DNA from: Mucilaginibacter yixingensis
GTDB lineage: Bacteria; Bacteroidota; Bacteroidia; Sphingobacteriales; Sphingobacteriaceae
Length of the DNA: 64,000 nucleotides
NCBI RefSeq assembly: GCF_041080815.1
Contig: NZ_CP160205.1
Span: 4,588,001 to 4,652,000 of the forward strand
Direction: 5' to 3'
Under the pieces are notes generated by a model that saw only the letters and a program-made list of their open reading frames with translations, had not been told where the DNA came from and ran no database searches. Below are positions 1-64,000 of the stretch, piece by piece (positions within the stretch are counted from its first letter, which is position 1; every line of letters starts with the position of its first letter). A program made the position numbers and the translations under genes.

Positions 1-1039
<1,039 letters not shown>

Positions 1040-1059
1040 ACGCTTAATATTTCTATTAC

Positions 1060-1085
1060 AAAGCCGGCTGGTCCGGCTTTTTTTA
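1060..1085 (+). terminator. Rho-independent terminator after collagen-like gene
   Basis: The inverted repeat AAGCCGG/CCGGCTT with a short loop is followed by a run of seven T residues, 20 bases after the stop codon at 1039. Confidence 0.8.
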
Positions 1086-1214
1086 TATCTATGTGTAACA
1101 ATGCTATGAATATTTAATATTTGCGGCAAAGAAATTGAACTTTTGCAGGCCGAATGGTGTTTTTACAGCTTAAAAATAAGCCGCTTAACACCTATCGGGC
1201 TCATATAAACCAAG

Positions 1215-4160
1215 ATGAAACATTTAAACCTATTAGTAATTATCGTATTATTTTTTTGTGGCCTGGCAAGGGCACAAAACGCGCATGACATAACGGGATC
1301 GATCATCGATACCACCAAAATGACCGTGCCGGGAGCCAGTGTTAAACTGAAAACAGATCTGGGCGATAGCACCGTACGCGTTACCGGCATTGATGGCAAG
1401 TTTACCTTTGCCGGTATAAAAGCCAATAAAATCACCCTCACTATTAGCTCTATCGGCTACCAGGGGGTCATCAAACATTTCACTTTTGCTAATGACGATA
1501 AACCGCTTAACATCGGCGCGGTGATATTAAAAACCACCTCAAAAATGCTGAGCGGTGTAACCATTGTGGGCATCAACCCTGTTGTGTTAAAAGAAGACAC
1601 CACTCAATATAGTGCAGCAGCCTACAAAGTGCGCGATAATGCCCCGGTTGAAGACCTGGTAAAGAAACTACCGGGTGTAGACGTGGACGCCGATGGCAAC
1701 GTGAGCACCAAGGGTAAACAAATTACCAAGGTGCGCATTAACGGCAAAGACGTTTTTGGCGGCGATTTACAGAGTATTACCAAAAACCTGCCTGCAGATG
1801 TGGTAGAAAACATCCAGATGATTGATGATTATGGCGATCAGGCCAACCTTACCGGCATCAAAACCGGCGAGCCCAACCAGATCATGAACATCACCATCCG
1901 TAAAGATAAAAACTACGGCTACTCGGCCAACGTAACCGGCGGTGCCGGTAAAGATGCTTTGCCTGCTCCAGAGCCCAATGATACCCGCTACAGCGGCCTG
2001 GTGAATGTGTTTAAATTTAAAGGCGATCAGCAGATTTACCTGTTGGGTAACCTGAACAACACTAATGCCCGCACCTTCAACTTTGGTGGCGGCGGCGGTG
2101 GAGGTGGTGGCTTCGGCGGCGGCGGTGGCGGCGGTCGTGGTAATGCAGCCCGTGGCGGTGGTGCCGGCAATGCGGGTGTATCTACCCAAAACGGTATTAC
2201 AGCAATGCATTCTGGTGGCATTAACTACCGCGATCAGTGGGGTAAATGGTCTGTATACGGCAGCTATAGTGTGGCTGATAATACCACCAACACCATCAGC
2301 AGCACCAAGCAAGAATCCATCAACGGTACTACCTCTGTTATTAACAACCAGGCCAGTAACGATAAGGAAGAAGATATTAACCACCGATTTACCTGGAACA
2401 TGGAGTGGAAACCAGATACCATTAACTATCTGAAAATCACGCCAACGTTCTCATACGCCAAAACCATTACCAACTACAGCGATGAGGTAAACAAGATCAA
2501 CATCACTGACACCAAAACGCAGGCTACCCACTATACATCAACGGCGTTAAACAGCATTTCTACCTCACCAAGCTATGGTGCGGCCATTTTGTATAACCAC
2601 CGTTTTATGGGCAGCGGCCGTAACTTCAGTGTGTTCATCAACGCCAGCACCAGTCATAGCGATGCCGATCAAAACCCGATCTATACTTACCTTACTGGCC
2701 CTCACAGCGTGCCTGCAAACCAGCTTATCAGCAACGGAAGCCTGTCTAACAGCATCAGCAGTCAGTTCTCTTATATCGAGCCATTAAGCAAGCGCTCATT
2801 TTTGGAGGCCAACTATACCTACAGCCGTTCTCATACCACCAGTGATAAGGAAACAGACACTCTGACCACAACCAATACTTATACACGCTATAACGCTGCC
2901 AGCAATAGCTACGCGTTTGATTTCACTACCAATCGTTTCGGTTTAAACTATCGCTTTATTGAGCAGAAGTACAACTACACATTGGGCATAGCGGTGCAAC
3001 CTGCCACGTTGCAAGGCTCATCGCTACTGGCAGCTCCTATTACTAAAAACACCTTTAACTGGATACCTACCGCGCGTTTCATTTACAACTTCTCTCGCAG
3101 TCAGTCATTCAGTGCTAACTACAACGGCTCCAGCAATCAGCCAACCTTTAGTCAGTTACAGCCGGTGTATGATTATTCAAACGCGTCTTACCCGGTAATT
3201 GGTAATGCCAATCTGAGTCCAGAGTTTAATCATAATATCCAGATCAGGTATAATCAATTCAGTTTCCAGACAGGTGATGTGATGTTCTTTAACCTGAACT
3301 TTACCAAAACGGATAATAAGATCGTTACCAACTCTATTACCTATCCAACCCATTACAGCCAAAACACAAGGCTGCAAAATACCATCACCTCGGCCTATTT
3401 AAATGCCGATGGATATTATACCGGCAACTTCCAGTTCACCTATGCCAAACCATGGCAAGCACGTAAATACACGCTTGCGCTGAACGGCAATATTAACTAC
3501 ACCAATAACATTGGATACCTGACCTCTATAGATTCTATTGCCCCTTTACGCACAGACTCTATCAGTCTGAAAAACATTGCCAGATCATTAACCTTTACGC
3601 CAAACATCAGTTTCCGTACAGATATTACCGACGTGATTGACAGCCGTTTGCAGTTGGGATATTCAATTACCAAGGTTGACAATTCGGTTAAGACCGCTTT
3701 AACCCAAGCCAGCTCTAACGTACGTGCGTTTACTGTTGGCCTGAACGGTAAAAACTATTTCTGGAAAGACTGGACACTGAGCTATGATTACAGTAAGGTA
3801 TTCAACTACGGCTATACGCAAAAGGTAACCAACCCTAACCTGCTGGCCGTTTATGTGGAACGCCGTTTCCTGAAAAACAACATGGCTACGCTCCGCGCGG
3901 CGGTGAATGATGTATTTAACCAAAATGCCGGCTACTCTTTGGCAGCAGCTAATGGCGGCACTACCGAGACCAGCGTTAACCGACTGGGCCGGTACTTCCT
4001 GCTTACCTTAAACATCCGCCTGCAAAAATTTGCGGGTAAAGCGCCAGACAATGGCTTTGGTCCGGGTAATGGCGGTGGCCGTCACAATCGCGAAGGCCGC
4101 GGTGGCGGTGGCTTCGGAGGTGGAGGTGGAGGCGGCGGCGGCTTTGGTGGCGCATTCTAA
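1215..4160 (+). CDS. outer-membrane beta-barrel protein with carboxypeptidase-regulatory-like domain
   Basis: A 981-residue outer-membrane protein. A signal peptide ends near ARAQ (about residue 21). A carboxypeptidase-regulatory-like beta-sandwich follows (about 22-105), then a TonB-plug-like region (about 140-240, with LPGVDVDADGNV and VRINGKDVFGGD) and a long beta-barrel rich in alternating aromatic and polar residues. The architecture fits the Bacteroidota TonB-dependent-receptor-like family related to OMP_b-brl_3, not SusC. No SusD partner is next to it, so the substrate is unknown. Two glycine-rich tracts stand out: one at about residues 288-320 and one at the extreme C-terminus (last 35 residues, ending GGFGGAF). 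The C-terminal tract replaces the usual aromatic-ending last strand, which is odd for a barrel recognised by the BAM machinery. Confidence 0.85.
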   Translation: MKHLNLLVIIVLFFCGLARAQNAHDITGSIIDTTKMTVPGASVKLKTDLGDSTVRVTGIDGKFTFAGIKANKITLTISSIGYQGVIKHFTFANDDKPLNIGAVILKTTSKMLSGVTIVGINPVVLKEDTTQYSAAAYKVRDNAPVEDLVKKLPGVDVDADGNVSTKGKQITKVRINGKDVFGGDLQSITKNLPADVVENIQMIDDYGDQANLTGIKTGEPNQIMNITIRKDKNYGYSANVTGGAGKDALPAPEPNDTRYSGLVNVFKFKGDQQIYLLGNLNNTNARTFNFGGGGGGGGGFGGGGGGGRGNAARGGGAGNAGVSTQNGITAMHSGGINYRDQWGKWSVYGSYSVADNTTNTISSTKQESINGTTSVINNQASNDKEEDINHRFTWNMEWKPDTINYLKITPTFSYAKTITNYSDEVNKINITDTKTQATHYTSTALNSISTSPSYGAAILYNHRFMGSGRNFSVFINASTSHSDADQNPIYTYLTGPHSVPANQLISNGSLSNSISSQFSYIEPLSKRSFLEANYTYSRSHTTSDKETDTLTTTNTYTRYNAASNSYAFDFTTNRFGLNYRFIEQKYNYTLGIAVQPATLQGSSLLAAPITKNTFNWIPTARFIYNFSRSQSFSANYNGSSNQPTFSQLQPVYDYSNASYPVIGNANLSPEFNHNIQIRYNQFSFQTGDVMFFNLNFTKTDNKIVTNSITYPTHYSQNTRLQNTITSAYLNADGYYTGNFQFTYAKPWQARKYTLALNGNINYTNNIGYLTSIDSIAPLRTDSISLKNIARSLTFTPNISFRTDITDVIDSRLQLGYSITKVDNSVKTALTQASSNVRAFTVGLNGKNYFWKDWTLSYDYSKVFNYGYTQKVTNPNLLAVYVERRFLKNNMATLRAAVNDVFNQNAGYSLAAANGGTTETSVNRLGRYFLLTLNIRLQKFAGKAPDNGFGPGNGGGRHNREGRGGGGFGGGGGGGGGFGGAF

Positions 4161-4189
4161 AGAAACAACAGATGAATTGATAAAAGAAG

Positions 4190-4229
4190 AACCCCGGTCA
4201 GATGATGTATCTGCCGGGGTTTCCTTTTT
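4190..4229 (+). terminator. terminator after outer-membrane protein gene
   Basis: ACCCCGG and CCGGGGT arms, extended by CAGA/TCTG, enclose a short loop and are followed by a T-rich run. It lies 30 bases after the stop codon. Confidence 0.75.
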
Positions 4230-4465
4230 ATGTATCATTTGGAGCTGGCTCAGCGAGCCACAAATATGTGGCTCTTCGGATGTTTCAATCGCTCATTGAG
4301 TCTTCGAGACACTAAGAAAACCCTTATAATCATCGAAGCCATGCCATGCGAAGCTTATCGAAACATAACGGCCATAGGCCACCACGCGCCCTTCTACAAA
4401 GTTCAGGGTGACACCCATTTATTCACTTCAGAACTGTATGCCGCGGATTCCTTGATTAATCGCAT
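4230..4465. repeat. intergenic region with degenerate half-copy of repeat family B
   Basis: No gene is seen between the convergent genes. At 4385-4416 the sequence CGCGCCCTTCTACAAAG followed by TTCAGGGTGACACC matches, with a few changes, the right arm of the palindrome at 25471-25576. The GGCTCAGCGAGCC hairpin near 4246 is a further small palindrome. Confidence 0.5.
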
Positions 4466-6148
4466 TTATTTTCTGGCGCTATCCGCGTTCTTCAAACTAC
4501 TTACCTTGCGTTCCCCTTTCATCTTAGAGGCGGCTACCAGCGCATCATAAGCGTTAACAATGCCGCCAGTTCTACTTAGGGTAGTAAAATCCACTTTCTT
4601 GTCTTTATCGCCCGGCAGGTTAACCATTAGGCCTGTCAAGGGCTTGGCCGATTGCAGGATGGCCGCCTTGATCTGGCGTGCGCTCAGGCTGGGATAGTAT
4701 TCTAATATCAGCGCCGCAATACCGGCTGTAATAGGCGATGCAAAGCTGGTACCGTCTTCCGTTTCAATGTCTCCATCATTGGTTACCGAGGTCACTTTGG
4801 CACCGGGCGCAAAAACATCAACAGTGTTTTTACCGTAGTTACTAAAATCAGCCGCCAGGTTTTCGCCTTTACGTGCGGTTGATGCGCCAACATCAATAAG
4901 GCTTATGCCAATGGGCCTGCCGTCATCAGCAGTGGTATTAGGGAAGCTTGGCTCTTTATCCAGATTAGCATTGTCATTACCTGCAGCCTGCACCATCAGC
5001 ACGTCGTGTTGGGCGGCGTAGCGCATGGCATCATCAACCCACTGTTTGTGCGGCGATATCTTTTTTCCAAAGCTCATGTTTATAATCTGCGCCCCGTTAT
5101 CTACCGCATAGCGAATGGCGTGAGCAATATCTTTATCATACTCATCACCATTAGGCACGGCTTTAATAGCCATAATACGCACATTATCGGCCACGCCATC
5201 AATACCGTAACCATTGTTACGCTTGGCAGCAATAAAACCGGCCACCATTGTGCCGTGCATGGCATCCTGCCATTTTAAAAGATTGTTGCCGTAGCCCGGT
5301 TTGTCAGCATAAACATCCGGGTTGTCGCCTACAATATTTTTGCGGGCCTCCAGATCGGGGTTCAGGTCGTTATTCAATTTGGTGAGATACTCGTTCAGAT
5401 CCTTGATCACCTTGGCGTTATCAGAGTCAGGCCCTTCTTGTGTAAAGAACGATGCCCAGACGTTTTTGCACTCCTTTACGGTATCGTTAGTGGTGGTGAT
5501 CCTGTCCAGATCTTTCAGTGTAAAAACATCGTTCGGCCCCATGTGCAGTTCGCGTTTAACAAACACACTGGTACCTACTAGTATATTCATTACAGGCGAT
5601 AACTGATCGTATTCCGTACGCGATTTGAACACGGTCGAGTCATGCACGGCTTGCACGCGCAGCCAATATTTGTAAGCTTTATCATTAGGCGATGATGGTC
5701 GTGCCAGCATCCATTTATCTTTCAGGCGGGCATACTCGCGCACCTCTTCTGTAGTCTCGTTAAAATCGCATTTTGCACCGGCACCGCCCAAAAAGTTCCA
5801 GCCGTGCACATCATCAATATAACCGTTATGATCATCGTCCTTACCGTTACCTGGAATTTCTTTGGTGTTTGTCCATAGTATGTCTTTAAGATCTTTTTGC
5901 AGGGTATCAACGCCGCTATCAATGGTCGCCACCGTTACCTGTTTACTCCTTTTGCCTTTCAAAAAGCCATAGGCTTTACTCAGGCTAATGCCGAAGTAAC
6001 CGTCGGTAGCCAAATCCAAAGCGTGCCAGTTTTTAGGGGCCGCAGGCTCTGCCTTGGGTATAGGAGGCAGATCTTGCGCCTGCATCTGGAAGCCTGTCAG
6101 GAGCGTCGCGCTCGTCAACAAGCCGGTAATCAATTTCTTAATGTTCAT
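4466..6148 (-). CDS. secreted S8 family serine peptidase (subtilase)
   Basis: A 560-residue exported protease. A signal peptide occupies about residues 1-25 (ends MQAQ). The catalytic triad is complete: Asp77 in ATIDSGVD, His298 in DAMHGTMVAGF and Ser468 in EDGTSFASP, with the oxyanion Asn391 in AAGNDN. The Asp-His distance of about 220 residues is far longer than in subtilisin and holds a family-specific insertion (roughly 115-285), typical of some Bacteroidota subtilases. No C-terminal sorting domain is evident, so the enzyme is probably periplasmic or soluble. It is convergent with the outer-membrane protein gene and monocistronic; substrate unknown. Confidence 0.93.
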   Translation of the reverse strand: MNIKKLITGLLTSATLLTGFQMQAQDLPPIPKAEPAAPKNWHALDLATDGYFGISLSKAYGFLKGKRSKQVTVATIDSGVDTLQKDLKDILWTNTKEIPGNGKDDDHNGYIDDVHGWNFLGGAGAKCDFNETTEEVREYARLKDKWMLARPSSPNDKAYKYWLRVQAVHDSTVFKSRTEYDQLSPVMNILVGTSVFVKRELHMGPNDVFTLKDLDRITTTNDTVKECKNVWASFFTQEGPDSDNAKVIKDLNEYLTKLNNDLNPDLEARKNIVGDNPDVYADKPGYGNNLLKWQDAMHGTMVAGFIAAKRNNGYGIDGVADNVRIMAIKAVPNGDEYDKDIAHAIRYAVDNGAQIINMSFGKKISPHKQWVDDAMRYAAQHDVLMVQAAGNDNANLDKEPSFPNTTADDGRPIGISLIDVGASTARKGENLAADFSNYGKNTVDVFAPGAKVTSVTNDGDIETEDGTSFASPITAGIAALILEYYPSLSARQIKAAILQSAKPLTGLMVNLPGDKDKKVDFTTLSRTGGIVNAYDALVAASKMKGERKVSSLKNADSARK

Positions 6149-6347
6149 TCAATAGGGTTTATGTATATATTTCATTTATGTCAAAAATTGCATAAGCCGC
6201 CCAGCTCTCTTCAAAAGAGGGGGAGTTTATATTGATGAGGATAAGGAAAGGCTCTACTTTAGAGAGGATTATTCAGGATAAATGTTTTAAAAGCCTTCAT
6301 GAAGGCTTCGTTATCTAGCTGAGGTTTAGACCGATGCTCTGCATTAC
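6149..6347. repeat. intergenic gap with repeat family C copy
   Basis: The segment at about 6202-6275 carries CTCTCTTCAAAAGAGGGGG and TTTAGAGAGGATT, resembling the dispersed GC-rich CTCTCC/GGAGAG palindromes elsewhere in the window. No gene is seen. Confidence 0.45.
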
Positions 6348-7898
6348 TCACAGATCAAACCTGATGCCTTGCGCCAGCGGCAAACTTGTTGAATAATTAA
6401 CCGTGTTGGTTTGCCTGCGCATGTAGGCCTTCCAGGCATCAGAACCCGACTCACGGCCACCGCCCGTCTCCTTCTCGCCGCCAAACGCACCGCCAATCTC
6501 TGCGCCCGATGTGCCGATATTCACATTGGCTATGCCGCAATCAGAACCGGCGTACGACAGGAATTGCTCCGCCTCACGCAAATTATTGGTCATGATGGCT
6601 GACGACAGGCCCTGCGGCACGTCATTTTGCATAGCTATTGCTTCATCCAGTTCTTTATAACGTATTAAATACAAAATTGGTGCAAAGGTTTCATGCTGAA
6701 CGATGGTCATATTATTACGCACCTCGGCAATCGCCGGTTTTACATAGCAGCCAGATTCATAACCCTTGCCGGTAAGCACACCGCCGGCCACCACAAAATT
6801 GCCGCCTTCAGCTTTGCACTTATCGATGGCATCCAGATAGATACGCACCGCGTCCTGATCAATCAACGGCCCCATATGAAACTGCTCATCCAGCGGATTG
6901 CCTATTCGCACCTGTCCGTAAGCCTTTACCAAACGGTCTTTAAAATTTTGATAAATACTTTCATGAATAATCAGCCGGCGGGTTGTTGTACAGCGCTGAC
7001 CGGCCGTACCCACTGCGCCAAACACGGCACCAATCAGTGCCATATCCAAATCGGCATCCGGCGTGATGATGATGGCATTGTTACCACCAAGCTCTAGCAA
7101 GCTCCTGCCCAACCTTGCAGCCACAGCAGCGGCAACAGCCTTACCCATCCGGGTTGAACCCGTAGCCGATACCAGCGGAACGCGCGGATCATTCGCCATC
7201 AGCTCACCTACCTCGCGGTCGCCTATCACCAGGCATGACACACCGTCGGGCACATTGTTGGCCGCAAAAACCTCGTGCACTATATGCTGGCAGGCAATAG
7301 CTGTTAAAGGCGTTTTTTCTGATGGTTTCCACAGGCATACATCACCGCACACCCAGGCCAGCATGGCATTCCAGCTCCACACCGCCACCGGGAAGTTAAA
7401 GGCCGATATAATGCCTACCACTCCCAGCGGATGATACTGCTCAAACATACGGTGCTGCGGGCGCTCACTGTGCATGTGCAAGCCGTAAAGCTGACGGCTC
7501 TGCCCCAGGGCAAAATCGCAAATGTCAATCATCTCCTGCACCTCGCCGTAACCCTCCTGCAGGCTCTTGCCCATCTCGTAGCTCACCAGCCTGCCCAGGT
7601 CATGTTTGTACTTGCGCAGGGCCTCCCCTATCTGCCTCACAATCTCGCCGCGCTTGGGTGCCGGCATAGTTCTCCACACCGGAAAAGCCGCCCTGGCAGC
7701 CTCAACTGCCTGCTCGTAATCGGCCACACCGGCCATTCTTACCGAGGCGATCTTTTGCCCGTCAACCGGCGAAATGATGTCTTTCACGCGGGCTCCAGCG
7801 GCACTGCCTGAGTGGCCGCCTATACTAAAAGCGTCATTTACAGCGTTAATACGTAAACGACTGATGATTGGTGCGATGTCGAAGCTCATCTTTTGCAT
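6348..7898 (-). CDS. aldehyde dehydrogenase, ALDH7 type (L-piperidine-6-carboxylate / alpha-aminoadipate semialdehyde dehydrogenase-like)
   Basis: A 516-residue cytosolic NAD(P)+-dependent aldehyde dehydrogenase. The catalytic Cys303 lies in GTAGQRCTTTRR and the general base Glu269 in LELGGNNA; both contexts are characteristic of the antiquitin/ALDH7 group, which oxidises alpha-aminoadipate semialdehyde (piperideine-6-carboxylate) in lysine catabolism. The N-terminal Rossmann fold includes SAFNFPVAVWSWN and VSATGSTRMG. The first Met was taken; Met4 is an equally possible start. The gene stands alone, so pathway assignment rests on family only. A TAACTTTG element ends 5 bases upstream of the start codon, implying a very short or absent leader. 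Confidence 0.9.
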   Translation of the reverse strand: MQKMSFDIAPIISRLRINAVNDAFSIGGHSGSAAGARVKDIISPVDGQKIASVRMAGVADYEQAVEAARAAFPVWRTMPAPKRGEIVRQIGEALRKYKHDLGRLVSYEMGKSLQEGYGEVQEMIDICDFALGQSRQLYGLHMHSERPQHRMFEQYHPLGVVGIISAFNFPVAVWSWNAMLAWVCGDVCLWKPSEKTPLTAIACQHIVHEVFAANNVPDGVSCLVIGDREVGELMANDPRVPLVSATGSTRMGKAVAAAVAARLGRSLLELGGNNAIIITPDADLDMALIGAVFGAVGTAGQRCTTTRRLIIHESIYQNFKDRLVKAYGQVRIGNPLDEQFHMGPLIDQDAVRIYLDAIDKCKAEGGNFVVAGGVLTGKGYESGCYVKPAIAEVRNNMTIVQHETFAPILYLIRYKELDEAIAMQNDVPQGLSSAIMTNNLREAEQFLSYAGSDCGIANVNIGTSGAEIGGAFGGEKETGGGRESGSDAWKAYMRRQTNTVNYSTSLPLAQGIRFDL

Positions 7899-7903
7899 TT
7901 TCT

Positions 7904-7911
7904 CAAAGTTA
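7904..7911 (-). promoter_or_regulatory. Bacteroidota -7 element TAACTTTG before the ALDH gene
   Basis: An exact match to TAnnTTTG on the minus strand, five bases before the ATG. No clear -33 TTTG was found at the expected distance. Confidence 0.6.
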
Positions 7912-8112
7912 TCATCTTGCTTATAAATAAGTGTGCGGCGCGCATTATTTACTTGGTATTTATTATCAATCAGTTATCTGCACATTTGTTTAAAAAGTAA
8001 CACTTTGTTGAAAACTTAATTTACTTTTTGGCTCTTTTACACTGTAATTTAATCTCCGTAAACGAAGCCTGAACCGATCAAAGACAGTCGTTTTTACTTG
8101 AAATAGCGTTGA

Positions 8113-9516
8113 ATGGAAGAAGAATTTGAATTTGACTACAGTGAGGATCCAAAATTCTCTGTCGAACGTTACGAAGAGATGATCCGCAATCATGATCAAT
8201 ATTTCTTTGATGCGCAAGCCTTTGAGAATATCATTGATTATTACATCGAAAAGAACGACCCCGCCAAGGCCCTGCAAGTGGTGGAGTACGCTCGCAGCCA
8301 GCACCCCTTTGCTTCTGTTTTCCTGGTAAAACAAGCCCAGCTGCTGGTGGTAACCAACCGTATTGGTGATGCGCTAGCTGCGCTTGACAAAGCCGAACTG
8401 CTGGAAGCCGGCGAAGCCGACATCTACATCATCCGTGGTAACTTGTTTGAGAACATGGAGCGTTACAGCGAAGCGCTGGAGAATTACGAGCGCGCGCTTG
8501 ACCTGGCCGAAGAAACCGACGACATTTTACTGCACATTGCCTACGTTTATCAAAACATGGGCGATTATGATACGGCCATTACTTACCTGAAACTGTGCCT
8601 GCAGCAGAACATGGAAAACCAGGATGCGCTTTACGAACTGGCCTTCTGTTACGATGTAATGGACAACCAGGAAGAGAGCGTGCAGTTTTACATGCAATAC
8701 ATCGATAACGAGCCTTACAGCTACGCTGCCTGGTACAACCTGGGCAACGCCTACACCAAGCTGAGCCTGTTTGAGAAAGCGATTGACGCGTATGATTATG
8801 CCATCCTGATTAAAGACAGTTTTGCATCGGCCTACTTTAATAAAGGTAACGCCCTGGTAAACCTGGAAAAATATGCCGAAGCTATTGAAGTATACCGCCA
8901 AACCTTTGAGTATGAGCAACCTAATGCCGATACTTATTGTGCCATTGGCGAATGCTATGAGAAGCTGGAGCAGATGGATGAGGCGCGCTCATTCTACAAA
9001 AAGGCCGTTAAAATGGACCCAAAACTGGGCGATGCCTGGTTTGGCATAGGTGTTACGCTTGATTTTGAAGAGCGTTTCTTTGAGGCCCTGCACTTCTACA
9101 AAAAAGCGCTGGACCTGGATATTGCCAATGCCGATTATTGGTTTGCCATTGCCGATGCCGAGTACAAACTGGGCCATATGCCAGAGGCTGAATCAGCGTA
9201 TGAGAAGGTGGTAGAGCTGAACCCGATTGATGTGGATGCCTGGCTGGATTACTCTTCTATCCTGTACGAGCAAGAGCGCCTGCACGATGCCATTGAGGTA
9301 ATTGCCGAGGCCATTAAAAACAACCCTGACTCGGCAGAATTATACTACCGCATGGTTGCCTACCTGTTTGCCAAAGGCGAGTATTCAGAAGCGATGAATC
9401 ACCTGGAAATGGCGCTTGCCGCTGATCCTGATAAACACTACATCCTGTTTGATTACCTGCCGCAGTTGCAGAAAAACAAGGTGATACTGGATATCATTAA
9501 CCGTTATGCCCGCTAA
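8113..9516 (+). CDS. tetratricopeptide repeat protein
   Basis: A 467-residue acidic protein made almost wholly of TPR helices from about residue 40 to the end; repeats are visible as AxxxYxxAL...P units (for example FASAYFNKGNALVNLEKYAEAIEV is one unit's core, and PKLGDAWFGIGVTLDFEE another). There is no signal peptide, so it is probably a cytosolic scaffold for protein-protein contacts. The N-terminal 30 residues are very acidic (EEEFEFDYSEDP). It is divergent from the ALDH gene and stands alone; no enzymatic domain is seen, and the partner is unknown. Confidence 0.88.
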   Translation: MEEEFEFDYSEDPKFSVERYEEMIRNHDQYFFDAQAFENIIDYYIEKNDPAKALQVVEYARSQHPFASVFLVKQAQLLVVTNRIGDALAALDKAELLEAGEADIYIIRGNLFENMERYSEALENYERALDLAEETDDILLHIAYVYQNMGDYDTAITYLKLCLQQNMENQDALYELAFCYDVMDNQEESVQFYMQYIDNEPYSYAAWYNLGNAYTKLSLFEKAIDAYDYAILIKDSFASAYFNKGNALVNLEKYAEAIEVYRQTFEYEQPNADTYCAIGECYEKLEQMDEARSFYKKAVKMDPKLGDAWFGIGVTLDFEERFFEALHFYKKALDLDIANADYWFAIADAEYKLGHMPEAESAYEKVVELNPIDVDAWLDYSSILYEQERLHDAIEVIAEAIKNNPDSAELYYRMVAYLFAKGEYSEAMNHLEMALAADPDKHYILFDYLPQLQKNKVILDIINRYAR

Positions 9517-9543
9517 TAACCAATTATAAGTCTCCCATGTGAG

Positions 9544-9587
9544 AAAAAAGCCCCGCGTTCATGTCCGAACCGGGGCTTTTGTTTTTA
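9544..9587 (+). terminator. terminator after TPR gene
   Basis: A ten-base-pair stem (AAAAGCCCCG with CGGGGCTTTT) and following T-rich run, 28 bases after the TPR stop codon. Confidence 0.85.
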
Positions 9588-9591
9588 CCGC

Positions 9592-9830
9592 TCCTAATCC
9601 TCTCCAAAGGGGAATAGCCCATCAAATGGCAGGAATATAATAAATCCCTCCTTGGGGAGGGGCGCGGTGGCTTTGTGAAGTGGCGGGGAGGGGTTTATAT
9701 CGTATGCAATCGCATAAACCCCTCCCTACACCCTCCCAAGGGAGGGAATCGCACTGGCCTTCGCGTCTTTAGATGCTTACTGCCTCTTTATGGGCTAATC
9801 CTCTCTAAAGGAGAGGGGTTGGGGAGAGAT
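9592..9830. repeat. cluster of repeat family C palindromes
   Basis: About 240 bases hold several GC-rich palindromes built from CTCC/GGAG blocks: CCTCTCCAAAGGGG, CCCTCCTTGGGGAGGG, CCCTCCCAAGGGAGGG and CCTCTCTAAAGGAGAGGGG. Segments TTTATATCG/CGCATAAA also pair across the middle. No gene is seen. Related sequences occur at 6202, 17483, 22455, 29224, 43620 and 44784. Confidence 0.7.
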
Positions 9831-9836
9831 CCTATA

Positions 9837-10235
9837 TTACTTTCCACCACGTGTGCCTGCGCCATCATGTGCGGGCACGGCTTCAGGAGTGATGTCATTA
9901 TCGGCCACTAATAAATCGGCTTCATGCTGCCAGTCGCCCGGGCCGCTAATCAGGTATAGTTTATCGTTATAGAAATAGAGCCATTTATAGGTAAGATTGG
10001 TGTTATTTACCCCTGGAGCAAACCCCATAGCGTAGGATACAACTTCAATATTACCATTTGGATACTTGCGGGCGCCAATCACCGCATCCGGTTTCTTGCC
10101 CATATTGGCATAAACTGTGGCTTTATCCATACCGATAGATAACTTGGTTAAATCTGGCAGGCGCAAAGCAGCACAAGAAGAGAAAAATAAGGCACAAATA
10201 ATTACGACGAGAAAAGGCTTAATGGTGGTTTTCAT
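9837..10235 (-). CDS. small lipoprotein, possibly BamE/SmpA-like fold
   Basis: A 132-residue exported protein. The start at 10235 was chosen because it gives a proper signal sequence followed by the lipobox FSSC (Cys21); a frame extension upstream to 10334 lacks such features. The segment LSIGMDKATVYANMGKKPD recalls the GMT..QV...LG.PD signature of BamE/SmpA-like domains, and a beta-rich part follows (TYKWLYFYNDKLYLI). Assignment to that fold is tentative. The C-terminal 30 residues look disordered. It is monocistronic and convergent with the TPR gene. Confidence 0.75.
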   Translation of the reverse strand: MKTTIKPFLVVIICALFFSSCAALRLPDLTKLSIGMDKATVYANMGKKPDAVIGARKYPNGNIEVVSYAMGFAPGVNNTNLTYKWLYFYNDKLYLISGPGDWQHEADLLVADNDITPEAVPAHDGAGTRGGK

Positions 10236-10371
10236 AATTGTGATGTTTGTGTGTTTGTTGATGTTTATTTGACCGCATAGATAGCTAATTGGTTTAATCA
10301 GTACGGCTTTTTTTTGCACACTATCAATCAACATGTTACGTCAAAACGCTAGGATTTTTCATTGATTTTAC

Positions 10372-10379
10372 TACCTTTG
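10372..10379 (+). promoter_or_regulatory. -7 element TACCTTTG upstream of the ComA-like gene
   Basis: An exact TAnnTTTG match 33 bases before the ATG at 10413, implying a leader of roughly 25-30 bases. No TTTG at the usual -33 spacing was seen. Confidence 0.5.
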
Positions 10380-10412
10380 ATACTGGAAAACTTTTAGTTA
10401 TAGGCTATAAAT

Positions 10413-11195
10413 ATGAATTATCACATAACTGATCTACCCGAGCGTTCTGTGAAGCCACGCGAAAAAGGCTTAACCATGATTATGGATAAAGGCCTGAGCC
10501 TGCGCGGTGTGGAAGACCTGATTGAAACAGCCGGTCCAAATACCGACATTGTAAAGCTGGGCTGGGCAACATCATATGTTACCCCTAATCTGGACGAGAA
10601 ACTGAATCTTTACCGCAGTGCCGGTATCCCCGTGTATTTTGGTGGAACACTATTTGAAGCGATGATTGTACGCGGACAGTTTGATGATTACCGTCGCCTG
10701 CTCGATAAATACAAACTGGAGCACGCCGAAGTGTCAGACGGGTCGATCACCATTGCACACGATGAAAAATGCGAGTATATCCGCCTGCTGAAAGAGCAGG
10801 TGACGGTTATATCTGAAGTTGGATCAAAAGACGTGCAAAAGATTTTTGCCCCCTACCGTTGGATCCAACTGATGAAGGCCGAACTGGAAGCCGGTAGCTG
10901 GAAGGTAATTGCCGAGGCCCGCGAGAGCGGCAACGTGGGCATTTACCGTGATTCTGGCGAGGTGCGACAGGGATTGGTTGACGAGATATTAACACAGATC
11001 CCCGAAGAAGCCATTATCTGGGAAGCACCGCAGAAAGCGCAGCAGGTATGGTTTATCAAACTACTGGGTGCCAATGTTAACCTGGGCAATATTGCCCCGA
11101 CAGACATGATTCCGCTGGAAACCATCCGCCTGGGATTACGCAGCGATACTTTTGATCATTTCCTAAACCAGCCCCACTTATTGGGCAAAATTTAA
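10413..11195 (+). CDS. phosphosulfolactate synthase family protein (ComA-like)
   Basis: A 260-residue cytosolic TIM-barrel protein. The sequence (RSVKPREKGLTMIMDKGL, DIVKLGWATSY, PVYFGGTLFE, VSDGSI, EVGSKD) matches the ComA/YitD family, which adds sulfite to phosphoenolpyruvate to give (2R)-phospho-3-sulfolactate. In methanogens this starts coenzyme M synthesis; in Bacillus it feeds sulfolactate formation. In Bacteroidota a role in sulfonate metabolism, perhaps linked to sulfonolipids, is only inference, since no ComB/ComC or cysteate-forming gene is adjacent. Length is normal for the family. A terminator follows. Confidence 0.85.
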   Translation: MNYHITDLPERSVKPREKGLTMIMDKGLSLRGVEDLIETAGPNTDIVKLGWATSYVTPNLDEKLNLYRSAGIPVYFGGTLFEAMIVRGQFDDYRRLLDKYKLEHAEVSDGSITIAHDEKCEYIRLLKEQVTVISEVGSKDVQKIFAPYRWIQLMKAELEAGSWKVIAEARESGNVGIYRDSGEVRQGLVDEILTQIPEEAIIWEAPQKAQQVWFIKLLGANVNLGNIAPTDMIPLETIRLGLRSDTFDHFLNQPHLLGKI

Positions 11196-11206
11196 CACAA
11201 TAACAG

Positions 11207-11242
11207 ACAGCCGGTTTATTAAAAAGCCGGCTGTTTCTTTTT
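11207..11242 (+). terminator. terminator after the ComA-like gene
   Basis: An ACAGCCGG/CCGGCTGT stem with a 12-base loop and a downstream T-rich run, 11 bases after the stop codon. Confidence 0.8.
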
Positions 11243-11290
11243 CGTGTCCCTTTTTATGCGCAAATTTGTCACCGTTGGCAAAATTGATCA

Positions 11291-12430
11291 ATGACATTCG
11301 AAGAGTTTTTTAAAAAGAAAAAGATACACCTTTCTGCCCTGCAGCAAACCGAACCGGCACTCTACACCGAGTTTGAGGTTCACTATGCGCAAATGGGCGA
11401 GAAAAGCTTCGATTATACCAAGAAATATTGGTTCAATAAGCTACGCCTGCAATTCCCATTACCTGCTGAGGTAAAAACCGAAAAGGTAATTATAGAAAAC
11501 AAGCTGGCCGAACAAACCATCACCGAGTCGCTTTCAGAACCAACCAAAGCCAATGTAGGTTTTAAACCACGTTTCAAGGCTGCCCCGGCACAAACAGAAG
11601 AACCGGCGGCACCTGTACCGACACAAACCGAAAGCCCGGCAGAGCCAACCAAACCGGCCACAGGTTTCAAGCCAAGATTTAAACCATCTATGGCGCCAAA
11701 GCCTGCGGAAGATAAGCCAGCCGAAGCAACTCCAGCCACACCTGAAAATAAAACGGAAGAAACACCAGCCGCAGAACCGGCAGCCAAACCAGTAGGCTTC
11801 AAACCGAGATTTAAGGCTGCTGCACCGGCTCAACCGGAAGCTCTGAAAGAAACGACAGAAACGCCATCGGCCCCCGAAGATAAGTCTGAAGAAACACCGG
11901 CGGCGGAGCCAGCTGCTAAACCCGTGGGCTTTAAGCCGAGGTTTAAAGCTGCTACACCGCCAAAGCAAGTAGATTCACCAAAAGCTGAATCTACTGCAGA
12001 AGAAACGGCATCAGCTACAGAAGCAAAAAACGAAGAAGCCAAACCGACTGAGCCTACAGCTAAACCAATGGGCTTTAAACCGCGTTTCAAAACCGCTACG
12101 TCTTCTCCAACTGAAGCACCAAAGATAGAAGTCCCTGCAGAAGCACCGGCTGCTCCTGACGCAAAAGCCGGAGAAGCTATACCTGCAGAAACTAAAGAGG
12201 AAGAACCGGCAGCCAAATCACTTGGATTTAAGCCTCGGTTTAAAACAACAGCGACTCAACAACCTGCCGAAGAAACACCAACAGCACCAGCATCTGCATC
12301 TGCATCAGAAGAAATATCTGCAACAAAAGAGGAAGAGCCAAAGGCTGATGAACCGGCCAAGCAACTCGGTTTCAAGCCTCGTTTCAACGCTGCACGAATG
12401 GCAAAGCCAAAGCCACCGGAAGAGGAATAA
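11291..12430 (+). CDS. repeat protein with seven GFKPRF motifs in Pro/Ala/Glu linkers
   Basis: A 379-residue protein of unknown function. Residues 1 to about 60 form a short basic/aromatic domain (TFEEFFKKKKIHLSAL, FDYTKKYWFNKLRL). The rest is low-complexity Pro/Ala/Glu/Thr sequence in which the motif GFKPRFK (last copy GFKPRFN) recurs seven times, with its Gly at residues 90, 125, 169, 213, 261, 312 and 360, spaced 35-51 residues. Preceding residues are often EPAAKP-V/M/L. There is no signal peptide or membrane segment. The design, conserved basic-aromatic motifs in acidic disordered spacers, suggests a multivalent binding tether; the ligand is unknown. The DNA repeats are diverged at codon level, so the motif looks selected rather than freshly duplicated. 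Confidence 0.8.
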   Translation: MTFEEFFKKKKIHLSALQQTEPALYTEFEVHYAQMGEKSFDYTKKYWFNKLRLQFPLPAEVKTEKVIIENKLAEQTITESLSEPTKANVGFKPRFKAAPAQTEEPAAPVPTQTESPAEPTKPATGFKPRFKPSMAPKPAEDKPAEATPATPENKTEETPAAEPAAKPVGFKPRFKAAAPAQPEALKETTETPSAPEDKSEETPAAEPAAKPVGFKPRFKAATPPKQVDSPKAESTAEETASATEAKNEEAKPTEPTAKPMGFKPRFKTATSSPTEAPKIEVPAEAPAAPDAKAGEAIPAETKEEEPAAKSLGFKPRFKTTATQQPAEETPTAPASASASEEISATKEEEPKADEPAKQLGFKPRFNAARMAKPKPPEEE

Positions 12431-12501
12431 GATCTTTATTTTTCGTCATTTCTCCATCACACATGCCCTCGCTTGTTTGTCGAAATAACAACGGGTTTAG
12501 T

Positions 12502-12509
12502 TATATTTG
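12502..12509 (+). promoter_or_regulatory. -7 element TATATTTG upstream of the SprT-like gene
   Basis: An exact TAnnTTTG match with TTTG at 12476-12479, 22 bases upstream, slightly longer than the usual 19-21 spacing. The start codon lies about 43 bases downstream. Confidence 0.6.
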
Positions 12510-12552
12510 TATATATCACCGTAAAAACCCTTGGGAGAGGGAATAGTGAGCA

Positions 12553-13170
12553 TTGGATAAAGTACAAGTTTTAGCACGATACATGCCCCCTGATGCAGCG
12601 CCGCTGATTGGCCGCTGGATTGATCATTTCAAGTGCGAGTTCAAAATATCGCGCAACCGCAACAGCAAGTTTGGCGATTATCGCCCACCTTTTGGCGGCA
12701 AAGGCCATCGTATCTCCGTTAATTATGATCTGAATGTATACGCCTTCCTGGTGACTACCGTGCACGAGTTTGCGCACCTGCACACCTGGAACCAGCATCA
12801 GCATAAAGTAAAACCGCATGGCACGGAGTGGAAAGAGAACTTTAAAAAGATGATGCAGCCTTTCTTTGAGAAAGATGTTTTCCCGGCGGATGTAAAGCAG
12901 GCCATTGTAGCCTACCTCAGCAACCCCGGCGCCTCCAGCTGTACCGATCTGAATCTGTATCGTTCGCTACGCAAATATGACGCGCCCAAGCCAGACGCCG
13001 TCACAGTAGAGAAGCTGCCGTTCAAAGCAGTCTTTAAGCTGAAAGACGGCCGCGTGTTTAGGAAAGAAGAACAACTACGCAAGCGTTTTAAATGTATTGA
13101 ACTGGCCACACGGCGGGTTTATTTATTTAGCCCGGTAGCAGAGGTTGAATTGGTGCGGGAGGCGAGTTAA
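12553..13170 (+). CDS. SprT-like zinc-binding domain protein
   Basis: A 205-residue cytosolic protein with the metalloprotease-type motif HEFAH (residues 74-78) and a downstream His (KPHGTEW) that could complete a zinc site, as in SprT/Spartan-like domains. The C-terminal part (FKLKDGRVFRKEEQLRKRFKCIE) is the beta-rich tail seen in these bacterial proteins. The start is TTG at 12553; an in-frame TGA lies just upstream, so the only later choice is ATG at codon 11, which would trim the first helix. Proteolytic activity is not established for bacterial SprT proteins. Confidence 0.85.
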   Translation: MDKVQVLARYMPPDAAPLIGRWIDHFKCEFKISRNRNSKFGDYRPPFGGKGHRISVNYDLNVYAFLVTTVHEFAHLHTWNQHQHKVKPHGTEWKENFKKMMQPFFEKDVFPADVKQAIVAYLSNPGASSCTDLNLYRSLRKYDAPKPDAVTVEKLPFKAVFKLKDGRVFRKEEQLRKRFKCIELATRRVYLFSPVAEVELVREAS

Positions 13171-13186
13171 CACATATTAAGCTCCT

Positions 13187-13295
13187 GTCATTGCGAGGAG
13201 GAACGACGAAGCAATCTCGTCGCAGGACAAATTGAACGCGACGAGATTGCTTCGTCACCCGTTGGCGCTTATCCCGCGCTATTCCTCGCAATGAC
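13187..13295. repeat. repeat family A palindrome, copy 1
   Basis: Outer arms GTCATTGCGAGGA and TCCTCGCAATGAC, with inner arms GACGAAGCAATCTCGTCGC and GCGACGAGATTGCTTCGTC, make a long imperfect hairpin. This is the longer subtype, shared with 46410-46534, in which extra sequence separates the outer and inner arms. Confidence 0.85.
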
Positions 13296-13313
13296 AAATA
13301 GCAACTTAAAAAG

Positions 13314-13344
13314 AAAAGCCACGCTTCCGCGTGGCTTTTCTTTT
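13314..13344. terminator. bidirectional terminator between SprT-like and BI-1 genes
   Basis: An 11-base-pair perfect stem (AAAAGCCACGC with GCGTGGCTTTT) and a 4-base loop with A- and T-runs on both sides, between convergent genes. Confidence 0.85.
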
Positions 13345-13360
13345 ATATGATCCCTTACAA

Positions 13361-14092
13361 TTATCTTCTGCGGCCAAAGATGCGCAGCAGGTAAATAAAC
13401 AGGTTCACAAAGTCGAGGTATAACGACAGGGCGCCCATTAGTGCCAGCTTAGGAGCGTTGGCATCGCCATACTCCAAACCTTCGCCAATGCGTTTCAGCT
13501 TTTGTACGTCATAAGCGGTTAAACCTACAAAAATGGCTACACCCAGGTAACTGATAATGTAGTCTAAACCTTCGCTACGCAAAAACATATTTACTACGGT
13601 AGCCACAATCACACCTATCAGTGCCATAATCAGCAATGAGCCGAATTTGGTCAGATCCTGATGAGTAACATAACCGGCAACCGCCATTACACCAAAAATT
13701 ACCGATGCAGTAATAAACACGCCCAAAACAGAGCCCGGCGTAAATGCCAGCAACAAACCCGATAAACTGATGCCGGTAACCGCTGCATAAGCAATAAACA
13801 ACACGGCCAGCACAGGGTAAGAAATACGGTTAAAACCAAAGCTGATCAACAGCACAAACGCCAATGGCGAAAAGGCTGCCAGCAGACCAAGCCCGGTTAA
13901 TGAATGCGTTTCCTGGTTAACTATATAAGCACGCATATCTACGTTAAAGGCAAACAAAGCCGCCAAACCGGCAGATACGGCCAGCGCACCAAACATCCAT
14001 AAAAATACGTTTGCCATAAATTTACGGGTGGTAGATGGATTGCTGTCCAGCTGTATTACACTATCATAAGTGTAGTTTCTGTTATTTTCCAT
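13361..14092 (-). CDS. Bax inhibitor-1/YccA family membrane protein
   Basis: A 243-residue inner-membrane protein with about seven hydrophobic segments, from FMANVFLWMFGALAVSAGLA (about 25-45) to the end. The family signature regions are visible: a first helix preceded by RKFM, an internal TGISLSGLLLAF, and FVGLTAYDVQKLKRIGEG before the last helix. Relatives include YccA/YbhL and TMBIM-type proteins, with calcium-leak activity shown for BsYetJ. The C-terminus LRIFGRRR is basic and cytosolic. It is preceded by a 55-base gap from the next gene and probably transcribed separately. Confidence 0.92.
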   Translation of the reverse strand: MENNRNYTYDSVIQLDSNPSTTRKFMANVFLWMFGALAVSAGLAALFAFNVDMRAYIVNQETHSLTGLGLLAAFSPLAFVLLISFGFNRISYPVLAVLFIAYAAVTGISLSGLLLAFTPGSVLGVFITASVIFGVMAVAGYVTHQDLTKFGSLLIMALIGVIVATVVNMFLRSEGLDYIISYLGVAIFVGLTAYDVQKLKRIGEGLEYGDANAPKLALMGALSLYLDFVNLFIYLLRIFGRRR

Positions 14093-14147
14093 TTTTTATG
14101 TATGTTCTGTTATTTGAAATATAAAGATACAAAATGTTGATGAAGGT

Positions 14148-14714
14148 TTAATTAAGCCGGCGCATTAGCTGTTCTTCTACCCGCTTAAATACCTGTATTG
14201 GCTTAAGCGTACGCCAGTTCAGTTCATCCAGCTCGCCGCCAAAATTAATATAATAGTCGATATTACTATGTTTAAACTCGTTAATCACGTGCTCTCTGAA
14301 GTTGATACCCGCAATCCAGCCATCTTCCAGTTCAGAGAACCATTCTTCGTAATAGCAATCATCCGATGCATGGAAGTTTAAAATATTCTCACCAATCAGG
14401 ATGAATTTGTCTATCCCCTGGTCTACCATTAAATCTATCAGCTCGCATTTCAGCATCATAATATCATTGTTAATGGCATCGTTCCACTCGCCAATAAACT
14501 CAATGATGCTGTAGCCACGTTCATAATCCACAAACAACACTTTAAGATATAAAGTATTGGAGCCAAACGAATCCCATTGCGGGTGGATCAGGTAATTATA
14601 CACCTGCTTATCAAACTCAAACTCGCTATACTCGGTAGAGTAAAACGGCGATTGTTCGTCTTCAGCCGCAACATAATCATCGCGCCAGCGGTAATATGGT
14701 TCTATCTCGTGCAT
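14148..14714 (-). CDS. conserved hypothetical protein
   Basis: A 188-residue acidic soluble protein with no signal peptide or membrane segment. It is rich in Tyr, Trp and Asp/Glu, with alternating strands and helices (LYLKVLFVDYERGYSIIEF, KFILIGENILNFHASDDC). The family is not recognised. It follows the murQ gene on the same strand with a 50-base gap, so co-transcription is possible but not proven. Confidence 0.7.
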   Translation of the reverse strand: MHEIEPYYRWRDDYVAAEDEQSPFYSTEYSEFEFDKQVYNYLIHPQWDSFGSNTLYLKVLFVDYERGYSIIEFIGEWNDAINNDIMMLKCELIDLMVDQGIDKFILIGENILNFHASDDCYYEEWFSELEDGWIAGINFREHVINEFKHSNIDYYINFGGELDELNWRTLKPIQVFKRVEEQLMRRLN

Positions 14715-14764
14715 TAAAAAAAATCGTTCCCTTCTCTAATTACCCTCTTTCAGCAGGTATTAAA

Positions 14765-15577
14765 TTATCTGACAGCAAGGTAAGTATCAACCGCCTTACG
14801 CACACTGCCATGTTGTTGAAGCAGGATGGCGGCCTTCTCGGCATCAAGCCCGGTAGCGCTCATCACCATGCGGGTACCGCGGTCAACCAGTTTATGGTTG
14901 GTCAGCTGCATATCTACCATGCTATTTCCCTTCACACGGCCCAACTGTATCATTACTGATGTACTGAGCATGTTCAGCACCATTTTCTGCGAGCTGCCGG
15001 CCTTCATCCTGGTAGAACCCGTTACAAATTCCGGACCTGTTATTACTTCAACCGGATATTCGGCCTCTTTGGCTACTTTACTGCCATTATTACATACAAT
15101 ACAACCGGTAACCAGTCCCGATTCGCGAGCCTGCCGCAAACCACCAATTACATACGGCGTAGAGCCCGATGCCGCTATACCCACCACCACATCTTTCTGA
15201 TTGATGCCGAAGGCCTCCATATCTTTCCAGGCCTGCTCCATATCATCCTCGGCAAACTCTACCGCTTTGCGTATGGCACTGTCGCCTCCTGCTATCAAAC
15301 CTATCACCATATCAAAAGGCACGCCATAAGTTGGCGGACACTCAGATGCATCAACAATACCTAAACGGCCACTGGTACCCGCGCCAATATAAAACAGCCT
15401 ACCTCCTTCTTTCATGCAGGTGGCAACGGCTTTAACCAGCGCCTCAATCTGCGGCAGTGCCTTTTCTACAGCTAAAGCAACAGTTTTATCCTCATCATTA
15501 ATGTGACGCAACAGCTCGGCAACCGGCATATCTTCCAGGTTGTCGTAGTGTGATTCTTTCTCGGTTGTTAAGATCAT
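14765..15577 (-). CDS. murQ: N-acetylmuramic acid 6-phosphate etherase
   Basis: A 270-residue cytosolic SIS-domain enzyme that cleaves the lactyl ether of MurNAc-6-phosphate to GlcNAc-6-phosphate and D-lactate in cell-wall recycling. Family signatures are clear: GAGTSGRLGIVDASECPPTYG region (about 65-85), GIAASGSTPYV, GPEFVTGSTRMKAGSSQK and the following NMLST helix with GNSMVDM. It is somewhat shorter than the roughly 300-residue enzymes, lacking part of the C-terminal helical tail. It stands upstream of the hypothetical gene at 14148 and divergent from the S41 peptidase gene; NagX-like and GlcNAc-kinase-like genes lie elsewhere in the window. Confidence 0.95.
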   Translation of the reverse strand: MILTTEKESHYDNLEDMPVAELLRHINDEDKTVALAVEKALPQIEALVKAVATCMKEGGRLFYIGAGTSGRLGIVDASECPPTYGVPFDMVIGLIAGGDSAIRKAVEFAEDDMEQAWKDMEAFGINQKDVVVGIAASGSTPYVIGGLRQARESGLVTGCIVCNNGSKVAKEAEYPVEVITGPEFVTGSTRMKAGSSQKMVLNMLSTSVMIQLGRVKGNSMVDMQLTNHKLVDRGTRMVMSATGLDAEKAAILLQQHGSVRKAVDTYLAVR

Positions 15578-15719
15578 AATGGATTGAGAGTTTTTTGTGC
15601 CGCGGCGGCGTTTGCGGCAATGCTCCGCCAGAGGTTAATATAAACAAAATTCAACAAAAAATAGTATAATATTGATACCAACGTTATTAAAAAGTTACGG
15701 TGTCTTACGCTGCAAATTT

Positions 15720-15727
15720 TACCTTTG
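15720..15727 (+). promoter_or_regulatory. -7 element TACCTTTG immediately before the S41 peptidase start
   Basis: An exact TAnnTTTG match ending nine bases before the ATG at 15737, so the transcript would begin at or within a few bases of the start codon. No TTTG was found 19-21 bases upstream. Confidence 0.6.
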
Positions 15728-15736
15728 CGCAACGGT

Positions 15737-17329
15737 ATGAAAAAAACTGCGGCCATCATCTTCCGATCATTGATCCTGATACTTTGCGGTATCGCCATAG
15801 GCATCATGATCACCGACAGTAATCTGACGGGGCGCAGCTTTGGCTCCATGAATGAAGAGGATAAAGTGAGCCGCATTATGCAGCTCATCCGCGAGAAATA
15901 TGTGGACACCGTTAACCTTAACCGCATCCAGGGTGAGGCCATTAACAACGTGCTGCAAAATCTTGACCCACACTCGGTTTATTTACCGCCGCAACAGGCC
16001 CAAAGCATTAACGAGCGACTGGACGGCGGCTTTGATGGTATTGGTATTGAATATCAGTTGCTGCGCGATACCGTGTTTGTCACCCAGGTTTACCCGGGCG
16101 GCCCGGCAGCTAAAGCCGGCATCCTGGCCGGCGACAGGGTATTGACTGTAGAAGGCAAGCCTTTATCGGGCTCAAAACTATCTGCCAACAAAATAGATCG
16201 TCTTTTCCGGGGCGAGCGCAATACCACTCTCCATGTGGTTCTGGCGGGCATGCACAACGGCAAAACACGCAATTGCACGCTCACGCGCGACCATGTCGAC
16301 CTGAGCAGCCTTGATGCAGGCTACATGCTGAGCGATGATATTGGCTACATTAAACTAAGCAAGTTTGCCGCCACTACGGATAACGATTTTCGTACCTCAT
16401 TGAAAAAACTGCAAACCCATGGCCTGCAAAAGCTCATCCTGGATCTGCGTGGCAACGGCGGCGGATACCTCAACGCGGCCACTGCCATGGCCGGCGAGTT
16501 TGTGCCCAAGGGCAAACTGATTGTTTACACCCAGGGCGCACATGAGCCACGTACCGATTACTTTGCTACCGATACCGGCCTGTTCCGTCAAGGCAATCTG
16601 GCGGTACTGATTGACGAATACTCGGCCTCTGCCAGCGAGATTTTAGCCGGATGTTTGCAAGATCTGGACCGTGCTACACTGGTGGGCCGTCGTTCTTTTG
16701 GTAAGGGCCTGGTACAAGAACAGTTTCCGTTTGATGACGGATCGGCCATTAATCTTACCGTGGCGCGTTACTATACACCATCGGGCCGCTCCATCCAAAA
16801 ATCATACAAAAAGGGTATCGACAGCTATCATAACGAGATTGCCGATCGCCTCAGAAAAGGCGAACTCTACTCCGCCCAAAGCAGTATGAGTGATAGTGCC
16901 TTCCGCACGGCATCGGTTTACCATACCACCAAAGGCAAAAAGGTTTACAGCGGCGGCGGCATTATGCCCGATATTTTTATCCCGGCTGATACTATCGTAA
17001 ACACCGTACTGGTACAGGAATTAAGCGACCAACAGCTTTTCACAGCCTACGTGATTGATCACCTGTATCCTATCTTTAAGAAATACCCGACCGAGGATGA
17101 TTTCATCGCCGGCTTCAACATCAGCGACGATCAATTGCATCAGTTTATTCTTTATGCCTCCAACACCATCAAGGAAATGGATTCGCACGAACTGCTGATC
17201 TCCAAGCCCAGTATCAAAACCCTGCTAAAAGCTTTTGCAGGCCGTTTCCAATGGGGCGACAATGCCTATTACCGTACCGTAAATGGTGATGATGTTTGCA
17301 TAAAGAAGGGTATGAATGCGGTGAAGTAA
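15737..17329 (+). CDS. S41 family C-terminal processing peptidase
   Basis: A 530-residue exported or membrane-anchored serine peptidase. An N-terminal hydrophobic helix (about residues 5-25) acts as signal or anchor. A PDZ domain spans about 95-185 (YPGGPAAKAGILAGDRVL), followed by the S41 core with LDLRGNGGGYLN, the catalytic Ser298 in SASASEI and Lys323 in RRSFGKG, 25 residues apart as in E. coli Prc. The ATG at 15737 was chosen over an upstream TTG at 15725 because the latter lies within the -7 element. Such enzymes trim periplasmic or envelope proteins at their C-termini. The 130-residue C-terminal extension is typical of Bacteroidota homologues. Confidence 0.93.
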   Translation: MKKTAAIIFRSLILILCGIAIGIMITDSNLTGRSFGSMNEEDKVSRIMQLIREKYVDTVNLNRIQGEAINNVLQNLDPHSVYLPPQQAQSINERLDGGFDGIGIEYQLLRDTVFVTQVYPGGPAAKAGILAGDRVLTVEGKPLSGSKLSANKIDRLFRGERNTTLHVVLAGMHNGKTRNCTLTRDHVDLSSLDAGYMLSDDIGYIKLSKFAATTDNDFRTSLKKLQTHGLQKLILDLRGNGGGYLNAATAMAGEFVPKGKLIVYTQGAHEPRTDYFATDTGLFRQGNLAVLIDEYSASASEILAGCLQDLDRATLVGRRSFGKGLVQEQFPFDDGSAINLTVARYYTPSGRSIQKSYKKGIDSYHNEIADRLRKGELYSAQSSMSDSAFRTASVYHTTKGKKVYSGGGIMPDIFIPADTIVNTVLVQELSDQQLFTAYVIDHLYPIFKKYPTEDDFIAGFNISDDQLHQFILYASNTIKEMDSHELLISKPSIKTLLKAFAGRFQWGDNAYYRTVNGDDVCIKKGMNAVK

Positions 17330-17736
17330 AAAACCAGGATTTTTCGTCAGTTATCTTTTTATTTGCACTCAAGAGAGGCTTCGCCGTTAAACGAATTTTT
17401 AAGATTTACAGGATAATCAACGCAGTCACTCGGCTCCTGCCAACAGGTTGTTGTGAAGATAAAAAGAAGCGGTGGAATAGTGCGATTCCCCTCTTGAGAG
17501 GGGTGGAGGGGTGTGTCCTTTATACCTGCGAATGACACACCCCTGCAGCCGCACATTCAACGGCCCCCCTCTCAAGAGGGGATTTTAACATCTCCCCAAC
17601 TCCTGTGGGCTCCAATCGAGTGACCACTATTTTAGCGGCCAGAGGCCGCGGGATAATTGTCACTCGCGAAGACGCGAGCGACTGCGGTGGTGTTTAAGAA
17701 AAAATAAGTAAATTCGATTTCATCCAATAACCATCC
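17330..17736. repeat. intergenic region with repeat families F, C and D
   Basis: No gene is seen. 17331-17420 carries fragments AAACCAGGATTTTT and GAATTTTTAAGATTTACAGG of family F. 17483-17592 is a family C palindrome whose arms are CCCCTCTTGAGAGGGG and CCCCTCTCAAGAGGGG, with GTGTGTC/GACACAC inside. About 17614-17690 is a family D element (GCGGCCAGAGGCCGCGGGATA and CACTCGCGAAGACGCGAGCGA pieces) shared with 61408-61536. Confidence 0.65.
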
Positions 17737-18903
17737 ATGACCGATAAACTCCCCCAAAAACAACGCCTGCTCTCGCTTGATGTGATGCGCGGCGCCACGG
17801 TTGCCGCCATGACACTGGTAAACAATCCCGGCGATTGGGATCATACCTACGCCCCGCTGGAGCACTCGGTATGGAACGGTTGCACGCCTACCGATCTGGT
17901 GTTCCCTTTCTTTTTGTACATGGTGGGTGTGGCCATTGTTTTTGCCATGGAGACCCGAAAAGAAGATCCGGCGAATCATGGCCACATGATTCTGGTGGCG
18001 TTTCGCCGCATGCTCTCGCTATGGGCAATTTCCTGGATTATTCAGTTATTTTTTCATCATGATACGCCGCCAGAGGTTACCGGTTTCTGGTCAAAAGTTG
18101 GTTATGTGCTAGGGCATTTACGCCTCCCTGGCGTGTTGTCGCGCATTGGTTTAGTATTCTTTATCTGCACTATCCTTTACCTTAAAACCACGCAGAAAAC
18201 CCGCGACTGGCTCATGGCCTTTGCGCTGATTGGTTACTATGTGATCATGACTTTCGTTCCTGTACCCGGTATCGGCCCTGCCAACCTGAAACCCGAAACT
18301 AATATTGGTGCCTGGCTGGACAGGTTGGTATTTGGCGTTAACCACCTCTGGCGCGAATCGCACACGTGGGATCCTGAAGGCCTGCTGGGAACCATACCCG
18401 CCATCGGCACCTGTTTATTTGGCATACGGGTGGGTACCTGGCTAAAACGCACCGATACTGAGCCCGGCACTAAAGTAAGCTGGATGTTTGTGTACGGCGT
18501 ATTGGCGGTAATACTGGGTTTAATCTGGGACCTGTTCTTCCCTATCAACAAAGCGCTCTGGAGCAGTAGCTTTGTATTATATACAGGCGGGCTGGCCACC
18601 ATTGCACTGGCGTTAAGTTACTGGATGATAGACGTACAAGGCCGCAAAAAAGGCGTATGGTTTTTTGTTGTTTTTGGGATGAATGCCATTACAGCTTATG
18701 TGGTAGGTGATGTAATTGGCTCCGTGTTAGATTTTATTCCGACGGGGCAGGGCGTGCGCTTAATGGGCTGGATCAACCGCGATATTTGCATGAAGCTGTT
18801 CTCGCCCTACAATGCGTCGCTCGCACGGGCCATTATTTATGTATTTATATCATGGATACCCATGTACTGGTTGTATAAAAAGAAAATCTTCATTAAAGTT
18901 TAA
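17737..18903 (+). CDS. NagX-like membrane acyltransferase (DUF5009/HGSNAT-like)
   Basis: A 388-residue polytopic inner-membrane protein with about ten hydrophobic segments. The N-terminus QRLLSLDVMRGATVAAMTL followed by a His-containing loop (EHSVWNGCTPTDLVFPFFLY) is the hallmark of the heparan-alpha-glucosaminide N-acetyltransferase-like family, called NagX in bacterial chitin/GlcNAc gene sets. Members are thought to acetylate or transport amino sugars. It pairs with the DUF2059 gene five bases downstream. MurQ lies about 2 kb upstream on the other strand and a GlcNAc-kinase-like gene is at 61.5 kb, so an amino-sugar recycling role is plausible but inferred. Confidence 0.87.
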   Translation: MTDKLPQKQRLLSLDVMRGATVAAMTLVNNPGDWDHTYAPLEHSVWNGCTPTDLVFPFFLYMVGVAIVFAMETRKEDPANHGHMILVAFRRMLSLWAISWIIQLFFHHDTPPEVTGFWSKVGYVLGHLRLPGVLSRIGLVFFICTILYLKTTQKTRDWLMAFALIGYYVIMTFVPVPGIGPANLKPETNIGAWLDRLVFGVNHLWRESHTWDPEGLLGTIPAIGTCLFGIRVGTWLKRTDTEPGTKVSWMFVYGVLAVILGLIWDLFFPINKALWSSSFVLYTGGLATIALALSYWMIDVQGRKKGVWFFVVFGMNAITAYVVGDVIGSVLDFIPTGQGVRLMGWINRDICMKLFSPYNASLARAIIYVFISWIPMYWLYKKKIFIKV

Positions 18904-18908
18904 GATTG

Positions 18909-19403
18909 ATGACGGGACTAAGAAGCATCTTATTAATTATATTTTTTTCAATCGCCATTGGAGCATCGGCACAAATAGCTAAGCAGCCCAAAAGTGCAGC
19001 GCTTGCCAACCCACCGTCGGCGGCAGCGTTAAAGGCAGCAGAAACCATGCTTTTGGCCAGCGGAGCCGATAAAGATTTCGACCAAAATATGTCGGCCATG
19101 ATTGATGAGTATGCCGCGCGTGTGCCTGCCGATAAATTGCAGCAGTTCAAAAAAACCATGCGGCTCTTTGTAGATAAATATTGCAGTTGGGCGGTACTGA
19201 AAAACGATTTCTGTATGATGTACGCCCGCGAGTTTACCGAAGCCGAGTTACGACAAATGGTTGCGTTCTATACCAGTCCGACGGGGAAAAAGCTATTGGA
19301 AAAACGCCCTCTGTTATTTGATACCTCAGCGTTACTGGGGCGCAAAGCATTTAATGAGCATCGTGCTGAAATGGAGCAGATGTTACAGGATGCGTTGAAA
19401 TAG
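18909..19403 (+). CDS. secreted DUF2059 domain protein
   Basis: A 164-residue exported protein. The signal peptide ends near GASAQ (about 22). The helical domain contains the DUF2059 pattern REFTEAELRQMVAFYTSP followed by TGKKLLEKRP. Function unknown; members are periplasmic helical proteins. The ATG at 18909 was used; a TTG three bases earlier adds only one residue. It begins five bases after the stop of the NagX-like gene and is probably co-transcribed with it. Confidence 0.85.
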   Translation: MTGLRSILLIIFFSIAIGASAQIAKQPKSAALANPPSAAALKAAETMLLASGADKDFDQNMSAMIDEYAARVPADKLQQFKKTMRLFVDKYCSWAVLKNDFCMMYAREFTEAELRQMVAFYTSPTGKKLLEKRPLLFDTSALLGRKAFNEHRAEMEQMLQDALK

Positions 19404-19407
19404 GCAG

Positions 19408-19443
19408 AATCAGGATTAAAAGATTTTTAAGATTACCAGGATT
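19408..19443. repeat. repeat family F fragment
   Basis: CAGGATTAAAAGATTTTTAAGATTACCAGG-type sequence (shown in pieces: CAGGATTAAAAGATT, TTTAAGATTACCAGGATT) resembles the fragments at 17331-17420 and 22831-22928. Confidence 0.5.
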
Positions 19444-19525
19444 GAAGACATTGCGTAGACCCCAAACGGGTGCGTAGCTTTATATGCCACGGTCAAAAAT
19501 ACCCCCCTTGTTGTAACTACCCTGT

Positions 19526-19533
19526 TAGTTTTG
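19526..19533 (+). promoter_or_regulatory. -7 element TAGTTTTG upstream of the large M16 gene
   Basis: An exact TAnnTTTG match 28 bases before the ATG. TTG triplets at 19508-19513 lie 12-15 bases upstream, closer than the standard spacing. Confidence 0.5.
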
Positions 19534-19560
19534 CATCTTAGCCATATAAAATAAGCACGT

Positions 19561-22425
19561 ATGAAACTTCATAACAGAAACGCCGTTGCTGCGTTGGCAT
19601 TGCTAATGGCTACTAGCGGCGCTTTTGCTCAAGTCAAAAGAAAACCTGTAGTATCACCTGTTGAAAAACCAGCGGCGCTGGCCGCCCAGCTGCGCGGGGA
19701 TTTACTGCCGGTTGATCCGAATGTAATTATCGGTCACCTGCCAAACGGGTTAACTTACTACATCCGCAAAAATATCGAGCCCAAAAACCGGGCTGAGTTA
19801 TACCTGGTTAACAAAGCTGGCTCTGTTTTAGAGAACGATGACCAGCGTGGTCTGGCCCACTTTACAGAGCACATGGCCTTCAATGGCACGCGCGATTTCC
19901 CGAAGAACGAGCTGGTAAACTACCTGCAAAAATCGGGCGTAAAGTTTGGTGCCGATTTAAATGCTTATACCTCATTTGATGAAACGGTATACCAGCTACC
20001 ATTACCAACCGATAGCACCGCCATTTTTGAAAAAGGCTTTGACATACTGGCCAATTGGGCAGGCATGTTATCTTTTGACCCAAAAGAAATTGATGCCGAG
20101 CGCGGCGTAGTGCTGGAAGAAGAACGCCTGCGCGGCAAAAACGCCAGCGAGCGTATGCAGCAGCAGGTGTTGCCGGTATTACTTAACAACTCGCGCTATG
20201 CCGAGCGTTTGCCTATTGGTAAAGAAGATATACTGCGCAATTTTAAACCAGAGACCATTAAGTCTTTCTATAAAGACTGGTATCGCCCGGACCTGCAGGC
20301 CGTAATTGCCGTTGGCGATTTCGACCCGAAACGCGTTGAAGCGCTAATTAAAGAAAACTTCTCAGAGCTAAAAAATCCGGCTAAAGAAAAACCGCGCACC
20401 AAATACTCGGTACCGGCCACAGCCGGCACCGCGGTTAAAATTGTTACCGATAAAGAGTATCCGTACAACGTGGTACAAATTTATGTAAAGCACCCTGCAA
20501 CGGTTTCAAAAACTGCTACCCAGTACCTGGAAGATATCCGTGTAGATCTTTTTAACCAGATGATCAACGCGCGTTTGGGCGAACTGCTACAAAAACCAAA
20601 CCCACCGTTTCTGTTTGCACAGGCTAGTTATGGCGGTTTTCTGGCCAATCAAAATGCGTTTAACACGGCAGCGGTGGCCAAATCTGCCTCAGAGTTAAAA
20701 ACAGCCGTTACCGCAGTTTTAGATGAGGTGGAACGCGCCCGCAAATTTGGTTTTACCGAAACGGAGCTGGCGCGCGCCAAACAGGCCACCATGACCAGCA
20801 TGGAGAATGTTTATAAAGAGAAAGACAAAACCCGCTCGGTAAATTTTGTACAGGAGTATCAGCGTAACTTCCTTAAAGGCGAAGCTATTCCGGGGATAGA
20901 GTTTGAGTACAACTTTTACAAAGAGAACATTGACGGTATCAAGCTGAGTGATATCAACGCTATGGCCGGCAAATTCATCAGCGATCAAAACCGCGTGGTA
21001 ATTGTTCAGGCACCAGAGAAAGAGAAAGCCAACCTGCCAACAGAGCAAACGCTGCTGAACTGGATCAAAGAATCTGGACAGGGTGTTACTGCTTATGTAG
21101 ATAACGTAAGCAAAGACCCGCTGCTGGCTAAAGAGCCAACCGGCAGCAAGATAACAGCTGAAACCAAAGATGCAGCCATTAACACCACCACCCTCACCCT
21201 TGGAAATGGCGTTAAAGTGATCTTAAAGCCAACCGACTTTAAGAACGATCAGATCCTGATCAATGGTTATAGCTTCGGTGGTACATCACTGGTCAGCGAT
21301 GCTGATTATACCTCGGCCAGTCTGGCAGCCAACACTGTGGGAAGCAGCGGTATAGCCAACTTTACTCAAATACAGCTAGACAAAATGCTGGCGGGCAAAA
21401 ACATCAGCATATCGCCATATATCTCAGAAACTACGCAGGGCGTTCGCGGTTCATCAACCCCAAAAGATTTTGAAACGGCGCTGCAACTGGTTTACCTCTA
21501 CTTTACCCAGCCGCGTAAGGATGCCGATATCTGGCAATCAAACATGACGCAAACTAAGTCTGTACTGGCTAACCGCAGTCTTGACCCTTCCTCGGTTTAT
21601 CAGGATACTGTAGTAGCCACACTGGGCAATCACAGCATCCGCCGCATGACCATGACTGCCGAGCGCCTTAACCAAGCCAACCTGGATGTGGCCTACAATT
21701 TCTACAAGGCGCGCTTTGCGGATGCATCGGGCTTTACCTTTACCCTGGTGGGCAACTTTGATGTAGAGAAAATTAAACCGCTGCTAGAGAAATATCTGGG
21801 CGGCTTGCCGGCAACCAACAGCAAGGAAACTTATAAAAACCTGGGTATTCACGCTCCTGCCGGCAAAATAACCAAAGAGGTTTATAAAGGCATTGGCGAT
21901 AAGAGCAGCGTACAAATTGTTTTCAGCGGCGATTATGTTTACAACGATGACAACAACCTGCAAATTGATGCGCTGGAAGAAATACTGAACATTAAACTGA
22001 TTGAACGCCTACGCGAGAAAGAAGGCGGTGTTTATGCACCTGGTGTGCGGGCGGGCTACAGCAAATTGCCAGCCAACCGCTACAGCTTTACCGTTTATTT
22101 TACCTGTGCCCCGGCCAATGTAGATAAACTGGTGAACGCCACCATGGAGGAAATTGAAAAGATTAAACAAAACGGTGCCGAGCCTGGCGATATCCAGAAA
22201 TTTGCCGCGGAAGAGAAACGCTCTACCGAGGTGCAACTGAAAGAAAATACTTTCTGGGCAAGCACACTGGTTAGTTCATCACAAAACCAGGAAAACCCTG
22301 CCAGAGTACTCAGCCACATTGCCGACCTGCCAAAAGTGACCGTGCAAACCACTAAAGATGCGGCCAACAAGTACCTGAGCGGCAACAATCTTATTAAGTT
22401 GATCCTTTATCCGGAGAAGAAATAA
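19561..22425 (+). CDS. M16 family zinc metallopeptidase (two-module, exported)
   Basis: A 954-residue exported peptidase. The signal peptide ends near AFAQ (about 24). The first M16 module carries the inverted zinc motif HFTEH (residues 100-104) with the distal Glu expected in VVLEEERLRG (about 180-186). A second, non-catalytic M16 module lies in the C-terminal half (about 540-950), including the substrate-binding RLREKEGGVYAPGV segment. This clamshell layout matches pitrilysin-like periplasmic peptidases that degrade short peptides. It is monocistronic with a GC-rich palindrome after it. A second, smaller M16 gene lies at 27993. Confidence 0.93.
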   Translation: MKLHNRNAVAALALLMATSGAFAQVKRKPVVSPVEKPAALAAQLRGDLLPVDPNVIIGHLPNGLTYYIRKNIEPKNRAELYLVNKAGSVLENDDQRGLAHFTEHMAFNGTRDFPKNELVNYLQKSGVKFGADLNAYTSFDETVYQLPLPTDSTAIFEKGFDILANWAGMLSFDPKEIDAERGVVLEEERLRGKNASERMQQQVLPVLLNNSRYAERLPIGKEDILRNFKPETIKSFYKDWYRPDLQAVIAVGDFDPKRVEALIKENFSELKNPAKEKPRTKYSVPATAGTAVKIVTDKEYPYNVVQIYVKHPATVSKTATQYLEDIRVDLFNQMINARLGELLQKPNPPFLFAQASYGGFLANQNAFNTAAVAKSASELKTAVTAVLDEVERARKFGFTETELARAKQATMTSMENVYKEKDKTRSVNFVQEYQRNFLKGEAIPGIEFEYNFYKENIDGIKLSDINAMAGKFISDQNRVVIVQAPEKEKANLPTEQTLLNWIKESGQGVTAYVDNVSKDPLLAKEPTGSKITAETKDAAINTTTLTLGNGVKVILKPTDFKNDQILINGYSFGGTSLVSDADYTSASLAANTVGSSGIANFTQIQLDKMLAGKNISISPYISETTQGVRGSSTPKDFETALQLVYLYFTQPRKDADIWQSNMTQTKSVLANRSLDPSSVYQDTVVATLGNHSIRRMTMTAERLNQANLDVAYNFYKARFADASGFTFTLVGNFDVEKIKPLLEKYLGGLPATNSKETYKNLGIHAPAGKITKEVYKGIGDKSSVQIVFSGDYVYNDDNNLQIDALEEILNIKLIERLREKEGGVYAPGVRAGYSKLPANRYSFTVYFTCAPANVDKLVNATMEEIEKIKQNGAEPGDIQKFAAEEKRSTEVQLKENTFWASTLVSSSQNQENPARVLSHIADLPKVTVQTTKDAANKYLSGNNLIKLILYPEKK

Positions 22426-22454
22426 ACCTCGGCGTAAGGCTCCAAATGCAATTT

Positions 22455-22492
22455 CAAGCCCCTCTCCCAAGGAGAGGGGTTGGGGTGGGGGC
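22455..22492. repeat. repeat family C palindrome
   Basis: CCCCTCTCCCAAGGAGAGGGG followed by a G-rich tail, 30 bases after the M16 stop codon; it may act as a terminator hairpin although no T-run follows. Confidence 0.6.
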
Positions 22493-22571
22493 TAACCGTA
22501 ATTATCAACCTGAAATATTTCGGGTTACTAAACGTTTTACATACATTGCTTTACTTTAAATCCAAGTACTT

Positions 22572-22781
22572 ATGAACAAGAAACTGGTTACCCCCCTTAT
22601 CACCTGGTTAATTTTTGCAACGCTTGATATCGCTTTCTTAATAAAAAGCATTGAGCTGAACCAGAGCTGGCGCATGATGGCCGCCGTTGCAGGGCTTCTA
22701 ATTTCGGCTTTCTTTGTAGTAACTGCTACAATGCAAAACCGCCGGGAGTTGAAACCCGTGCGCGTAAAAAGCAGAAACTAA
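22572..22781 (+). CDS. small membrane protein
   Basis: A 69-residue protein with two predicted membrane helices (about 9-25, LITWLIFATLDIAFLI, and 34-53, MMAAVAGLLISAFFVVTAT) and a basic C-terminal tail. Family not recognised. A terminator follows directly, which supports it as a real transcript. Confidence 0.65.
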   Translation: MNKKLVTPLITWLIFATLDIAFLIKSIELNQSWRMMAAVAGLLISAFFVVTATMQNRRELKPVRVKSRN

Positions 22782-22803
22782 AACAAAAACACGCATAAAG
22801 AGG

Positions 22804-22828
22804 AGCCTGCCAAAAGCAGGCTTTTTTT
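22804..22828 (+). terminator. terminator after small membrane protein gene
   Basis: AGCCTGC/GCAGGCT stem with a 5-base loop followed by seven T residues. Confidence 0.85.
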
Positions 22829-22830
22829 AT

Positions 22831-22928
22831 AAAACCAGGATTTACAGGATACTATACCCAATAACCTCTTAAAAGTTTAAATCTTAACCCAAATTCTGTA
22901 AATCCTAAAAATTCGTTAAATCCAGGTC
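22831..22928. repeat. repeat family F palindromic element
   Basis: Left arm AAAACCAGGATTTACAGGAT and right arm ending GTAAATCCTAAAAATTCG, then TTAAATCCAGGT, form a long imperfect AT-rich hairpin. Fragments recur at 17331-17420 and 19408-19443. Confidence 0.65.
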
Positions 22929-22987
22929 CAAAACTGTCGCCTTCCCGTCACGTTTTTTACGGCTTTAACCTTTCTAACTTTTTTACC

Positions 22988-22995
22988 TATTTTTG
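22988..22995 (+). promoter_or_regulatory. -7 element TATTTTTG immediately before lipA
   Basis: An exact TAnnTTTG match five bases before the ATG at 23001, implying an almost leaderless transcript. Confidence 0.6.
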
Positions 22996-23000
22996 CATTG

Positions 23001-23879
23001 ATGATTGATTTACCGGTAATTCCAGCAAACCAGGTTCAACGCAAGCCAGATTGGCTGCGTGTAAAGCTACCCATTGGCAAAGAGTATGCACATGTGCGCG
23101 GCCTGGTTGACGAACATAAACTACACACCATTTGCGAGAGCGGCAACTGTCCTAACATGGGCGAGTGCTGGGGCGCAGGCACGGCCACGTTTATGATACT
23201 GGGTAACATCTGTACCCGCTCATGCTCTTTCTGTGCGGTAGCAACCGGTCGCCCGTTGGCTGTTGACACCGACGAGCCTAACCGCGTAGCGCAGTCAGTA
23301 AAGCTGATGCAGGTAAAACACTGCGTAATCACATCGGTAGACCGTGACGATCTGAAAGACGGCGGCTCCATCATCTGGGCCGAAACCATCAACGCTATCC
23401 GTCGCGAAAGCCCGGAAACTACACTGGAAACCCTATTGCCAGATTTCCGCGGCGTTTGGGATAACCTTGACCGTGTTATTGCTGTGCGACCTGAAGTGGT
23501 ATCGCACAACCTGGAAACCGTGCGCCGCCTTACCCGCGAAGTACGTATTCAGGCTAAATATGACCGCAGTCTGGAGGCTTTGAGCCGTATTTCTGCTGCC
23601 GGTTTACGCACTAAATCTGGCATTATGCTGGGCCTGGGCGAAAAAGAAGAAGACGTACTGGAAGCCATGGACGATCTGCTGGCTGCCGGCGTGCACATCC
23701 TCACCCTGGGCCAGTACCTGCAACCAACCCGTAACCACCACCCGGTTATTGACTGGATCCACCCTGATCAATTTGCTTATTACAAAGAGGTGGGCATGAG
23801 CAAAGGCTTTAAGTATGTGGAAAGCGGCCCGCTGGTACGTTCATCATACCATGCCGAAAAGCATTTGTTTGAAATATAG
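23001..23879 (+). CDS. lipA: lipoyl synthase
   Basis: A 292-residue radical SAM enzyme that inserts two sulfur atoms into protein-bound octanoyl groups to make lipoyl cofactor. Both iron-sulfur cluster motifs are intact: the auxiliary-cluster cysteines C45, C50 and C56 ([12 protein letters not shown]) and the SAM-cluster cysteines C71, C75 and C78 (CTRSCSFC). The C-terminal SSYHAEKH contains the conserved RSSYH segment that ligates the auxiliary cluster. ATG at 23001 was chosen over the TTG before it. The E1 dehydrogenase at 59.4 kb belongs to a complex whose E2 would need this cofactor. The sigma-factor gene follows after 26 bases. Confidence 0.97.
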
Positions 23880-23905
23880 AATTTCCTTTCTATCTTCATC
23901 ATAGA

Positions 23906-24457
23906 TTGAGTAAGAAACGCCAAATATCACTCAGCGAAGAGGAATTGGTGCAACTTTTGCGCAGACGCGAAAAGGTTGCCGCCGAAGCGTTGTATGATAT
24001 GTACTCCGCCTCGTTGTACGGCGTTATTTTACGCATAGTTAATGAAGAGACCCTGGCAGAAGACATTTTGCAGGAAACCTTTGTTAAGATCTGGCAATCT
24101 TTCAGCAGCTACAGTGCTGATAAAGGACGCTTATTTACCTGGATGGTAAACATTGCCCGCAATCTCTCTATCGACAAAATACGTTCCAAAGATTTTCGTA
24201 ACCAGAATAAAAACCAGGATATCGAAAACAACGTAAATCTGATCGACGAGAACAGAAGCGCAGTTTACAAACCCGAACTGCTGGGTATCAAAGAATTGGT
24301 CAATACGCTAAGACCCGAGCAAAAATCAATCCTTGAGCTGGTTTATTTTAAAGGTTACACTCACGTGGAGGCAGCTGATGAGCTTGGCATCCCGTTGGGG
24401 ACCGTTAAAACCCGTTTGCGAATGGCAATACTGGAACTAAGGAAACATTTTAACTAA
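23906..24457 (+). CDS. ECF RNA polymerase sigma factor
   Basis: A 183-residue sigma-70 family protein with region 2 at about 25-95 (AEDILQETFVKIWQSF, FTWMVNIARNLSIDKIR) and region 4 at about 125-180 (ILELVYFKGYTHVEAADELG, GTVKTRLRMAI). No region 3 is present, so it is extracytoplasmic-function type, close to the SigK group by its partner. The start is TTG at 23906. It overlaps the anti-sigma gene by one base (TAATG), showing translational coupling. It may be co-transcribed with lipA, 26 bases upstream. Confidence 0.93.
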   Translation: MSKKRQISLSEEELVQLLRRREKVAAEALYDMYSASLYGVILRIVNEETLAEDILQETFVKIWQSFSSYSADKGRLFTWMVNIARNLSIDKIRSKDFRNQNKNQDIENNVNLIDENRSAVYKPELLGIKELVNTLRPEQKSILELVYFKGYTHVEAADELGIPLGTVKTRLRMAILELRKHFN

Positions 24458-25287
24458 TGGTGGAAGACGTAAAGGCATATATCGAATCGGGCATCCTGGA
24501 GCTTTATGTACTGGGCGAAGTTACCGCGCAGGAAAAAGCAGGGGTGGAAGATATGGCTTTGAAACACCCCGCCGTTAAGGCCGAGCTAAATGAAATTGAA
24601 CGCTCGCTTGAACTCTATGCTGCCGCACAAAGCATAGAACCATCTGAAGCCCTGCGCGACCGTGTGCTGAACAGCCTGCTCACCAACCTGGCTGATGACC
24701 ATACTTTCCCAAGCAGAAAAGCACCGGAAGAACCGGCTAAAGTGGCACAACTGCCAGCTGCAAAACCCAATAATTTTTACAAATATGCCTTTGCCGCCTG
24801 CCTGGCTTTATTGTTGGTAAGCGTGGCTGCATTAATCAATATCTACAGCAAACTACAAGTATCAAATGACAAGTTGCTGGCCATGAGCGCACAGAACCAG
24901 CGTTTCAGCAAAACAGTAAGTTACCAGCAAGATCAGCTGGATATGTTTAGAGATACGGCTTACCACATGATCAGGATGAAAGGCCAGGCTAAAAGCCCGG
25001 CATCATCAATGATGGTGGCCTGGAATCCCGAAGCAAAAAAAGTAATGATTGATATGGCCAGCGCCAAACTACCAGTTAATGATAGCACCCATCAATACCA
25101 GTTGTGGGCCATTGTGGCTGGCAAACCCGTTGATCTGGGCGTATTTGACATGAAGCCCGACAGCGCCGAAGCCATGAAGGTCATGAAATCGGTAGATGCT
25201 CCGCAAGCCTTCGCCGTAACGCTTGAACCCCACGGCGGCAGTGTTAATCCCACATTAAGCAACATGATGGTGCTGGGGCAATTTTAA
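24457..25287 (+). CDS. membrane anti-sigma factor, RskA-like
   Basis: A 276-residue single-pass membrane protein. The cytosolic N-terminal part (about 1-100) holds a helical anti-sigma-like domain (ESGILELYVLGEVTAQE), a membrane helix spans about 107-128, a coiled-coil stretch follows (KLLAMSAQNQRFSKTVSYQQ), and the periplasmic C-terminus is an RskA-type domain (QYQLWAIVAGKPVDLGVF, FAVTLEPHGGSVNPT). It should bind the upstream sigma factor and release it after an envelope or redox signal. It lacks an obvious HxxxCxxC zinc motif, unlike ZAS-type anti-sigmas. Function is strongly supported by gene order. Confidence 0.9.
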   Translation: MVEDVKAYIESGILELYVLGEVTAQEKAGVEDMALKHPAVKAELNEIERSLELYAAAQSIEPSEALRDRVLNSLLTNLADDHTFPSRKAPEEPAKVAQLPAAKPNNFYKYAFAACLALLLVSVAALINIYSKLQVSNDKLLAMSAQNQRFSKTVSYQQDQLDMFRDTAYHMIRMKGQAKSPASSMMVAWNPEAKKVMIDMASAKLPVNDSTHQYQLWAIVAGKPVDLGVFDMKPDSAEAMKVMKSVDAPQAFAVTLEPHGGSVNPTLSNMMVLGQF

Positions 25288-25380
25288 CATTTTTTAACAC
25301 TTTTTTCTGTAATATATCCTGACTTACTGCGTCTTATAAGGCGAAAGAGTATTTTGTTCTTTATAAGATCAGTTAATAGA

Positions 25381-25417
25381 AAAAAAGGGATGCATAATAC
25401 CTGCATCCCTTTTTTTA
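25381..25417. terminator. strong hairpin terminator after the sigma/anti-sigma operon
   Basis: A 13-base-pair stem (AAAAAGGGATGCA with TGCATCCCTTTTT) and 7-base loop ends in a T-run. The flanking A-run makes it usable from both strands. Confidence 0.85.
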
Positions 25418-25470
25418 TTAGTAAAAAATGCCGGATCTGGATTTCAATAGGAAAGAATAAAAATAAAAGG

Positions 25471-25576
25471 GGTGTCATGTTGAGCTTCGTCGAAACACGT
25501 GCGGGGGCCTGATCATCGTGCTTTGGCTTTGCAATTGGGCCTTCGCGCGCCCTTCGACAAAGCTCAGGATGACACC
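25471..25576. repeat. repeat family B palindrome
   Basis: Outer arms GGTGTCATGTTGAGCTTCG and CAAAGCTCAGGATGACACC, with an inner segment GGGCCTTCGCGCGCCCTTCG, form a long hairpin 22 bases from the nnr stop. Half-copies occur at 4385-4416 and 27314-27360. Confidence 0.8.
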
Positions 25577-25598
25577 CTCCCTCAACAGCAGTTCTGTG

Positions 25599-27107
25599 CT
25601 ATGCTTCCCTCAGTCTCGCCATCGTAACCGGCAGTTGCGTTATCAACTTACCCGGCAATACCACATGCATCCGGTTGGGTAGCGCCAGCTCATCACCCGC
25701 TTTACCATGTACATAAGCGCCGATAATACAGGCCTGTTCTGGCGAGTATTTCTGGGCCATTAGCGCCGTAATCGCCCCTGTCAACACATCTCCCATACCA
25801 CCGCCGGCCATAGCTGCGTTGCCAGTGGAGTTGAAATAGAGCTTACCATTTGGCGTGGCTACCATAGTATAATCATTTTTAAGCAGGATGACGAGTTGCA
25901 GTTCTTGTGCCTTTTGCATGGCCGTTTGCATACGCTGCCACCAGTTTTGATGATCGCCAAACAGACGGTCAAACTCTTTCATGTGCGGCGTAAGCACGCT
26001 CCCTTTAGGGATCCGTTTTAGCAGATTTTTATCTTCTGCTAACAGGTTCAGGGCATCGGCGTCAATCACCACCGGCTTATTATAATATTGAAATAAGGCC
26101 GATAACAGCGCACGTGCGTCATCATCTTTACCCAAACCCGGACCAATGCCAATCACGCTAAACTTATCCCAACTAATCTCAGGCAAACCACCGCCTTTGC
26201 GCACAATGGCCATCACCTCGGGTTGATAGCTGTTCAAGGCCGTCAAGCCGCTCTCGGGCACGCAGGCAGTAGTTAGCCCCGCCCCGGCATGCACGCAGGC
26301 CGACGAAGTAAGCAGTGCCGCCCCCATCGTTTCCGGCTGACCGGCAATGAGCAGCGCATGGCCATAAGTACCTTTGTTGCTAAAGCGATGCCGTGGCTTC
26401 AACATCGCCCTGATATCTTTTTCCTCCACAAACTGATAGGGCGAGTTGAGCGAATGGATAAAACTTTCATCCAGTCCGATATTTACCACCTCCCAGCAAT
26501 TGATATACGGGCCCGATTCTGGCAACAGAAAGTTAAGTTTAGGCTGCTGAAAGGTGATCACCAGATTGGCACGTAGCGCTGTTATACCTTTCGGCATCTC
26601 GCCATCTGTAAATAAACCCGTAGGTACATCTACGGATACAACCGTGCGCTGCATCCCATTAAGATGTTTAACCAGCCGCTCATAGTCGCCATCCAGCGGC
26701 TTGTTGATGCCGCTACCCAGCAGTGCATCAATCATCACCGGATTATGATCCGCAGGTAAATCATCGCCTTTATTAATTTCTTTAAAGCCGATACCGGCCT
26801 GCTGCAAATTTTGCAGGTTAGCGTTAAAGTCATCGCTTGCCTTGGCACTAAAACGAGCTACAAATACTTTAACTGCCTTATAACCATGATCTACCAATAT
26901 GCGGGCAATAGCCAATCCATCGCCACCATTATTGCCAGTGCCGCAATACACGCTAATACCCTGTTTTTTATCAGAAAAACGATTAACAAACCAGCCCACG
27001 AAAGCTTTGGAGGCCCGCTCCATCAGATCGATGGACGAGACGGGCTCGTGCGCTATGGTATGCGCATCGGCTTGCTTAATCTGGGTGGCAGTAAGTAATG
27101 GGATCAT
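25599..27107 (-). CDS. nnr: bifunctional NAD(P)H-hydrate epimerase / ADP-dependent NAD(P)HX dehydratase
   Basis: A 502-residue cytosolic repair enzyme. The N-terminal YjeF_N domain (about 1-215; FVARFSAKASDD, YCGTGNNGGDGLAIAR, VSVDVPTGLF) epimerises damaged NAD(P)H hydrates. The C-terminal ribokinase-like domain (about 225-500; GIGPGLGKDDDA, LTPHMKEFDRL, GNAAMAGGGMGDVLTGAI) dehydrates the S form using ADP. The start at 27107 (MIPLLTATQIKQAD) was chosen because the open frame upstream to 27221 runs into repeat DNA. It ends next to a family B palindrome. Confidence 0.94.
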   Translation of the reverse strand: MIPLLTATQIKQADAHTIAHEPVSSIDLMERASKAFVGWFVNRFSDKKQGISVYCGTGNNGGDGLAIARILVDHGYKAVKVFVARFSAKASDDFNANLQNLQQAGIGFKEINKGDDLPADHNPVMIDALLGSGINKPLDGDYERLVKHLNGMQRTVVSVDVPTGLFTDGEMPKGITALRANLVITFQQPKLNFLLPESGPYINCWEVVNIGLDESFIHSLNSPYQFVEEKDIRAMLKPRHRFSNKGTYGHALLIAGQPETMGAALLTSSACVHAGAGLTTACVPESGLTALNSYQPEVMAIVRKGGGLPEISWDKFSVIGIGPGLGKDDDARALLSALFQYYNKPVVIDADALNLLAEDKNLLKRIPKGSVLTPHMKEFDRLFGDHQNWWQRMQTAMQKAQELQLVILLKNDYTMVATPNGKLYFNSTGNAAMAGGGMGDVLTGAITALMAQKYSPEQACIIGAYVHGKAGDELALPNRMHVVLPGKLITQLPVTMARLREA

Positions 27108-27177
27108 ACAGGATAAAGATAGCATATCCTGATTTTGTTTGGGAGACGATAATCTCACACTACCCTCTTTTGCCCGG

Positions 27178-27290
27178 TCAAGCGTCCACGCTTGACTGAA
27201 ACAAAAGCCTTCAGCGTCCACGCTGAAGAAAGCAAGCGTGGACGCTTGCAGTTTATATTACGGTCAAGCGCAGACGCTTAACCGGGCGAA
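27178..27290. repeat. compound palindromic repeat (family E)
   Basis: Three nested inverted pairs: CAAGCGTCCACGCTTG with later CAAGCGTGGACGCTTG, TTCAGCGTCCACGCTGAA by itself, and GCCCGGTCAAGCG with CGCTTAACCGGGC. Only this copy is seen in the window. A family B half-copy follows at 27314-27360. Confidence 0.65.
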
Positions 27291-27313
27291 TAGGGGTGAC
27301 TCGAAAGAAGCGG

Positions 27314-27360
27314 AGGATGTCATCCTGAGCTCCGTCGAAGGGCGCGCGAAGGCCCAACTT
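27314..27360. repeat. repeat family B half-copy
   Basis: AGGATGTCATCCTGAGCTCC and CGAAGGGCGCGCGAAGGCCC match, in reverse orientation, the right half of the element at 25471-25576; the other arm is missing. Confidence 0.65.
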
Positions 27361-27380
27361 ACCGGCAAGCGCAACATAAC

Positions 27381-27917
27381 CTACACCTTCCTGTAAAGAT
27401 CATTCAAATTACGACCCTGCTCTTTGTAATCCAATCCATAACCCAGCACAAACTCGTTCTGGATATTGAAACCTACATAGTGCAGTTCTTCTACCGGCAC
27501 CACAATAGCTTCGGGTTTTAACAATAACGAGCATACGGTGATAGAGGCTGGCTGACGCTGGTATAGCTTTTCTACCAGGTAAGCCAGGGTGTTGCCGGTA
27601 TCAACAATATCTTCAACTACTATAACATGGCGATCTCTCAGGTCTACGGTGATATCAATATCCTCCCGGATCTTTCCACTGCTGGCAGTACCGCCGTAGT
27701 AAGAAGCCAGTTTAGTAAAAGTGATCTCGCAGGGCCAGTCGATGTGTTTGATCAGATCGGCAATAAAGAGGAAGCTGCCGTTCAGGATACCGAGAAAAAT
27801 CGGGTTGCGATCCTGATAGTCTTCGCTGATGTGCCGCGCCAGATCGGCAATGCGTTGCTGGATGGTCTCGGCAGTAATCAGTTTTTCAAATTCAAGGTCG
27901 GCAACTTTAATTTTCAT
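27381..27917 (-). CDS. hpt: hypoxanthine phosphoribosyltransferase
   Basis: A 178-residue cytosolic purine-salvage enzyme converting hypoxanthine or guanine with PRPP to IMP or GMP. The PRPP-binding loop is VVEDIVDTGNTLAYL (about 100-114), the N-terminal GILNGSFLFIADL and the flexible-loop region TKLASYYGGTASSG are typical, and YVGFNIQNEFVLGYGLDY ends the active site. Length is normal. It is divergent from the small M16 gene and monocistronic. Confidence 0.95.
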   Translation of the reverse strand: MKIKVADLEFEKLITAETIQQRIADLARHISEDYQDRNPIFLGILNGSFLFIADLIKHIDWPCEITFTKLASYYGGTASSGKIREDIDITVDLRDRHVIVVEDIVDTGNTLAYLVEKLYQRQPASITVCSLLLKPEAIVVPVEELHYVGFNIQNEFVLGYGLDYKEQGRNLNDLYRKV

Positions 27918-27992
27918 CCTACTAATTTATATATTAATCGTTTAAACCGATAAAATATTATCCTGCAGATAAGCTTATCTTTATACCCTTAT

Positions 27993-29222
27993 ATGATCGA
28001 TCACCAGGTACACACGCTGCCCAACGGCATCAGACTATTGTTTAAGCACACCCCATCGCACATTACCCATTGCTGCTTTATGGTGAATGCCGGCGCACGC
28101 GATGAGGCCGAAGGTAAAGACGGACTGGCCCATTTTATAGAACACCTCTTATTTAAAGCTACCAAGCGCCGTAACACAGCCCAGATCCTGAATCACCTGG
28201 AACTGGTGGGGGCCGATCTGAATGCCTACACCACCAAAGAATATACCTGCCTGCACGCATCGTTACTAAAGCAACACCTTGAACGCGCACTCGACTTGTT
28301 TGAAGACCTGGTGTTTCACTCCACCTTCCCGCAGGAGGAACTGGAGAAAGAGCGCGGCGTGATACTGGATGAAATTGCCTCGTACCTTGACCAGCCCGAA
28401 GAAGCCATTATGGATGATTTTGAGGGACTGATTTTTAAAGGCCATACCCTGGGCAACAACATTCTGGGCGCGACAGAGAGCGTAAAGAACCTGAGCAAAA
28501 CGGATATTGATCACTTTATCCAAAGCAATTACAATACCGCCGAGATGATCTTCGGCGTATCTGGTGATTATGACTTTAAGAAGCTGATCAAACTGTTTGA
28601 AAAGTATTTTGCAGCCATCCCGGCGCATCATCCGGTTAAGCATCGCCTAGCGCCTAAAGCAGTTAAAGCTGAAGATATCAGCGTGAGCAAACCCATCACC
28701 CAAACACATTGCGTGCTGGGCGGGCAGGCCTATTCATCGGCTCACCCCTATCGTTATGGCCTTTTACTGCTCAATAACTATCTGGGCGGCATGGGCATGA
28801 GCAGTAGGCTGAACCTGGAAATTCGAGAAAAACATGGGATTGCCTATACCATCGAGTCAAGCTATACCTCGCTTACCGATACCGGCATTTTCAACATTTA
28901 CTTTGGTACCGATGAGGAGAAAGCAGCCAAGGCCATGAAACTGGTATACCGCGAGTTGAAGCGTCTGCGCGATAAAAAGCTGGGCACCGTGCAACTGCAC
29001 CAGGCCAAACAAAAATTCATAGGTCAGATAGCCCTGGCCGAAGAAAACCGGATGAGCCTCATCCTATCCATGACCAAAAGCCTGCTTGATTTTAACCGGA
29101 TTGATACACTGGAAGAAGTTTTTGAGAAGGTAAACGCCGTAACAGCCGAGGAATTGCTGGAAATTAGCAATGAGATTTTGCAGCCCGAAGCATTATCTGT
29201 TTTAACTTTTGAACCGGAATAA
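27993..29222 (+). CDS. M16 family metallopeptidase (single module, cytosolic)
   Basis: A 409-residue M16 peptidase with zinc motif HFIEH (residues 47-51) and distal glutamate region ERGVILDEIASY (about 120-130). There is no signal peptide, and it is one module long, so it resembles mitochondrial-processing-peptidase-like bacterial proteins (YmxG/PqqL type) that work as dimers. The C-terminal module with REKHGIAYTIESSYTS is complete. Substrate unknown. It contrasts with the exported two-module M16 protein at 19561. Confidence 0.92.
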   Translation: MIDHQVHTLPNGIRLLFKHTPSHITHCCFMVNAGARDEAEGKDGLAHFIEHLLFKATKRRNTAQILNHLELVGADLNAYTTKEYTCLHASLLKQHLERALDLFEDLVFHSTFPQEELEKERGVILDEIASYLDQPEEAIMDDFEGLIFKGHTLGNNILGATESVKNLSKTDIDHFIQSNYNTAEMIFGVSGDYDFKKLIKLFEKYFAAIPAHHPVKHRLAPKAVKAEDISVSKPITQTHCVLGGQAYSSAHPYRYGLLLLNNYLGGMGMSSRLNLEIREKHGIAYTIESSYTSLTDTGIFNIYFGTDEEKAAKAMKLVYRELKRLRDKKLGTVQLHQAKQKFIGQIALAEENRMSLILSMTKSLLDFNRIDTLEEVFEKVNAVTAEELLEISNEILQPEALSVLTFEPE

Positions 29223-29223
29223 C

Positions 29224-29250
29224 CCCTATAAATCTCCCCGAAGGGGAGAC
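29224..29250. repeat. repeat family C short palindrome
   Basis: AAATCTCCCCGAAGGGGAGA hairpin directly between two convergent genes; could act as a weak terminator. Confidence 0.5.
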
Positions 29251-29259
29251 TTGCTTCAT

Positions 29260-29862
29260 CTATTTCAAATCTTGGTGTATCAAACGGAACAGTTTTATTT
29301 GTGGGTCGATCCAGAAGTATCTTTTCCATAGATAGTGATACTCGCCTTGCTGATCCGCACTAATATTGGCTTCTTGTCTCAACTTTCCCGCCCTGATAGT
29401 GGCAGCATATTGAGCAACATCCGTAACTATTGGTGGAAGAAAAAAGTATTTAAGTTTTCGCCTTTTCTTGAACCAGGCATCACGAGCGTTCAATATTTTA
29501 ATAATGGTCAAAGCATAGGGTATTGACAGACATGCGCCCAATGCCCGCTTAATCATCGGATATTGGCAGTTAAACTCAAGCGAGTAATACCTGCCACGCT
29601 GCCGATATAGAAAAATATTAGCTAGTTGCGTGTAACTCTCTTTCACATCGCATCCTACACCGGCCTTTGTTAATGAGTCTTTGGGCAATATTGCAACAGA
29701 ACATTCGCCGCAAACTTCATTGTAATAAAGCATGGTATCTACACCCGCGTTTCTTAATGAATCAGCAATATGGCTTGACCAGGTTATAATACTGATCTTC
29801 TGCGAGTTGGCGACTGAACAGACCGATAAGATAAACAGTATTAGCATTGCTGCTTTTTTCAT
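29260..29862 (-). CDS. secreted hypothetical protein
   Basis: A 200-residue exported protein with a signal peptide ending near VANSQ (about 21). It has four cysteines in the central part (VCGEC, GVGCDV, EFNCQYP), suggesting disulfides, and an internal hydrophobic stretch near 110-125. Family not recognised. The end is basic and aromatic. It is monocistronic, divergent from def. Confidence 0.65.
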   Translation of the reverse strand: MKKAAMLILFILSVCSVANSQKISIITWSSHIADSLRNAGVDTMLYYNEVCGECSVAILPKDSLTKAGVGCDVKESYTQLANIFLYRQRGRYYSLEFNCQYPMIKRALGACLSIPYALTIIKILNARDAWFKKRRKLKYFFLPPIVTDVAQYAATIRAGKLRQEANISADQQGEYHYLWKRYFWIDPQIKLFRLIHQDLK

Positions 29863-29954
29863 GATATGGTTCCGGTTAATGATATGACAATACTAATTTA
29901 AGATATTACATCAAAAAGCTACGCAAGAAACCCACCCCGGCCACCTTCTCCCTG

Positions 29955-29986
29955 TTTGTAATCAATCTAAAAAGGCTGTAAATTTG
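29955..29986 (+). promoter_or_regulatory. consensus Bacteroidota promoter of def
   Basis: TTTG at 29955-29958 and TAAATTTG at 29979-29986, exactly 20 bases apart: the full -33/-7 consensus of the Bacteroidota primary sigma factor. The ATG at 29991 follows four bases later, so def mRNA is predicted to be leaderless or nearly so. Confidence 0.85.
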
Positions 29987-29990
29987 TATT

Positions 29991-30563
29991 ATGAAATTAC
30001 CGATCATCGCCTATGGCGACCCAGTACTGCGTAAAAAGGCACGCGATATTAGTCCGCAAGAATACCCCAACATTAAACAGTTTGCCGAAGACATGTTTGA
30101 AACCATGTATAACGCCCGGGGTGTAGGACTGGCTGCGCCGCAGGTGGGTCACTCTATCCGCATGTTTGTAATTGATGCCTCGCCGTTTGATGATGACGAG
30201 CCGGAGCTGAAAGACTTTAAAAAAGTATTCATCAACGCCTGTATTGAAGAAGAAACCGGCGAAGAATGGGCTTTTAACGAAGGCTGCCTGAGCATACCAG
30301 ACATTCGCGAGGACGTTTACCGCCAGCCGGTAGTGCGCCTGTCATACTATGACGAGGAGTGGAAACACCACGAAGAAACTTTTAAAGGTCTGGCTGCCCG
30401 CGTAATTCAGCACGAGTATGACCATATTGAAGGCAAGCTGTTCACCGATAAACTAAACCCACTACGCAAGCGCCTGATTGAAAAGAAACTGGGCGAAATT
30501 TCACGCGGGATGGTAAGTGTTGATTATAAAATGAAATTTCCGGCAGTAAAGAAAGGAAGATAA
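29991..30563 (+). CDS. def: peptide deformylase
   Basis: A 190-residue metalloenzyme that removes the N-formyl group from nascent proteins. The three motifs are intact: GVGLAAPQ (about 40-47), EGCLSIP (Cys metal ligand, about 100-106) and QHEYDHIEG (HExxH-type metal ligands, about 142-150). The acidic insert DASPFDDDEPELKDF is typical of Bacteroidota forms. It is transcribed from the consensus promoter just upstream. Confidence 0.97.
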   Translation: MKLPIIAYGDPVLRKKARDISPQEYPNIKQFAEDMFETMYNARGVGLAAPQVGHSIRMFVIDASPFDDDEPELKDFKKVFINACIEEETGEEWAFNEGCLSIPDIREDVYRQPVVRLSYYDEEWKHHEETFKGLAARVIQHEYDHIEGKLFTDKLNPLRKRLIEKKLGEISRGMVSVDYKMKFPAVKKGR

Positions 30564-30584
30564 TTGAGACGCGAATGACAATCT

Positions 30585-30680
30585 CGTCATTGCGAGGAAC
30601 GAAGCAATCTCTGTACTTGCACATCAGATTTGCATGTTCGAATATCCTTTGCAGAGATTGCTTCGTTCCTCGCAATGACG
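30585..30680. repeat. repeat family A palindrome, copy 2
   Basis: A 96-base element: left arm CGTCATTGCGAGGAACGAAG, then CAATCTCTG; right arm CAGAGATTG, then CTTCGTTCCTCGCAATGACG, with a variable centre. Same length and arms as copies at 40825 and 44821. Confidence 0.9.
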
Positions 30681-30712
30681 TGTTGGTTACTGCACCTCGC
30701 GACAGTTCATAA

Positions 30713-30756
30713 AAAAAGAGAAGGCCTGCTATATTGATAGCAGGCCTTCTCTTTTT
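30713..30756. terminator. bidirectional terminator between def and fasciclin genes
   Basis: A 20-base-pair perfect stem with 4-base loop (arms at 30713-30732 and 30737-30756), A-run and T-run on the two ends, between convergent genes. Confidence 0.92.
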
Positions 30757-30772
30757 ATAAATCATACGATAA

Positions 30773-31285
30773 TTACTTCACACCTATGCAATGGTCAATA
30801 CCATGCACCACGCCATGCGGGTCTTTAATATCAAATGCCAGAAAGTGGATCTGATTGCCTGCGGCATCGGTAAGCAATATTTTATTGCCAGCTACTTTTT
30901 GTATTTTAAGTGTTTGGCCAGAAAGCGTAACCAACGTGGTTCTGCCCTTGCCCGCGGTTAACTTGGCAGCAAGTGCCATCATGGTCAATTTGCCTTTTAC
31001 AATGTGTCCTTTCAGGAAGTTGGCCATAGCTGCAGGATCTGCACTCAGGCTATCCATTTTGCTGGTGGGCATTTCGCGGAAGGTGGTGTTATCTGGTGCA
31101 AATACGGTGTAAGTTACCGCCTTTGCCAAATCTGCACCAATGTTTGATGCGCGCACCAGGCTGGCAAATTTGTAGTACTCAGACTCATCGCTAATGCCAC
31201 CTAATAAAGAGGCTTGTGCCTTACTTTTCAAACTAAATGCCAGCAGGGCCACTGCGGCAAACAATACCATTCGGAATTTTCTCAT
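30773..31285 (-). CDS. secreted fasciclin (FAS1) domain protein
   Basis: A 170-residue exported protein. The signal peptide ends near LKSKAQ (about 24). One FAS1 domain fills the rest: YTVFAPDNTTFREMP (H1-like motif region, about 62-76), LKGHIVKGKLT, and the closing HGVVHGIDHCIGVK (second conserved His region). FAS1 domains mediate adhesion or polymer binding. Only one copy is present. Terminator shared with def. Confidence 0.92.
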   Translation of the reverse strand: MRKFRMVLFAAVALLAFSLKSKAQASLLGGISDESEYYKFASLVRASNIGADLAKAVTYTVFAPDNTTFREMPTSKMDSLSADPAAMANFLKGHIVKGKLTMMALAAKLTAGKGRTTLVTLSGQTLKIQKVAGNKILLTDAAGNQIHFLAFDIKDPHGVVHGIDHCIGVK

Positions 31286-31475
31286 AGGAAATATTATATA
31301 TAATCAGTTGTGTGGTAAATTTAACAAAGGGCAATGTTAAGTGTTCCATTTACACGGTTGAAATATTGAAATCTATTCAAATCGTTACTTAACAACCGCG
31401 CCATTCATGCATGGGGTTAACTATATTAGGTGAAACAATTATGAACAGGGCGCCTGCCCACCCCAACTTACCGAT

Positions 31476-32735
31476 ATGCATACCAACAGACGTAATTTTT
31501 TGGCTACTGCCGCTTTGGGCAGCGTGGCCGCCGCGTTGCCATTAACCTCTTTCGGCAAAACCAATGATGCCACCGAGGCCGAATACGCCCGACTTGACGC
31601 AGCCGCAAAACGCCCGGTACTAAAAAAAGAACTTTTTAAAGACCCGGTGATTATTGACAACATTGAATTGCTGCGCTACAAGGATACCTTTTTATGCCGC
31701 GTACGCTCAAAAGACGGCGCCGTTGGCATGGCCGTGGGTAACAGCCTGCAAATGCGTTACCTGTACCCCATTTTCGTTAATCGCCTGCAGCCGTTTTTTA
31801 TTGGTAAAGACGCCCGTAACCTGGAGGCCCTGCTGGAAGAAGTTTATGTGTACGATAGCAATTACAAGCTGCAAAGCGTTGCCTTTTGGGATCCGGTAGC
31901 TACCCTGGAGTTTGCCCTGCTGGATATGATGGGCCGCATTGCCAACAAATCCATCGGTCAGCTGATTGGCGATATTCATCACAAAGAAATTCATGTTTAC
32001 CAAGCCAATAGCGAGCGCGATATTACCGCTGAAGAAACCATCAGGCATCTGCAGGCGCAACTAGCGCAATCGCAAGCCAAAGCCATTAAATTTAAGCTGG
32101 GCGGCCGGATGAGCCATGTAGAATATCCGGCTAAGCGCTCAGAACAGTTGATCCCGCTGGTGCGCAAAACCTTTGGCGATGATATGGTGATTTCTGCCGA
32201 TGCCAATGGTTCTTATGACGTGAAGGAAGCCATTCGCATTGGTAAGATCATGGAAGAGTATAAATACGCCTTCTATGAAGAACCCGTACCGTTTGACTGG
32301 TATCAGGAAACCCGTCAAGTGGCCGACGCGCTTAACATCCCAATTGCCGGTGGCGAACAGGAACCAAGCCTGCGTAACTTCCGCTGGTTGCTGGGCACCA
32401 AAACGCTCAAAATAGTACAGCAAGACCAGTTTTACTTTGGCGGCATGATTCGCTCTATGCGCGTAGCCCGTATGGCCGAAGTGATGGGCGCTGTATGCAC
32501 GCCGCACACCACAGGTGATGGCTTTGGCTATGTGTACCTGGCGCACTTTATCTCGGCTATTCCTAACGCCGGCAAATACCACGAGTTTAAAGACCTGAGC
32601 AAAAATCTGCCGTTTGAATGTAAAGACTCTTCATTAAAAAGCGAGAACGGTGTGGTTAAAATACCACAAGGTCCAGGCCTGGGTGTAGATATCGACCCGG
32701 ATTATGTAAAGAAACATACTGTTGTTACAGCATAA
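31476..32735 (+). CDS. Tat-exported mandelate racemase/muconate lactonizing enzyme family protein
   Basis: A 419-residue enolase-superfamily enzyme. The N-terminus TNRRNFLATAALGSVAAAL is a twin-arginine signal, so the folded, metal-loaded enzyme is expected in the periplasm. The C-terminal barrel shows KFKLGGR (KxK region), metal ligands in VISADANGSYDV, FYEEPVPFDW and AGGEQEPS, and a late HTTGDGFG. The exact substrate (acid sugar racemisation or dehydration) cannot be read from sequence. No sugar-utilisation genes are adjacent. Confidence 0.9.
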   Translation: MHTNRRNFLATAALGSVAAALPLTSFGKTNDATEAEYARLDAAAKRPVLKKELFKDPVIIDNIELLRYKDTFLCRVRSKDGAVGMAVGNSLQMRYLYPIFVNRLQPFFIGKDARNLEALLEEVYVYDSNYKLQSVAFWDPVATLEFALLDMMGRIANKSIGQLIGDIHHKEIHVYQANSERDITAEETIRHLQAQLAQSQAKAIKFKLGGRMSHVEYPAKRSEQLIPLVRKTFGDDMVISADANGSYDVKEAIRIGKIMEEYKYAFYEEPVPFDWYQETRQVADALNIPIAGGEQEPSLRNFRWLLGTKTLKIVQQDQFYFGGMIRSMRVARMAEVMGAVCTPHTTGDGFGYVYLAHFISAIPNAGKYHEFKDLSKNLPFECKDSSLKSENGVVKIPQGPGLGVDIDPDYVKKHTVVTA

Positions 32736-32745
32736 AAAAAAGTTT

Positions 32746-32773
32746 GTCATCACGTTCGCACCTCGCAATGACG
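32746..32773. repeat. repeat family A, truncated copy
   Basis: GTCATCACGTTCGCACCTCGCAATGACGTG-type sequence (outer arms GTCAT and CCTCGCAATGACG) keeps only the ends of family A; the centre is lost. Confidence 0.55.
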
Positions 32774-32814
32774 TGATAGTGTATGTTTAGCCATCATCTT
32801 GAGTTAATTAGCAT

Positions 32815-32851
32815 AAAAGCCCTCATTTCTACAGAAGAAATGAGGGCTTTT
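32815..32851 (+). terminator. terminator after the enolase-superfamily gene
   Basis: A 16-base-pair perfect stem (AAAAGCCCTCATTTCT with its complement) and 5-base loop. It lies 80 bases after the stop codon, beyond the family A remnant. Confidence 0.85.
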
Positions 32852-32912
32852 CATTCTGCCCGATACTACATATTATAGATCCGGGAACAAAAATTTCTCT
32901 AAAAAAATTTGC

Positions 32913-32952
32913 GCAGTCAAATAACTGCATTATATTGCAGTCACTTAGCTGC
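32913..32952 (+). promoter_or_regulatory. operator-like array of four half-sites upstream of the arsR-type gene
   Basis: Half-sites GCAGT (32913), ACTGC (32924), GCAGT (32937) and GCTGC (32948) alternate in orientation at 11-13 base steps, forming three overlapping palindromes; the central ACTGCA-N6-TGCAGT at 32924-32941 is perfect. It sits 8-47 bases before the regulator start, the place expected for autoregulation by a dimeric winged-helix repressor. Confidence 0.65.
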
Positions 32953-32959
32953 ATAAATA

Positions 32960-33295
32960 ATGGAGACACGTAGAGATGTATTTCAAGCCATAGCCGATCC
33001 TACCCGCCGGGCCATACTGGCGCTGGTTGTTGCCCAAGCCATGACGCCGGGCGCCATAGCCGGAAACTTTAACTCATCCAGACAAACTATCTCCAAGCAC
33101 ATCCAGATTTTAACTGAATGTGAACTGCTGAATCAAACACAAAACGGCCGAGAAATCTTTTATCATTTCAATGCCAATAAATTAAAAGAAGTAGCAGCAT
33201 GGCTGGAACCCTACCGCAAATTATGGGAAACACGGCTTGATGCGATTGATGACCTGCTGAAAGAAATGCAGGCATCGCCAAAAACCGACAAGTAA
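32960..33295 (+). CDS. ArsR family winged-helix transcriptional regulator
   Basis: A 111-residue DNA-binding protein. The opening RRDVFQAIADPTRRAILALV, winged-helix core (NFNSSRQTISKHIQILTECELLNQTQNGREIFYHFN, split by helix turns) and C-terminal WLEPYRKLWETRLDAIDDLL are typical of the ArsR subgroup paired with SRPBCC proteins. It lacks the metal-binding CxC motif, so metal sensing is not supported; the inducer is unknown. It begins an operon with the VOC and SRPBCC genes, gaps 26 and 28 bases. Confidence 0.92.
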   Translation: METRRDVFQAIADPTRRAILALVVAQAMTPGAIAGNFNSSRQTISKHIQILTECELLNQTQNGREIFYHFNANKLKEVAAWLEPYRKLWETRLDAIDDLLKEMQASPKTDK

Positions 33296-33321
33296 TTATT
33301 AATCACATAAAACAAACAGAG

Positions 33322-33747
33322 ATGAACAACCAAATGTATCCTTGCTTATGGTTTGATGGTCAGGCCAGGGCTGCAGCAGATTTTTACTGCACCATCTTCC
33401 CTGACTCAAAAATCATCAATGACTCTGGGATGGTCGTAAACTTTGAACTAAACGGGACCCTCTTTATGGGTCTGAACGGCGGCCCTCATTTTAAATTTAA
33501 TGAAGCTGTTTCTTTTGTTATCCCCTGCAAAGATCAGCAGGAAATTGATCATTACTGGGATCGGCTGACGTCAGACGGTGGGCAGGAGAGCCAGTGTGGT
33601 TGGTGTAAAGACAAATTTGGCCTGTCATGGCAGGTAGTGCCAAGCATATTAGGTGAGCTAATGTCAGACCCTCAAAAAGGACCGCGTGTGGTACAGGCAT
33701 TTATGCAGATGAAGAAATTTGATATTGAAACCTTGAAAAATGCCTAG
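33322..33747 (+). CDS. VOC superfamily protein, PhnB-like
   Basis: A 141-residue cytosolic protein with two beta-alpha-beta-beta-beta units of the vicinal-oxygen-chelate fold (PCLWFDGQARAAADFYCTIF at the start, and FVIPCKDQQEIDHYWDRL later). CGWCKDKFGLSWQVVP is a signature of the PhnB/3-demethylubiquinone-methyltransferase-like group. The catalytic role is unknown. It is the middle gene of the ArsR operon. Confidence 0.88.
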   Translation: MNNQMYPCLWFDGQARAAADFYCTIFPDSKIINDSGMVVNFELNGTLFMGLNGGPHFKFNEAVSFVIPCKDQQEIDHYWDRLTSDGGQESQCGWCKDKFGLSWQVVPSILGELMSDPQKGPRVVQAFMQMKKFDIETLKNA

Positions 33748-33775
33748 GCAATAAAAAGATCAGGAGGTAAAAATT

Positions 33776-34252
33776 ATGGCCAAGCAAGTTCAGGTAACTA
33801 AAGTATTTAATGCGCCTGTAGAAATGGTGTGGCGGGTTTGGGTTGAGCCGCAGCTGATTAAACGATGGTGGGGACCCAGGCATTTTATATCGCCAATGGC
33901 GCAAATTGACTTCCGGGTGGGTGGCCGATCGCTGGTGAGTATGAAGGCTCCGCAGGAAATGGGCGGCCGCGAATGGTATTCTATTTGGGATTACGTAAAA
34001 ATCGACCCGCTAAAAACAATTGAGTTTATACAAAGCCTGGCAGATGAGAACGGTCAGAAAACCAACCCTGTCAGCGTAGGCATGCCGGCAGATTTTCCCT
34101 CAGAGATCCAAACGATAGTAACCTTCCGCGAGCTTGGGCCAAACCAAACAGAAATGACCGTTACTGAATATGCAGACTTTGGCACCATGAGCAACTTTGC
34201 CCAAATTGGTCTTGAACAAAGCCTGGATAAGATGGCAGCGATCTTTAGTTGA
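33776..34252 (+). CDS. SRPBCC/AHSA1 domain protein
   Basis: A 158-residue protein with the Aha1/START-like helix-grip fold: VTKVFNAPVEMVWRVWVEPQ at the start, IKRWWGPRHF, and a C-terminal helix after NFAQIGLEQSLDKM. Such proteins bind small hydrophobic ligands and often sit with ArsR regulators. An unusually strong ribosome-binding site AGGAGGT lies 7-8 bases upstream, rare in Bacteroidota, which use little Shine-Dalgarno pairing. Last gene of the ArsR operon. Confidence 0.9.
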   Translation: MAKQVQVTKVFNAPVEMVWRVWVEPQLIKRWWGPRHFISPMAQIDFRVGGRSLVSMKAPQEMGGREWYSIWDYVKIDPLKTIEFIQSLADENGQKTNPVSVGMPADFPSEIQTIVTFRELGPNQTEMTVTEYADFGTMSNFAQIGLEQSLDKMAAIFS

Positions 34253-34311
34253 TCAACTGGCTTATTTTTACGTCCCGTATCTCCTTTAAATACCTATATA
34301 AACAGAAAAAG

Positions 34312-34376
34312 CCCTCATTCCGGCACAAGTGCCGGGATAAGGGCCTGATTGCGGAGTGGACGACACCGGGGCCCAC
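34312..34376. terminator. tandem hairpins between convergent genes
   Basis: First hairpin: GCCCT-cat-TCCGGCA paired with TGCCGG-gat-AAGGGC around a CAAG loop. Second: GGAGTGG with CCACTCC. There is no long T-run on the plus strand, though an A-run at 34301-34310 would serve the opposite strand. Confidence 0.6.
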
Positions 34377-34476
34377 TCCAGCAATAAGCTATGTTACTAG
34401 CTTTATTTTTACAAAGCCTGTCAACTATTATGACAGCCACAGACTTTGAAGAAAAAACGAAACTGTTCTTGTCAGA

Positions 34477-35280
34477 CTAACCTTGCCCTGGTTGATACAT
34501 TCTTTTTTCAACCGGCTGATAATACTCCTGCAGATTTTCAGGAATCCTGGCGTTATAACCTAAAACCTGCCTTAAATGTGGATTTAACTCTTCGCCAAAG
34601 GCATAACCAAGCGCTCTTGGGTAATCCAGTTGTGGCTTAAAGAACGGGCGGGTAAAAGCCCCGGTTAGCGCTCTTCTGGGCTGGTCGGTATAGTTCTTAC
34701 CGGCAGCGTGCCATAAATTGGCATCAAACGCAATCATGCTGCCCTTTTTTGCTACAGCACGATCGGCATTATTGTAAAAATGCTCGTCATCCGGTTTTTC
34801 TTCGTTGGTGTGCGAGCCGGATAGAAACCAGGTAGCGCCGTTTTCAAGCGTAAAGTCATCAAGGACAACCATAAACTGAAGCATCAGCTTAAAATCACCC
34901 GTAAAACTCCTGATATCGCGATGTACGTTTTGAACATATCTCCCGGCACTTTTGGTATTGATGACGGCCCCTAACGAGTTGATGATATAATTGCCACCCA
35001 GAAAATGCCTTATCTGGGCATCGCAATACTTTTGATCGAGGAAATGGAGGGCAAACGTATCCCGCTCTACCAGGTGATGTAGTGTTCCATCCATATTTTC
35101 GGCTATCCCGTTCGCTATCTGTATCTCCCGCCTTTTTTGGTATGAACCACTTAGCGAATCAATCATTTCCTGCAAAAGAGCGGGGTTGATTACGTCTTCA
35201 TAAATAATCCAACCATGCTCTTTAATAACACGGTCAAATGAATCCAAATCGGCGTCTGAATATTTAAACTTGTTTTCCAT
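34477..35280 (-). CDS. phytanoyl-CoA dioxygenase (PhyH) family protein
   Basis: A 267-residue Fe(II)/2-oxoglutarate-dependent oxygenase. The iron triad is present: His120 and Asp122 in NVHRDIRSF and His191 in NLWHAAGKN, with Arg202/203 positioned to bind 2-oxoglutarate. The family hydroxylates varied small molecules, so the substrate cannot be named. It starts 4 bases after the FemAB-like gene and is the third gene of a GT2/FemAB/PhyH operon. Confidence 0.88.
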   Translation of the reverse strand: MENKFKYSDADLDSFDRVIKEHGWIIYEDVINPALLQEMIDSLSGSYQKRREIQIANGIAENMDGTLHHLVERDTFALHFLDQKYCDAQIRHFLGGNYIINSLGAVINTKSAGRYVQNVHRDIRSFTGDFKLMLQFMVVLDDFTLENGATWFLSGSHTNEEKPDDEHFYNNADRAVAKKGSMIAFDANLWHAAGKNYTDQPRRALTGAFTRPFFKPQLDYPRALGYAFGEELNPHLRQVLGYNARIPENLQEYYQPVEKRMYQPGQG

Positions 35281-35284
35281 GTTA

Positions 35285-36349
35285 TTAATTTGCTATTTGA
35301 AATATAGGGTCTCGTTTTTCTTTTGGCTGCCTGTAAAGCGGGAAGTAGCCCGATTGCAGATCAATATCGGCGCCTGCCTTGGCAACAATAGCATCATACG
35401 CCTCGCGGTCATTAACGTAGCGCCATATATGATCTTTTACCTGCAGGTTTGAGAAACGCTTTTTAAACTCAAAAAGTGAATCTTCTTTACCACCCACACC
35501 GCCGCCAAGATGAAAGATCTTTTTGCCAAGCCGCCTTCCCATCACGCTTATTTCGTCTGTTAACAGCTTGCTTGGCGATTCACTCAAATAATCAGGAGAT
35601 GTGGCAGAAAGATGGTTTCTGATAATAGTATCTGACAGCAATACCAGGGCCCCGCAAGTGAGCACAGTTCCGTCATACACCAGCAGAAGCTTACTGTCAA
35701 ACCCCTCCAATTCTAATATGGTGGTAAAGTATGCCTCGTCAAAGTAATACATGGGTGCGGCATGTAAGCGATCCATGTTTTTGTGATAAACATCAACAAA
35801 AGCCTTAATCTCGTCTGCATTGGTTGCTTCTTTAATCAGATAACCCTTATTGCGCAGTTGCCGTACCTGGCGGGAGAGTCTCTTTTCATAACCGCTCCGT
35901 TGATCATCAATGGACGAGGACAGATCCATGTATAAAGTTGACCCATTTTCAACTACGCCGCCTATATTTTCCAGCAAATGGCACTGATCTATAAACGGGT
36001 GAAGCCTTGAAAATATACAAATGGCGCGCTGGTCGGTCATAAAACGCTTAAATGCTGCCGTAAAGTCAGCCAAGATTACTTCTGATAGTTCTGTTATATT
36101 AACGTTAGAGATTGGGCCGCAATAACCGTATACCGACGTCATATCATAAAAATCAGTACCCTCAACTTTTCTTTTCACAACAGGCAAAGCAATAAACATA
36201 TCGCCCTCCTCATACACAAATAGCAACGGCTCTCCTTCAGTGTTTAACGACTGATAGGTACAAGAATGAAATACGTCGTGCAGCAGTGATCTATTGACGT
36301 AGTCATCCCATTCTTTTCTGTATTGTACAGTAAAACTACGGTATCCCAT
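35285..36349 (-). CDS. FemAB/GNAT-like acyl- or aminoacyltransferase
   Basis: A 354-residue protein with the double-GNAT layout of FemAB/FemX-type or BioF2-like transferases: an N-terminal YRKEWDDYVNRSLLHDVFHS, central KRLSRQVRQLRNKGYLIKEA, and a C-terminal GNAT half with VYDGTVLTCGALVLLSD and KKIFHLGGGVGGKEDSLFEFKK. There is no membrane segment. FemX-like enzymes add amino acids to cell-wall precursors, but in surface-glycan loci such proteins acylate sugars; which applies is unknown. Middle gene of the three-gene cluster. Confidence 0.75.
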   Translation of the reverse strand: MGYRSFTVQYRKEWDDYVNRSLLHDVFHSCTYQSLNTEGEPLLFVYEEGDMFIALPVVKRKVEGTDFYDMTSVYGYCGPISNVNITELSEVILADFTAAFKRFMTDQRAICIFSRLHPFIDQCHLLENIGGVVENGSTLYMDLSSSIDDQRSGYEKRLSRQVRQLRNKGYLIKEATNADEIKAFVDVYHKNMDRLHAAPMYYFDEAYFTTILELEGFDSKLLLVYDGTVLTCGALVLLSDTIIRNHLSATSPDYLSESPSKLLTDEISVMGRRLGKKIFHLGGGVGGKEDSLFEFKKRFSNLQVKDHIWRYVNDREAYDAIVAKAGADIDLQSGYFPLYRQPKEKRDPIFQIAN

Positions 36350-36366
36350 AAAAATATATGTTTAAA

Positions 36367-37224
36367 TTAGATTAGGTATCTAAGGGTATCAAATGCTTTG
36401 CGTATTCTAAATCGTCGCAATTCAAATAAAATGTCTCTCTTTAAATACAGCAATAACAGCTTTCTCTTCTCACGTCCCCGGTAGCTAAAGCGCCTGATGA
36501 TCTGATTAAAATCGTTGATTACTTTATCTCTCCGGGCATCAGCCTCTATCATGCTCCATATACCGCCAACATGATTGCGGTAGCAACTCATCACCTCGGG
36601 CATTACATATATTTTACCTGCTGTTTTATAAGTGGCAAAAATCTTCAGCAGTTTATCAGCTGCGTTGAAATCAAGATACCAGGCTTCGTCAAAAATCTGG
36701 CTAATCTCTTGAACATTGCGATATACAACTGTAGCGGTCTTAGTTTCTTCTTGCTTCCCAACCAACAGATCATGATAGGTGTGTACCAATGGTTTCGGGC
36801 TCGGATCAACATGCAGGGTGTTATAATTGGTATCTATTACCCGTGTGTAGTGGCAGCACATTACATAATCAGGATGCTGCTCCAGAAAATCCACCTGTTT
36901 TTGCAGTTTATTTGGATCTGTCCAATAATCGTCGCCATCGCAAAGCGCTATATATTTCCCGGTGCAAGCTTTAACTACGTTCCGCATGTTCTCATGGGCG
37001 CCAATATTTTTACTACTCCGGATCAATTTTATCTTATCGGGATATTGCTCTTGATATGTCGTTATTACATCAGAAGTACCGTCAGTCGAGCAGTCATCTC
37101 CGATAACAATATCAAATGAGAAATTGGTTTTTTGCATCAGAAACCCATCAAGTGCTTCACCTATAAACTTTTCATGATTATAAGTGATACAACACACACT
37201 CAACATCAAATTATTATCTTTCAT
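36367..37224 (-). CDS. family 2 glycosyltransferase
   Basis: A 285-residue GT-A fold enzyme without membrane helices. SVCCITYNHEKFIGEALDG, DIVIGDDCSTDGTSDVI and the DxD-like ALCDGDDYW mark the nucleotide-sugar and metal site. Relatives act in surface polysaccharide or glycoprotein assembly. It is the first gene of the cluster, and DNA of this cluster looks more AT-rich than its neighbours. The C-terminus is basic (RREKRKLLLLYLKRDI region). Confidence 0.9.
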   Translation of the reverse strand: MKDNNLMLSVCCITYNHEKFIGEALDGFLMQKTNFSFDIVIGDDCSTDGTSDVITTYQEQYPDKIKLIRSSKNIGAHENMRNVVKACTGKYIALCDGDDYWTDPNKLQKQVDFLEQHPDYVMCCHYTRVIDTNYNTLHVDPSPKPLVHTYHDLLVGKQEETKTATVVYRNVQEISQIFDEAWYLDFNAADKLLKIFATYKTAGKIYVMPEVMSCYRNHVGGIWSMIEADARRDKVINDFNQIIRRFSYRGREKRKLLLLYLKRDILFELRRFRIRKAFDTLRYLI

Positions 37225-37718
37225 GATTTGGATTATTGCGACACAGGATGTAATGCATCTGATAAAATATTGACTGGTTTATAGGTTAAGGCATTGGCTC
37301 GGCACAGCTTCGCTACCTCACTTACGGTGTGCCTTGGAACAAAACAGATGACCGGTCATCTTTTGATTGGCTGTCCAAATCAAAAGCAACTGGAATTATC
37401 TCATTCCGTACATCAAATTTATTAAATCAGTATGCAGGGTATCAATGGTTTATAGCATGTTGCTCTTAACTTGTAACATAACTATTGGTTTCTTTACAGT
37501 TGTATACACAAAATTGCACACCTGTAACAGCTATTTCCAGAATTAGGACGGTTTGTATATAGATTTGGTTGCTTTTAAGGTATATGTTTGAAGGAAAATG
37601 CCAGAACACAATACGGAGTTTTGAACATAAAAAAAGCGCTTGGACTATTAATCTAAGCGCTCGGGGCTAAATGTCATAAAAGCAAAAAGCCTTCAGAAAA
37701 AATCTGAAGGCTTCTTAG
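37225..37718. other. structured intergenic region upstream of the glycosyltransferase operon
   Basis: No gene is seen. Three hairpins follow one another: GGCACA/TGTGCC (37301-37333), the perfect 14-base palindrome GATGACCGGTCATC (37347-37360) and CTTTTGATT/AATCAAAAG (37360-37386). A further stem AGCGCTT/AAGCGCT lies near 37634-37661, probably a terminator for the tRNA side. The rest is AT-rich. Confidence 0.5.
37687..37713 (-). terminator. terminator of tRNA-Asp copy 1
   Basis: AAGCCTTCAGA/TCTGAAGGCTT 11-base-pair stem with a 5-base loop; on the minus strand it is followed by a short T-run. The same hairpin is repeated 184 bases away. Confidence 0.8.
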
Positions 37719-37792
37719 CGGAATGGACGGGACTCGAACCCGCGACCCCATGCGTGACAGGCATGTATTCTAACCAGCTGAACTACCACTCC
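37719..37792 (-). tRNA. tRNA-Asp (anticodon GTC), copy 1
   Basis: A 74-base cloverleaf: acceptor GGAGTGG/CCATTCC, D arm with AGTTCAGCTGGTTAGAAT, anticodon loop CTGTCAC (GUC anticodon) and T loop GGTTCGAGTCCC. Discriminator G follows. CCA is not encoded. It belongs to a 184-base tandem duplication with the next copy. Confidence 0.96.
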
Positions 37793-37870
37793 TCCCGTTT
37801 GGGATGGCAAATATAAGAATGATATCTTTTTATCCAATAATTATCTAAACAAAAAGATCATAAAAGCAAA

Positions 37871-37897
37871 AAGCCTTCAGAAAAAATCTGAAGGCTT
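37871..37897 (-). terminator. terminator of tRNA-Asp copy 2
   Basis: Identical 11-base-pair stem to copy 1, with longer flanking T/A runs on both sides. Confidence 0.8.
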
Positions 37898-37902
37898 TTT
37901 TG

Positions 37903-37976
37903 CGGAATGGACGGGACTCGAACCCGCGACCCCATGCGTGACAGGCATGTATTCTAACCAGCTGAACTACCACTCC
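37903..37976 (-). tRNA. tRNA-Asp (anticodon GTC), copy 2
   Basis: Identical to copy 1 over the whole 74-base tRNA. Upstream and downstream sequence is also shared (GGGAGGAG-side flank CTCCCGTTTGGGAT, GCAAATATA), with a few changes, so the pair arose by tandem duplication including the terminator. Confidence 0.96.
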
Positions 37977-38126
37977 TCCCGTTTGGGATTGCAAATATAC
38001 GAACGATATATTTCTATCCAAATTAAATCTTAAAAAAGTCAACCAATCGAATTTAACGCACTGATTTCCAATTTAAAAAACTTAATATCTCTATTCTCTC
38101 CCACTCTAAACGTCCGTCAAATGCGG

Positions 38127-39200
38127 TTAGGCTATAGTGCCTTCTTTCAGTTTTTCGGCGTTTTCGGCAAATTGCAACTGCTCCATTATCTCCTGCAGGT
38201 CGCCGTTCATTACGTTAGGCAGGTTGTAAATGGTCAAACCAATGCGGTGCTCAGTAACCCGGCCTTGCGGATAATTGTAGGTACGCACCTTGGCAGAACG
38301 GTCGCCGGTTGATACCATGGTTTTACGTTTCTTGGAAACTTCTTCCATGTGCTTCTGCAATTCCATCTCGTAAACACGAGAACGTAACACCTGCAGCGCC
38401 TTATCGTAGTTCTTTAACTGCGATTTTTGATCCTGGCACTGCGCCACAATACCCGTAGGGATGTGGGTTAAACGCACGGCTGAATAAGTGGTATTTACCG
38501 ACTGTCCGCCTGGTCCCGAAGCACAGAACAGATCTTTACGGATATCACTTACCTGCAAATCAATATCAAACTCATCAACCTCTGGCAACACCACTACCGA
38601 CGCAGCCGAGGTATGCACCCTGCCTTGCGTCTCGGTATCAGGCACACGCTGTACGCGGTGCACGCCCGATTCATATTTCAGCGTACCATAAGCATCCTCT
38701 GCCAGCACGTTAAACACAATCTCTTTATAGCCGCCGCTGGTACCCTCGGTATAATCAACCAGTTCTGTACGCCAGCCGCGTTTCTCGCAATAGCGCATAT
38801 ACATGCGGTAAAGGTCGCCCGCAAACAGGGCCGCCTCATCACCACCAGTACCACCGCGAATCTCCACAATAGCATTTTTGCTATCTTCCGGATCTTTCGG
38901 AATCAGCATCACACGAATCTGCTCTTCTTTTTCTTCCTGTTGCGTCAACAGTTCATCCAGCTCCATTTTGGCCATCTCTCTGAACTCCTCGTCCTTCTCG
39001 GTTGCCAAAATCGCCTTACTGCTGTCAATATTGCTCATAATATTGCGGTACACCAGGTATTCGTCCACAATCTTACCCAGGTCTTTATACTCACGGTTCA
39101 GTTGCGCAAAGCGTTTCATATCGGCCATGGCCTCAGGGCTGCTCAACTCACCTTCTACTGTTTTCCAGCGCTCGTAAATCAGTTCTAATTTATCTAACAT
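38127..39200 (-). CDS. prfA: peptide chain release factor 1
   Basis: A 357-residue class I release factor reading UAA and UAG. The catalytic GGQ is at residues 231-233 ([10 protein letters not shown]), and the stop-recognition PxT motif is PDT (187-189) in the conserved context [18 protein letters not shown]. Length is normal. It overlaps by seven bases the end of a 47-codon frame that starts behind the only good promoter element, so translation of the two may be coupled. Confidence 0.97.
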
Positions 39201-39337
39201 CTTATTTTTTCTCCCAGAAAATCAATTGCAGTAGTTCGTCGGTTCCAGCGGTCCCGCTTTCCGTTCATACGCCTGCAGGCCTTAGCCACAAGGCCGGTAT
39301 CCACTTCAATCGGGTTTATACCGAACAGGTACTGCAA
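39194..39337 (-). CDS. putative 47-residue basic protein upstream of and overlapping prfA
   Basis: A short frame starting at TTG ([12 protein letters not shown]) and ending [10 protein letters not shown], with its TAG inside the first codons of prfA (ATGTTAG). The middle is basic ([16 protein letters not shown]). A TACCTTTG -7 element ends eight bases before the TTG, where transcription would start, so this frame would be the first thing read on the prfA transcript. Codon third positions look coding-like. It may be a leader peptide controlling prfA or an independent small protein; no family recognised. Confidence 0.55.
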
Positions 39338-39345
39338 AAAGTATG

Positions 39346-39353
39346 CAAAGGTA
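39346..39353 (-). promoter_or_regulatory. -7 element TACCTTTG of the prfA transcript
   Basis: An exact TAnnTTTG match on the minus strand 145 bases before prfA and 8 bases before the small frame. No clear -33 TTTG. Confidence 0.6.
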
Positions 39354-39361
39354 GGCAAAAA

Positions 39362-40033
39362 TCTTGAACCGGGATTTAGTCGATGAGTATGATTTACAGG
39401 GTACTGACTATTGACAAGCGTGTCATTCCAAATTTCACTGTCGTAGGATTCTACTAATTTAGGTGGTTCGTTCTATTATTATCGTTGGTCCGCTCATGGC
39501 CGCGGGGGCCTAGTCACTTTTTGCTTGATCAAAAAGTAACCAAAAAATCAAGTCAAAACGATTCCTTCTCCGCGCCCTGCGCAAATTTGACGCGCACAGC
39601 GCAGTCAAATTTTACGGCATTCCCGCCAACGCCCGGCCCGGCGTTTTGACAGCCCTAAGCTTTTTATTTGGACAGGGAAACTAGGGGCAAATTCTAATGC
39701 TAATGTGCGATGTCCGACAGCGGGCAGCTTCTGGCCGAAATCAGACAGAACAAGTTGGACTGTGCGGCAGCAGGGGGCATTCATCTTCGACGCCTGAAGC
39801 AGTGGCCAGTGTGTAGCGCAAGCCGAGGCGTTGAAGTGGCGCCCTGTGGTTCTGGCTGATTTGCAGGAAAAGGTCTGTGCGAAAAAAGAAGCATTCCGCT
39901 GTCAAAGCGTTTTGGTTACTTTTTCGCCAAAAAGTAACAAGCCTCCGCGGGCAATGAGCGGACTACAGAACAAAATTGCAAGAAACATTCATAGATATAA
40001 TAAGCCTCAAGTCCAGCGAAGGACGCCCAGACT
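39362..40033. repeat. 476-bp element with long terminal inverted repeats (39488-39963)
   Basis: Left end (39488-39543) and right end (39911-39963) are inverted copies: both read GTCCGCTCAT...GC, then CGCGG(A/G)GGC..., then ACTTTTT...AAAAAGTAACCAAAA. The right arm holds its own perfect hairpin GTTACTTTTT/AAAAAGTAAC (39915-39938). Inside is the palindrome AAATTTGAC/GTCAAATTT (39583-39612) and GC-rich sequence without any plausible gene. It resembles a non-autonomous mobile element or a large structured repeat; no target-site duplication was recognised. Confidence 0.7.
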
Positions 40034-40786
40034 CTACTCCCTCTCCTTATAATGCAACACCACATCCTCACCATCAAACACCGCATAACTATAATCATAC
40101 ATCAACCACTCACCCAGATTAATGTAGCGGGTTTTATCGTTCAAACGGTAGTCTACCGGTAAATGACTGTGGCCAAAAATCATGTAATCATATTCGCGGT
40201 CAAGGTGCTGGCGACAGTATGCTACCAACCATTCAGACTCCGCCGGGCGCGGGTCTTTCTTCTTCATATTGCTTTTGCGGCTATGGCGCGACCAGTAGTT
40301 GGCTATCCCCACCCCCAGGTTGGGGTGGATCCGGGCAAAGAGCCATTGACAAAGGTTACTCCTGAAGATTTTCTTAAGTAGCTTATAGGAATGATCGCCC
40401 GCAGCCAGTCCGTCACCATGATGGATGAAAAACTTTTTGCCATGACGCTCTATAATCATCTCATTATCGATGATCGTGGCATCCAACTCCTGCTCAAAGT
40501 AATCAAACACCCACATATCATGATTGCCTTTGAAGAACCATAACTTAACGCCAGCATCGGCCAGCTCGGCCAGCTTGCCCAGAAAACGGATGTAGCCTTT
40601 GGGCACCACAGTGGCATATTCAAACCAAAAGTCAAACACATCGCCTACCAGAAACAGTTCAGCGGCATCAACTTTCACTATATCCAGCCAATTGATCAAG
40701 CGTTGTTCACGCTCACGGGTGGCGGTATAGCTAGGTGTGCCTAAATGAAAATCTGATGCGAAGTAAATCTTATTGCGCTCGGGCAT
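40034..40786 (-). CDS. lpxH: UDP-2,3-diacylglucosamine diphosphatase family protein
   Basis: A 250-residue calcineurin-like phosphoesterase. The metal-binding motifs are complete: SDFHLG (Asp12, His14), GDVFDFWFE, KGNHDMW, HHGDG and FGHSHLP. This is the LpxH-type enzyme that hydrolyses UDP-diacylglucosamine to lipid X in lipid A synthesis at the inner membrane. The Bacteroidota relatives share this layout; assignment to lipid A synthesis follows from family. No neighbouring lpx gene. Confidence 0.88.
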   Translation of the reverse strand: MPERNKIYFASDFHLGTPSYTATREREQRLINWLDIVKVDAAELFLVGDVFDFWFEYATVVPKGYIRFLGKLAELADAGVKLWFFKGNHDMWVFDYFEQELDATIIDNEMIIERHGKKFFIHHGDGLAAGDHSYKLLKKIFRSNLCQWLFARIHPNLGVGIANYWSRHSRKSNMKKKDPRPAESEWLVAYCRQHLDREYDYMIFGHSHLPVDYRLNDKTRYINLGEWLMYDYSYAVFDGEDVVLHYKERE

Positions 40787-40824
40787 GATGATTCAAAAGT
40801 ACGATAAATCTCTCCAATCCTCCA

Positions 40825-40920
40825 CGTCATTGCGAGGAACGAAGCAATCTCTGCGGAGGATAGTCTGCAATGGATGCTGGCATTGCAAGTACAGAGATTG
40901 CTTCGTTCCTCGCAATGACG
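40825..40920. repeat. repeat family A palindrome, copy 3
   Basis: A 96-base element with arms CGTCATTGCGAGGAACGAAG/CTTCGTTCCTCGCAATGACG and inner CAATCTCTG/CAGAGATTG; the centre shares GGATAGTC and TTGCAAGTA with copy 4. Confidence 0.9.
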
Positions 40921-40965
40921 TGAAAATCAATATTTTCCACCCAATAAATAAAATTCATTTTATCC

Positions 40966-40996
40966 TTGCACGTTAAAGAAAAAACTACTTAATTTG
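40966..40996 (+). promoter_or_regulatory. probable promoter of the thr operon
   Basis: TTG at 40966-40968, 20 bases, then TTAATTTG at 40989-40996 (one mismatch to TAnnTTTG). Spacing matches the -33/-7 pattern, and the leader peptide ATG follows 14 bases later. Confidence 0.6.
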
Positions 40997-41010
40997 TCGT
41001 CATTAAAAAC

Positions 41011-41076
41011 ATGACTAAGAACATCACCATTATTGGCTCAATTATTACCACCGGGTATAATCACGGAGGAAGATAA
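41011..41076 (+). CDS. thr operon leader peptide (attenuation)
   Basis: A 21-codon frame, ATG to TAA, with four Thr and five Ile codons (nine of 21), ending IITTGYNHGGR; the TTG-N-G-G ending even resembles the E. coli thrL peptide. It lies between a promoter-like element and an intrinsic terminator in front of thrA. Low charged tRNA-Thr or tRNA-Ile would stall the ribosome at the Thr/Ile run (codons 11-14), exposing the segment 41064-41072 for antiterminator pairing. It is the sensor of the attenuator and is unlikely to have another function. Confidence 0.85.
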   Translation: MTKNITIIGSIITTGYNHGGR

Positions 41077-41144
41077 GCCACATGGTGTAACACAAGATAA
41101 AACCAAAAAGCGCCTTCCTCCGGTAAACGGGGAAGGCGCTTTTT
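41064..41144 (+). promoter_or_regulatory. thr attenuator: antiterminator segment and terminator hairpin
   Basis: The terminator stem is perfect over 14 base pairs (41105-41118 with 41131-41144) and ends in a T-run. CGGAGGAAG at 41064-41072, within the last leader codons, is an exact 9-base complement of CTTCCTCCG at 41114-41122, the 3' part of the terminator's left arm and loop. A ribosome reaching the leader stop codon (41074) would mask the first segment and permit termination; a ribosome stalled earlier would leave it free to pair and let transcription continue into thrA. Confidence 0.82.
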
Positions 41145-41169
41145 GTTTAAATCACGATTAAGCATCTCA

Positions 41170-43620
41170 ATGAAAGTTTTAAAATTTGGCGGCACATCTG
41201 TAGGCAGCGTAAAAAGCATCAGTACGGTAATAGACATCCTTAAACAGGAAGATATGAGCCAGGGCGCCCCAGTGGTGGTACTATCGGCCATGAGCGGCGT
41301 TACCAACCTGCTGGTACAAATGGCAGAGCAAGCTGCTGCCGGCCGGGAGTTTACCCAACACCTGGCAGAGCTGGAGACCAAACACTACGGTGTTGTTAAA
41401 GAACTGCTGGATGTGCAGAACCAAAACCCGGTACTCACCCGCCTTAAAATTTACTTTAACCAACTGGAAGACCTGCTGCAAGGCGTGCTTACCCTGCGCG
41501 AGTTAACACCAAAAACCCGCGATCTGATTTTAAGCTATGGCGAGCGTTGCTCATCAATGATGATTAGCCGCATTGCGATGCAGCACTTCCCGGCTTGTTT
41601 ATTTGTTGATGCTACCGAGGTAGTAAAAACAGATAGCAGCTACGGCCAGGCCAAAGTAAATATGGACCTGACCAGCCTGCTGGTAAACGATTTATACCGC
41701 AATAACAGCGATAAAATATTATTTGTAACCGGCTTCATTTCAAGTAACGAGGCTGGTAACATTACCACCCTGGGCCGTGGTGGCAGCGATTATACTGCAG
41801 CTATCTTCGGTGCGGTACTGAACGCCTCTGCCATCGAGATCTGGACCGATGTGAACGGTATGATGACTGCCGACCCACGCATGGTGAAAAAAGCATTCTC
41901 ATTACCGGAGCTGACTTATACCGAAGCCATGGAGCTTTCTTACTTCGGCGCCAAGGTAATCTATCCGCCAACCATGATCCCGGCGTTCCTGAAAAAGATC
42001 CCAATTGTTATCAAAAACACTTTTGATACTTCTTTTGAAGGCACCGTGATCCGTCATGACTGTGGTGCATCAAACCTGGCTATCAAAGGCATTTCATCGG
42101 TTAACAAAATCAGCATCCTTAACTTACAGGGTAGCGGTATGGTGGGTAAAGCTGGCTTTAGCGGCAGGCTGTTCTCTTTACTGGCCCGCGAGCAGATCAA
42201 CGTGATCCTGATCACCCAGTCATCATCAGAACACAGCATCACTTTTGCCGTACAACCTGATGACGCTGAGCGCGCCAAACAACTGATGGAGCAAGAGTTT
42301 GAGCTGGAACTGCTGGCTAAAAAACTGGAGTACCCGGTAATTGAAGAAGACCTGGCTGTGCTGGCCATTGTGGGCGAGAACATGAAACAAACCCCGGGCA
42401 TCTCGGGCAAATTGTTCCATGCGCTGGGCCGTAACGGTGTTAACGTACGTGCCATTGCACAAGGTTCATCAGAGTATAATATCTCGGTAATCATCAGCGG
42501 TGGCGATCTGGCCAAAGCGCTGAATGCGGTGCACGATTCATTCTTTGCGCAGCTCAACAAAACGTTGCATGCGTTCTGTCTGGGCACTGGCAACATTGGC
42601 AAAACCCTGTTCAAACAATTGAATGACCACGTTGAGTTCTTGGAAGCCAACAACGGCATCTCTGTAAAAATTGCAGGTATTGCCAACACCCGTAAAATGG
42701 CATTTGATGCCGACGGTTTTGACCTGAACAACTGGGAAGCTAAACTGGAGGCCAGCCACGAGGTGGCAGACCTGGGCGATTTCATCACCAAGATGAAAGC
42801 CATGAACCTGCCTAACTGTGTGTTTATTGATAACACGGCCAGCCCTAAACCAATTGAGTTTTACGAGCAGATTTTTAAATCAAACATATCGGTAGTAACC
42901 TGTAACAAGATCGGCAACTCCGGTCCGTACAGCCGCTACAAAATGTTCCGCGATACGGCTCGCCGTCACGGGGTCGACTTTTTCTATGAGACGAACGTGG
43001 GTGCAGGCCTGCCAATCATCCGCACGCTGAAAGACCTGATGTCAAGCGGCGACCGCCTGCAGAAGATCGAGGCGATACTTTCGGGTACCATCTCTTACAT
43101 CTTCAACAATTTTAATGGCGATGCTACTTTCCACGATGTGGTACAAACCGCACAAGAGTTGGGCTACACCGAGCCAGATCCACGTGATGACCTGCGCGGC
43201 ACCGACTTTATGCGCAAGATCCTGATCCTGGCCCGCGATGCCGGTTACCAGATGGAAGCCGAAGACGTGCAGATAGACAGCATCCTGCCAAAAGCATGTC
43301 TGGAAGCAGCCACAGTAGCCGATTTCTACGCAGCCTTGAAATCAGAGAACGCTTATTTCGAGGACCTGAAAAACACCGCAGCATCACAAGGTAAGGTGCT
43401 GCGCTACATCGGTATGCTTGATAACGGCAAAGCCAGCATCAGCCTGGAAATGGTTGATAAAGAGCATCCGTTCTATACCATGAGCGGCAGCGATAACATC
43501 ATCGCCTTTACAACAGACCGCTACAAGGTGCGCCCAATGGTGGTAAAAGGCCCTGGCGCAGGTGCAGAAGTAACCGCCGCGGGCGTGTTTGCAGATTTGA
43601 TTAACGTGGGCGCTAATTAA
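41170..43620 (+). CDS. thrA: bifunctional aspartate kinase / homoserine dehydrogenase
   Basis: An 816-residue fusion enzyme catalysing the first and third steps from aspartate to threonine. The aspartokinase domain (1 to about 290) begins MKVLKFGGTSVGS and holds TTLGRGGSDYTAA; two ACT regulatory segments follow (about 310-460; LITQSSSEHSITFAV, VRAIAQGSSEYNISV); the homoserine dehydrogenase domain (about 465-816) has the FCLGTGNIGKTL nucleotide site, VTCNKIG and YTEPDPRDDLRGTD. ATG at 41170 was chosen over an upstream TTG that lies in the terminator T-run. It is under attenuation control by the leader just upstream and followed by thrB and thrC. Confidence 0.96.
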   Translation: MKVLKFGGTSVGSVKSISTVIDILKQEDMSQGAPVVVLSAMSGVTNLLVQMAEQAAAGREFTQHLAELETKHYGVVKELLDVQNQNPVLTRLKIYFNQLEDLLQGVLTLRELTPKTRDLILSYGERCSSMMISRIAMQHFPACLFVDATEVVKTDSSYGQAKVNMDLTSLLVNDLYRNNSDKILFVTGFISSNEAGNITTLGRGGSDYTAAIFGAVLNASAIEIWTDVNGMMTADPRMVKKAFSLPELTYTEAMELSYFGAKVIYPPTMIPAFLKKIPIVIKNTFDTSFEGTVIRHDCGASNLAIKGISSVNKISILNLQGSGMVGKAGFSGRLFSLLAREQINVILITQSSSEHSITFAVQPDDAERAKQLMEQEFELELLAKKLEYPVIEEDLAVLAIVGENMKQTPGISGKLFHALGRNGVNVRAIAQGSSEYNISVIISGGDLAKALNAVHDSFFAQLNKTLHAFCLGTGNIGKTLFKQLNDHVEFLEANNGISVKIAGIANTRKMAFDADGFDLNNWEAKLEASHEVADLGDFITKMKAMNLPNCVFIDNTASPKPIEFYEQIFKSNISVVTCNKIGNSGPYSRYKMFRDTARRHGVDFFYETNVGAGLPIIRTLKDLMSSGDRLQKIEAILSGTISYIFNNFNGDATFHDVVQTAQELGYTEPDPRDDLRGTDFMRKILILARDAGYQMEAEDVQIDSILPKACLEAATVADFYAALKSENAYFEDLKNTAASQGKVLRYIGMLDNGKASISLEMVDKEHPFYTMSGSDNIIAFTTDRYKVRPMVVKGPGAGAEVTAAGVFADLINVGAN

Positions 43621-43760
43621 GAGCCCTCATCCCCCGAAAGGGGAGTGAATAAATAACCCAGGTTGTCATCTTGAACGACAGTGAGAGATCTTTTTGGAGC
43701 GACAGGCTCGCCAGGCGTAAAAGCATGATCGAAAAGATTTCTCCCGATGGTCGAAATGAT
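43620..43760. repeat. repeat families C and B in the thrA-thrB gap
   Basis: 43620-43648 holds the short family C hairpin CCCCCGAAAGGGG. 43664-43760 is a family B-like palindrome, arms GTCATCTTGAACGACAGTG with AGATCTTTT, and AAAAGATTT with GGTCGAAATGAT. The frame upstream of thrB runs into this element, so the ATG at 43747 is not its natural start. Confidence 0.6.
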
Positions 43761-43803
43761 ATGTAAGAAGAAGGACAAACCGGGAGAAGGAGAATACAAT
43801 AAA

Positions 43804-44784
43804 ATGGAAGAATTAATGGTGGCAGAAAAAACACCGACCTTTGAGGTAAAACAAAAAAGCGTTACCGTGTTTGCACCGGCTACGGTGGCTAACGTGGTGT
43901 GCGGTTTTGACGTGCTGGGCTTTGCGGTAAACGCACCGGGCGATGAAGTGGTAATGCGTGTAACTGACAAACCGGGTATTACCATTAGCAAAATTACCGG
44001 CGATAACGGTCGCCTGCCAATGGATCCGGCTAAGAACACCGTGAGCGTAAGCGTTAAGCATTACCTGGAAAGCATCGGTCGCTCTGATCTGGGTTTGGAT
44101 ATAGAGCTGCATAAAAAAATGCCTATCGGTAGTGGTTTGGGCTCAAGCTCGGCCAGTACAGTGGCTGGTTTGTTTGCCGCCAAAACTATTTTAGGCGATG
44201 ACCGCGACCCAATTGCGTTGCTACCTTTCGCCATGAAAGGTGAGGAAATGGCATGCGGACAAGGTCATGCTGATAACGTTGCCCCTGCCCTGTTTGGTGG
44301 CTTTGTGCTGATCCGCAGCTATGAGCCGCTGGATGTAGTGCGCCTGCCACACCCGAAAGATTTGTGGTGCGCCATTGTATTCCCTGATGTTGATGTACCA
44401 ACCCGCGAAGCCCGCCAAATTATCCGCAAAAAAGTGGATATGAAAGATGCTGTTACCCAATGGGGCAACGTAGCCGGCCTGGTAAGCGGTTTGTTTATGC
44501 AGGATATAGACCTGATTGGCCGCAGCATGAAAGACGTGCTGGTAGAACCGGTACGCTCTATGCTGATCCCTGGTTTTTACCAAATGCGCGAAATGTCTAT
44601 GGAACTTGGCGCCGTTAGCTTTGGTATTTCAGGCTCTGGTCCATCGGTATTTGCATTTACCAGAGACGAAGCTACCGCACAAAAAATTACCGAGAAGCTG
44701 CAAAGCTTTTTAGAAGGCATGAAGATCGATTCTTTCAGCTATGTATCAACTATCAATGATGCAGGGCCAAAGGTGATTGGATAA
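43804..44784 (+). CDS. thrB: homoserine kinase
   Basis: A 326-residue GHMP kinase that phosphorylates homoserine. Motifs: SVTVFAPATVANVVCGFDVLGFAV (N-terminal, given over about residues 18-40), the ATP loop PIGSGLGSSSAS (about 102-113) and the C-terminal FGISGSGPSVFAF. The start at 43804 was chosen because the longer frame reaches into a dispersed repeat, and because GGAGAAGGAGA, a fair ribosome-binding site, lies just upstream. Second gene of thrABC. Confidence 0.95.
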   Translation: MEELMVAEKTPTFEVKQKSVTVFAPATVANVVCGFDVLGFAVNAPGDEVVMRVTDKPGITISKITGDNGRLPMDPAKNTVSVSVKHYLESIGRSDLGLDIELHKKMPIGSGLGSSSASTVAGLFAAKTILGDDRDPIALLPFAMKGEEMACGQGHADNVAPALFGGFVLIRSYEPLDVVRLPHPKDLWCAIVFPDVDVPTREARQIIRKKVDMKDAVTQWGNVAGLVSGLFMQDIDLIGRSMKDVLVEPVRSMLIPGFYQMREMSMELGAVSFGISGSGPSVFAFTRDEATAQKITEKLQSFLEGMKIDSFSYVSTINDAGPKVIG

Positions 44785-44916
44785 GCCCCCTAGCCCCCTG
44801 AAGGGGGAACTATAACTCCACGTCATTGCGAGGCACGAAGCAATCTCTGCATAGGATAGTCGGACATACAAACCGGCTTTGCAAGTACAGAGATTGCTTC
44901 GTTCCTCGCAATGACG
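44784..44916. repeat. repeat family C and A (copy 4) in the thrB-thrC gap
   Basis: The short hairpin CCCCCTGAAGGGGG at 44795-44808 is followed by a 96-base family A element at 44821-44916, arms CGTCATTGCGAGGCACGAAG and CTTCGTTCCTCGCAATGACG. One base in the left arm differs from copies 2 and 3. Confidence 0.85.
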
Positions 44917-45003
44917 AGAAGAATTAAGCATAATCGGTTCACACCGAAATCATAAATAACAAAACAATCCGAAATCAGACATCCGATTTTCGAAATCATT
45001 AAA

Positions 45004-46311
45004 ATGAACCTCTACAGTACCAACAACCCCGATCTCCGTGTAGATTTTAAAGAGGCGGTGTTCAACAGCATGCCGCAGGATAAAGGCCTTTATATGCCCG
45101 TTAGCATCCCGCGCCTGCCAAAGGAGTTTATTGATAACCTGGGCATCCTGTCGTTACAGGAAATTGCCTATACCGTAGCCCAGCATCTGCTGCAAGGCGC
45201 CATCCCGGATGGTGATCTGAAAGCCCTGATTGAAGATGCTATTAACTTTGAGGCACCGGTAGTAGAACTGGAAGATAACGTGCGCGTGCTGGAACTTTTC
45301 CACGGCCCCTCTTTGGCGTTTAAAGATTTTGGCGCCAGATTTATGAGCCGTGTAATGGCCTACTTCCTTGAAGCTGGCGAGAAACAGCTGGACGTACTGG
45401 TAGCCACTTCTGGCGATACCGGCGGCGCTGTAGCCCTGGGTTTCCTGGGTGTACCAAATACCCGCGTTACCATTCTTTACCCTAAAGGCAAGGTGAGCGG
45501 CGTGCAGGAGCAGCAATTAACCACCAACGGCCAGAACATCCGTGCGCTGGAAGTTGACGGTACTTTTGACGATTGCCAGGCACTGGTAAAACAAGCATTT
45601 ACCGATGCTGATCTGAATGCAGCATTGCGTCTGACTTCGGCCAACTCTATCAATATTGCCCGTTTGATCCCGCAAACTTTCTACTACTTTAATGCCTACG
45701 CACAAATGCGGCGCGAGGGTAAAAGCAAAGTAGCTTTTGCAGTGCCAAGCGGCAATTTTGGAAACATTGGCGCCGGCATCCTGGCCTGGAAAATGGGCTT
45801 GCCGGTTGAGCAATTCATTGCGGCTACCAACGTAAACGATACTGTTCCGGCTTACCTGACCAGCGGTGTTTACGAGCCGAAACCATCAGTACAAACCCTG
45901 TCAAACGCTATGGACGTGGGTAACCCAAGCAACTGGGTACGTATTGCCGATATGTTTAAAAACGACTTGCCAGCGTTGAAAAACATGATTACCGGCTACA
46001 GCTTTAATGATGACGATACGCTGAAAGCCATTGAGGCCGTGTATCAAAAATATAACTACGTGGTTTGCCCGCATACGGCCATTGCCTGGCTGGCGGTTAC
46101 CGATTGGCTGAGCAAACACCCGGGCGATGTTACCGGCGTGTTCCTGTCAACCGCGCACCCGTGCAAATTCCCAGACGTATTTACCGGCGCTATTGCCGAT
46201 GCGGTACAGATACCTGAACAAGTGAAAGAGTTAGAGCAGCGTGAGAAACAGGCTACCGCCCTGCAACCAAACTTTGCCGATTTTAAAAGCTACTTACTGA
46301 ACAACTTATAA
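45004..46311 (+). CDS. thrC: threonine synthase
   Basis: A 435-residue PLP enzyme converting O-phosphohomoserine to threonine. The Schiff-base lysine lies in LAFKDFGARF (about residue 106), with the phosphate-binding ATSGDTGGAVALGF and the later SANSINIARLIPQ and CPHTAIAW segments. Final gene of thrABC; a weak hairpin terminator follows the stop. Confidence 0.96.
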   Translation: MNLYSTNNPDLRVDFKEAVFNSMPQDKGLYMPVSIPRLPKEFIDNLGILSLQEIAYTVAQHLLQGAIPDGDLKALIEDAINFEAPVVELEDNVRVLELFHGPSLAFKDFGARFMSRVMAYFLEAGEKQLDVLVATSGDTGGAVALGFLGVPNTRVTILYPKGKVSGVQEQQLTTNGQNIRALEVDGTFDDCQALVKQAFTDADLNAALRLTSANSINIARLIPQTFYYFNAYAQMRREGKSKVAFAVPSGNFGNIGAGILAWKMGLPVEQFIAATNVNDTVPAYLTSGVYEPKPSVQTLSNAMDVGNPSNWVRIADMFKNDLPALKNMITGYSFNDDDTLKAIEAVYQKYNYVVCPHTAIAWLAVTDWLSKHPGDVTGVFLSTAHPCKFPDVFTGAIADAVQIPEQVKELEQREKQATALQPNFADFKSYLLNNL

Positions 46312-46648
46312 AAAAAGGAGCCTTTCGGCCACTTGTAAACCGGCCCTGCCCAGCAACGCTGCGCAGGGTTTTTTATTTTACCTTTGCAGAGTGGCAAACT
46401 ACCTAATTTGTCATTGCGAGGAGTACTATGGGCATGGCGCACCGGGAACGACGAAGCAATCTTGTCGCACGTTTAACATGCGACGAGATTGCTTCGTCAC
46501 CCCTACCCACCTTCCCTACGTTCCTCGCAATGACAAAATCGAATAGCACTACCGGCAATTACTGTTACTTTTACAGAAAACATACAAATAAATCTGTAAC
46601 AATAAGTCGGTTAAGGCGTTTCATACTAAAACACAGAAAAAACTATTA
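46312..46648. repeat. intergenic region with terminator and family A copy 5
   Basis: 46344-46375 is a terminator (CCCTGC/GCAGGG, then six T residues) for thrC. TACCTTTG at 46379-46386 matches the -7 consensus but has no gene directly after it. 46410-46534 is a long-subtype family A palindrome with inner arms GACGAAGCAATCTTGTCGC and GCGACGAGATTGCTTCGTC. No further gene is seen. Confidence 0.75.
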
Positions 46649-47767
46649 ATGCATAAAGTTACCCGCTTCTTTTGGTTCTGTTCAGGAGCCCATATAGCTA
46701 CTTTAAAAAAATACCCTATTGAACACAATAAATATGTGGGCATTGGGGCTACCATTTTCTTTACGGCGCTTTTTGCTGCCCTGTCTGGCGGCTATGCCAT
46801 GTATTTTGTGTTTGCGGGCAATGCTATGGCGGTCATATTCGCCATTTTGTTTGGCTTACTGTGGGGTACGGCCATCTTTAATATGGACCGATACATCGTA
46901 TCCAGCATCAACAAAGAGGGTACCACCAATCAGCAGATCATGCAGGCATCGCCACGTATTTTGCTGGCTATTATGATTGGGGTGGTGATTTCGCGTCCAC
47001 TGGAGTTGAAGATCTTTGATAAAGAGATCCGGCAGAAACTGAAAGTGGCCTATACCAAAGGTCAAAACCGCCGTCTGGACACACTCGAACTGGCTTACAA
47101 GCAAAAGTATGCCATGGAGCTGGGCAAAAACAACGATCTGAAGAAAGAGAAAGACTCGTTGGAAAAAGATATCAACCGCTCCCGCTTTCAGCTGAACCAG
47201 GAAGTATTTGGCGATAAAACCAACCAAACATCGGGCATTACAGGTTATGGCACCTATGCCAAGCAAAAGCAGGCGGTGCTGGATGAAAAACAGGCCCGCC
47301 TCAAAACCGTAACCGATGATTTAGGTCAGATGGACGATTACCTGGCCGCCCGTAAGGACTACGAGGGCCTGACCAACATGCGCCAATACACCAATAAACA
47401 GCTGGACAGCCTGGCCAACGTAGCCGGCTTTGCCGACCGCAACTGGGCGCTGGGACAGATCACTTATAATGACAACGGCACGCGCGATCTGGATACCTAT
47501 CTGGCCGTCTCATTCATTGGTTACCTCTTCATCCTCTTTGAGTGTTTGCCGGTGTTTGTTAAGCTGATGTCGCCTAAAGGCCCGTATGATGTAGCGCTGG
47601 CAAAGGTAAGCGAGGCCAATATGCACTTTGCCGAACGTGATAAAGAGCGTGATATGGCCGCAACCGACCAGCTTTTTGATCATAACCTCAGCACCGATGT
47701 AGAGCGCAAAAAGAAACTCATCAGCGGGCAGTCTGATTATGATCTGGAGCGGTATAGGTATGATTGA
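46649..47767 (+). CDS. DUF4407 membrane protein
   Basis: A 372-residue inner-membrane protein with hydrophobic segments near 27-50, 52-75, 97-117 and 290-310 and a long cytosolic or periplasmic coiled-coil between about 125 and 265 (LGKNNDLKKEKDSLEKDINR region). The N-terminal FFWFCSGAHIATLKKYPIEHNKY and NMDRYIVSSI match the DUF4407 family. Function unknown; the shape suggests a membrane sensor or scaffold. Confidence 0.85.
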   Translation: MHKVTRFFWFCSGAHIATLKKYPIEHNKYVGIGATIFFTALFAALSGGYAMYFVFAGNAMAVIFAILFGLLWGTAIFNMDRYIVSSINKEGTTNQQIMQASPRILLAIMIGVVISRPLELKIFDKEIRQKLKVAYTKGQNRRLDTLELAYKQKYAMELGKNNDLKKEKDSLEKDINRSRFQLNQEVFGDKTNQTSGITGYGTYAKQKQAVLDEKQARLKTVTDDLGQMDDYLAARKDYEGLTNMRQYTNKQLDSLANVAGFADRNWALGQITYNDNGTRDLDTYLAVSFIGYLFILFECLPVFVKLMSPKGPYDVALAKVSEANMHFAERDKERDMAATDQLFDHNLSTDVERKKKLISGQSDYDLERYRYD

Positions 47768-47814
47768 GTTTTACGGAGATTAAAGAATAATATGAGTTAA
47801 GCACGAACCATAAT

Positions 47815-47891
47815 GTCATGCTGAGGAACGAAGCATCTCTGACGCAAATCATGTGGACTGTCCGCAGAGATGCTTCGTCCCTCAGCATGAC
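47815..47891. repeat. repeat family A variant, copy 6
   Basis: Arms GTCATGCTGAGGAACGAAGC and GCTTCGTCCCTCAGCATGAC around ATCTCTG...CAGAGAT; the CTGAG version of family A, intermediate with family B. Confidence 0.85.
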
Positions 47892-47908
47892 AGGAAGTTT
47901 ATACCCAC

Positions 47909-47944
47909 AAAAAACGCCCCGCAATTACTTGCGGGGCGTTTTTT
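47909..47944. terminator. bidirectional terminator
   Basis: A 16-base-pair perfect stem (AAAAAACGCCCCGCAA with its complement) and 4-base loop, between the convergent DUF4407 and small secreted protein genes. Confidence 0.92.
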
Positions 47945-47959
47945 GTGGTTGGTGAGTTA

Positions 47960-48151
47960 CTACATCTTGGTTGCTGTAGTATCCTTTTCTGTTTTTTCTT
48001 TCTTTTTAACTTTACCGTTTTTCTCTTTCACCTTTTTCTTGGTGGTGTCTTGCTGCGCTGACGTCGTTGAACTTTTAACAGTTGCCGCATATGCACTAGC
48101 GCTTCCGGCTAAAATGGCTGCCAGGGCAACCATACCAATCACTTTTTTCAT
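47960..48151 (-). CDS. small secreted lysine-rich protein
   Basis: A 63-residue protein. A clear signal peptide (VIGMVALAAILAGSASAYA, about 4-22) precedes a mature peptide of about 40 residues dominated by Lys, Thr and Glu (KKKVKEKNGKVKKKEKTEK). It is probably periplasmic and disordered; family not recognised. A shared strong terminator lies directly after it, supporting expression. Confidence 0.7.
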   Translation of the reverse strand: MKKVIGMVALAAILAGSASAYAATVKSSTTSAQQDTTKKKVKEKNGKVKKKEKTEKDTTATKM

Positions 48152-48229
48152 AGATGGTGTATTTGATTATTGAATAAGTGTTACTAATCAATAACGCCAC
48201 ACTTCTTTAAAAAGTTTACCAATAGTTAA

Positions 48230-49492
48230 TTAAATTACAGTTCCATTTGGAATAACGGCACGCTTTTTAACCACCACTATACCATCCTGAACGGTATAAC
48301 AGCCATAATCGCCATTTTCCAGCGTCTCGCCACAGTTAATAATTACGTCGTTACCAATGTAACAGTTCTTATCAATAATGGCATTTTTAATGTGGCAGCG
48401 ATCGCCAATACCCATAACCGGGGTATTATTGGCTTTGCACTGCTCTATCTGCTCCAGGGTCTGGTAGTTATCGCTACCCATAATGTAGCAATTCTCAATA
48501 ACCGTATCAAAGCCAATGCGGGTACGGATACCTACCACCGAGCGGGTGATAGATGATGCATTTACAATACAACCCTCAGAAACGATAGCTTTTTGCAAAT
48601 GCGTGCCCGATACCTTTGATGGCGGCAGCATGCGCGCGCGGGTATAAATTGGGCGGTTACCAAACAGGTTAAACTCTGGGATATCATCAGTTAGCCCCAG
48701 ATTGGCATCAAAGAATGATGGGATGGTACCGATATCGGTCCAATAACCTTCGTACTGAAAGCTCACCACTTTATGATCTTTGATAGATTGCGGAATAATC
48801 TCCTTACCAAAATCGGTACGGTCATTACCCTGCAGTAAATCATACAGCGTTTTGCGGTTAAAGATGTAGATACCCATGCTGGCCAGGTAAACACGGCCGG
48901 CTGCCTGCATCTCATCACTCACTTCAGAAGCCCAGCTTTCAAAATCTTTCTTCGGTTTCTCAACAAACGCGGTGATGTTGTTTTCATCATCTGTTTTCAG
49001 GATACCAAAACCAGGGACATCATTGGCATGCACCGGAATACTGGCGATAGAGATCTCGGCATTCTGTGCGATGTGCGCGTTGATCATATCGTCAAAATCC
49101 ATCTGGTAAAGTTGATCGCCAGAAAGGATCAGCACATACTCAAACTCATGCACAGACAAGTGGTGAAGACTTTGACGCACCGCATCAGCCGTACCCTGAA
49201 ACCAGGCCACGCTGCTTGGAGTTTGTTCTGCCGCCAGAATGTCAACAAAAGCATCGCTGAAACTGCTGAAGTGGTAAGTATTCTTAATGTGCTTGTTTAA
49301 CGATGCCGAGTTAAACTGCGTTAACACAAAAATGCGGCTAATGCCCGAGTGCAAACAGTTAGAGATAGGAATATCTACCAGGCGGTATTTACCTGCAATA
49401 GGCACGGCAGGCTTAGAGCGTGTTGCGGTAAGCGGGAAAAGCCTTGTTCCCTGGCCGCCGCCAAGCACAATGCTGATTACTTTTGATGTCAT
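48230..49492 (-). CDS. glgC: glucose-1-phosphate adenylyltransferase
   Basis: A 420-residue enzyme making ADP-glucose for glycogen. The nucleotidyl-transferase signature GGGQGTRLFPLTATRSKPAV is at residues 12-31, YRLVDIPISNC follows, GDQLYQMD is the metal-binding region, and the C-terminal part forms a left-handed beta-helix. The GlgA gene starts upstream, and the two overlap by four bases (ATGA), so they are translationally coupled. Confidence 0.96.
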   Translation of the reverse strand: MTSKVISIVLGGGQGTRLFPLTATRSKPAVPIAGKYRLVDIPISNCLHSGISRIFVLTQFNSASLNKHIKNTYHFSSFSDAFVDILAAEQTPSSVAWFQGTADAVRQSLHHLSVHEFEYVLILSGDQLYQMDFDDMINAHIAQNAEISIASIPVHANDVPGFGILKTDDENNITAFVEKPKKDFESWASEVSDEMQAAGRVYLASMGIYIFNRKTLYDLLQGNDRTDFGKEIIPQSIKDHKVVSFQYEGYWTDIGTIPSFFDANLGLTDDIPEFNLFGNRPIYTRARMLPPSKVSGTHLQKAIVSEGCIVNASSITRSVVGIRTRIGFDTVIENCYIMGSDNYQTLEQIEQCKANNTPVMGIGDRCHIKNAIIDKNCYIGNDVIINCGETLENGDYGCYTVQDGIVVVKKRAVIPNGTVI

Positions 49493-50913
49493 ATGTTGGT
49501 TATTAAGCGTTCATAGAGGTGAATGTACTCGCGGGCCGATCGATCCCACGAAAAGTCGAGCGACATCATGCGATTACGCAACTGCGCCATGTGTGCGGCA
49601 TCGCGATAAAGCGATATGGCCCTGCCCACAGAATAAACAATATCCCGCACACTGGCCTGATCAAACCTGATACCGTAGCCCCCCTCATCACCATAATCAA
49701 TTACGGTATCTTTCAAGCCACCGGTGCTGCGCACCATGGGCACTGTGCCGTAGCGCAACGAGTAGAGTTGGTTTAACCCACAAGGCTCCACGCGCGATGG
49801 CATCAGCAGAAAGTCAGATCCGGCATAGATCTGGTGCGAAAGTTGTTCATCATAACCAATATATACCCGGTATTGTTGGGTCTGTCGCAATTTTAATACA
49901 TCCAGCGCCTGCTCCGTGTCAGGATCGCCGGTGCCCAGTACTAAAAAGTTGGCTTCCCATGGGTATTGCTCAATGGCTCGGTCAATGGCCTCGGCCAGTA
50001 AATCAGCGCCTTTATCATCAACCAGGCGGCCAATGAAAGAGATCAATGGTTTCTCGGTATCCAGATCAAAGCGTTTGCAAAGTGCTTCTTTATTTTTTTG
50101 TTTGCCTTCGGCAATGTTTTTTAAGGAATAGTTAGCCGCAATCATCGGGTCGGTTTCCGGGTTCCATACCTGGGTATCAATGCCGTTAACAATGCCCACA
50201 CCACGGTGGCGCTCCATCTGGAACAAATGCTCCAATCCGTTAGATTGCCAGGTGAGCTCATCCATATAACTTGGCGAAACGGTGGTATAAGCTGAGCAGC
50301 ACCGCACCGCAGATGCCAGCGGATTAATGCCGTTGCTCCAATCCAGCAATCCGGTAGAGGTCATGTCCACCTCCGGCAGGTAGGCAAACTTTGACCAGCC
50401 GAAAGCACCATGATACTGTCCGTTATGGATGGTAAACACGGTACGCGTATTGGCCAGGCGTTTATACAAGGCAGAGTGCGCCAGCATAAAAGGAATCAGC
50501 CCGCTATGGTGGTCATGACAGTGAATGATATCAGGCGCTTGCTGCGACCAGTTGATCCAGTCCAGAAATGCCAGCTGATAGGCGATAAACTGTTCGGTTT
50601 CGTCTGGATAACTATAAATATTCTCGCGGTCCAGCAAACCGGGGATGTGGATGAGGTATAATTCAAAACCCAGTGTATCCGCTTTCTCTTTCCAAACCTC
50701 AAACTCAGTACGCTTGCCGCCAAACAGGTTGGTGGCCCGAAAAACAACGTCAAACTGATGCTCGCGCACAAACTTTCGGTCATAATGCGGCAACACAACA
50801 GCGGCGCTCAGTCCGGCTTTATTCTGATATTTCGGCAGTGCTCCAACAACGTCGCCCAAACCGCCAATCTTGGCAACTGGATAACATTCTGCACTGAGGT
50901 GGTAGATTCTCAT
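49489..50913 (-). CDS. glgA: glycogen synthase (ADP-glucose)
   Basis: A 474-residue GT5 enzyme extending alpha-1,4-glucan. KIGGLGDV (Lys15 to Val22) is the ADP-glucose binding motif; HDHHSGLIPFML and the C-terminal GSDFLLMPSRVEPCGLNQLY with PMVRSTGGLKDTV complete the GT-B fold. First gene of glgA-glgC. No branching enzyme gene is present in the window. Confidence 0.96.
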   Translation of the reverse strand: MRIYHLSAECYPVAKIGGLGDVVGALPKYQNKAGLSAAVVLPHYDRKFVREHQFDVVFRATNLFGGKRTEFEVWKEKADTLGFELYLIHIPGLLDRENIYSYPDETEQFIAYQLAFLDWINWSQQAPDIIHCHDHHSGLIPFMLAHSALYKRLANTRTVFTIHNGQYHGAFGWSKFAYLPEVDMTSTGLLDWSNGINPLASAVRCCSAYTTVSPSYMDELTWQSNGLEHLFQMERHRGVGIVNGIDTQVWNPETDPMIAANYSLKNIAEGKQKNKEALCKRFDLDTEKPLISFIGRLVDDKGADLLAEAIDRAIEQYPWEANFLVLGTGDPDTEQALDVLKLRQTQQYRVYIGYDEQLSHQIYAGSDFLLMPSRVEPCGLNQLYSLRYGTVPMVRSTGGLKDTVIDYGDEGGYGIRFDQASVRDIVYSVGRAISLYRDAAHMAQLRNRMMSLDFSWDRSAREYIHLYERLITNI

Positions 50914-51273
50914 ACTCGGTTTTACAGGGTCAATTTAAACAAAGATCATCAAAACATAAACCTATGAATATTATTATAGTTTTTTAAATATACTGGCCAA
51001 AATGCTGAAAATTTAACAGTGGAGGGCGTTTTTGACTTATTATTTTTGCATGAAGACGACCAATTCTATGCAGACTTAGTGTAACGGCTACGTAGAGGGT
51101 TACGGATATAGGCGCGGTTATTACCGCGTAAATACCACAAAGGTGTAACCGGCACCAAAACTGCGGTATAATTATACCACGTCATTGCCAGGAACAAAGC
51201 CGATATAAAACACAAAAACGCCCTTGCTGCACATCAGCAAGGGCGTTATATAAAATAAAATATCTGCTAAAGA
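50914..51273. other. intergenic region with promoter-like site and stacked hairpins
   Basis: On the plus strand, TATTTTTG (51041-51048) is followed one base later by a nine-codon frame (ATG at 51050, TAG at 51077). After it come the pairs GTAAC/GGTTAC (51080-51105), CGCGGT/ACCGCG (about 51113-51128) and GGTG/CACC, then a truncated family A end at 51178-51197 and the terminator at 51217-51247. It could be a small transcript; no larger gene is seen. Confidence 0.4.
51217..51247. terminator. terminator after the M28 peptidase gene
   Basis: A 13-base-pair stem (AACGCCCTTGCTG/CAGCAAGGGCGTT) with a 5-base loop, 27 bases past the M28 stop; A-run on the plus-strand left side gives T residues for the minus-strand transcript. 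Confidence 0.85.
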
Positions 51274-52857
51274 TTATCTGTCGCTCGCCATCGGGCTTTT
51301 CACATCCACCACCGGTCGCTCAGCCCTGTTGGCCAGATCCCAGCCAATATAAAATACCAGCTGTGCACGTTTGGCCAGCAGCGGGAAGTTGATCTTGCTC
51401 ACCTCATCGCTTGGCTTGTGGTAATCGGCATGCACGCCGTTAAAAAAGAAAATAATTGGCACACCATGCTTAGCAAAGTTGTAATGATCTGAACGGTAAT
51501 AAAAACGGTTCGGATCTTTCGGATCATCGTATTTGTAATCCAGTTTCAGATGCGTATACGTGTTATTAGCATTCTCCAATACCTTGCGCAGTGTAGAGCT
51601 CAGCATGGCCGAGCCAATTGGATAAACAAAGTTGGCTGAATCCGGACTGTTCAAATACTCCTCACCCACACGACCAATCATATCTATATTCAGATCTGTA
51701 ATGGTATTAGCCAACGGGAACACCGGATGCTCGGCATAATATTCAGAACCCAGCAGGCCTTTTTCCTCACCCACGTTACCCAGAAACAGGATAGTGCGTT
51801 TCGGGCCATGGCCCTCTTTCTTTGCCTGCATAAAGGCGCGTGCAATTTCCAGAATACCTACAGAGCCCGAGCCATCATCATCAGCACCGTTGTTTACCTT
51901 GTCCGGTCCATCAGCATTCAGGCCGATGTGATCGTAATGAGCCGAGAACACCAATACTTCATCCTTTAGCTTAGGATCAGACCCGGGGATATATGATACA
52001 ATATCCTCTGCGTTAATATCTTTATGTATGGTACCAAAATCGGCCACTACCGGCACTTTTACCACCTGGGTTTGCGGCTTGCCTTCCTCAATGGCACTTT
52101 TTAATGCTTCATACGTTTTACCGGTATTTTTTAGCAATTGATTGGCTACTGCCGGGGTGATGAAGAAGTTAACCGGTGGTACAGGTACAACTTCCGTATT
52201 CTCTTTTTTCAGGCTCATACTAACGCGCGGTGTTGCAAAACGAGCAGCGTTAGCGGCAGTAGCGTTACTTACCTGCAAAATCAAAGCCGGGTTCTTAGCA
52301 ATCAGGTGTTGCATAATGGCCTGGCGGGCCTCGCTCATGATCACCCCTCGGCGACGGGCGCTGGTGGTTTGCGGGATGACCGTACCAGGGCGCTCCTCAC
52401 CTATCAGCAGTACAATTTTGCCGGTCACATCGGCAGTCATTTCTGCGGGCGAGCCATAGCCCACAAATACAATACTGCTTTCATTTAATTTCTTTGGATC
52501 GGCCCATCCCTGTGCGTAGTAGTCTTTACCGTAAATCAGGCTGGCACCGTTAACCATAAATTTATCGGCCCGCAATGAGGTTTCCTCCAACGCAACATCC
52601 AGAAAGTAAGAACCTTTGTTGGCAGGCAGCAGGCCTAAGGCTTTGTACTCGCCAGCCAGATAACGGGCGGCTTTTTCGGCCCCGGGTTTACCTGTTTCTC
52701 GGCCTTCCATATCATCGGCGGCTAGTATGGTTAAATGGGCTTTGGCGTTTTGAGGGGTAATGTAACCGGCATATTTTTTAGCCAGTACATCTGGTTGCTG
52801 GGCACAGGCAGATGCAGCAACAGCCACCACCACCGTTAGTAGAGCAATTTTCTTCAT
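51274..52857 (-). CDS. M28 family zinc aminopeptidase, exported
   Basis: A 527-residue exported metallopeptidase. A signal peptide with possible lipobox (ASAC, Cys18) starts it. Residues about 115-255 hold a PA-type insertion, and the M28 core has the two-zinc ligands in SAHYDHIG, NGADDDGSGSVG, GEEKGLLGS, DMIGR and SDHYNF. Members cleave N-terminal residues from peptides in the periplasm. It is monocistronic. Confidence 0.93.
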   Translation of the reverse strand: MKKIALLTVVVAVAASACAQQPDVLAKKYAGYITPQNAKAHLTILAADDMEGRETGKPGAEKAARYLAGEYKALGLLPANKGSYFLDVALEETSLRADKFMVNGASLIYGKDYYAQGWADPKKLNESSIVFVGYGSPAEMTADVTGKIVLLIGEERPGTVIPQTTSARRRGVIMSEARQAIMQHLIAKNPALILQVSNATAANAARFATPRVSMSLKKENTEVVPVPPVNFFITPAVANQLLKNTGKTYEALKSAIEEGKPQTQVVKVPVVADFGTIHKDINAEDIVSYIPGSDPKLKDEVLVFSAHYDHIGLNADGPDKVNNGADDDGSGSVGILEIARAFMQAKKEGHGPKRTILFLGNVGEEKGLLGSEYYAEHPVFPLANTITDLNIDMIGRVGEEYLNSPDSANFVYPIGSAMLSSTLRKVLENANNTYTHLKLDYKYDDPKDPNRFYYRSDHYNFAKHGVPIIFFFNGVHADYHKPSDEVSKINFPLLAKRAQLVFYIGWDLANRAERPVVDVKSPMASDR

Positions 52858-52920
52858 GATGTTAGTTAATCCGTTACTGCCGGATGGCTCCGGCAGTATA
52901 TGTTTGTTTGCTTTGTTTGC

Positions 52921-53355
52921 TTAGCAGGAAATTTTACCTACCCGGGTAGCATGGCGACCGCCCTCAAAATCGGTGCTCAAGAAAACGTTGACAATCTTTT
53001 TGGCCAACTCCAGCGAAATGAAACGCGCCGGGATTACCACAATATTGGCATTGTTATGCTGACGCGCCAGCGCTGCCAGTTCTTCGTTCCAGCAAATTGC
53101 TGCACGTATGCCCTGGTGTTTATTGGCCGCAATAGCAATGCCGTTGCCGCTGCCGCAAACCAATATACCAAAATCGGCATCGCCGTTCTCAATGGCGTTG
53201 GCTACGGGGTGAGCAAAATCAGGATAGTCAACAGAATCTGTAGAATAGGTACCAAAATCACTCACTTCGCTGGCTTGTACGCTGCCTGCCAATGCTTGTT
53301 TATACTCAAATCCGGCGTGGTCTGCCCCTATTGCTAACTTAATTCCTGGTTTCAT
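52921..53355 (-). CDS. rpiB: ribose 5-phosphate isomerase B
   Basis: A 144-residue cytosolic isomerase of ribulose- and ribose-5-phosphate in the pentose phosphate pathway. GADHAGFEYKQAL at the N-terminus and the active-site Cys in LVCGSGNGIAIAANKHQGIRAA match RpiB/LacA. Length is normal. It is divergent from the mutarotase gene. Confidence 0.94.
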   Translation of the reverse strand: MKPGIKLAIGADHAGFEYKQALAGSVQASEVSDFGTYSTDSVDYPDFAHPVANAIENGDADFGILVCGSGNGIAIAANKHQGIRAAICWNEELAALARQHNNANIVVIPARFISLELAKKIVNVFLSTDFEGGRHATRVGKISC

Positions 53356-53454
53356 TGAAGGGATGTAAAATTAAGCGGCTAAGGTAAGCATTTTGTTCTG
53401 CTTAAAAAACGTATTTTGCCCTGCGCAAGCACCGCAACCACTTATAAACCTGCT

Positions 53455-53787
53455 ATGAACACTCGCTATTGCTTTGCCCTTGATCTGGTGAATGACCCTA
53501 CTTTAATTGCCGAATACGAGGCCTACCACCGTGCTGTTTGGCCCGAAATATTGAAGAGCATAACCGATGCCGGCATCATCGATATGGAAATCTATCGTTT
53601 TGGCAATCGCCTGTTTATGATTATGGATACAGATGAAACTTTCAGCTTTGAACGTAAAGCGGCCATGGATGCCGGGAATACCAGGGTTGATGACTGGGAA
53701 GCCCAGATGTGGAAATATCAACAGGCCATCCCCGGCACCAAACCTGGCGAAAAATGGGTATTGATGAACAGAATCTTTAAACTCTGA
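53455..53787 (+). CDS. L-rhamnose mutarotase-like protein (DUF718)
   Basis: A 110-residue dimeric ferredoxin-like-fold protein that interconverts sugar anomers. CFALDLVNDPTLIAEYEAYH holds the region with the catalytic His25, and YRFGNRLFMIMDTDETF follows. ATG at 53455 was chosen; the frame extends upstream 13 codons but the family starts with the short M-T-R-Y form. Relatives act on rhamnose or fucose, but no rhamnose or fucose genes are adjacent, so the substrate is open. Confidence 0.88.
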   Translation: MNTRYCFALDLVNDPTLIAEYEAYHRAVWPEILKSITDAGIIDMEIYRFGNRLFMIMDTDETFSFERKAAMDAGNTRVDDWEAQMWKYQQAIPGTKPGEKWVLMNRIFKL

Positions 53788-53792
53788 ACAGG

Positions 53793-54395
53793 TTACTCGC
53801 CTGTGATATAATACCAGTTGTTGCCCATGGGTTTTACCAAATTTACTTCGTTATAAAGGCTGTGGGCGCATTCGGTTATATTTTGCCCTCTGGATAGCTT
53901 AATAAAACCTTTACTGCGCTCTGCATCTCTAAAGGTATAAAACATCACCGCGCGGACGTCTTTATTTTGTACCACCACAGCGTCTCCGCCACCTACCGAT
54001 AGCTTACGGTATCTATGCGGCAGGCGATAGTTATACACATTGGTATCACCACGGCTTTGCAGCACCAGGTTGGCCATTTTTTCATATTTGTTATGTAGTA
54101 CCGCAAACTCGGCGCGGTCACACACCCGGTTGAGCGGAATACAATAGGCTATCAGGCCAGTTATCAGGCTGATACAAAACGGCACGTAGGGGATGCGGTA
54201 ATGGCGTTTTTCAATCCAGAAAACTACCGTCCACAAAAAGGTTACTGCATAGAATAATCCAACGCATCCTACCAACAAAGCGCATTCAACCCTGGCTTCG
54301 CTCCATAAACGTTCAAGAATGAGTAAAGTAATCAGCAACAATCCGCTGCTCAATATGGCAGTTTTAAATATGGGCCGTTTAATAACACTAAGCAT
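53793..54395 (-). CDS. membrane protein of unknown function
   Basis: A 200-residue protein with three predicted membrane helices in the first half (about 12-28, 37-58, 70-90) and a soluble C-terminal domain (about 100-200) with cysteines in RVCDRAEF and TECAHSLY. Family not recognised. It follows creD by 38 bases on the same strand and may be co-transcribed. Confidence 0.65.
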   Translation of the reverse strand: MLSVIKRPIFKTAILSSGLLLITLLILERLWSEARVECALLVGCVGLFYAVTFLWTVVFWIEKRHYRIPYVPFCISLITGLIAYCIPLNRVCDRAEFAVLHNKYEKMANLVLQSRGDTNVYNYRLPHRYRKLSVGGGDAVVVQNKDVRAVMFYTFRDAERSKGFIKLSRGQNITECAHSLYNEVNLVKPMGNNWYYITGE

Positions 54396-54433
54396 AACAA
54401 TAGCTAAATTAAAATTTCTGAAAATTGATAGAT

Positions 54434-55789
54434 TTAGTTTACACTATCACGTTTATCCCAATTAATCTTGTGCGAGAAATACATCAGCATGGCTACAATA
54501 ATAAACAGGGCTATGCTACCAACCATCAGGGCATAATCTTCTAACCTGACGATGATGTATATAAAACCATAAATAACAGTCAGAATAAAGGCAAACAGCG
54601 TTGCTGCACCTTTGTTTTTAAGTATCGATGCTAAAAAGAATGAAATCAGACCGATGGTTGCTATAGATGCCACCAGGTAAGCCAGGTTATAACCTATTTG
54701 CTCTGAAAACGATAGTAACAAGGTGTAATAAACAACCATGGCCGCGCCAATCAACACATAGTTAAACACATGTACCCGCTGCTGCCGTATCAACTCGGTA
54801 AGAAATAATGATACAAAGGTGAGGATGATAATCAGCACCCCATACTTGCTGGTACGCATGGTTTGCTGATACTGATCTACCGGTTGCAGCAACTTAACCC
54901 CAAACGAAGTTTGCTCGATGGTTTTATCATCATTAATCAGGGTGGCATCTGTAGCCCATTGGCGTGGCAATATCCGGTTAAATGCCATTTTCCAAACAGC
55001 CGAGAAACCTTTGGCATCTACCGTCCGCTCATCGGGCAGATAGCGGCCTTCAAAGCTAGGGTGAGGCCAATCGCCGGTAACCTCAACATCTGTATTTTGT
55101 GACAGTTGCATAAAACTAAGTTTCTGGCTACCTTTTATATCAAGCACTACAGAGAAGGGTATGTGCCCGCTATTGATAGTTTGTGCTTTTACCGGCACCT
55201 GTATGCCGTCGCTTATTCCGGCATCGCTGTCAAAAACAGGCTCGGCGTTTTGCGCGGTGTCTCCAACGGTTATAACCGCGGCATTTTTTAACCCTTTCAG
55301 ATCGGTCATCCCAAGCACTAAACGGGCCTTATCATACATTACCAGGTTGGGGTCAATATTTAGCTTTCTTAAATCAGGAGGCGAAAAACTGCCTGCGATG
55401 TTCAATTTACTATTGTAAACAATTACATTAAAAATGCCCCGGTGCAAAACCGACGATTGGACGTTTGCTTTTATGTGCAACACATCGGGCAGTAAATGAA
55501 TACTTAATTGTCCGTTTGCTTTTTTGCTGGTGTCTTTCACCTGGCTGTAATATCTGTAGGGAATGAGTAGCGTGGGGCCTTTCACCTGCTGGCTGTCTGA
55601 CCAACTGGCAGCAACTTCTCTAATCACTTCATTTTGTCTCCCGGCACGTTCTGTAATCAAGTTTTGTATCCATACAGTGGGGATGAGCAGCACCAGTATC
55701 AAAATACCGATAAATGCCAGTTTGAGCAGTACCGAATTACGTAACCGGTCGTACAAACTTACTTGTGGTTGATCTTCAAATGATTTCAT
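54434..55789 (-). CDS. creD: CreD family inner-membrane protein
   Basis: A 451-residue protein. One N-terminal membrane helix (about 20-42) precedes a large periplasmic domain (about 50-300; GPTLLIPYRYY, VKGPT region) and a C-terminal block of about five helices. This is the CreD/Cet layout; in Proteobacteria CreD is tied to envelope stress and beta-lactam response. Here it lies downstream of a winged-helix regulator and carries a near-copy of that operon's palindrome in its own upstream region, so it is likely that regulator's target. Confidence 0.9.
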   Translation of the reverse strand: MKSFEDQPQVSLYDRLRNSVLLKLAFIGILILVLLIPTVWIQNLITERAGRQNEVIREVAASWSDSQQVKGPTLLIPYRYYSQVKDTSKKANGQLSIHLLPDVLHIKANVQSSVLHRGIFNVIVYNSKLNIAGSFSPPDLRKLNIDPNLVMYDKARLVLGMTDLKGLKNAAVITVGDTAQNAEPVFDSDAGISDGIQVPVKAQTINSGHIPFSVVLDIKGSQKLSFMQLSQNTDVEVTGDWPHPSFEGRYLPDERTVDAKGFSAVWKMAFNRILPRQWATDATLINDDKTIEQTSFGVKLLQPVDQYQQTMRTSKYGVLIIILTFVSLFLTELIRQQRVHVFNYVLIGAAMVVYYTLLLSFSEQIGYNLAYLVASIATIGLISFFLASILKNKGAATLFAFILTVIYGFIYIIVRLEDYALMVGSIALFIIVAMLMYFSHKINWDKRDSVN

Positions 55790-55800
55790 ATTTTAAAAGT

Positions 55801-55817
55801 ACTTTGTATTTCAGAGT
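55801..55817 (-). promoter_or_regulatory. operator-like palindrome upstream of creD
   Basis: ACTTTGTATTTCAGAGT, 12 bases before the creD start, matches 13 of 17 positions of the palindrome at 56780-56796; the 11-mer AAAGTACTTTG is identical at both. It lies between the regulator gene and creD. Confidence 0.6.
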
Positions 55818-55836
55818 ATCTATTCAAAAAAAATAG

Positions 55837-56142
55837 CTAACTGGATTTTTGTTGCGTAATCAACGCTTCCAATGCATCTAAATGTCTCTTAAAAGCTTCT
55901 TTGCCCTGTGGGGTAGCAGCATAGTTGGTGTTGGGCTTACGACCCAGAAACACCTTGTTAACCACAATGTACTCCTCCTTTTCCAAAGCTTTGAGATGCG
56001 AGGCCAGGTTACCATCGGTTACGCCCAATAGTTCCTTGAGTGAGTTGAAATCATACTTATCGTTTACAACAAGTACGCTCATCACCTGCAACCTTACCCG
56101 GTTCTCAAAAGCTTTGTCGAGCTTGTCAAACGGTACGTTCAC
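55837..56142 (-). CDS. winged-helix transcriptional regulator
   Basis: A 101-residue DNA-binding protein of the HTH_34-like group (PF13601 type): ENRVRLQVMSVLVVNDKYDF, the recognition-helix region LLGVTDGNLASHLKALEKE, and wing VNKVFLGRKPNTNYAATPQG. The start is GTG, overlapping the upstream gene's stop by four bases (GTGA), so the two are coupled. It is likely to control its own operon and creD through the shared palindrome. Confidence 0.88.
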   Translation of the reverse strand: MNVPFDKLDKAFENRVRLQVMSVLVVNDKYDFNSLKELLGVTDGNLASHLKALEKEEYIVVNKVFLGRKPNTNYAATPQGKEAFKRHLDALEALITQQKSS

Positions 56143-56771
56143 TTATCGTATTTTAAATACATTACGCTGCCATAAATAATGTGCAGCAAACCAAACCCAA
56201 TAGACCAAAATATTAACCCGTAGCCAACATAAAGGGCCGCAAGTATCCCCAATATAATTTCCATTATACCCAGGTATTTTACGTCCGTAAATGTGTAATG
56301 CGATGCGTTAGCCAGTGCCAGTCCATAAAATATCAGGCATGATGGCACAACAATTCCAATATACCCTCTGCTTATAAATATCAATATCACAGCCCCTCCG
56401 GTTAACAGCGGCAACAGCATGTTAAAAATGAGCGCCTTGCTGCTTTTACCCATTATTTTTTGTCCGGCTTTCTTTGCCTTGCGTATAGTTAGCAATACGC
56501 CGGTGCCTATAGAAAGTACCAATACAATAATTGCCACCGCAATTAGCTCAGCAACATGCTCTTTAGCACCTGTAGGATCAGCGAGTTTGTATGATAACTC
56601 GGCCCGGACGGCGTGCATATTATAGATCTTAAAATACGCAAACGCTGCGCCAGCCAACGCATAAATGCCGGCCATAATGCCAGACAGCCCGCTGAGCGAG
56701 ATAAACCGCGACGAGCGCTCCATCATATTGCGGATGGAGGCCAGGTCTTCGTGTATACGATCTTTTTCCAC
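56139..56771 (-). CDS. membrane protein linked to winged-helix regulator
   Basis: A 210-residue inner-membrane protein with five or six hydrophobic helices (about 24-45, 73-95, 118-133, 136-153, 162-200). The N-terminal ASIRNMMERSSRFISLSGLSG is a cytosolic segment common to such Bacteroidota proteins. The start is GTG at 56771. It is the first gene of the regulator/creD cluster; function unknown, perhaps a signal partner of the regulator. Confidence 0.8.
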   Translation of the reverse strand: MEKDRIHEDLASIRNMMERSSRFISLSGLSGIMAGIYALAGAAFAYFKIYNMHAVRAELSYKLADPTGAKEHVAELIAVAIIVLVLSIGTGVLLTIRKAKKAGQKIMGKSSKALIFNMLLPLLTGGAVILIFISRGYIGIVVPSCLIFYGLALANASHYTFTDVKYLGIMEIILGILAALYVGYGLIFWSIGFGLLHIIYGSVMYLKYDK

Positions 56772-56779
56772 GTGAAAGT

Positions 56780-56796
56780 ACTTTGATATTCAAAGT
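56780..56796 (-). promoter_or_regulatory. perfect palindrome upstream of the regulator operon
   Basis: ACTTTGATATTCAAAGT: seven-base arms ACTTTGA and TCAAAGT with a 3-base spacer, centred at 56788, nine bases before the GTG start. A related site precedes creD. Confidence 0.65.
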
Positions 56797-56845
56797 AACG
56801 AAAAGGCTATGAATTTTGCAAACTTTTCGACCCTGAGTGATAACT

Positions 56846-58477
56846 TTAATTTATAACGCGTTGCTGATTTGGCTTACGGCGTATGCCTGCAACAATAAAT
56901 ACAACGCCTGCAACTGCCAGCATACTGAAAATGCGCGGCAGGTAATCGCCATATTTTACGTAGAAGGTAAGGTCTGAATTTAGGTTGATATCTTGCTTCA
57001 ACGCGGTACGCACCCACCATTTAGAATGTTGCACCACATCGCCGCGCTGATTGATAAAACCCGAAATACCGGTATTGGCCGATCGGCACACCCAACGGCG
57101 TGTTTCAATAGCACGTAAACGAGCATAGTCAATATGCTGATCTTTACCCGAGGTATTGCCCCACCAGCCATCATTGGTAACAATGGCAATAAACTGTGCG
57201 CCCTTACGCACAGCGCGGGCTACATATTCACCATAAATAGATTCATAACAAATCACAGGGTCAACCCCGATGCCGCTTTGCGAGTAGAACACTTTTACGT
57301 CTTTATCGGCGCCATAACTGCCGGCTGCGCCTCCCAGGTGTTCAAAAATAGGTTTCAGAAAAGACAACGTGCTGCCAAAAGGAATAGTTTCAGCACCTGG
57401 TACCAGTTTTGATTTATGGTAAAATTGCACCTCTGCGGAGTTTTCTATATTGATGGCCGCGTTAAAGTTGTCATAAAACCCGCCACCACCAGGTAACGGA
57501 CTAGCCGTTTCTGTAGAACGATCAGGGTAGATCTTATAACTTTCAATGCCCGATAGCACATTTCCGTTTTTATACTTATCCAAAAAGTGCTGCACACGGG
57601 TATAGTATGGATTGGTGCGGATGCGGTCTTCATCGGTGCTGGAAGCAATCGCCGTTTCGGGCCAGATGAAATACTCGGTATTGACCTGGGCCAATGAGTC
57701 TGACAGATGCGTGAGAATGTCCAGTTGCGCTGCCGCCGGTATCTCATTAAACTTGGCGTACGGATCAATATTGGGCTGCACCACCACCACATTTGATGGG
57801 TTGCGCTCTTCCTCGTAAGTGCTGTATCGATTGATAGACCAGCCGATAGGTAAGCCGAGCACAAGCAACACGGCGATAATCAGACGCACACGAACGGCTT
57901 TGCCTTGCGGTTCATTCAATCCAATATAAATCAGGAATAACAGGATGTTAACCGCCAGCACCCAAACACTGCCGCCATAGGCGCCGGTAAACTCATACCA
58001 CTGCACCCAGCCAGGTACCAGGGCAAAACCATTCCCCAGCGTCATCCACGGGAAGTTGAGCGCCCAGTTTTGGTGCAGGTACTCATAGCCCAACCAAAAG
58101 CAAACAAAGGCAACTAAACTCAAGCTACGGCCAACCTGCAGTCTGAACCGGTAATATAACCAGCAAGCACCCGACATGAGCAGCGGCCCCAAAGCGTAAG
58201 GGATCAGTGTAACAGGGATAGCCGCAACCTCGCCAATATCTTTCAGTGCATTATAAACCCAGTAAATGGAGAGGGTGTTCCAAATGAAGAAACCCAGAAA
58301 GGTTGTCCAGAACAGCTTTTTTCCTTTCTTCGGCGTATCCGATCGGATAATGTTTTCCATGACTACCAGCATCGGCACCAGTCCTACAAAAAGCAGGAAA
58401 GTGGTGTAGGGTGTGGGTGGCCAGGCTATCCACAACAACAGGCCCGATAAAACGGAAAGCAGCAGGTTCTTTTTCAT
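56846..58477 (-). CDS. lnt: apolipoprotein N-acyltransferase
   Basis: A 543-residue inner-membrane enzyme that N-acylates lipoproteins. About seven N-terminal helices (residues 5-220) precede the nitrilase-like periplasmic domain, with the catalytic Glu in FIWPETAI, Lys in YHKSKLVPGAET and Cys in PVICYESIYGEY. One helix closes the C-terminus. Its presence fits the several lipoproteins in the window. Separate from neighbouring operons. Confidence 0.95.
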   Translation of the reverse strand: MKKNLLLSVLSGLLLWIAWPPTPYTTFLLFVGLVPMLVVMENIIRSDTPKKGKKLFWTTFLGFFIWNTLSIYWVYNALKDIGEVAAIPVTLIPYALGPLLMSGACWLYYRFRLQVGRSLSLVAFVCFWLGYEYLHQNWALNFPWMTLGNGFALVPGWVQWYEFTGAYGGSVWVLAVNILLFLIYIGLNEPQGKAVRVRLIIAVLLVLGLPIGWSINRYSTYEEERNPSNVVVVQPNIDPYAKFNEIPAAAQLDILTHLSDSLAQVNTEYFIWPETAIASSTDEDRIRTNPYYTRVQHFLDKYKNGNVLSGIESYKIYPDRSTETASPLPGGGGFYDNFNAAINIENSAEVQFYHKSKLVPGAETIPFGSTLSFLKPIFEHLGGAAGSYGADKDVKVFYSQSGIGVDPVICYESIYGEYVARAVRKGAQFIAIVTNDGWWGNTSGKDQHIDYARLRAIETRRWVCRSANTGISGFINQRGDVVQHSKWWVRTALKQDINLNSDLTFYVKYGDYLPRIFSMLAVAGVVFIVAGIRRKPNQQRVIN

Positions 58478-58495
58478 GAATGTATGGCTACAGTC

Positions 58496-59353
58496 TTAGT
58501 GCTTGTTACCGAAGCCAAAGCTGTGATAATCGTTAGGCATTTCGTTCTGGCTGCTAAACTGAAACACGTATGCCGCCTGCAGCGTCTCAAAGTCAAAATC
58601 GGTATTGTTGGTGGCCTCCTCGGTTTTCACCGCACGCAGCATGTACAACCCATCTCGACTAGCGTTGAACGAAATTTGTCCGTTAGCATCGGTAGAGAGT
58701 GTCTGCGGATAGATGTTGCCGCTGGTGGTCTTGATGTAAACATCCACTTGGGCAGCCGGCAAAGGTTTGCCTTTCAGATAAAGCACGGCGGTAATGTCAT
58801 CGCCATAATTCATCTTATAAGGGCTTTGCTTTAGCACAATCTCAAAGTCCTGACCGGTTGGCTTATCAAAATCGCCACCGCTTGGTTTATCAACAGCTAC
58901 CAGCGCCTTCATACAACGGGTGCTCTTTTCACGAAACTGCGACTGATTACTGTTGTTCACCTGATCCGCCAGTTTTACCAGGCCTTCATCGCTCAGGGTC
59001 TTGGCATATACCTCGCGGTCAATAGACGCCGGTGCTGGGCTGCTAATCATCTCTATCATGGCCAGGCCGCTGTTCATCAGCTTATAGGTGATGAGTGGCG
59101 CGGCGCTATCTTTAGCCATCGTCATCAGATTGGCTTTTTTGCCGGCCTCGTTAAGCGCAAAACGTTTGGTGGCCGATGAGTTGTATTTCAGCTCATCATC
59201 AGCCTTAAAACCACTGCCGGTATATTGGTGCACCTTCAGCGTATCATTTTTGTGGAGATAGAAAACTTCGGGAAGCAGGTAGTTATCCTGCGCACTGGCA
59301 GCGGCAGAAAGCATAACCAGTAATGCTATTACAACATGGGTTCTGAACTTCAT
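58496..59353 (-). CDS. secreted DUF4198-like protein
   Basis: A 285-residue exported protein; the signal peptide ends near SAAASAQ (about 22). Beta-rich sequence with GKPLPAAQVDVYIKT and STDANGQISFNASRDGLYML resembles DUF4198 or carboxypeptidase-like sandwich domains used in periplasmic metal-uptake accessory proteins. The end is His-containing (NDYHSFGFGNKH), which could bind metal; that is inference. It lies 18 bases upstream of lnt on the same strand. Confidence 0.75.
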   Translation of the reverse strand: MKFRTHVVIALLVMLSAAASAQDNYLLPEVFYLHKNDTLKVHQYTGSGFKADDELKYNSSATKRFALNEAGKKANLMTMAKDSAAPLITYKLMNSGLAMIEMISSPAPASIDREVYAKTLSDEGLVKLADQVNNSNQSQFREKSTRCMKALVAVDKPSGGDFDKPTGQDFEIVLKQSPYKMNYGDDITAVLYLKGKPLPAAQVDVYIKTTSGNIYPQTLSTDANGQISFNASRDGLYMLRAVKTEEATNNTDFDFETLQAAYVFQFSSQNEMPNDYHSFGFGNKH

Positions 59354-59398
59354 CTATTAAACGTTCTGGAATTGCTCAAACATACAAAGAATTAAAAA

Positions 59399-61393
59399 AT
59401 GATTAGCTTAGGCTATATGATTTTTAACAGAAAAAATCTGGACAATAACGCGTTACTGTCGTTCTACAAAACCCTGCTGTGGCCACGCATGATCGAAGAG
59501 AAGATGCTGATCCTGCTGCGGCAGGGGCGTATTGGCAAATGGTTCTCTGGCATTGGGCAAGAAGCCATTGCCGTTGGCGCCACACTGGCCATGCAAAGCG
59601 ATGAGTATATCTTACCTATGCACCGCAACCTGGGGGTATTTACTACCCGCAACATCCCGCTTTCTAAACTCATGGCCCAGTGGCAAGGCAAAGCCACGGG
59701 CTTTACCAAAGGGCGCGACCGTTCGTTTCATTTCGGTTCGCAGCAGCATAAAATTATCGGGATGATCTCACATCTCGGTCCGCAAATGGCGCTGGCCGAT
59801 GGCATTGCTTTAGCCGATGTATTGAGCAACCGCAAAAAAGCCACCCTGGTGTTTACCGGCGAAGGCGCTACCAGCGAGGGCGATTTTCATGAGGCCATAA
59901 ACATTGCGGCCGTTTGGAAACTGCCGGTGATATTTCTGATAGAGAATAATGGCTACGCCCTCTCTACCCCTACCGACGAGCAATTTAAATGCAAATCATT
60001 AGCCGACAAAGCCACTGGCTACGGCATTGAAGGCTTGACCATAGACGGCAATAACATCCTTGACGTTTTCTACACCGTACGCGAATTGGCTGCCAGCATC
60101 CGAGAAAACCCGCGGCCGATACTGCTGGAGTGCAAAACTTTCCGCATGCGCGGCCATGAGGAAGCATCGGGCACCAAATATGTGCCTCAGGAACTGTTTG
60201 AAGAATGGGGCGCTAAAGACCCGCTGCTACAGTTTGAGCAATACCTCATCAACGAACAGGTTCTGCAACCTGAGTGGATTGAACTGCTACGCAAAGATTT
60301 CTCTAATTTGATTGAAAGGGAAGTTGAAGCGGCTTTTAATGCCGAAGATATTCAGGTCGATACCGATACCGAGTTGGCCGACATGTACGCCCCACACGCT
60401 TACCAACCCTCGCCCCTACCAGGTAACTTTAACGAGAAGCGTTTTTTGGATGCCATTAGCGATGCTATGCGGTTAAGCTTGCGCAAGTATCCAAACCTCG
60501 TAATAATGGGTCAGGATATTGCCCAATATGGCGGCGCCTTTAAAGCGACAGAAGGCTTTGCCGAAGAATTTGGCACCGGTCGCATCCGCAACACGCCGCT
60601 GTGTGAGTCTGGCGTGATCGGAGCTGCTATGGGGCTATCGCTTAATGGCTACAAGGCCATTGTAGAAATGCAGTTTGCCGATTTTGTGAGCGTCGGGTTT
60701 AACCAAATCATCAACAACCTGGCTAAAACGCATTACCGCTGGGGACAGAACGTAGATGTGGTGTTGCGCATGCCTACAGGCGCAGGTACCAGTGCGGGAC
60801 CGTTCCACTCGCAAAGCAACGAGGCCTGGTTTACCAAAACACCGGGATTGAAAGTGGTATACCCAGCCTTCCCCGACGATGCCAAAGGCTTGCTAATGGC
60901 CGCCATTAATGACCCTAACCCCGTTATCTACTTCGAGCATAAATATCTTTACCGCAGCAACAGCGGCCTGGTACCAGATGGCGATTATACTGTAGAGATT
61001 GGCAAAGCCCGCACCGTGCGCACCGGCACCCGTGCCAGCATAATTACCTACGGATGGGGCGTGCATTGGGCGCTGGAGTACCTGGAACAAAACCCCAATC
61101 TTTCCATAGAGATCATCGATCTGCGCAGCCTGCAGCCCTGGGATAAGCAAGCCGTGGAAGCCAGCGTAAAGAAAACCGGACGTGCACTTATTCTGCATGA
61201 GGACACCTTAACCAGCGGCTTCGGCGGAGAGATTGCCGCCCACCTGGCCGAGCATTGTTTTCAGTATTTAGATACCCCCGTTATCCGTTGCGCGGGACTG
61301 GATACCGCTATACCGATGAATAAACAGTTGGAAGATAATTTTTTGGCAAAGGCGAGATTGAAGGAAAGTGTGGAAAGGTTGTTGGCGTATTGA
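59399..61393 (+). CDS. fused E1 alpha/beta 2-oxoacid dehydrogenase
   Basis: A 664-residue ThDP enzyme in which the alpha subunit (about 1-310) and beta subunit (about 345-664) of a branched-chain or pyruvate-type E1 are joined. The ThDP-magnesium motif is GEGATSEGDFHEAINIAAVW with the later NNGYALSTP; the beta half begins LDAISDAMRLSLRKYPNLVI and has the conserved GQDIAQYGGAFKAT. It decarboxylates a 2-oxoacid and passes the acyl group to a lipoylated E2 that is not encoded nearby. LipA at 23 kb supplies the cofactor. Substrate choice between pyruvate and branched-chain acids is not clear. Confidence 0.92.
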   Translation: MISLGYMIFNRKNLDNNALLSFYKTLLWPRMIEEKMLILLRQGRIGKWFSGIGQEAIAVGATLAMQSDEYILPMHRNLGVFTTRNIPLSKLMAQWQGKATGFTKGRDRSFHFGSQQHKIIGMISHLGPQMALADGIALADVLSNRKKATLVFTGEGATSEGDFHEAINIAAVWKLPVIFLIENNGYALSTPTDEQFKCKSLADKATGYGIEGLTIDGNNILDVFYTVRELAASIRENPRPILLECKTFRMRGHEEASGTKYVPQELFEEWGAKDPLLQFEQYLINEQVLQPEWIELLRKDFSNLIEREVEAAFNAEDIQVDTDTELADMYAPHAYQPSPLPGNFNEKRFLDAISDAMRLSLRKYPNLVIMGQDIAQYGGAFKATEGFAEEFGTGRIRNTPLCESGVIGAAMGLSLNGYKAIVEMQFADFVSVGFNQIINNLAKTHYRWGQNVDVVLRMPTGAGTSAGPFHSQSNEAWFTKTPGLKVVYPAFPDDAKGLLMAAINDPNPVIYFEHKYLYRSNSGLVPDGDYTVEIGKARTVRTGTRASIITYGWGVHWALEYLEQNPNLSIEIIDLRSLQPWDKQAVEASVKKTGRALILHEDTLTSGFGGEIAAHLAEHCFQYLDTPVIRCAGLDTAIPMNKQLEDNFLAKARLKESVERLLAY

Positions 61394-61407
61394 TAGATAG
61401 AAAAATG

Positions 61408-61536
61408 CAGTCGCTCGCGTCTTCGCGAGTGACGACTATCCTGCGGCCTCTGGCCGCCGCCATGCAAAATGTCCTATTACGGCGGCCAGAGGCCGCGAGA
61501 TAGTGTGTCACTCGGCTGGAGCCGAGCGACGGCGAT
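61408..61536. repeat. repeat family D palindrome
   Basis: Arms CAGTCGCTCGCG/TCACTCGGCTGGAGCCGAGCGAC with inner CTGCGGCCTCTGGCCGCC and GGCGGCCAGAGGCCGCG form a large GC-rich hairpin; related pieces occur at about 17614-17690. Confidence 0.75.
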
Positions 61537-61558
61537 AAAACTATTCTTTGGGAAGCCG

Positions 61559-62407
61559 TTATCCCCTTGCCACAATAAACTTCATCAAATCATGGATAGG
61601 TTTGCGGATGATTTTGCCCACATGGATGCGGTGCCGTGAACAAAGCGCTTTCAGCTCATCGCTGAAGCAGTAGGCAATGGAGCCTACAAAATGGCATTTG
61701 TATTCGTGATACTCCGGGTAGGTTTTGATGTTGCTGTCAATAAAATCATGGAATGATTTGTGGAGTACAGCCTGTCCGTAATCGGTATGTCGCACCTCAT
61801 TTAAAAACCGGGCGAACGAGGCAAGGTAAGCGTTGGCAGCGGGTTGCTGATAAACGTTCTTAATCACATCGGCCTTATCCAGGTGGTATTGCTTCTTGAA
61901 TTGAGCATGAATATCTGCAGGCATCTGGCCGTACAGGTAATCAGTAATGAGCATCTTACCCAGCCAGGTACCAGAGCCTTCATCGCCTAATACGTAGCCC
62001 AGACCGTGCTTGCCTTCGGCAATATCTTCGCCGTTAAAAAAGGAAATGTTTGAGCCGGTACCTAATACGCAGCACAAGCCTTTCTCCTTACCACAGGTGG
62101 CATAGGCCGAGCCCAGCAGATCGCTATCCACACTCACAAACGCTTTGGGGAACACCGCGCTCAGAGCATTAGATACCATCTCATGCCTGTCCGGACTGGA
62201 ACAGCCGGCACCGAAAAAATAAACCTCGGTAACTTTTTGAGATTGGGCCACCAAGGGGTGCAATTGAGATTTTATCTTTTTCTCAATTTCCTTCTCGGTT
62301 AAAAAATAGGGATTAAGGCCATCACTAAAATATTCTACCGGTTCCTGGCCGGGAACATTTAGCAACCAATCTGTTTTTGACGAACCGCTATCAGCAACTA
62401 AAATCAT
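61559..62407 (-). CDS. BadF/BadG-type ATPase, probable N-acetylglucosamine kinase
   Basis: A 282-residue ASKHA-fold kinase. ADSGSSKTDWLLN is the phosphate-1 motif, VLGTGSNISFF the phosphate-2/adenosine part, and LGDEGSGTWLG the characteristic loop of GlcNAc-kinase-like BadF proteins. Phosphorylating GlcNAc or a related amino sugar would serve cell-wall recycling with MurQ. It starts four bases before the end of the response regulator gene, which it overlaps, so the two are translationally coupled. Confidence 0.85.
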   Translation of the reverse strand: MILVADSGSSKTDWLLNVPGQEPVEYFSDGLNPYFLTEKEIEKKIKSQLHPLVAQSQKVTEVYFFGAGCSSPDRHEMVSNALSAVFPKAFVSVDSDLLGSAYATCGKEKGLCCVLGTGSNISFFNGEDIAEGKHGLGYVLGDEGSGTWLGKMLITDYLYGQMPADIHAQFKKQYHLDKADVIKNVYQQPAANAYLASFARFLNEVRHTDYGQAVLHKSFHDFIDSNIKTYPEYHEYKCHFVGSIAYCFSDELKALCSRHRIHVGKIIRKPIHDLMKFIVARG

Positions 62408-62784
62408 GCACAGAGCTCTTCCAATACTTTATGGGTAAGCGGCTTGTGGATGAACTGGGTAATGTATTTGTTTTCTGTAGACCGTTTATAGTCGTTAGGA
62501 TCGAGCGATGACGAGAGCATGAAGATCTTGGCGCTCTTTACATTATCATCCAGTTTATCATACTCCTGCAAAAACTCAAAGCCGTTCATGTTGGGCATCC
62601 TGATGTCTAAAAATATCACATCCGGGCGCACATCACCTTTCCGTAATGACTCGATGGCTTCTGCAGGCGATTGCCGCACAATAATTTCTTCAGCGAAGTG
62701 CCCGCTTTCTAATATCCTCCTGGTGACAAAATTATCAATGTAATTGTCATCAATCAGCAAACATATTTTATAGCAGGGCAACAT
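62404..62784 (-). CDS. single-domain response regulator
   Basis: A 126-residue CheY-like receiver domain. The acidic pocket is in LLIDDNYID, the phospho-acceptor Asp in PDVIFLDIRMPNMNG, the switch Ser/Thr in FMLSSSLD and the Lys in FIHKPLT. There is no output domain, so it acts by protein contact. No histidine kinase is adjacent. The overlap with the downstream kinase gene is odd for a pair without an obvious functional link. Confidence 0.93.
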   Translation of the reverse strand: MLPCYKICLLIDDNYIDNFVTRRILESGHFAEEIIVRQSPAEAIESLRKGDVRPDVIFLDIRMPNMNGFEFLQEYDKLDDNVKSAKIFMLSSSLDPNDYKRSTENKYITQFIHKPLTHKVLEELCA

Positions 62785-62836
62785 ATAGTCTTCAAAAATA
62801 GTCTTTTACGGATAAAAACAATTTTTGTTACGCTTT

Positions 62837-64000
62837 TTATTGAATATTTATGCTGCTGGTAATCTGGCGCAAGGTAATCTCAGCAATTTTAGACTGATAC
62901 TGAGCGGCAAAAAACTTAGACTGTGCGTCAAGATAATTGCGCTGTGCCTCACGAATTTCCAGCGGCGTAATGTTGCCCAGTTTGTACTTATCCAGCGAAA
63001 TCTCCAGGTTGCGGTGAGCTATCTCAACGTTGTTCTGGCCCAGCTTCATCAGGTCTAAACCTGACAGGTAAGCCACGTACAGGTTGTTGATCTGCGCCTC
63101 CACATTCATCCTGATTTGCTTAGAATCAATGTCTGCGTTGCTGATCTGCAACTTGGCATTACGCTCGCGGCGCCATTGGTTAAAGCCATCAAATATATTG
63201 ATGGATGCCGTTACGCCATAGCTAACACCGCGGGTATCCTGCGTACGGGTAAAGCCTGCCGGGGTTTTACTGTTAGTCCACGCATAACCACCATTCACCC
63301 CCACTACCGGGTAACGGGTTGACTGTACCTGTTTCAGGTTAATTTCGGCCAGACGTTTATTAATATCTGCCGAAAGTATGGCGGGGTTTTGCGTTTGCGC
63401 GTTGTTAATAATATCGCCCAGTTTTAATGACTCATCTACCTTAATGGTATCGGCCACGTTAAAATCTGTCTGTAAATCGCGGATCAATAACTGGTTCAGC
63501 CTGATCTTTGAGCTTTTGTATTGCTGCACCAATGTCAGCAATGTAGCAGTATCGGTATTCAGGTTCACCTGGGCATTCAGCACATCCAGGCGGGAGGCAC
63601 GGCCTACACCAAATTTATCATTGGCATAGCGCAACTGCGTACGCGAGATGTCAATAGCACCTTTCTGCGCACGGATCTCCTCGTTCTGATTAATCAGATC
63701 ATAATAAGTGCTCAGCACAGCGGCCATAGTACTCTGCACGGTATCGCGCAGCTGAATATCGCTCAGCTGGTTCAGTTGTTTCAACTGATCATAATTGGCA
63801 AACATGGCAAAGCCGTTAAAGATGGTCCAGTTTAAGGTTGGGCCATAAGTAAGGTTACTGTTTTTAGCGCTGGGGATGGTATTTACCGTACCATCGCTAC
63901 GCGTTTGCTCAATATGCTGCTGGCTATTACTTTGGCTTATACTACCGGTAAGTACAGGTAACATGCCGGCATTGCCCGGAGTAACGTTGTTTTGGGCAAT
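62837..64000 (-). CDS. TolC family outer-membrane protein, cut by window end
   Basis: At least 387 residues of a TolC-like channel protein; the frame remains open to the window edge, so the N-terminus and signal peptide lie outside. Long helices with heptad patterns (QEEIRAQKGAIDISRTQLRY region) and paired strands (PVVGVNGGYAW, GVSYGVTASINIF) form the two halves of the outer-membrane factor. Such proteins serve efflux or type I secretion; the partner genes would be beyond the window. Confidence 0.92.
   Translation of the reverse strand: MAQNNVTPGNAGMLPVLTGSISQSNSQQHIEQTRSDGTVNTIPSAKNSNLTYGPTLNWTIFNGFAMFANYDQLKQLNQLSDIQLRDTVQSTMAAVLSTYYDLINQNEEIRAQKGAIDISRTQLRYANDKFGVGRASRLDVLNAQVNLNTDTATLLTLVQQYKSSKIRLNQLLIRDLQTDFNVADTIKVDESLKLGDIINNAQTQNPAILSADINKRLAEINLKQVQSTRYPVVGVNGGYAWTNSKTPAGFTRTQDTRGVSYGVTASINIFDGFNQWRRERNAKLQISNADIDSKQIRMNVEAQINNLYVAYLSGLDLMKLGQNNVEIAHRNLEISLDKYKLGNITPLEIREAQRNYLDAQSKFFAAQYQSKIAEITLRQITSSINIQ

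Follow-up and report, generated by a model that had tools for sequence, protein, structure and literature searches.

The leader in front of the threonine operon of Mucilaginibacter yixingensis is, on the evidence of its sequence, very probably a ribosome-mediated (classical) transcription attenuator, through which transcription of thrA, thrB and thrC would be regulated. The term window denotes the whole stretch of DNA that was analysed (64,000 nucleotides), and leader and operon coordinates are positions in it. Three elements characteristic of ribosome-mediated attenuators were found, namely a short ORF rich in codons for the product of the operon, an intrinsic terminator before the first gene and an antiterminator strand placed according to the position of a translating ribosome. 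The sequence parts, their conservation, their covariation and their geometry are directly supported by the analysis.

Leader anatomy and the threonine operon

Curated models identified thrA, thrB and thrC downstream of the leader, the operon content of a thrL-type leader (Table 1). The gene upstream of the leader is divergent and resembles LpxH, with scores below the curated cut-offs; since it is divergent, the terminator encounters transcripts bound for thrA. The 21-codon Thr/Ile leader peptide, the terminator and the nine-base complement described in the sequence-only reading were all found by direct reading at the same positions, to the base. Four Thr and five Ile codons occur in the ORF, and 25 bases separate the end of the terminator from the ATG of thrA (41170). 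The 150-nt leader RNA of the window folds 7.2 standard deviations better than 200 shuffled versions (z -7.2). The proposed promoter-like pair is also present, its -7-like element ending 14 nt before the leader ATG, but it is weak by itself: a score of 8 or 9 of 9 was found for 51 of 147 leaders (window included) compared with 47 of 735 block-shuffled upstreams. The pair is the weakest part of the observation.

Table 1. Features of the leader and the threonine operon in the window.
Feature	Position	Strand	Basis or remark
-33-like element, TTG	40966-40968	+	matches the consensus; 20 nt upstream of the -7-like element; weak alone
-7-like element, TTAATTTG	40989-40996	+	with TTG, 8 of 9 specified positions of TTG/TANNTTTG
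Leader peptide ORF, MTKNITIIGSIITTGYNHGGR and stop	41011-41076	+	ATG 41011, 21 codons, TAA 41074-41076; read directly
Helix 1 left strand, CACCAT, codons 5-7	41025-41030	+	pairs with 41082-41087; covaries between genera
Helix 1 extension, left strand, TGGCT	41034-41038	+	pairs with 41076-41080 in the window species
Control codons nearest the antiterminator, ACC ACC, codons 13-14 (last two Thr)	41047-41052	+	ribosome-position folding
Antiterminator strand, CGGAGGAAG, end of ORF	41064-41072	+	exact reverse complement of its pairing partner in the terminator, CTTCCTCCG (41114-41122); kept or compensated between genera
Helix 1 extension, right strand, AGCCA	41076-41080	+	folding of the window species
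Post-stop element, ATGGTG	41082-41087	+	helix 1 right strand or (41083-41086) inner antiterminator strand; pairing tests
Inner antiterminator partner, ACCA	41102-41105	+	base-pairs with TGGT (41083-41086) when the antiterminator folds; inner stem covaries
Intrinsic terminator	41105-41144	+	arms AAAAAGCGCCTTCC (41105-41118) and GGAAGGCGCTTTTT (41131-41144), 14 perfect pairs; T run 41140-41144
thrA, bifunctional aspartate kinase/homoserine dehydrogenase I	41170-43620	+	NF006959, 1033.8 bits (cut-off 726)
thrB, homoserine kinase (ORF; true start probably internal)	43747-44784	+	NF002288, 373.3 bits (cut-off 194)
thrC, threonine synthase	45004-46311	+	TIGR00260, 294.3 bits (cut-off 167.1)

Conservation and covariation in Sphingobacteriaceae

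A total of 171 thrA upstreams of Sphingobacteriaceae (group f1), the window included, were used for the comparison: 30 obtained with the search of the family genomes for thrA, a further 80 from GTDB contigs, 60 that were fetched and locus L175. By thrA, the nearest named relatives of the window mostly bear the label Mucilaginibacter, a genus of this family. thrA itself was found in 133 of the 151 genomes of the family. Scripts identified the Thr/Ile ORF, the antiterminator and the terminator, in this order, in 161 of the 171 upstreams, representing 149 distinct leaders and 18 genera; six of the 161 (L123, L128, L132, L144, L150, L154) were modelled by the second script only. Loss of the peptide frame with retention of the hairpin in related genomes would have spoken against the sequence-only reading, and in these 161 upstreams frame and hairpin occur together. 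Ten upstreams had no model (L073, L139, L141, L142, L147, L167-L171). L073, L139, L141 and L142 look similar to the modelled leaders by eye, and the leader architecture is absent from L167-L171, five loci in three divergent genera. The denominators below are the 149 distinct leaders, apart from 147 for the promoter count, 143 for the detector and, for alignment A1, 35 of 42 chosen sequences. Loci L033-L112 were assigned to genus g1 by labels and similarity rather than by a tree.

Shuffling the intergenic stretch 2000 times gave an ORF with at least nine Thr and Ile codons in 15 cases. Such a frame, taken alone in a single genome, is not overwhelming; a nine-base complement to the terminator arm was rarer (4 of 5000 leader shuffles). 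A single genome would not exclude a constitutive intrinsic terminator lying behind a chance Thr-rich frame, with no regulation by ribosomes. The comparison already contradicts this explanation, which is extremely improbable: ORF, antiterminator and terminator recur together throughout the upstreams described above compared with none of 429 shuffled ones, and the leader strands covary. With fixed thresholds (7 bp, 7 Thr and Ile codons) the detector passed 137 of the 143 leaders from the first script and none of the same 429 shuffled upstreams.

The features of the peptide are consistent with the attenuator. Among the 149 distinct leaders the fraction of Thr and Ile codons is 0.50 in frame compared with 0.11 and 0.04 in the other frames. 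Thr codons are present in every peptide (2 to 11 each), Ile is missing from six, and the length is exactly 21 codons in 86. The antiterminator strand GGAGGAAG is read as GGR in most leaders of g1, as EEG in g2, g3 and g25, and as RRK in g4 and most of g16, and many leader ORFs of g7, g12, g20 and g21 extend to ATG GTG TAA or a variant. Because GGAGGAAG occurs in all three reading frames, the frame depending on the genus, the leader RNA is, on this comparison, conserved independently of the peptide.

Antiterminator strand and terminator arm change together between genera, as seen in the pairs GGAGGAAG/CTTCCTCC, CGGGGC/GTCCCG (g14), TGGGGG/CCCCCA, TATCGGGA/TCCCGATA and GGAAGGT/GCCTTCC. An initial permutation test (median p 0.0005) was biased, the strands having been picked by complementarity, and was replaced by a test on unselected segments. 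The covariation of the nine-base complement, which the sequence-only reading had proposed as a check, was borne out by this test (median p 0.0085, worst of 40 draws 0.09, control 0.15) but hardly by fixed columns, where the signal in alignment A1 was barely above that of shuffles, partly because the genera put GGAGG in different frames. Own pairing was better than swapped pairing in 13 of 18 genera and worse in g4, g16, g18, g19 and g22. On unselected segments, antiterminator covariation is significant but modest. The terminator stem gave a strong fixed-column signal, with changes on both sides at 9 of its 14 pairs in 35 aligned leaders.

Ribosome position and three exclusive helices

A third helix (helix 1), absent from the sequence-only reading, joins early codons of the leader to the post-stop element. 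Its strands differ by genus: CACCAT/ATGGTG in the window, TATACCA/TGGTGTA in g21, TTACAAC/GTTGTAA in g14 and ATTACAACAT/ATGTTGTAAT in g4. The post-stop element can pair alternatively with ACCA inside the antiterminator, giving three mutually exclusive helices. When each genus was represented by one leader and the partners were permuted, both pairings covaried (helix 1, median p 0.0030, worst of 40 draws 0.023; inner antiterminator, median p 0.0025, worst 0.0395), and two control stretch pairs in the same test gave p 0.43 and 0.30. For helix 1, own pairing was better than swapped pairing in 15 of 18 genera and worse in g13, g18 and g22.

The post-stop bases could also be read as a translated two-codon ORF, ATG GTG TAA, lying 11 nt behind GGAGG and acting in the switch. 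Such an ORF is consistent with the occurrence of ATGGTGTAA at this place in 77 of the 86 distinct g1 leaders and with the leader ORFs of several other genera that themselves end in ATG GTG TAA or a variant. The same bases are nevertheless explained by pairing, an early TTACAAC going with the element GTTGTAA, and Bacteroidota are not known to depend on Shine-Dalgarno sites. The mini-ORF, to which we give almost no credence, was set aside because its bases track helix 1.

The leader was further analysed by folding with a ribosome in place, the RNA being taken as free from 16 nt beyond the first P-site base. In the window, the whole antiterminator strand is free when codon 14 (the last Thr codon) or an earlier codon is in the A site; it is partly covered with codons 15 and 16 there (0.77 and 0.34), and from codon 17 no antiterminator forms. 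The positional logic of the sequence-only reading, in which a ribosome finishing the peptide covers the complement and a stalled one does not, was thus reproduced. With the stop codon in the A site no antiterminator formed in any of the 149 leaders; with the last Thr codon there it remained in 126 and fell below 0.5 in 23. Across these leaders 890 of 945 Thr codons were permissive, and in 76 of 86 g1 leaders the last permissive codon was one past the last Thr. The identical calculation for thrL of E. coli K-12 also placed the boundary at the last Thr codon, codon 16 (0.54, then 0.01), in support of the E. coli logic proposed for the window. In full-length equilibrium folding the terminator wins at every ribosome position in the window, so that in this model the switch must be kinetic, that is, dependent on timing.

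The termination, read-through, signal amino acid and kinetic competition that we infer would operate as follows. With charged Thr-tRNA (perhaps Ile-tRNA) plentiful, the leading ribosome would reach the stop codon at 41074 and its footprint would lie over 41064-41072, the terminator (41105-41144) would fold and most transcripts would end before thrA. A ribosome waiting at Thr codons, chiefly codons 13-14, would have its leading edge just short of the antiterminator strand; the freed GGAGGAAG...TGGT would pair with ACCA...CTTCCTCC, the terminator would be blocked and thrABC would be transcribed. In an untranslated leader, helix 1 would arise from the early codons and the post-stop element, and the terminator would form.

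Helix 1 (a putative protector of 1:2 type) exists and covaries, and in g1 it does not outcompete the antiterminator at equilibrium. When folded before completion of the terminator, leaders without a ribosome prefer the antiterminator in the window (1.00) and in g1 (mean 0.94), so that an absence of translation may not suffice there for helix 1 to bring about termination. The corresponding means are 0.00 to 0.15 in g10, g14, g15, g17 and g19, and in these genera helix 1 could, on the folding model, force termination.

Analysis of Thr codon choice revealed that ACC makes up 92% of the last two Thr codons in g1 compared with 34% of the earlier ones, and 71% compared with 14% in genera with a GTTGTAA-type element. 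The contrast is small in genera whose ORF ends in MV (43% and 35%) and in g18 (29% and 17%). ACC is the commonest Thr codon in g1 thrA genes (2041 of 3560). The E. coli thr leader contains eight ACC codons, a choice explained in that report by selective charging (PMC1183508).

Known attenuators and other leaders of the phylum

Comparison of positions 40950-41200 with 4227 Rfam families gave the top score to RF00506 (Thr_leader), with 30.8 bits and an E value of 3.5e-4 over 40997-41146, the full model length. The score does not reach the gathering score of 55, and no match was obtained in gathering mode; the window leader is therefore not filed in RF00506, though it would work like its members. 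Like E. coli thrL, it has a Thr/Ile peptide of 21 codons, a terminator before thrA, a boundary at the last Thr codon and an antiterminator strand ending at, or one base before, the stop codon. It differs in its arms, CTTCCTCC/GGAGGAAG compared with GCCCGCACC/GGTGCGGGC in E. coli, and in its putative protector helix, which consists of early codons and a post-stop element that also serves as the antiterminator's inner strand. The two systems match each other's models, RF00506 scoring 30.8 bits on the window and our family model R1 scoring 33.1 bits on E. coli. These cross-matches of about 31 and 33 bits, which might suggest a common origin, could come from shared Thr codons and a terminator alone.

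In trp-type attenuators, regions I to IV pair as II:III or III:IV (PMC1183508). The leader resembles these in its mutually exclusive helices with common strands. Unlike them, it has region II split into a strand within the ORF (41064-41072) and a post-stop strand (41082-41087), of which only the second pairs with region I.

On its own genome R1 gave one strong match (106 bits); the next best were the reverse strand of the terminator (30.6) and genome position 1844753 (28.1), whose sequence looks like that of an ordinary terminator. At E 0.01, matches were found in 45 of 149 genomes of the class. Ten loci were read, nine from class genomes and one from the own-genome search, L266 among them. 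L250, L265, L267, L268 and L280 look like ordinary terminators. L260 has a His-rich leader, MFTQFHHIHHHTTTDSSGG, and a terminator before a hisG-like gene, L261 has a Tyr-rich leader, and L262 and L263 have His codons on the opposite strand. In the genome of the window, a His-rich leader lies ahead of hisG; a palindrome immediately precedes the stop codon of this leader, and no terminator was seen there. The trpE leader of this genome contains two Trp codons, and a terminator precedes the gene.

Other families contributed 63 thrA upstreams. The filter for Thr-rich ORFs accepted 20 of them, one of which (L191) was spurious by eye, leaving 19. A strict intrinsic terminator followed the ORF in only one of the 19 (L202), compared with all 149 Sphingobacteriaceae leaders. 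A loose criterion was satisfied by 11 of the 19, in several cases through the hairpin at the stop codon and the T-poor run behind it, and a weak terminator is possible in these leaders. Most of the 19 have a small hairpin (CCCC TTA GGGG and similar) with the stop codon inside it or at its edge; folding of these leaders gave no clear output structure. L177, from another family, is a weaker candidate of the classical attenuator type.

The rarity of strict terminators in these families suggests that a Thr sensor can be coupled to other outputs. In Sphingobacteriaceae too, translation of the peptide might sense Thr and act mainly on thrA initiation or RNA decay, the hairpin being a stability element, and a distance between hairpin and thrA ranging over at least 18-208 nt among the leaders listed is consistent with this. 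Such an output is very unlikely in this family, since every distinct leader passes the strict terminator criterion, the terminator stem covaries and its left arm doubles as the antiterminator partner. It is conceivable, although we consider it rather doubtful, that a Thr-sensing leader is widespread in Bacteroidota and its output has been swapped, with a terminator switch in Sphingobacteriaceae and a stop-codon hairpin in several other families. If true, the phylum would hold a second, undescribed kind of leader-peptide switch, possibly acting via Rho, pausing or initiation.

A 2010 comparative survey of attenuation is said to cover more phyla. That survey is cited in PMC4833913. A report of the same year stated that, to its authors' knowledge, their own case, in Firmicutes, was the first to be demonstrated beyond Proteobacteria and Actinobacteria (PMC2965389). 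For Flavobacterium psychrophilum, mapped transcripts and predicted structure gave clues for leader-peptide attenuation before amino-acid operons, a case like the window in phylum and operon type; the available text of that report names no thr operon and gives no anatomy (PMC9723704). Short ORFs resembling leader peptides occur in 5' UTRs of Bacteroides thetaiotaomicron (PMC7366714). The earlier remark that such leaders are little described in the phylum fits the literature searched, these two reports being the hints found. A search of titles and beginnings of abstracts found no description of a thr attenuator in Sphingobacteriaceae. Hence, what is new here is most likely a thr attenuator of classical type in Sphingobacteriaceae, with a split region 2; the mechanism class is already known.

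Thr leaders elsewhere in the phylum, mostly without a terminator, provide a contrast to this family, whose natural variants make each helix testable by compensatory change. As far as is known, Bacteroidota largely do without Shine-Dalgarno initiation. For this phylum the leader is a well-supported, probable instance of transcription attenuation by the ribosome, and such attenuation would imply transcription-translation coupling over at least the leader.

Spacing, codon choice and a repeat around the thr operon

Comparison of the regions upstream of thrA in Sphingobacteriaceae revealed that two of them, L004 and L038, carry about 180 additional bases between thrA and the leader with its terminator, which lies about 208 nt before the gene; the spacing to thrA is therefore free.

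Analysis of threonine codons in the family leaders showed that, in genus g1 and several further genera, the last two (41047-41052 in the window, and their counterparts in relatives) are mostly ACC and the preceding ones tend to be ACA. The ACC bias of the last two codons is also present where the element following the stop codon, predicted to pair with early leader codons, would not pair with ACC.

The long inverted repeat near the operon is a dispersed palindromic repeat. Its 20-base core occurs in 96 forward and 92 reverse copies in the genome (at most one mismatch), often in pairs about 62 nt apart, and a half-site was found within the operon itself.

Features identified in the window and in upstream loci
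Feature	Locus	Position	Strand
Inverted repeat, 31-nt perfect arms	window	40823-40922	
Half-site of this repeat	window	~44890, between thrB and thrC	
Thr-rich leader ORFs, other families of the phylum	L188, L190, L196, L198, L200, L201, L204, L206-L209, L211, L214, L222, L224, L225, L238, L239	within ~200 nt upstream of thrA	
Thr-rich leader with strict terminator, other family	L202	last ~130 bases before thrA	
His-rich leader MNGFQLHHLHLHHHVVVIS	L243, window's own genome	~100 nt before hisG	reverse
Trp leader MIRMGNIFSWWHQNNLAAGYTSI, two Trp codons side by side	L245, window's own genome	bases ~619-770, before trpE	
His-rich leader MFTQFHHIHHHTTTDSSGG and terminator	L260	before hisG-like gene	
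Leader MISTVNNYYYYHTPQAER, four Tyr codons, and terminator	L261		

Thr-rich leaders outside Sphingobacteriaceae

In the tabulated L188-L239 set from other families (L202 excepted), a small hairpin as a rule holds or adjoins the stop codon of the Thr-rich ORF (e.g. CCCC TTA GGGG), and no strict intrinsic terminator was found 3' of the ORF. Judged from sequence, such leaders would represent a sensor whose output is not visible. Among the Thr-rich leaders compared from other families, only L202 has a strict terminator. It may be a classical attenuator, because on reading CGGGCTGC, 3' of the stop codon, could pair with GCAGCCCG farther downstream.

Leaders for other amino acids

Leaders rich in other amino acids were found at L260 and L261, loci in class genomes matched by the family model R1; the gene following L261 presumably resembles an aromatic amino acid hydroxylase. 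Two further leaders precede biosynthetic genes in the window's own genome. At L243, the palindrome ATCACCACGTTGTGGTGAT lies immediately 5' of the TAG of the His-rich leader, and no terminator was seen there by reading. At L245, the Trp leader is followed by a strong terminator, and this locus is probably a classical trp attenuator.
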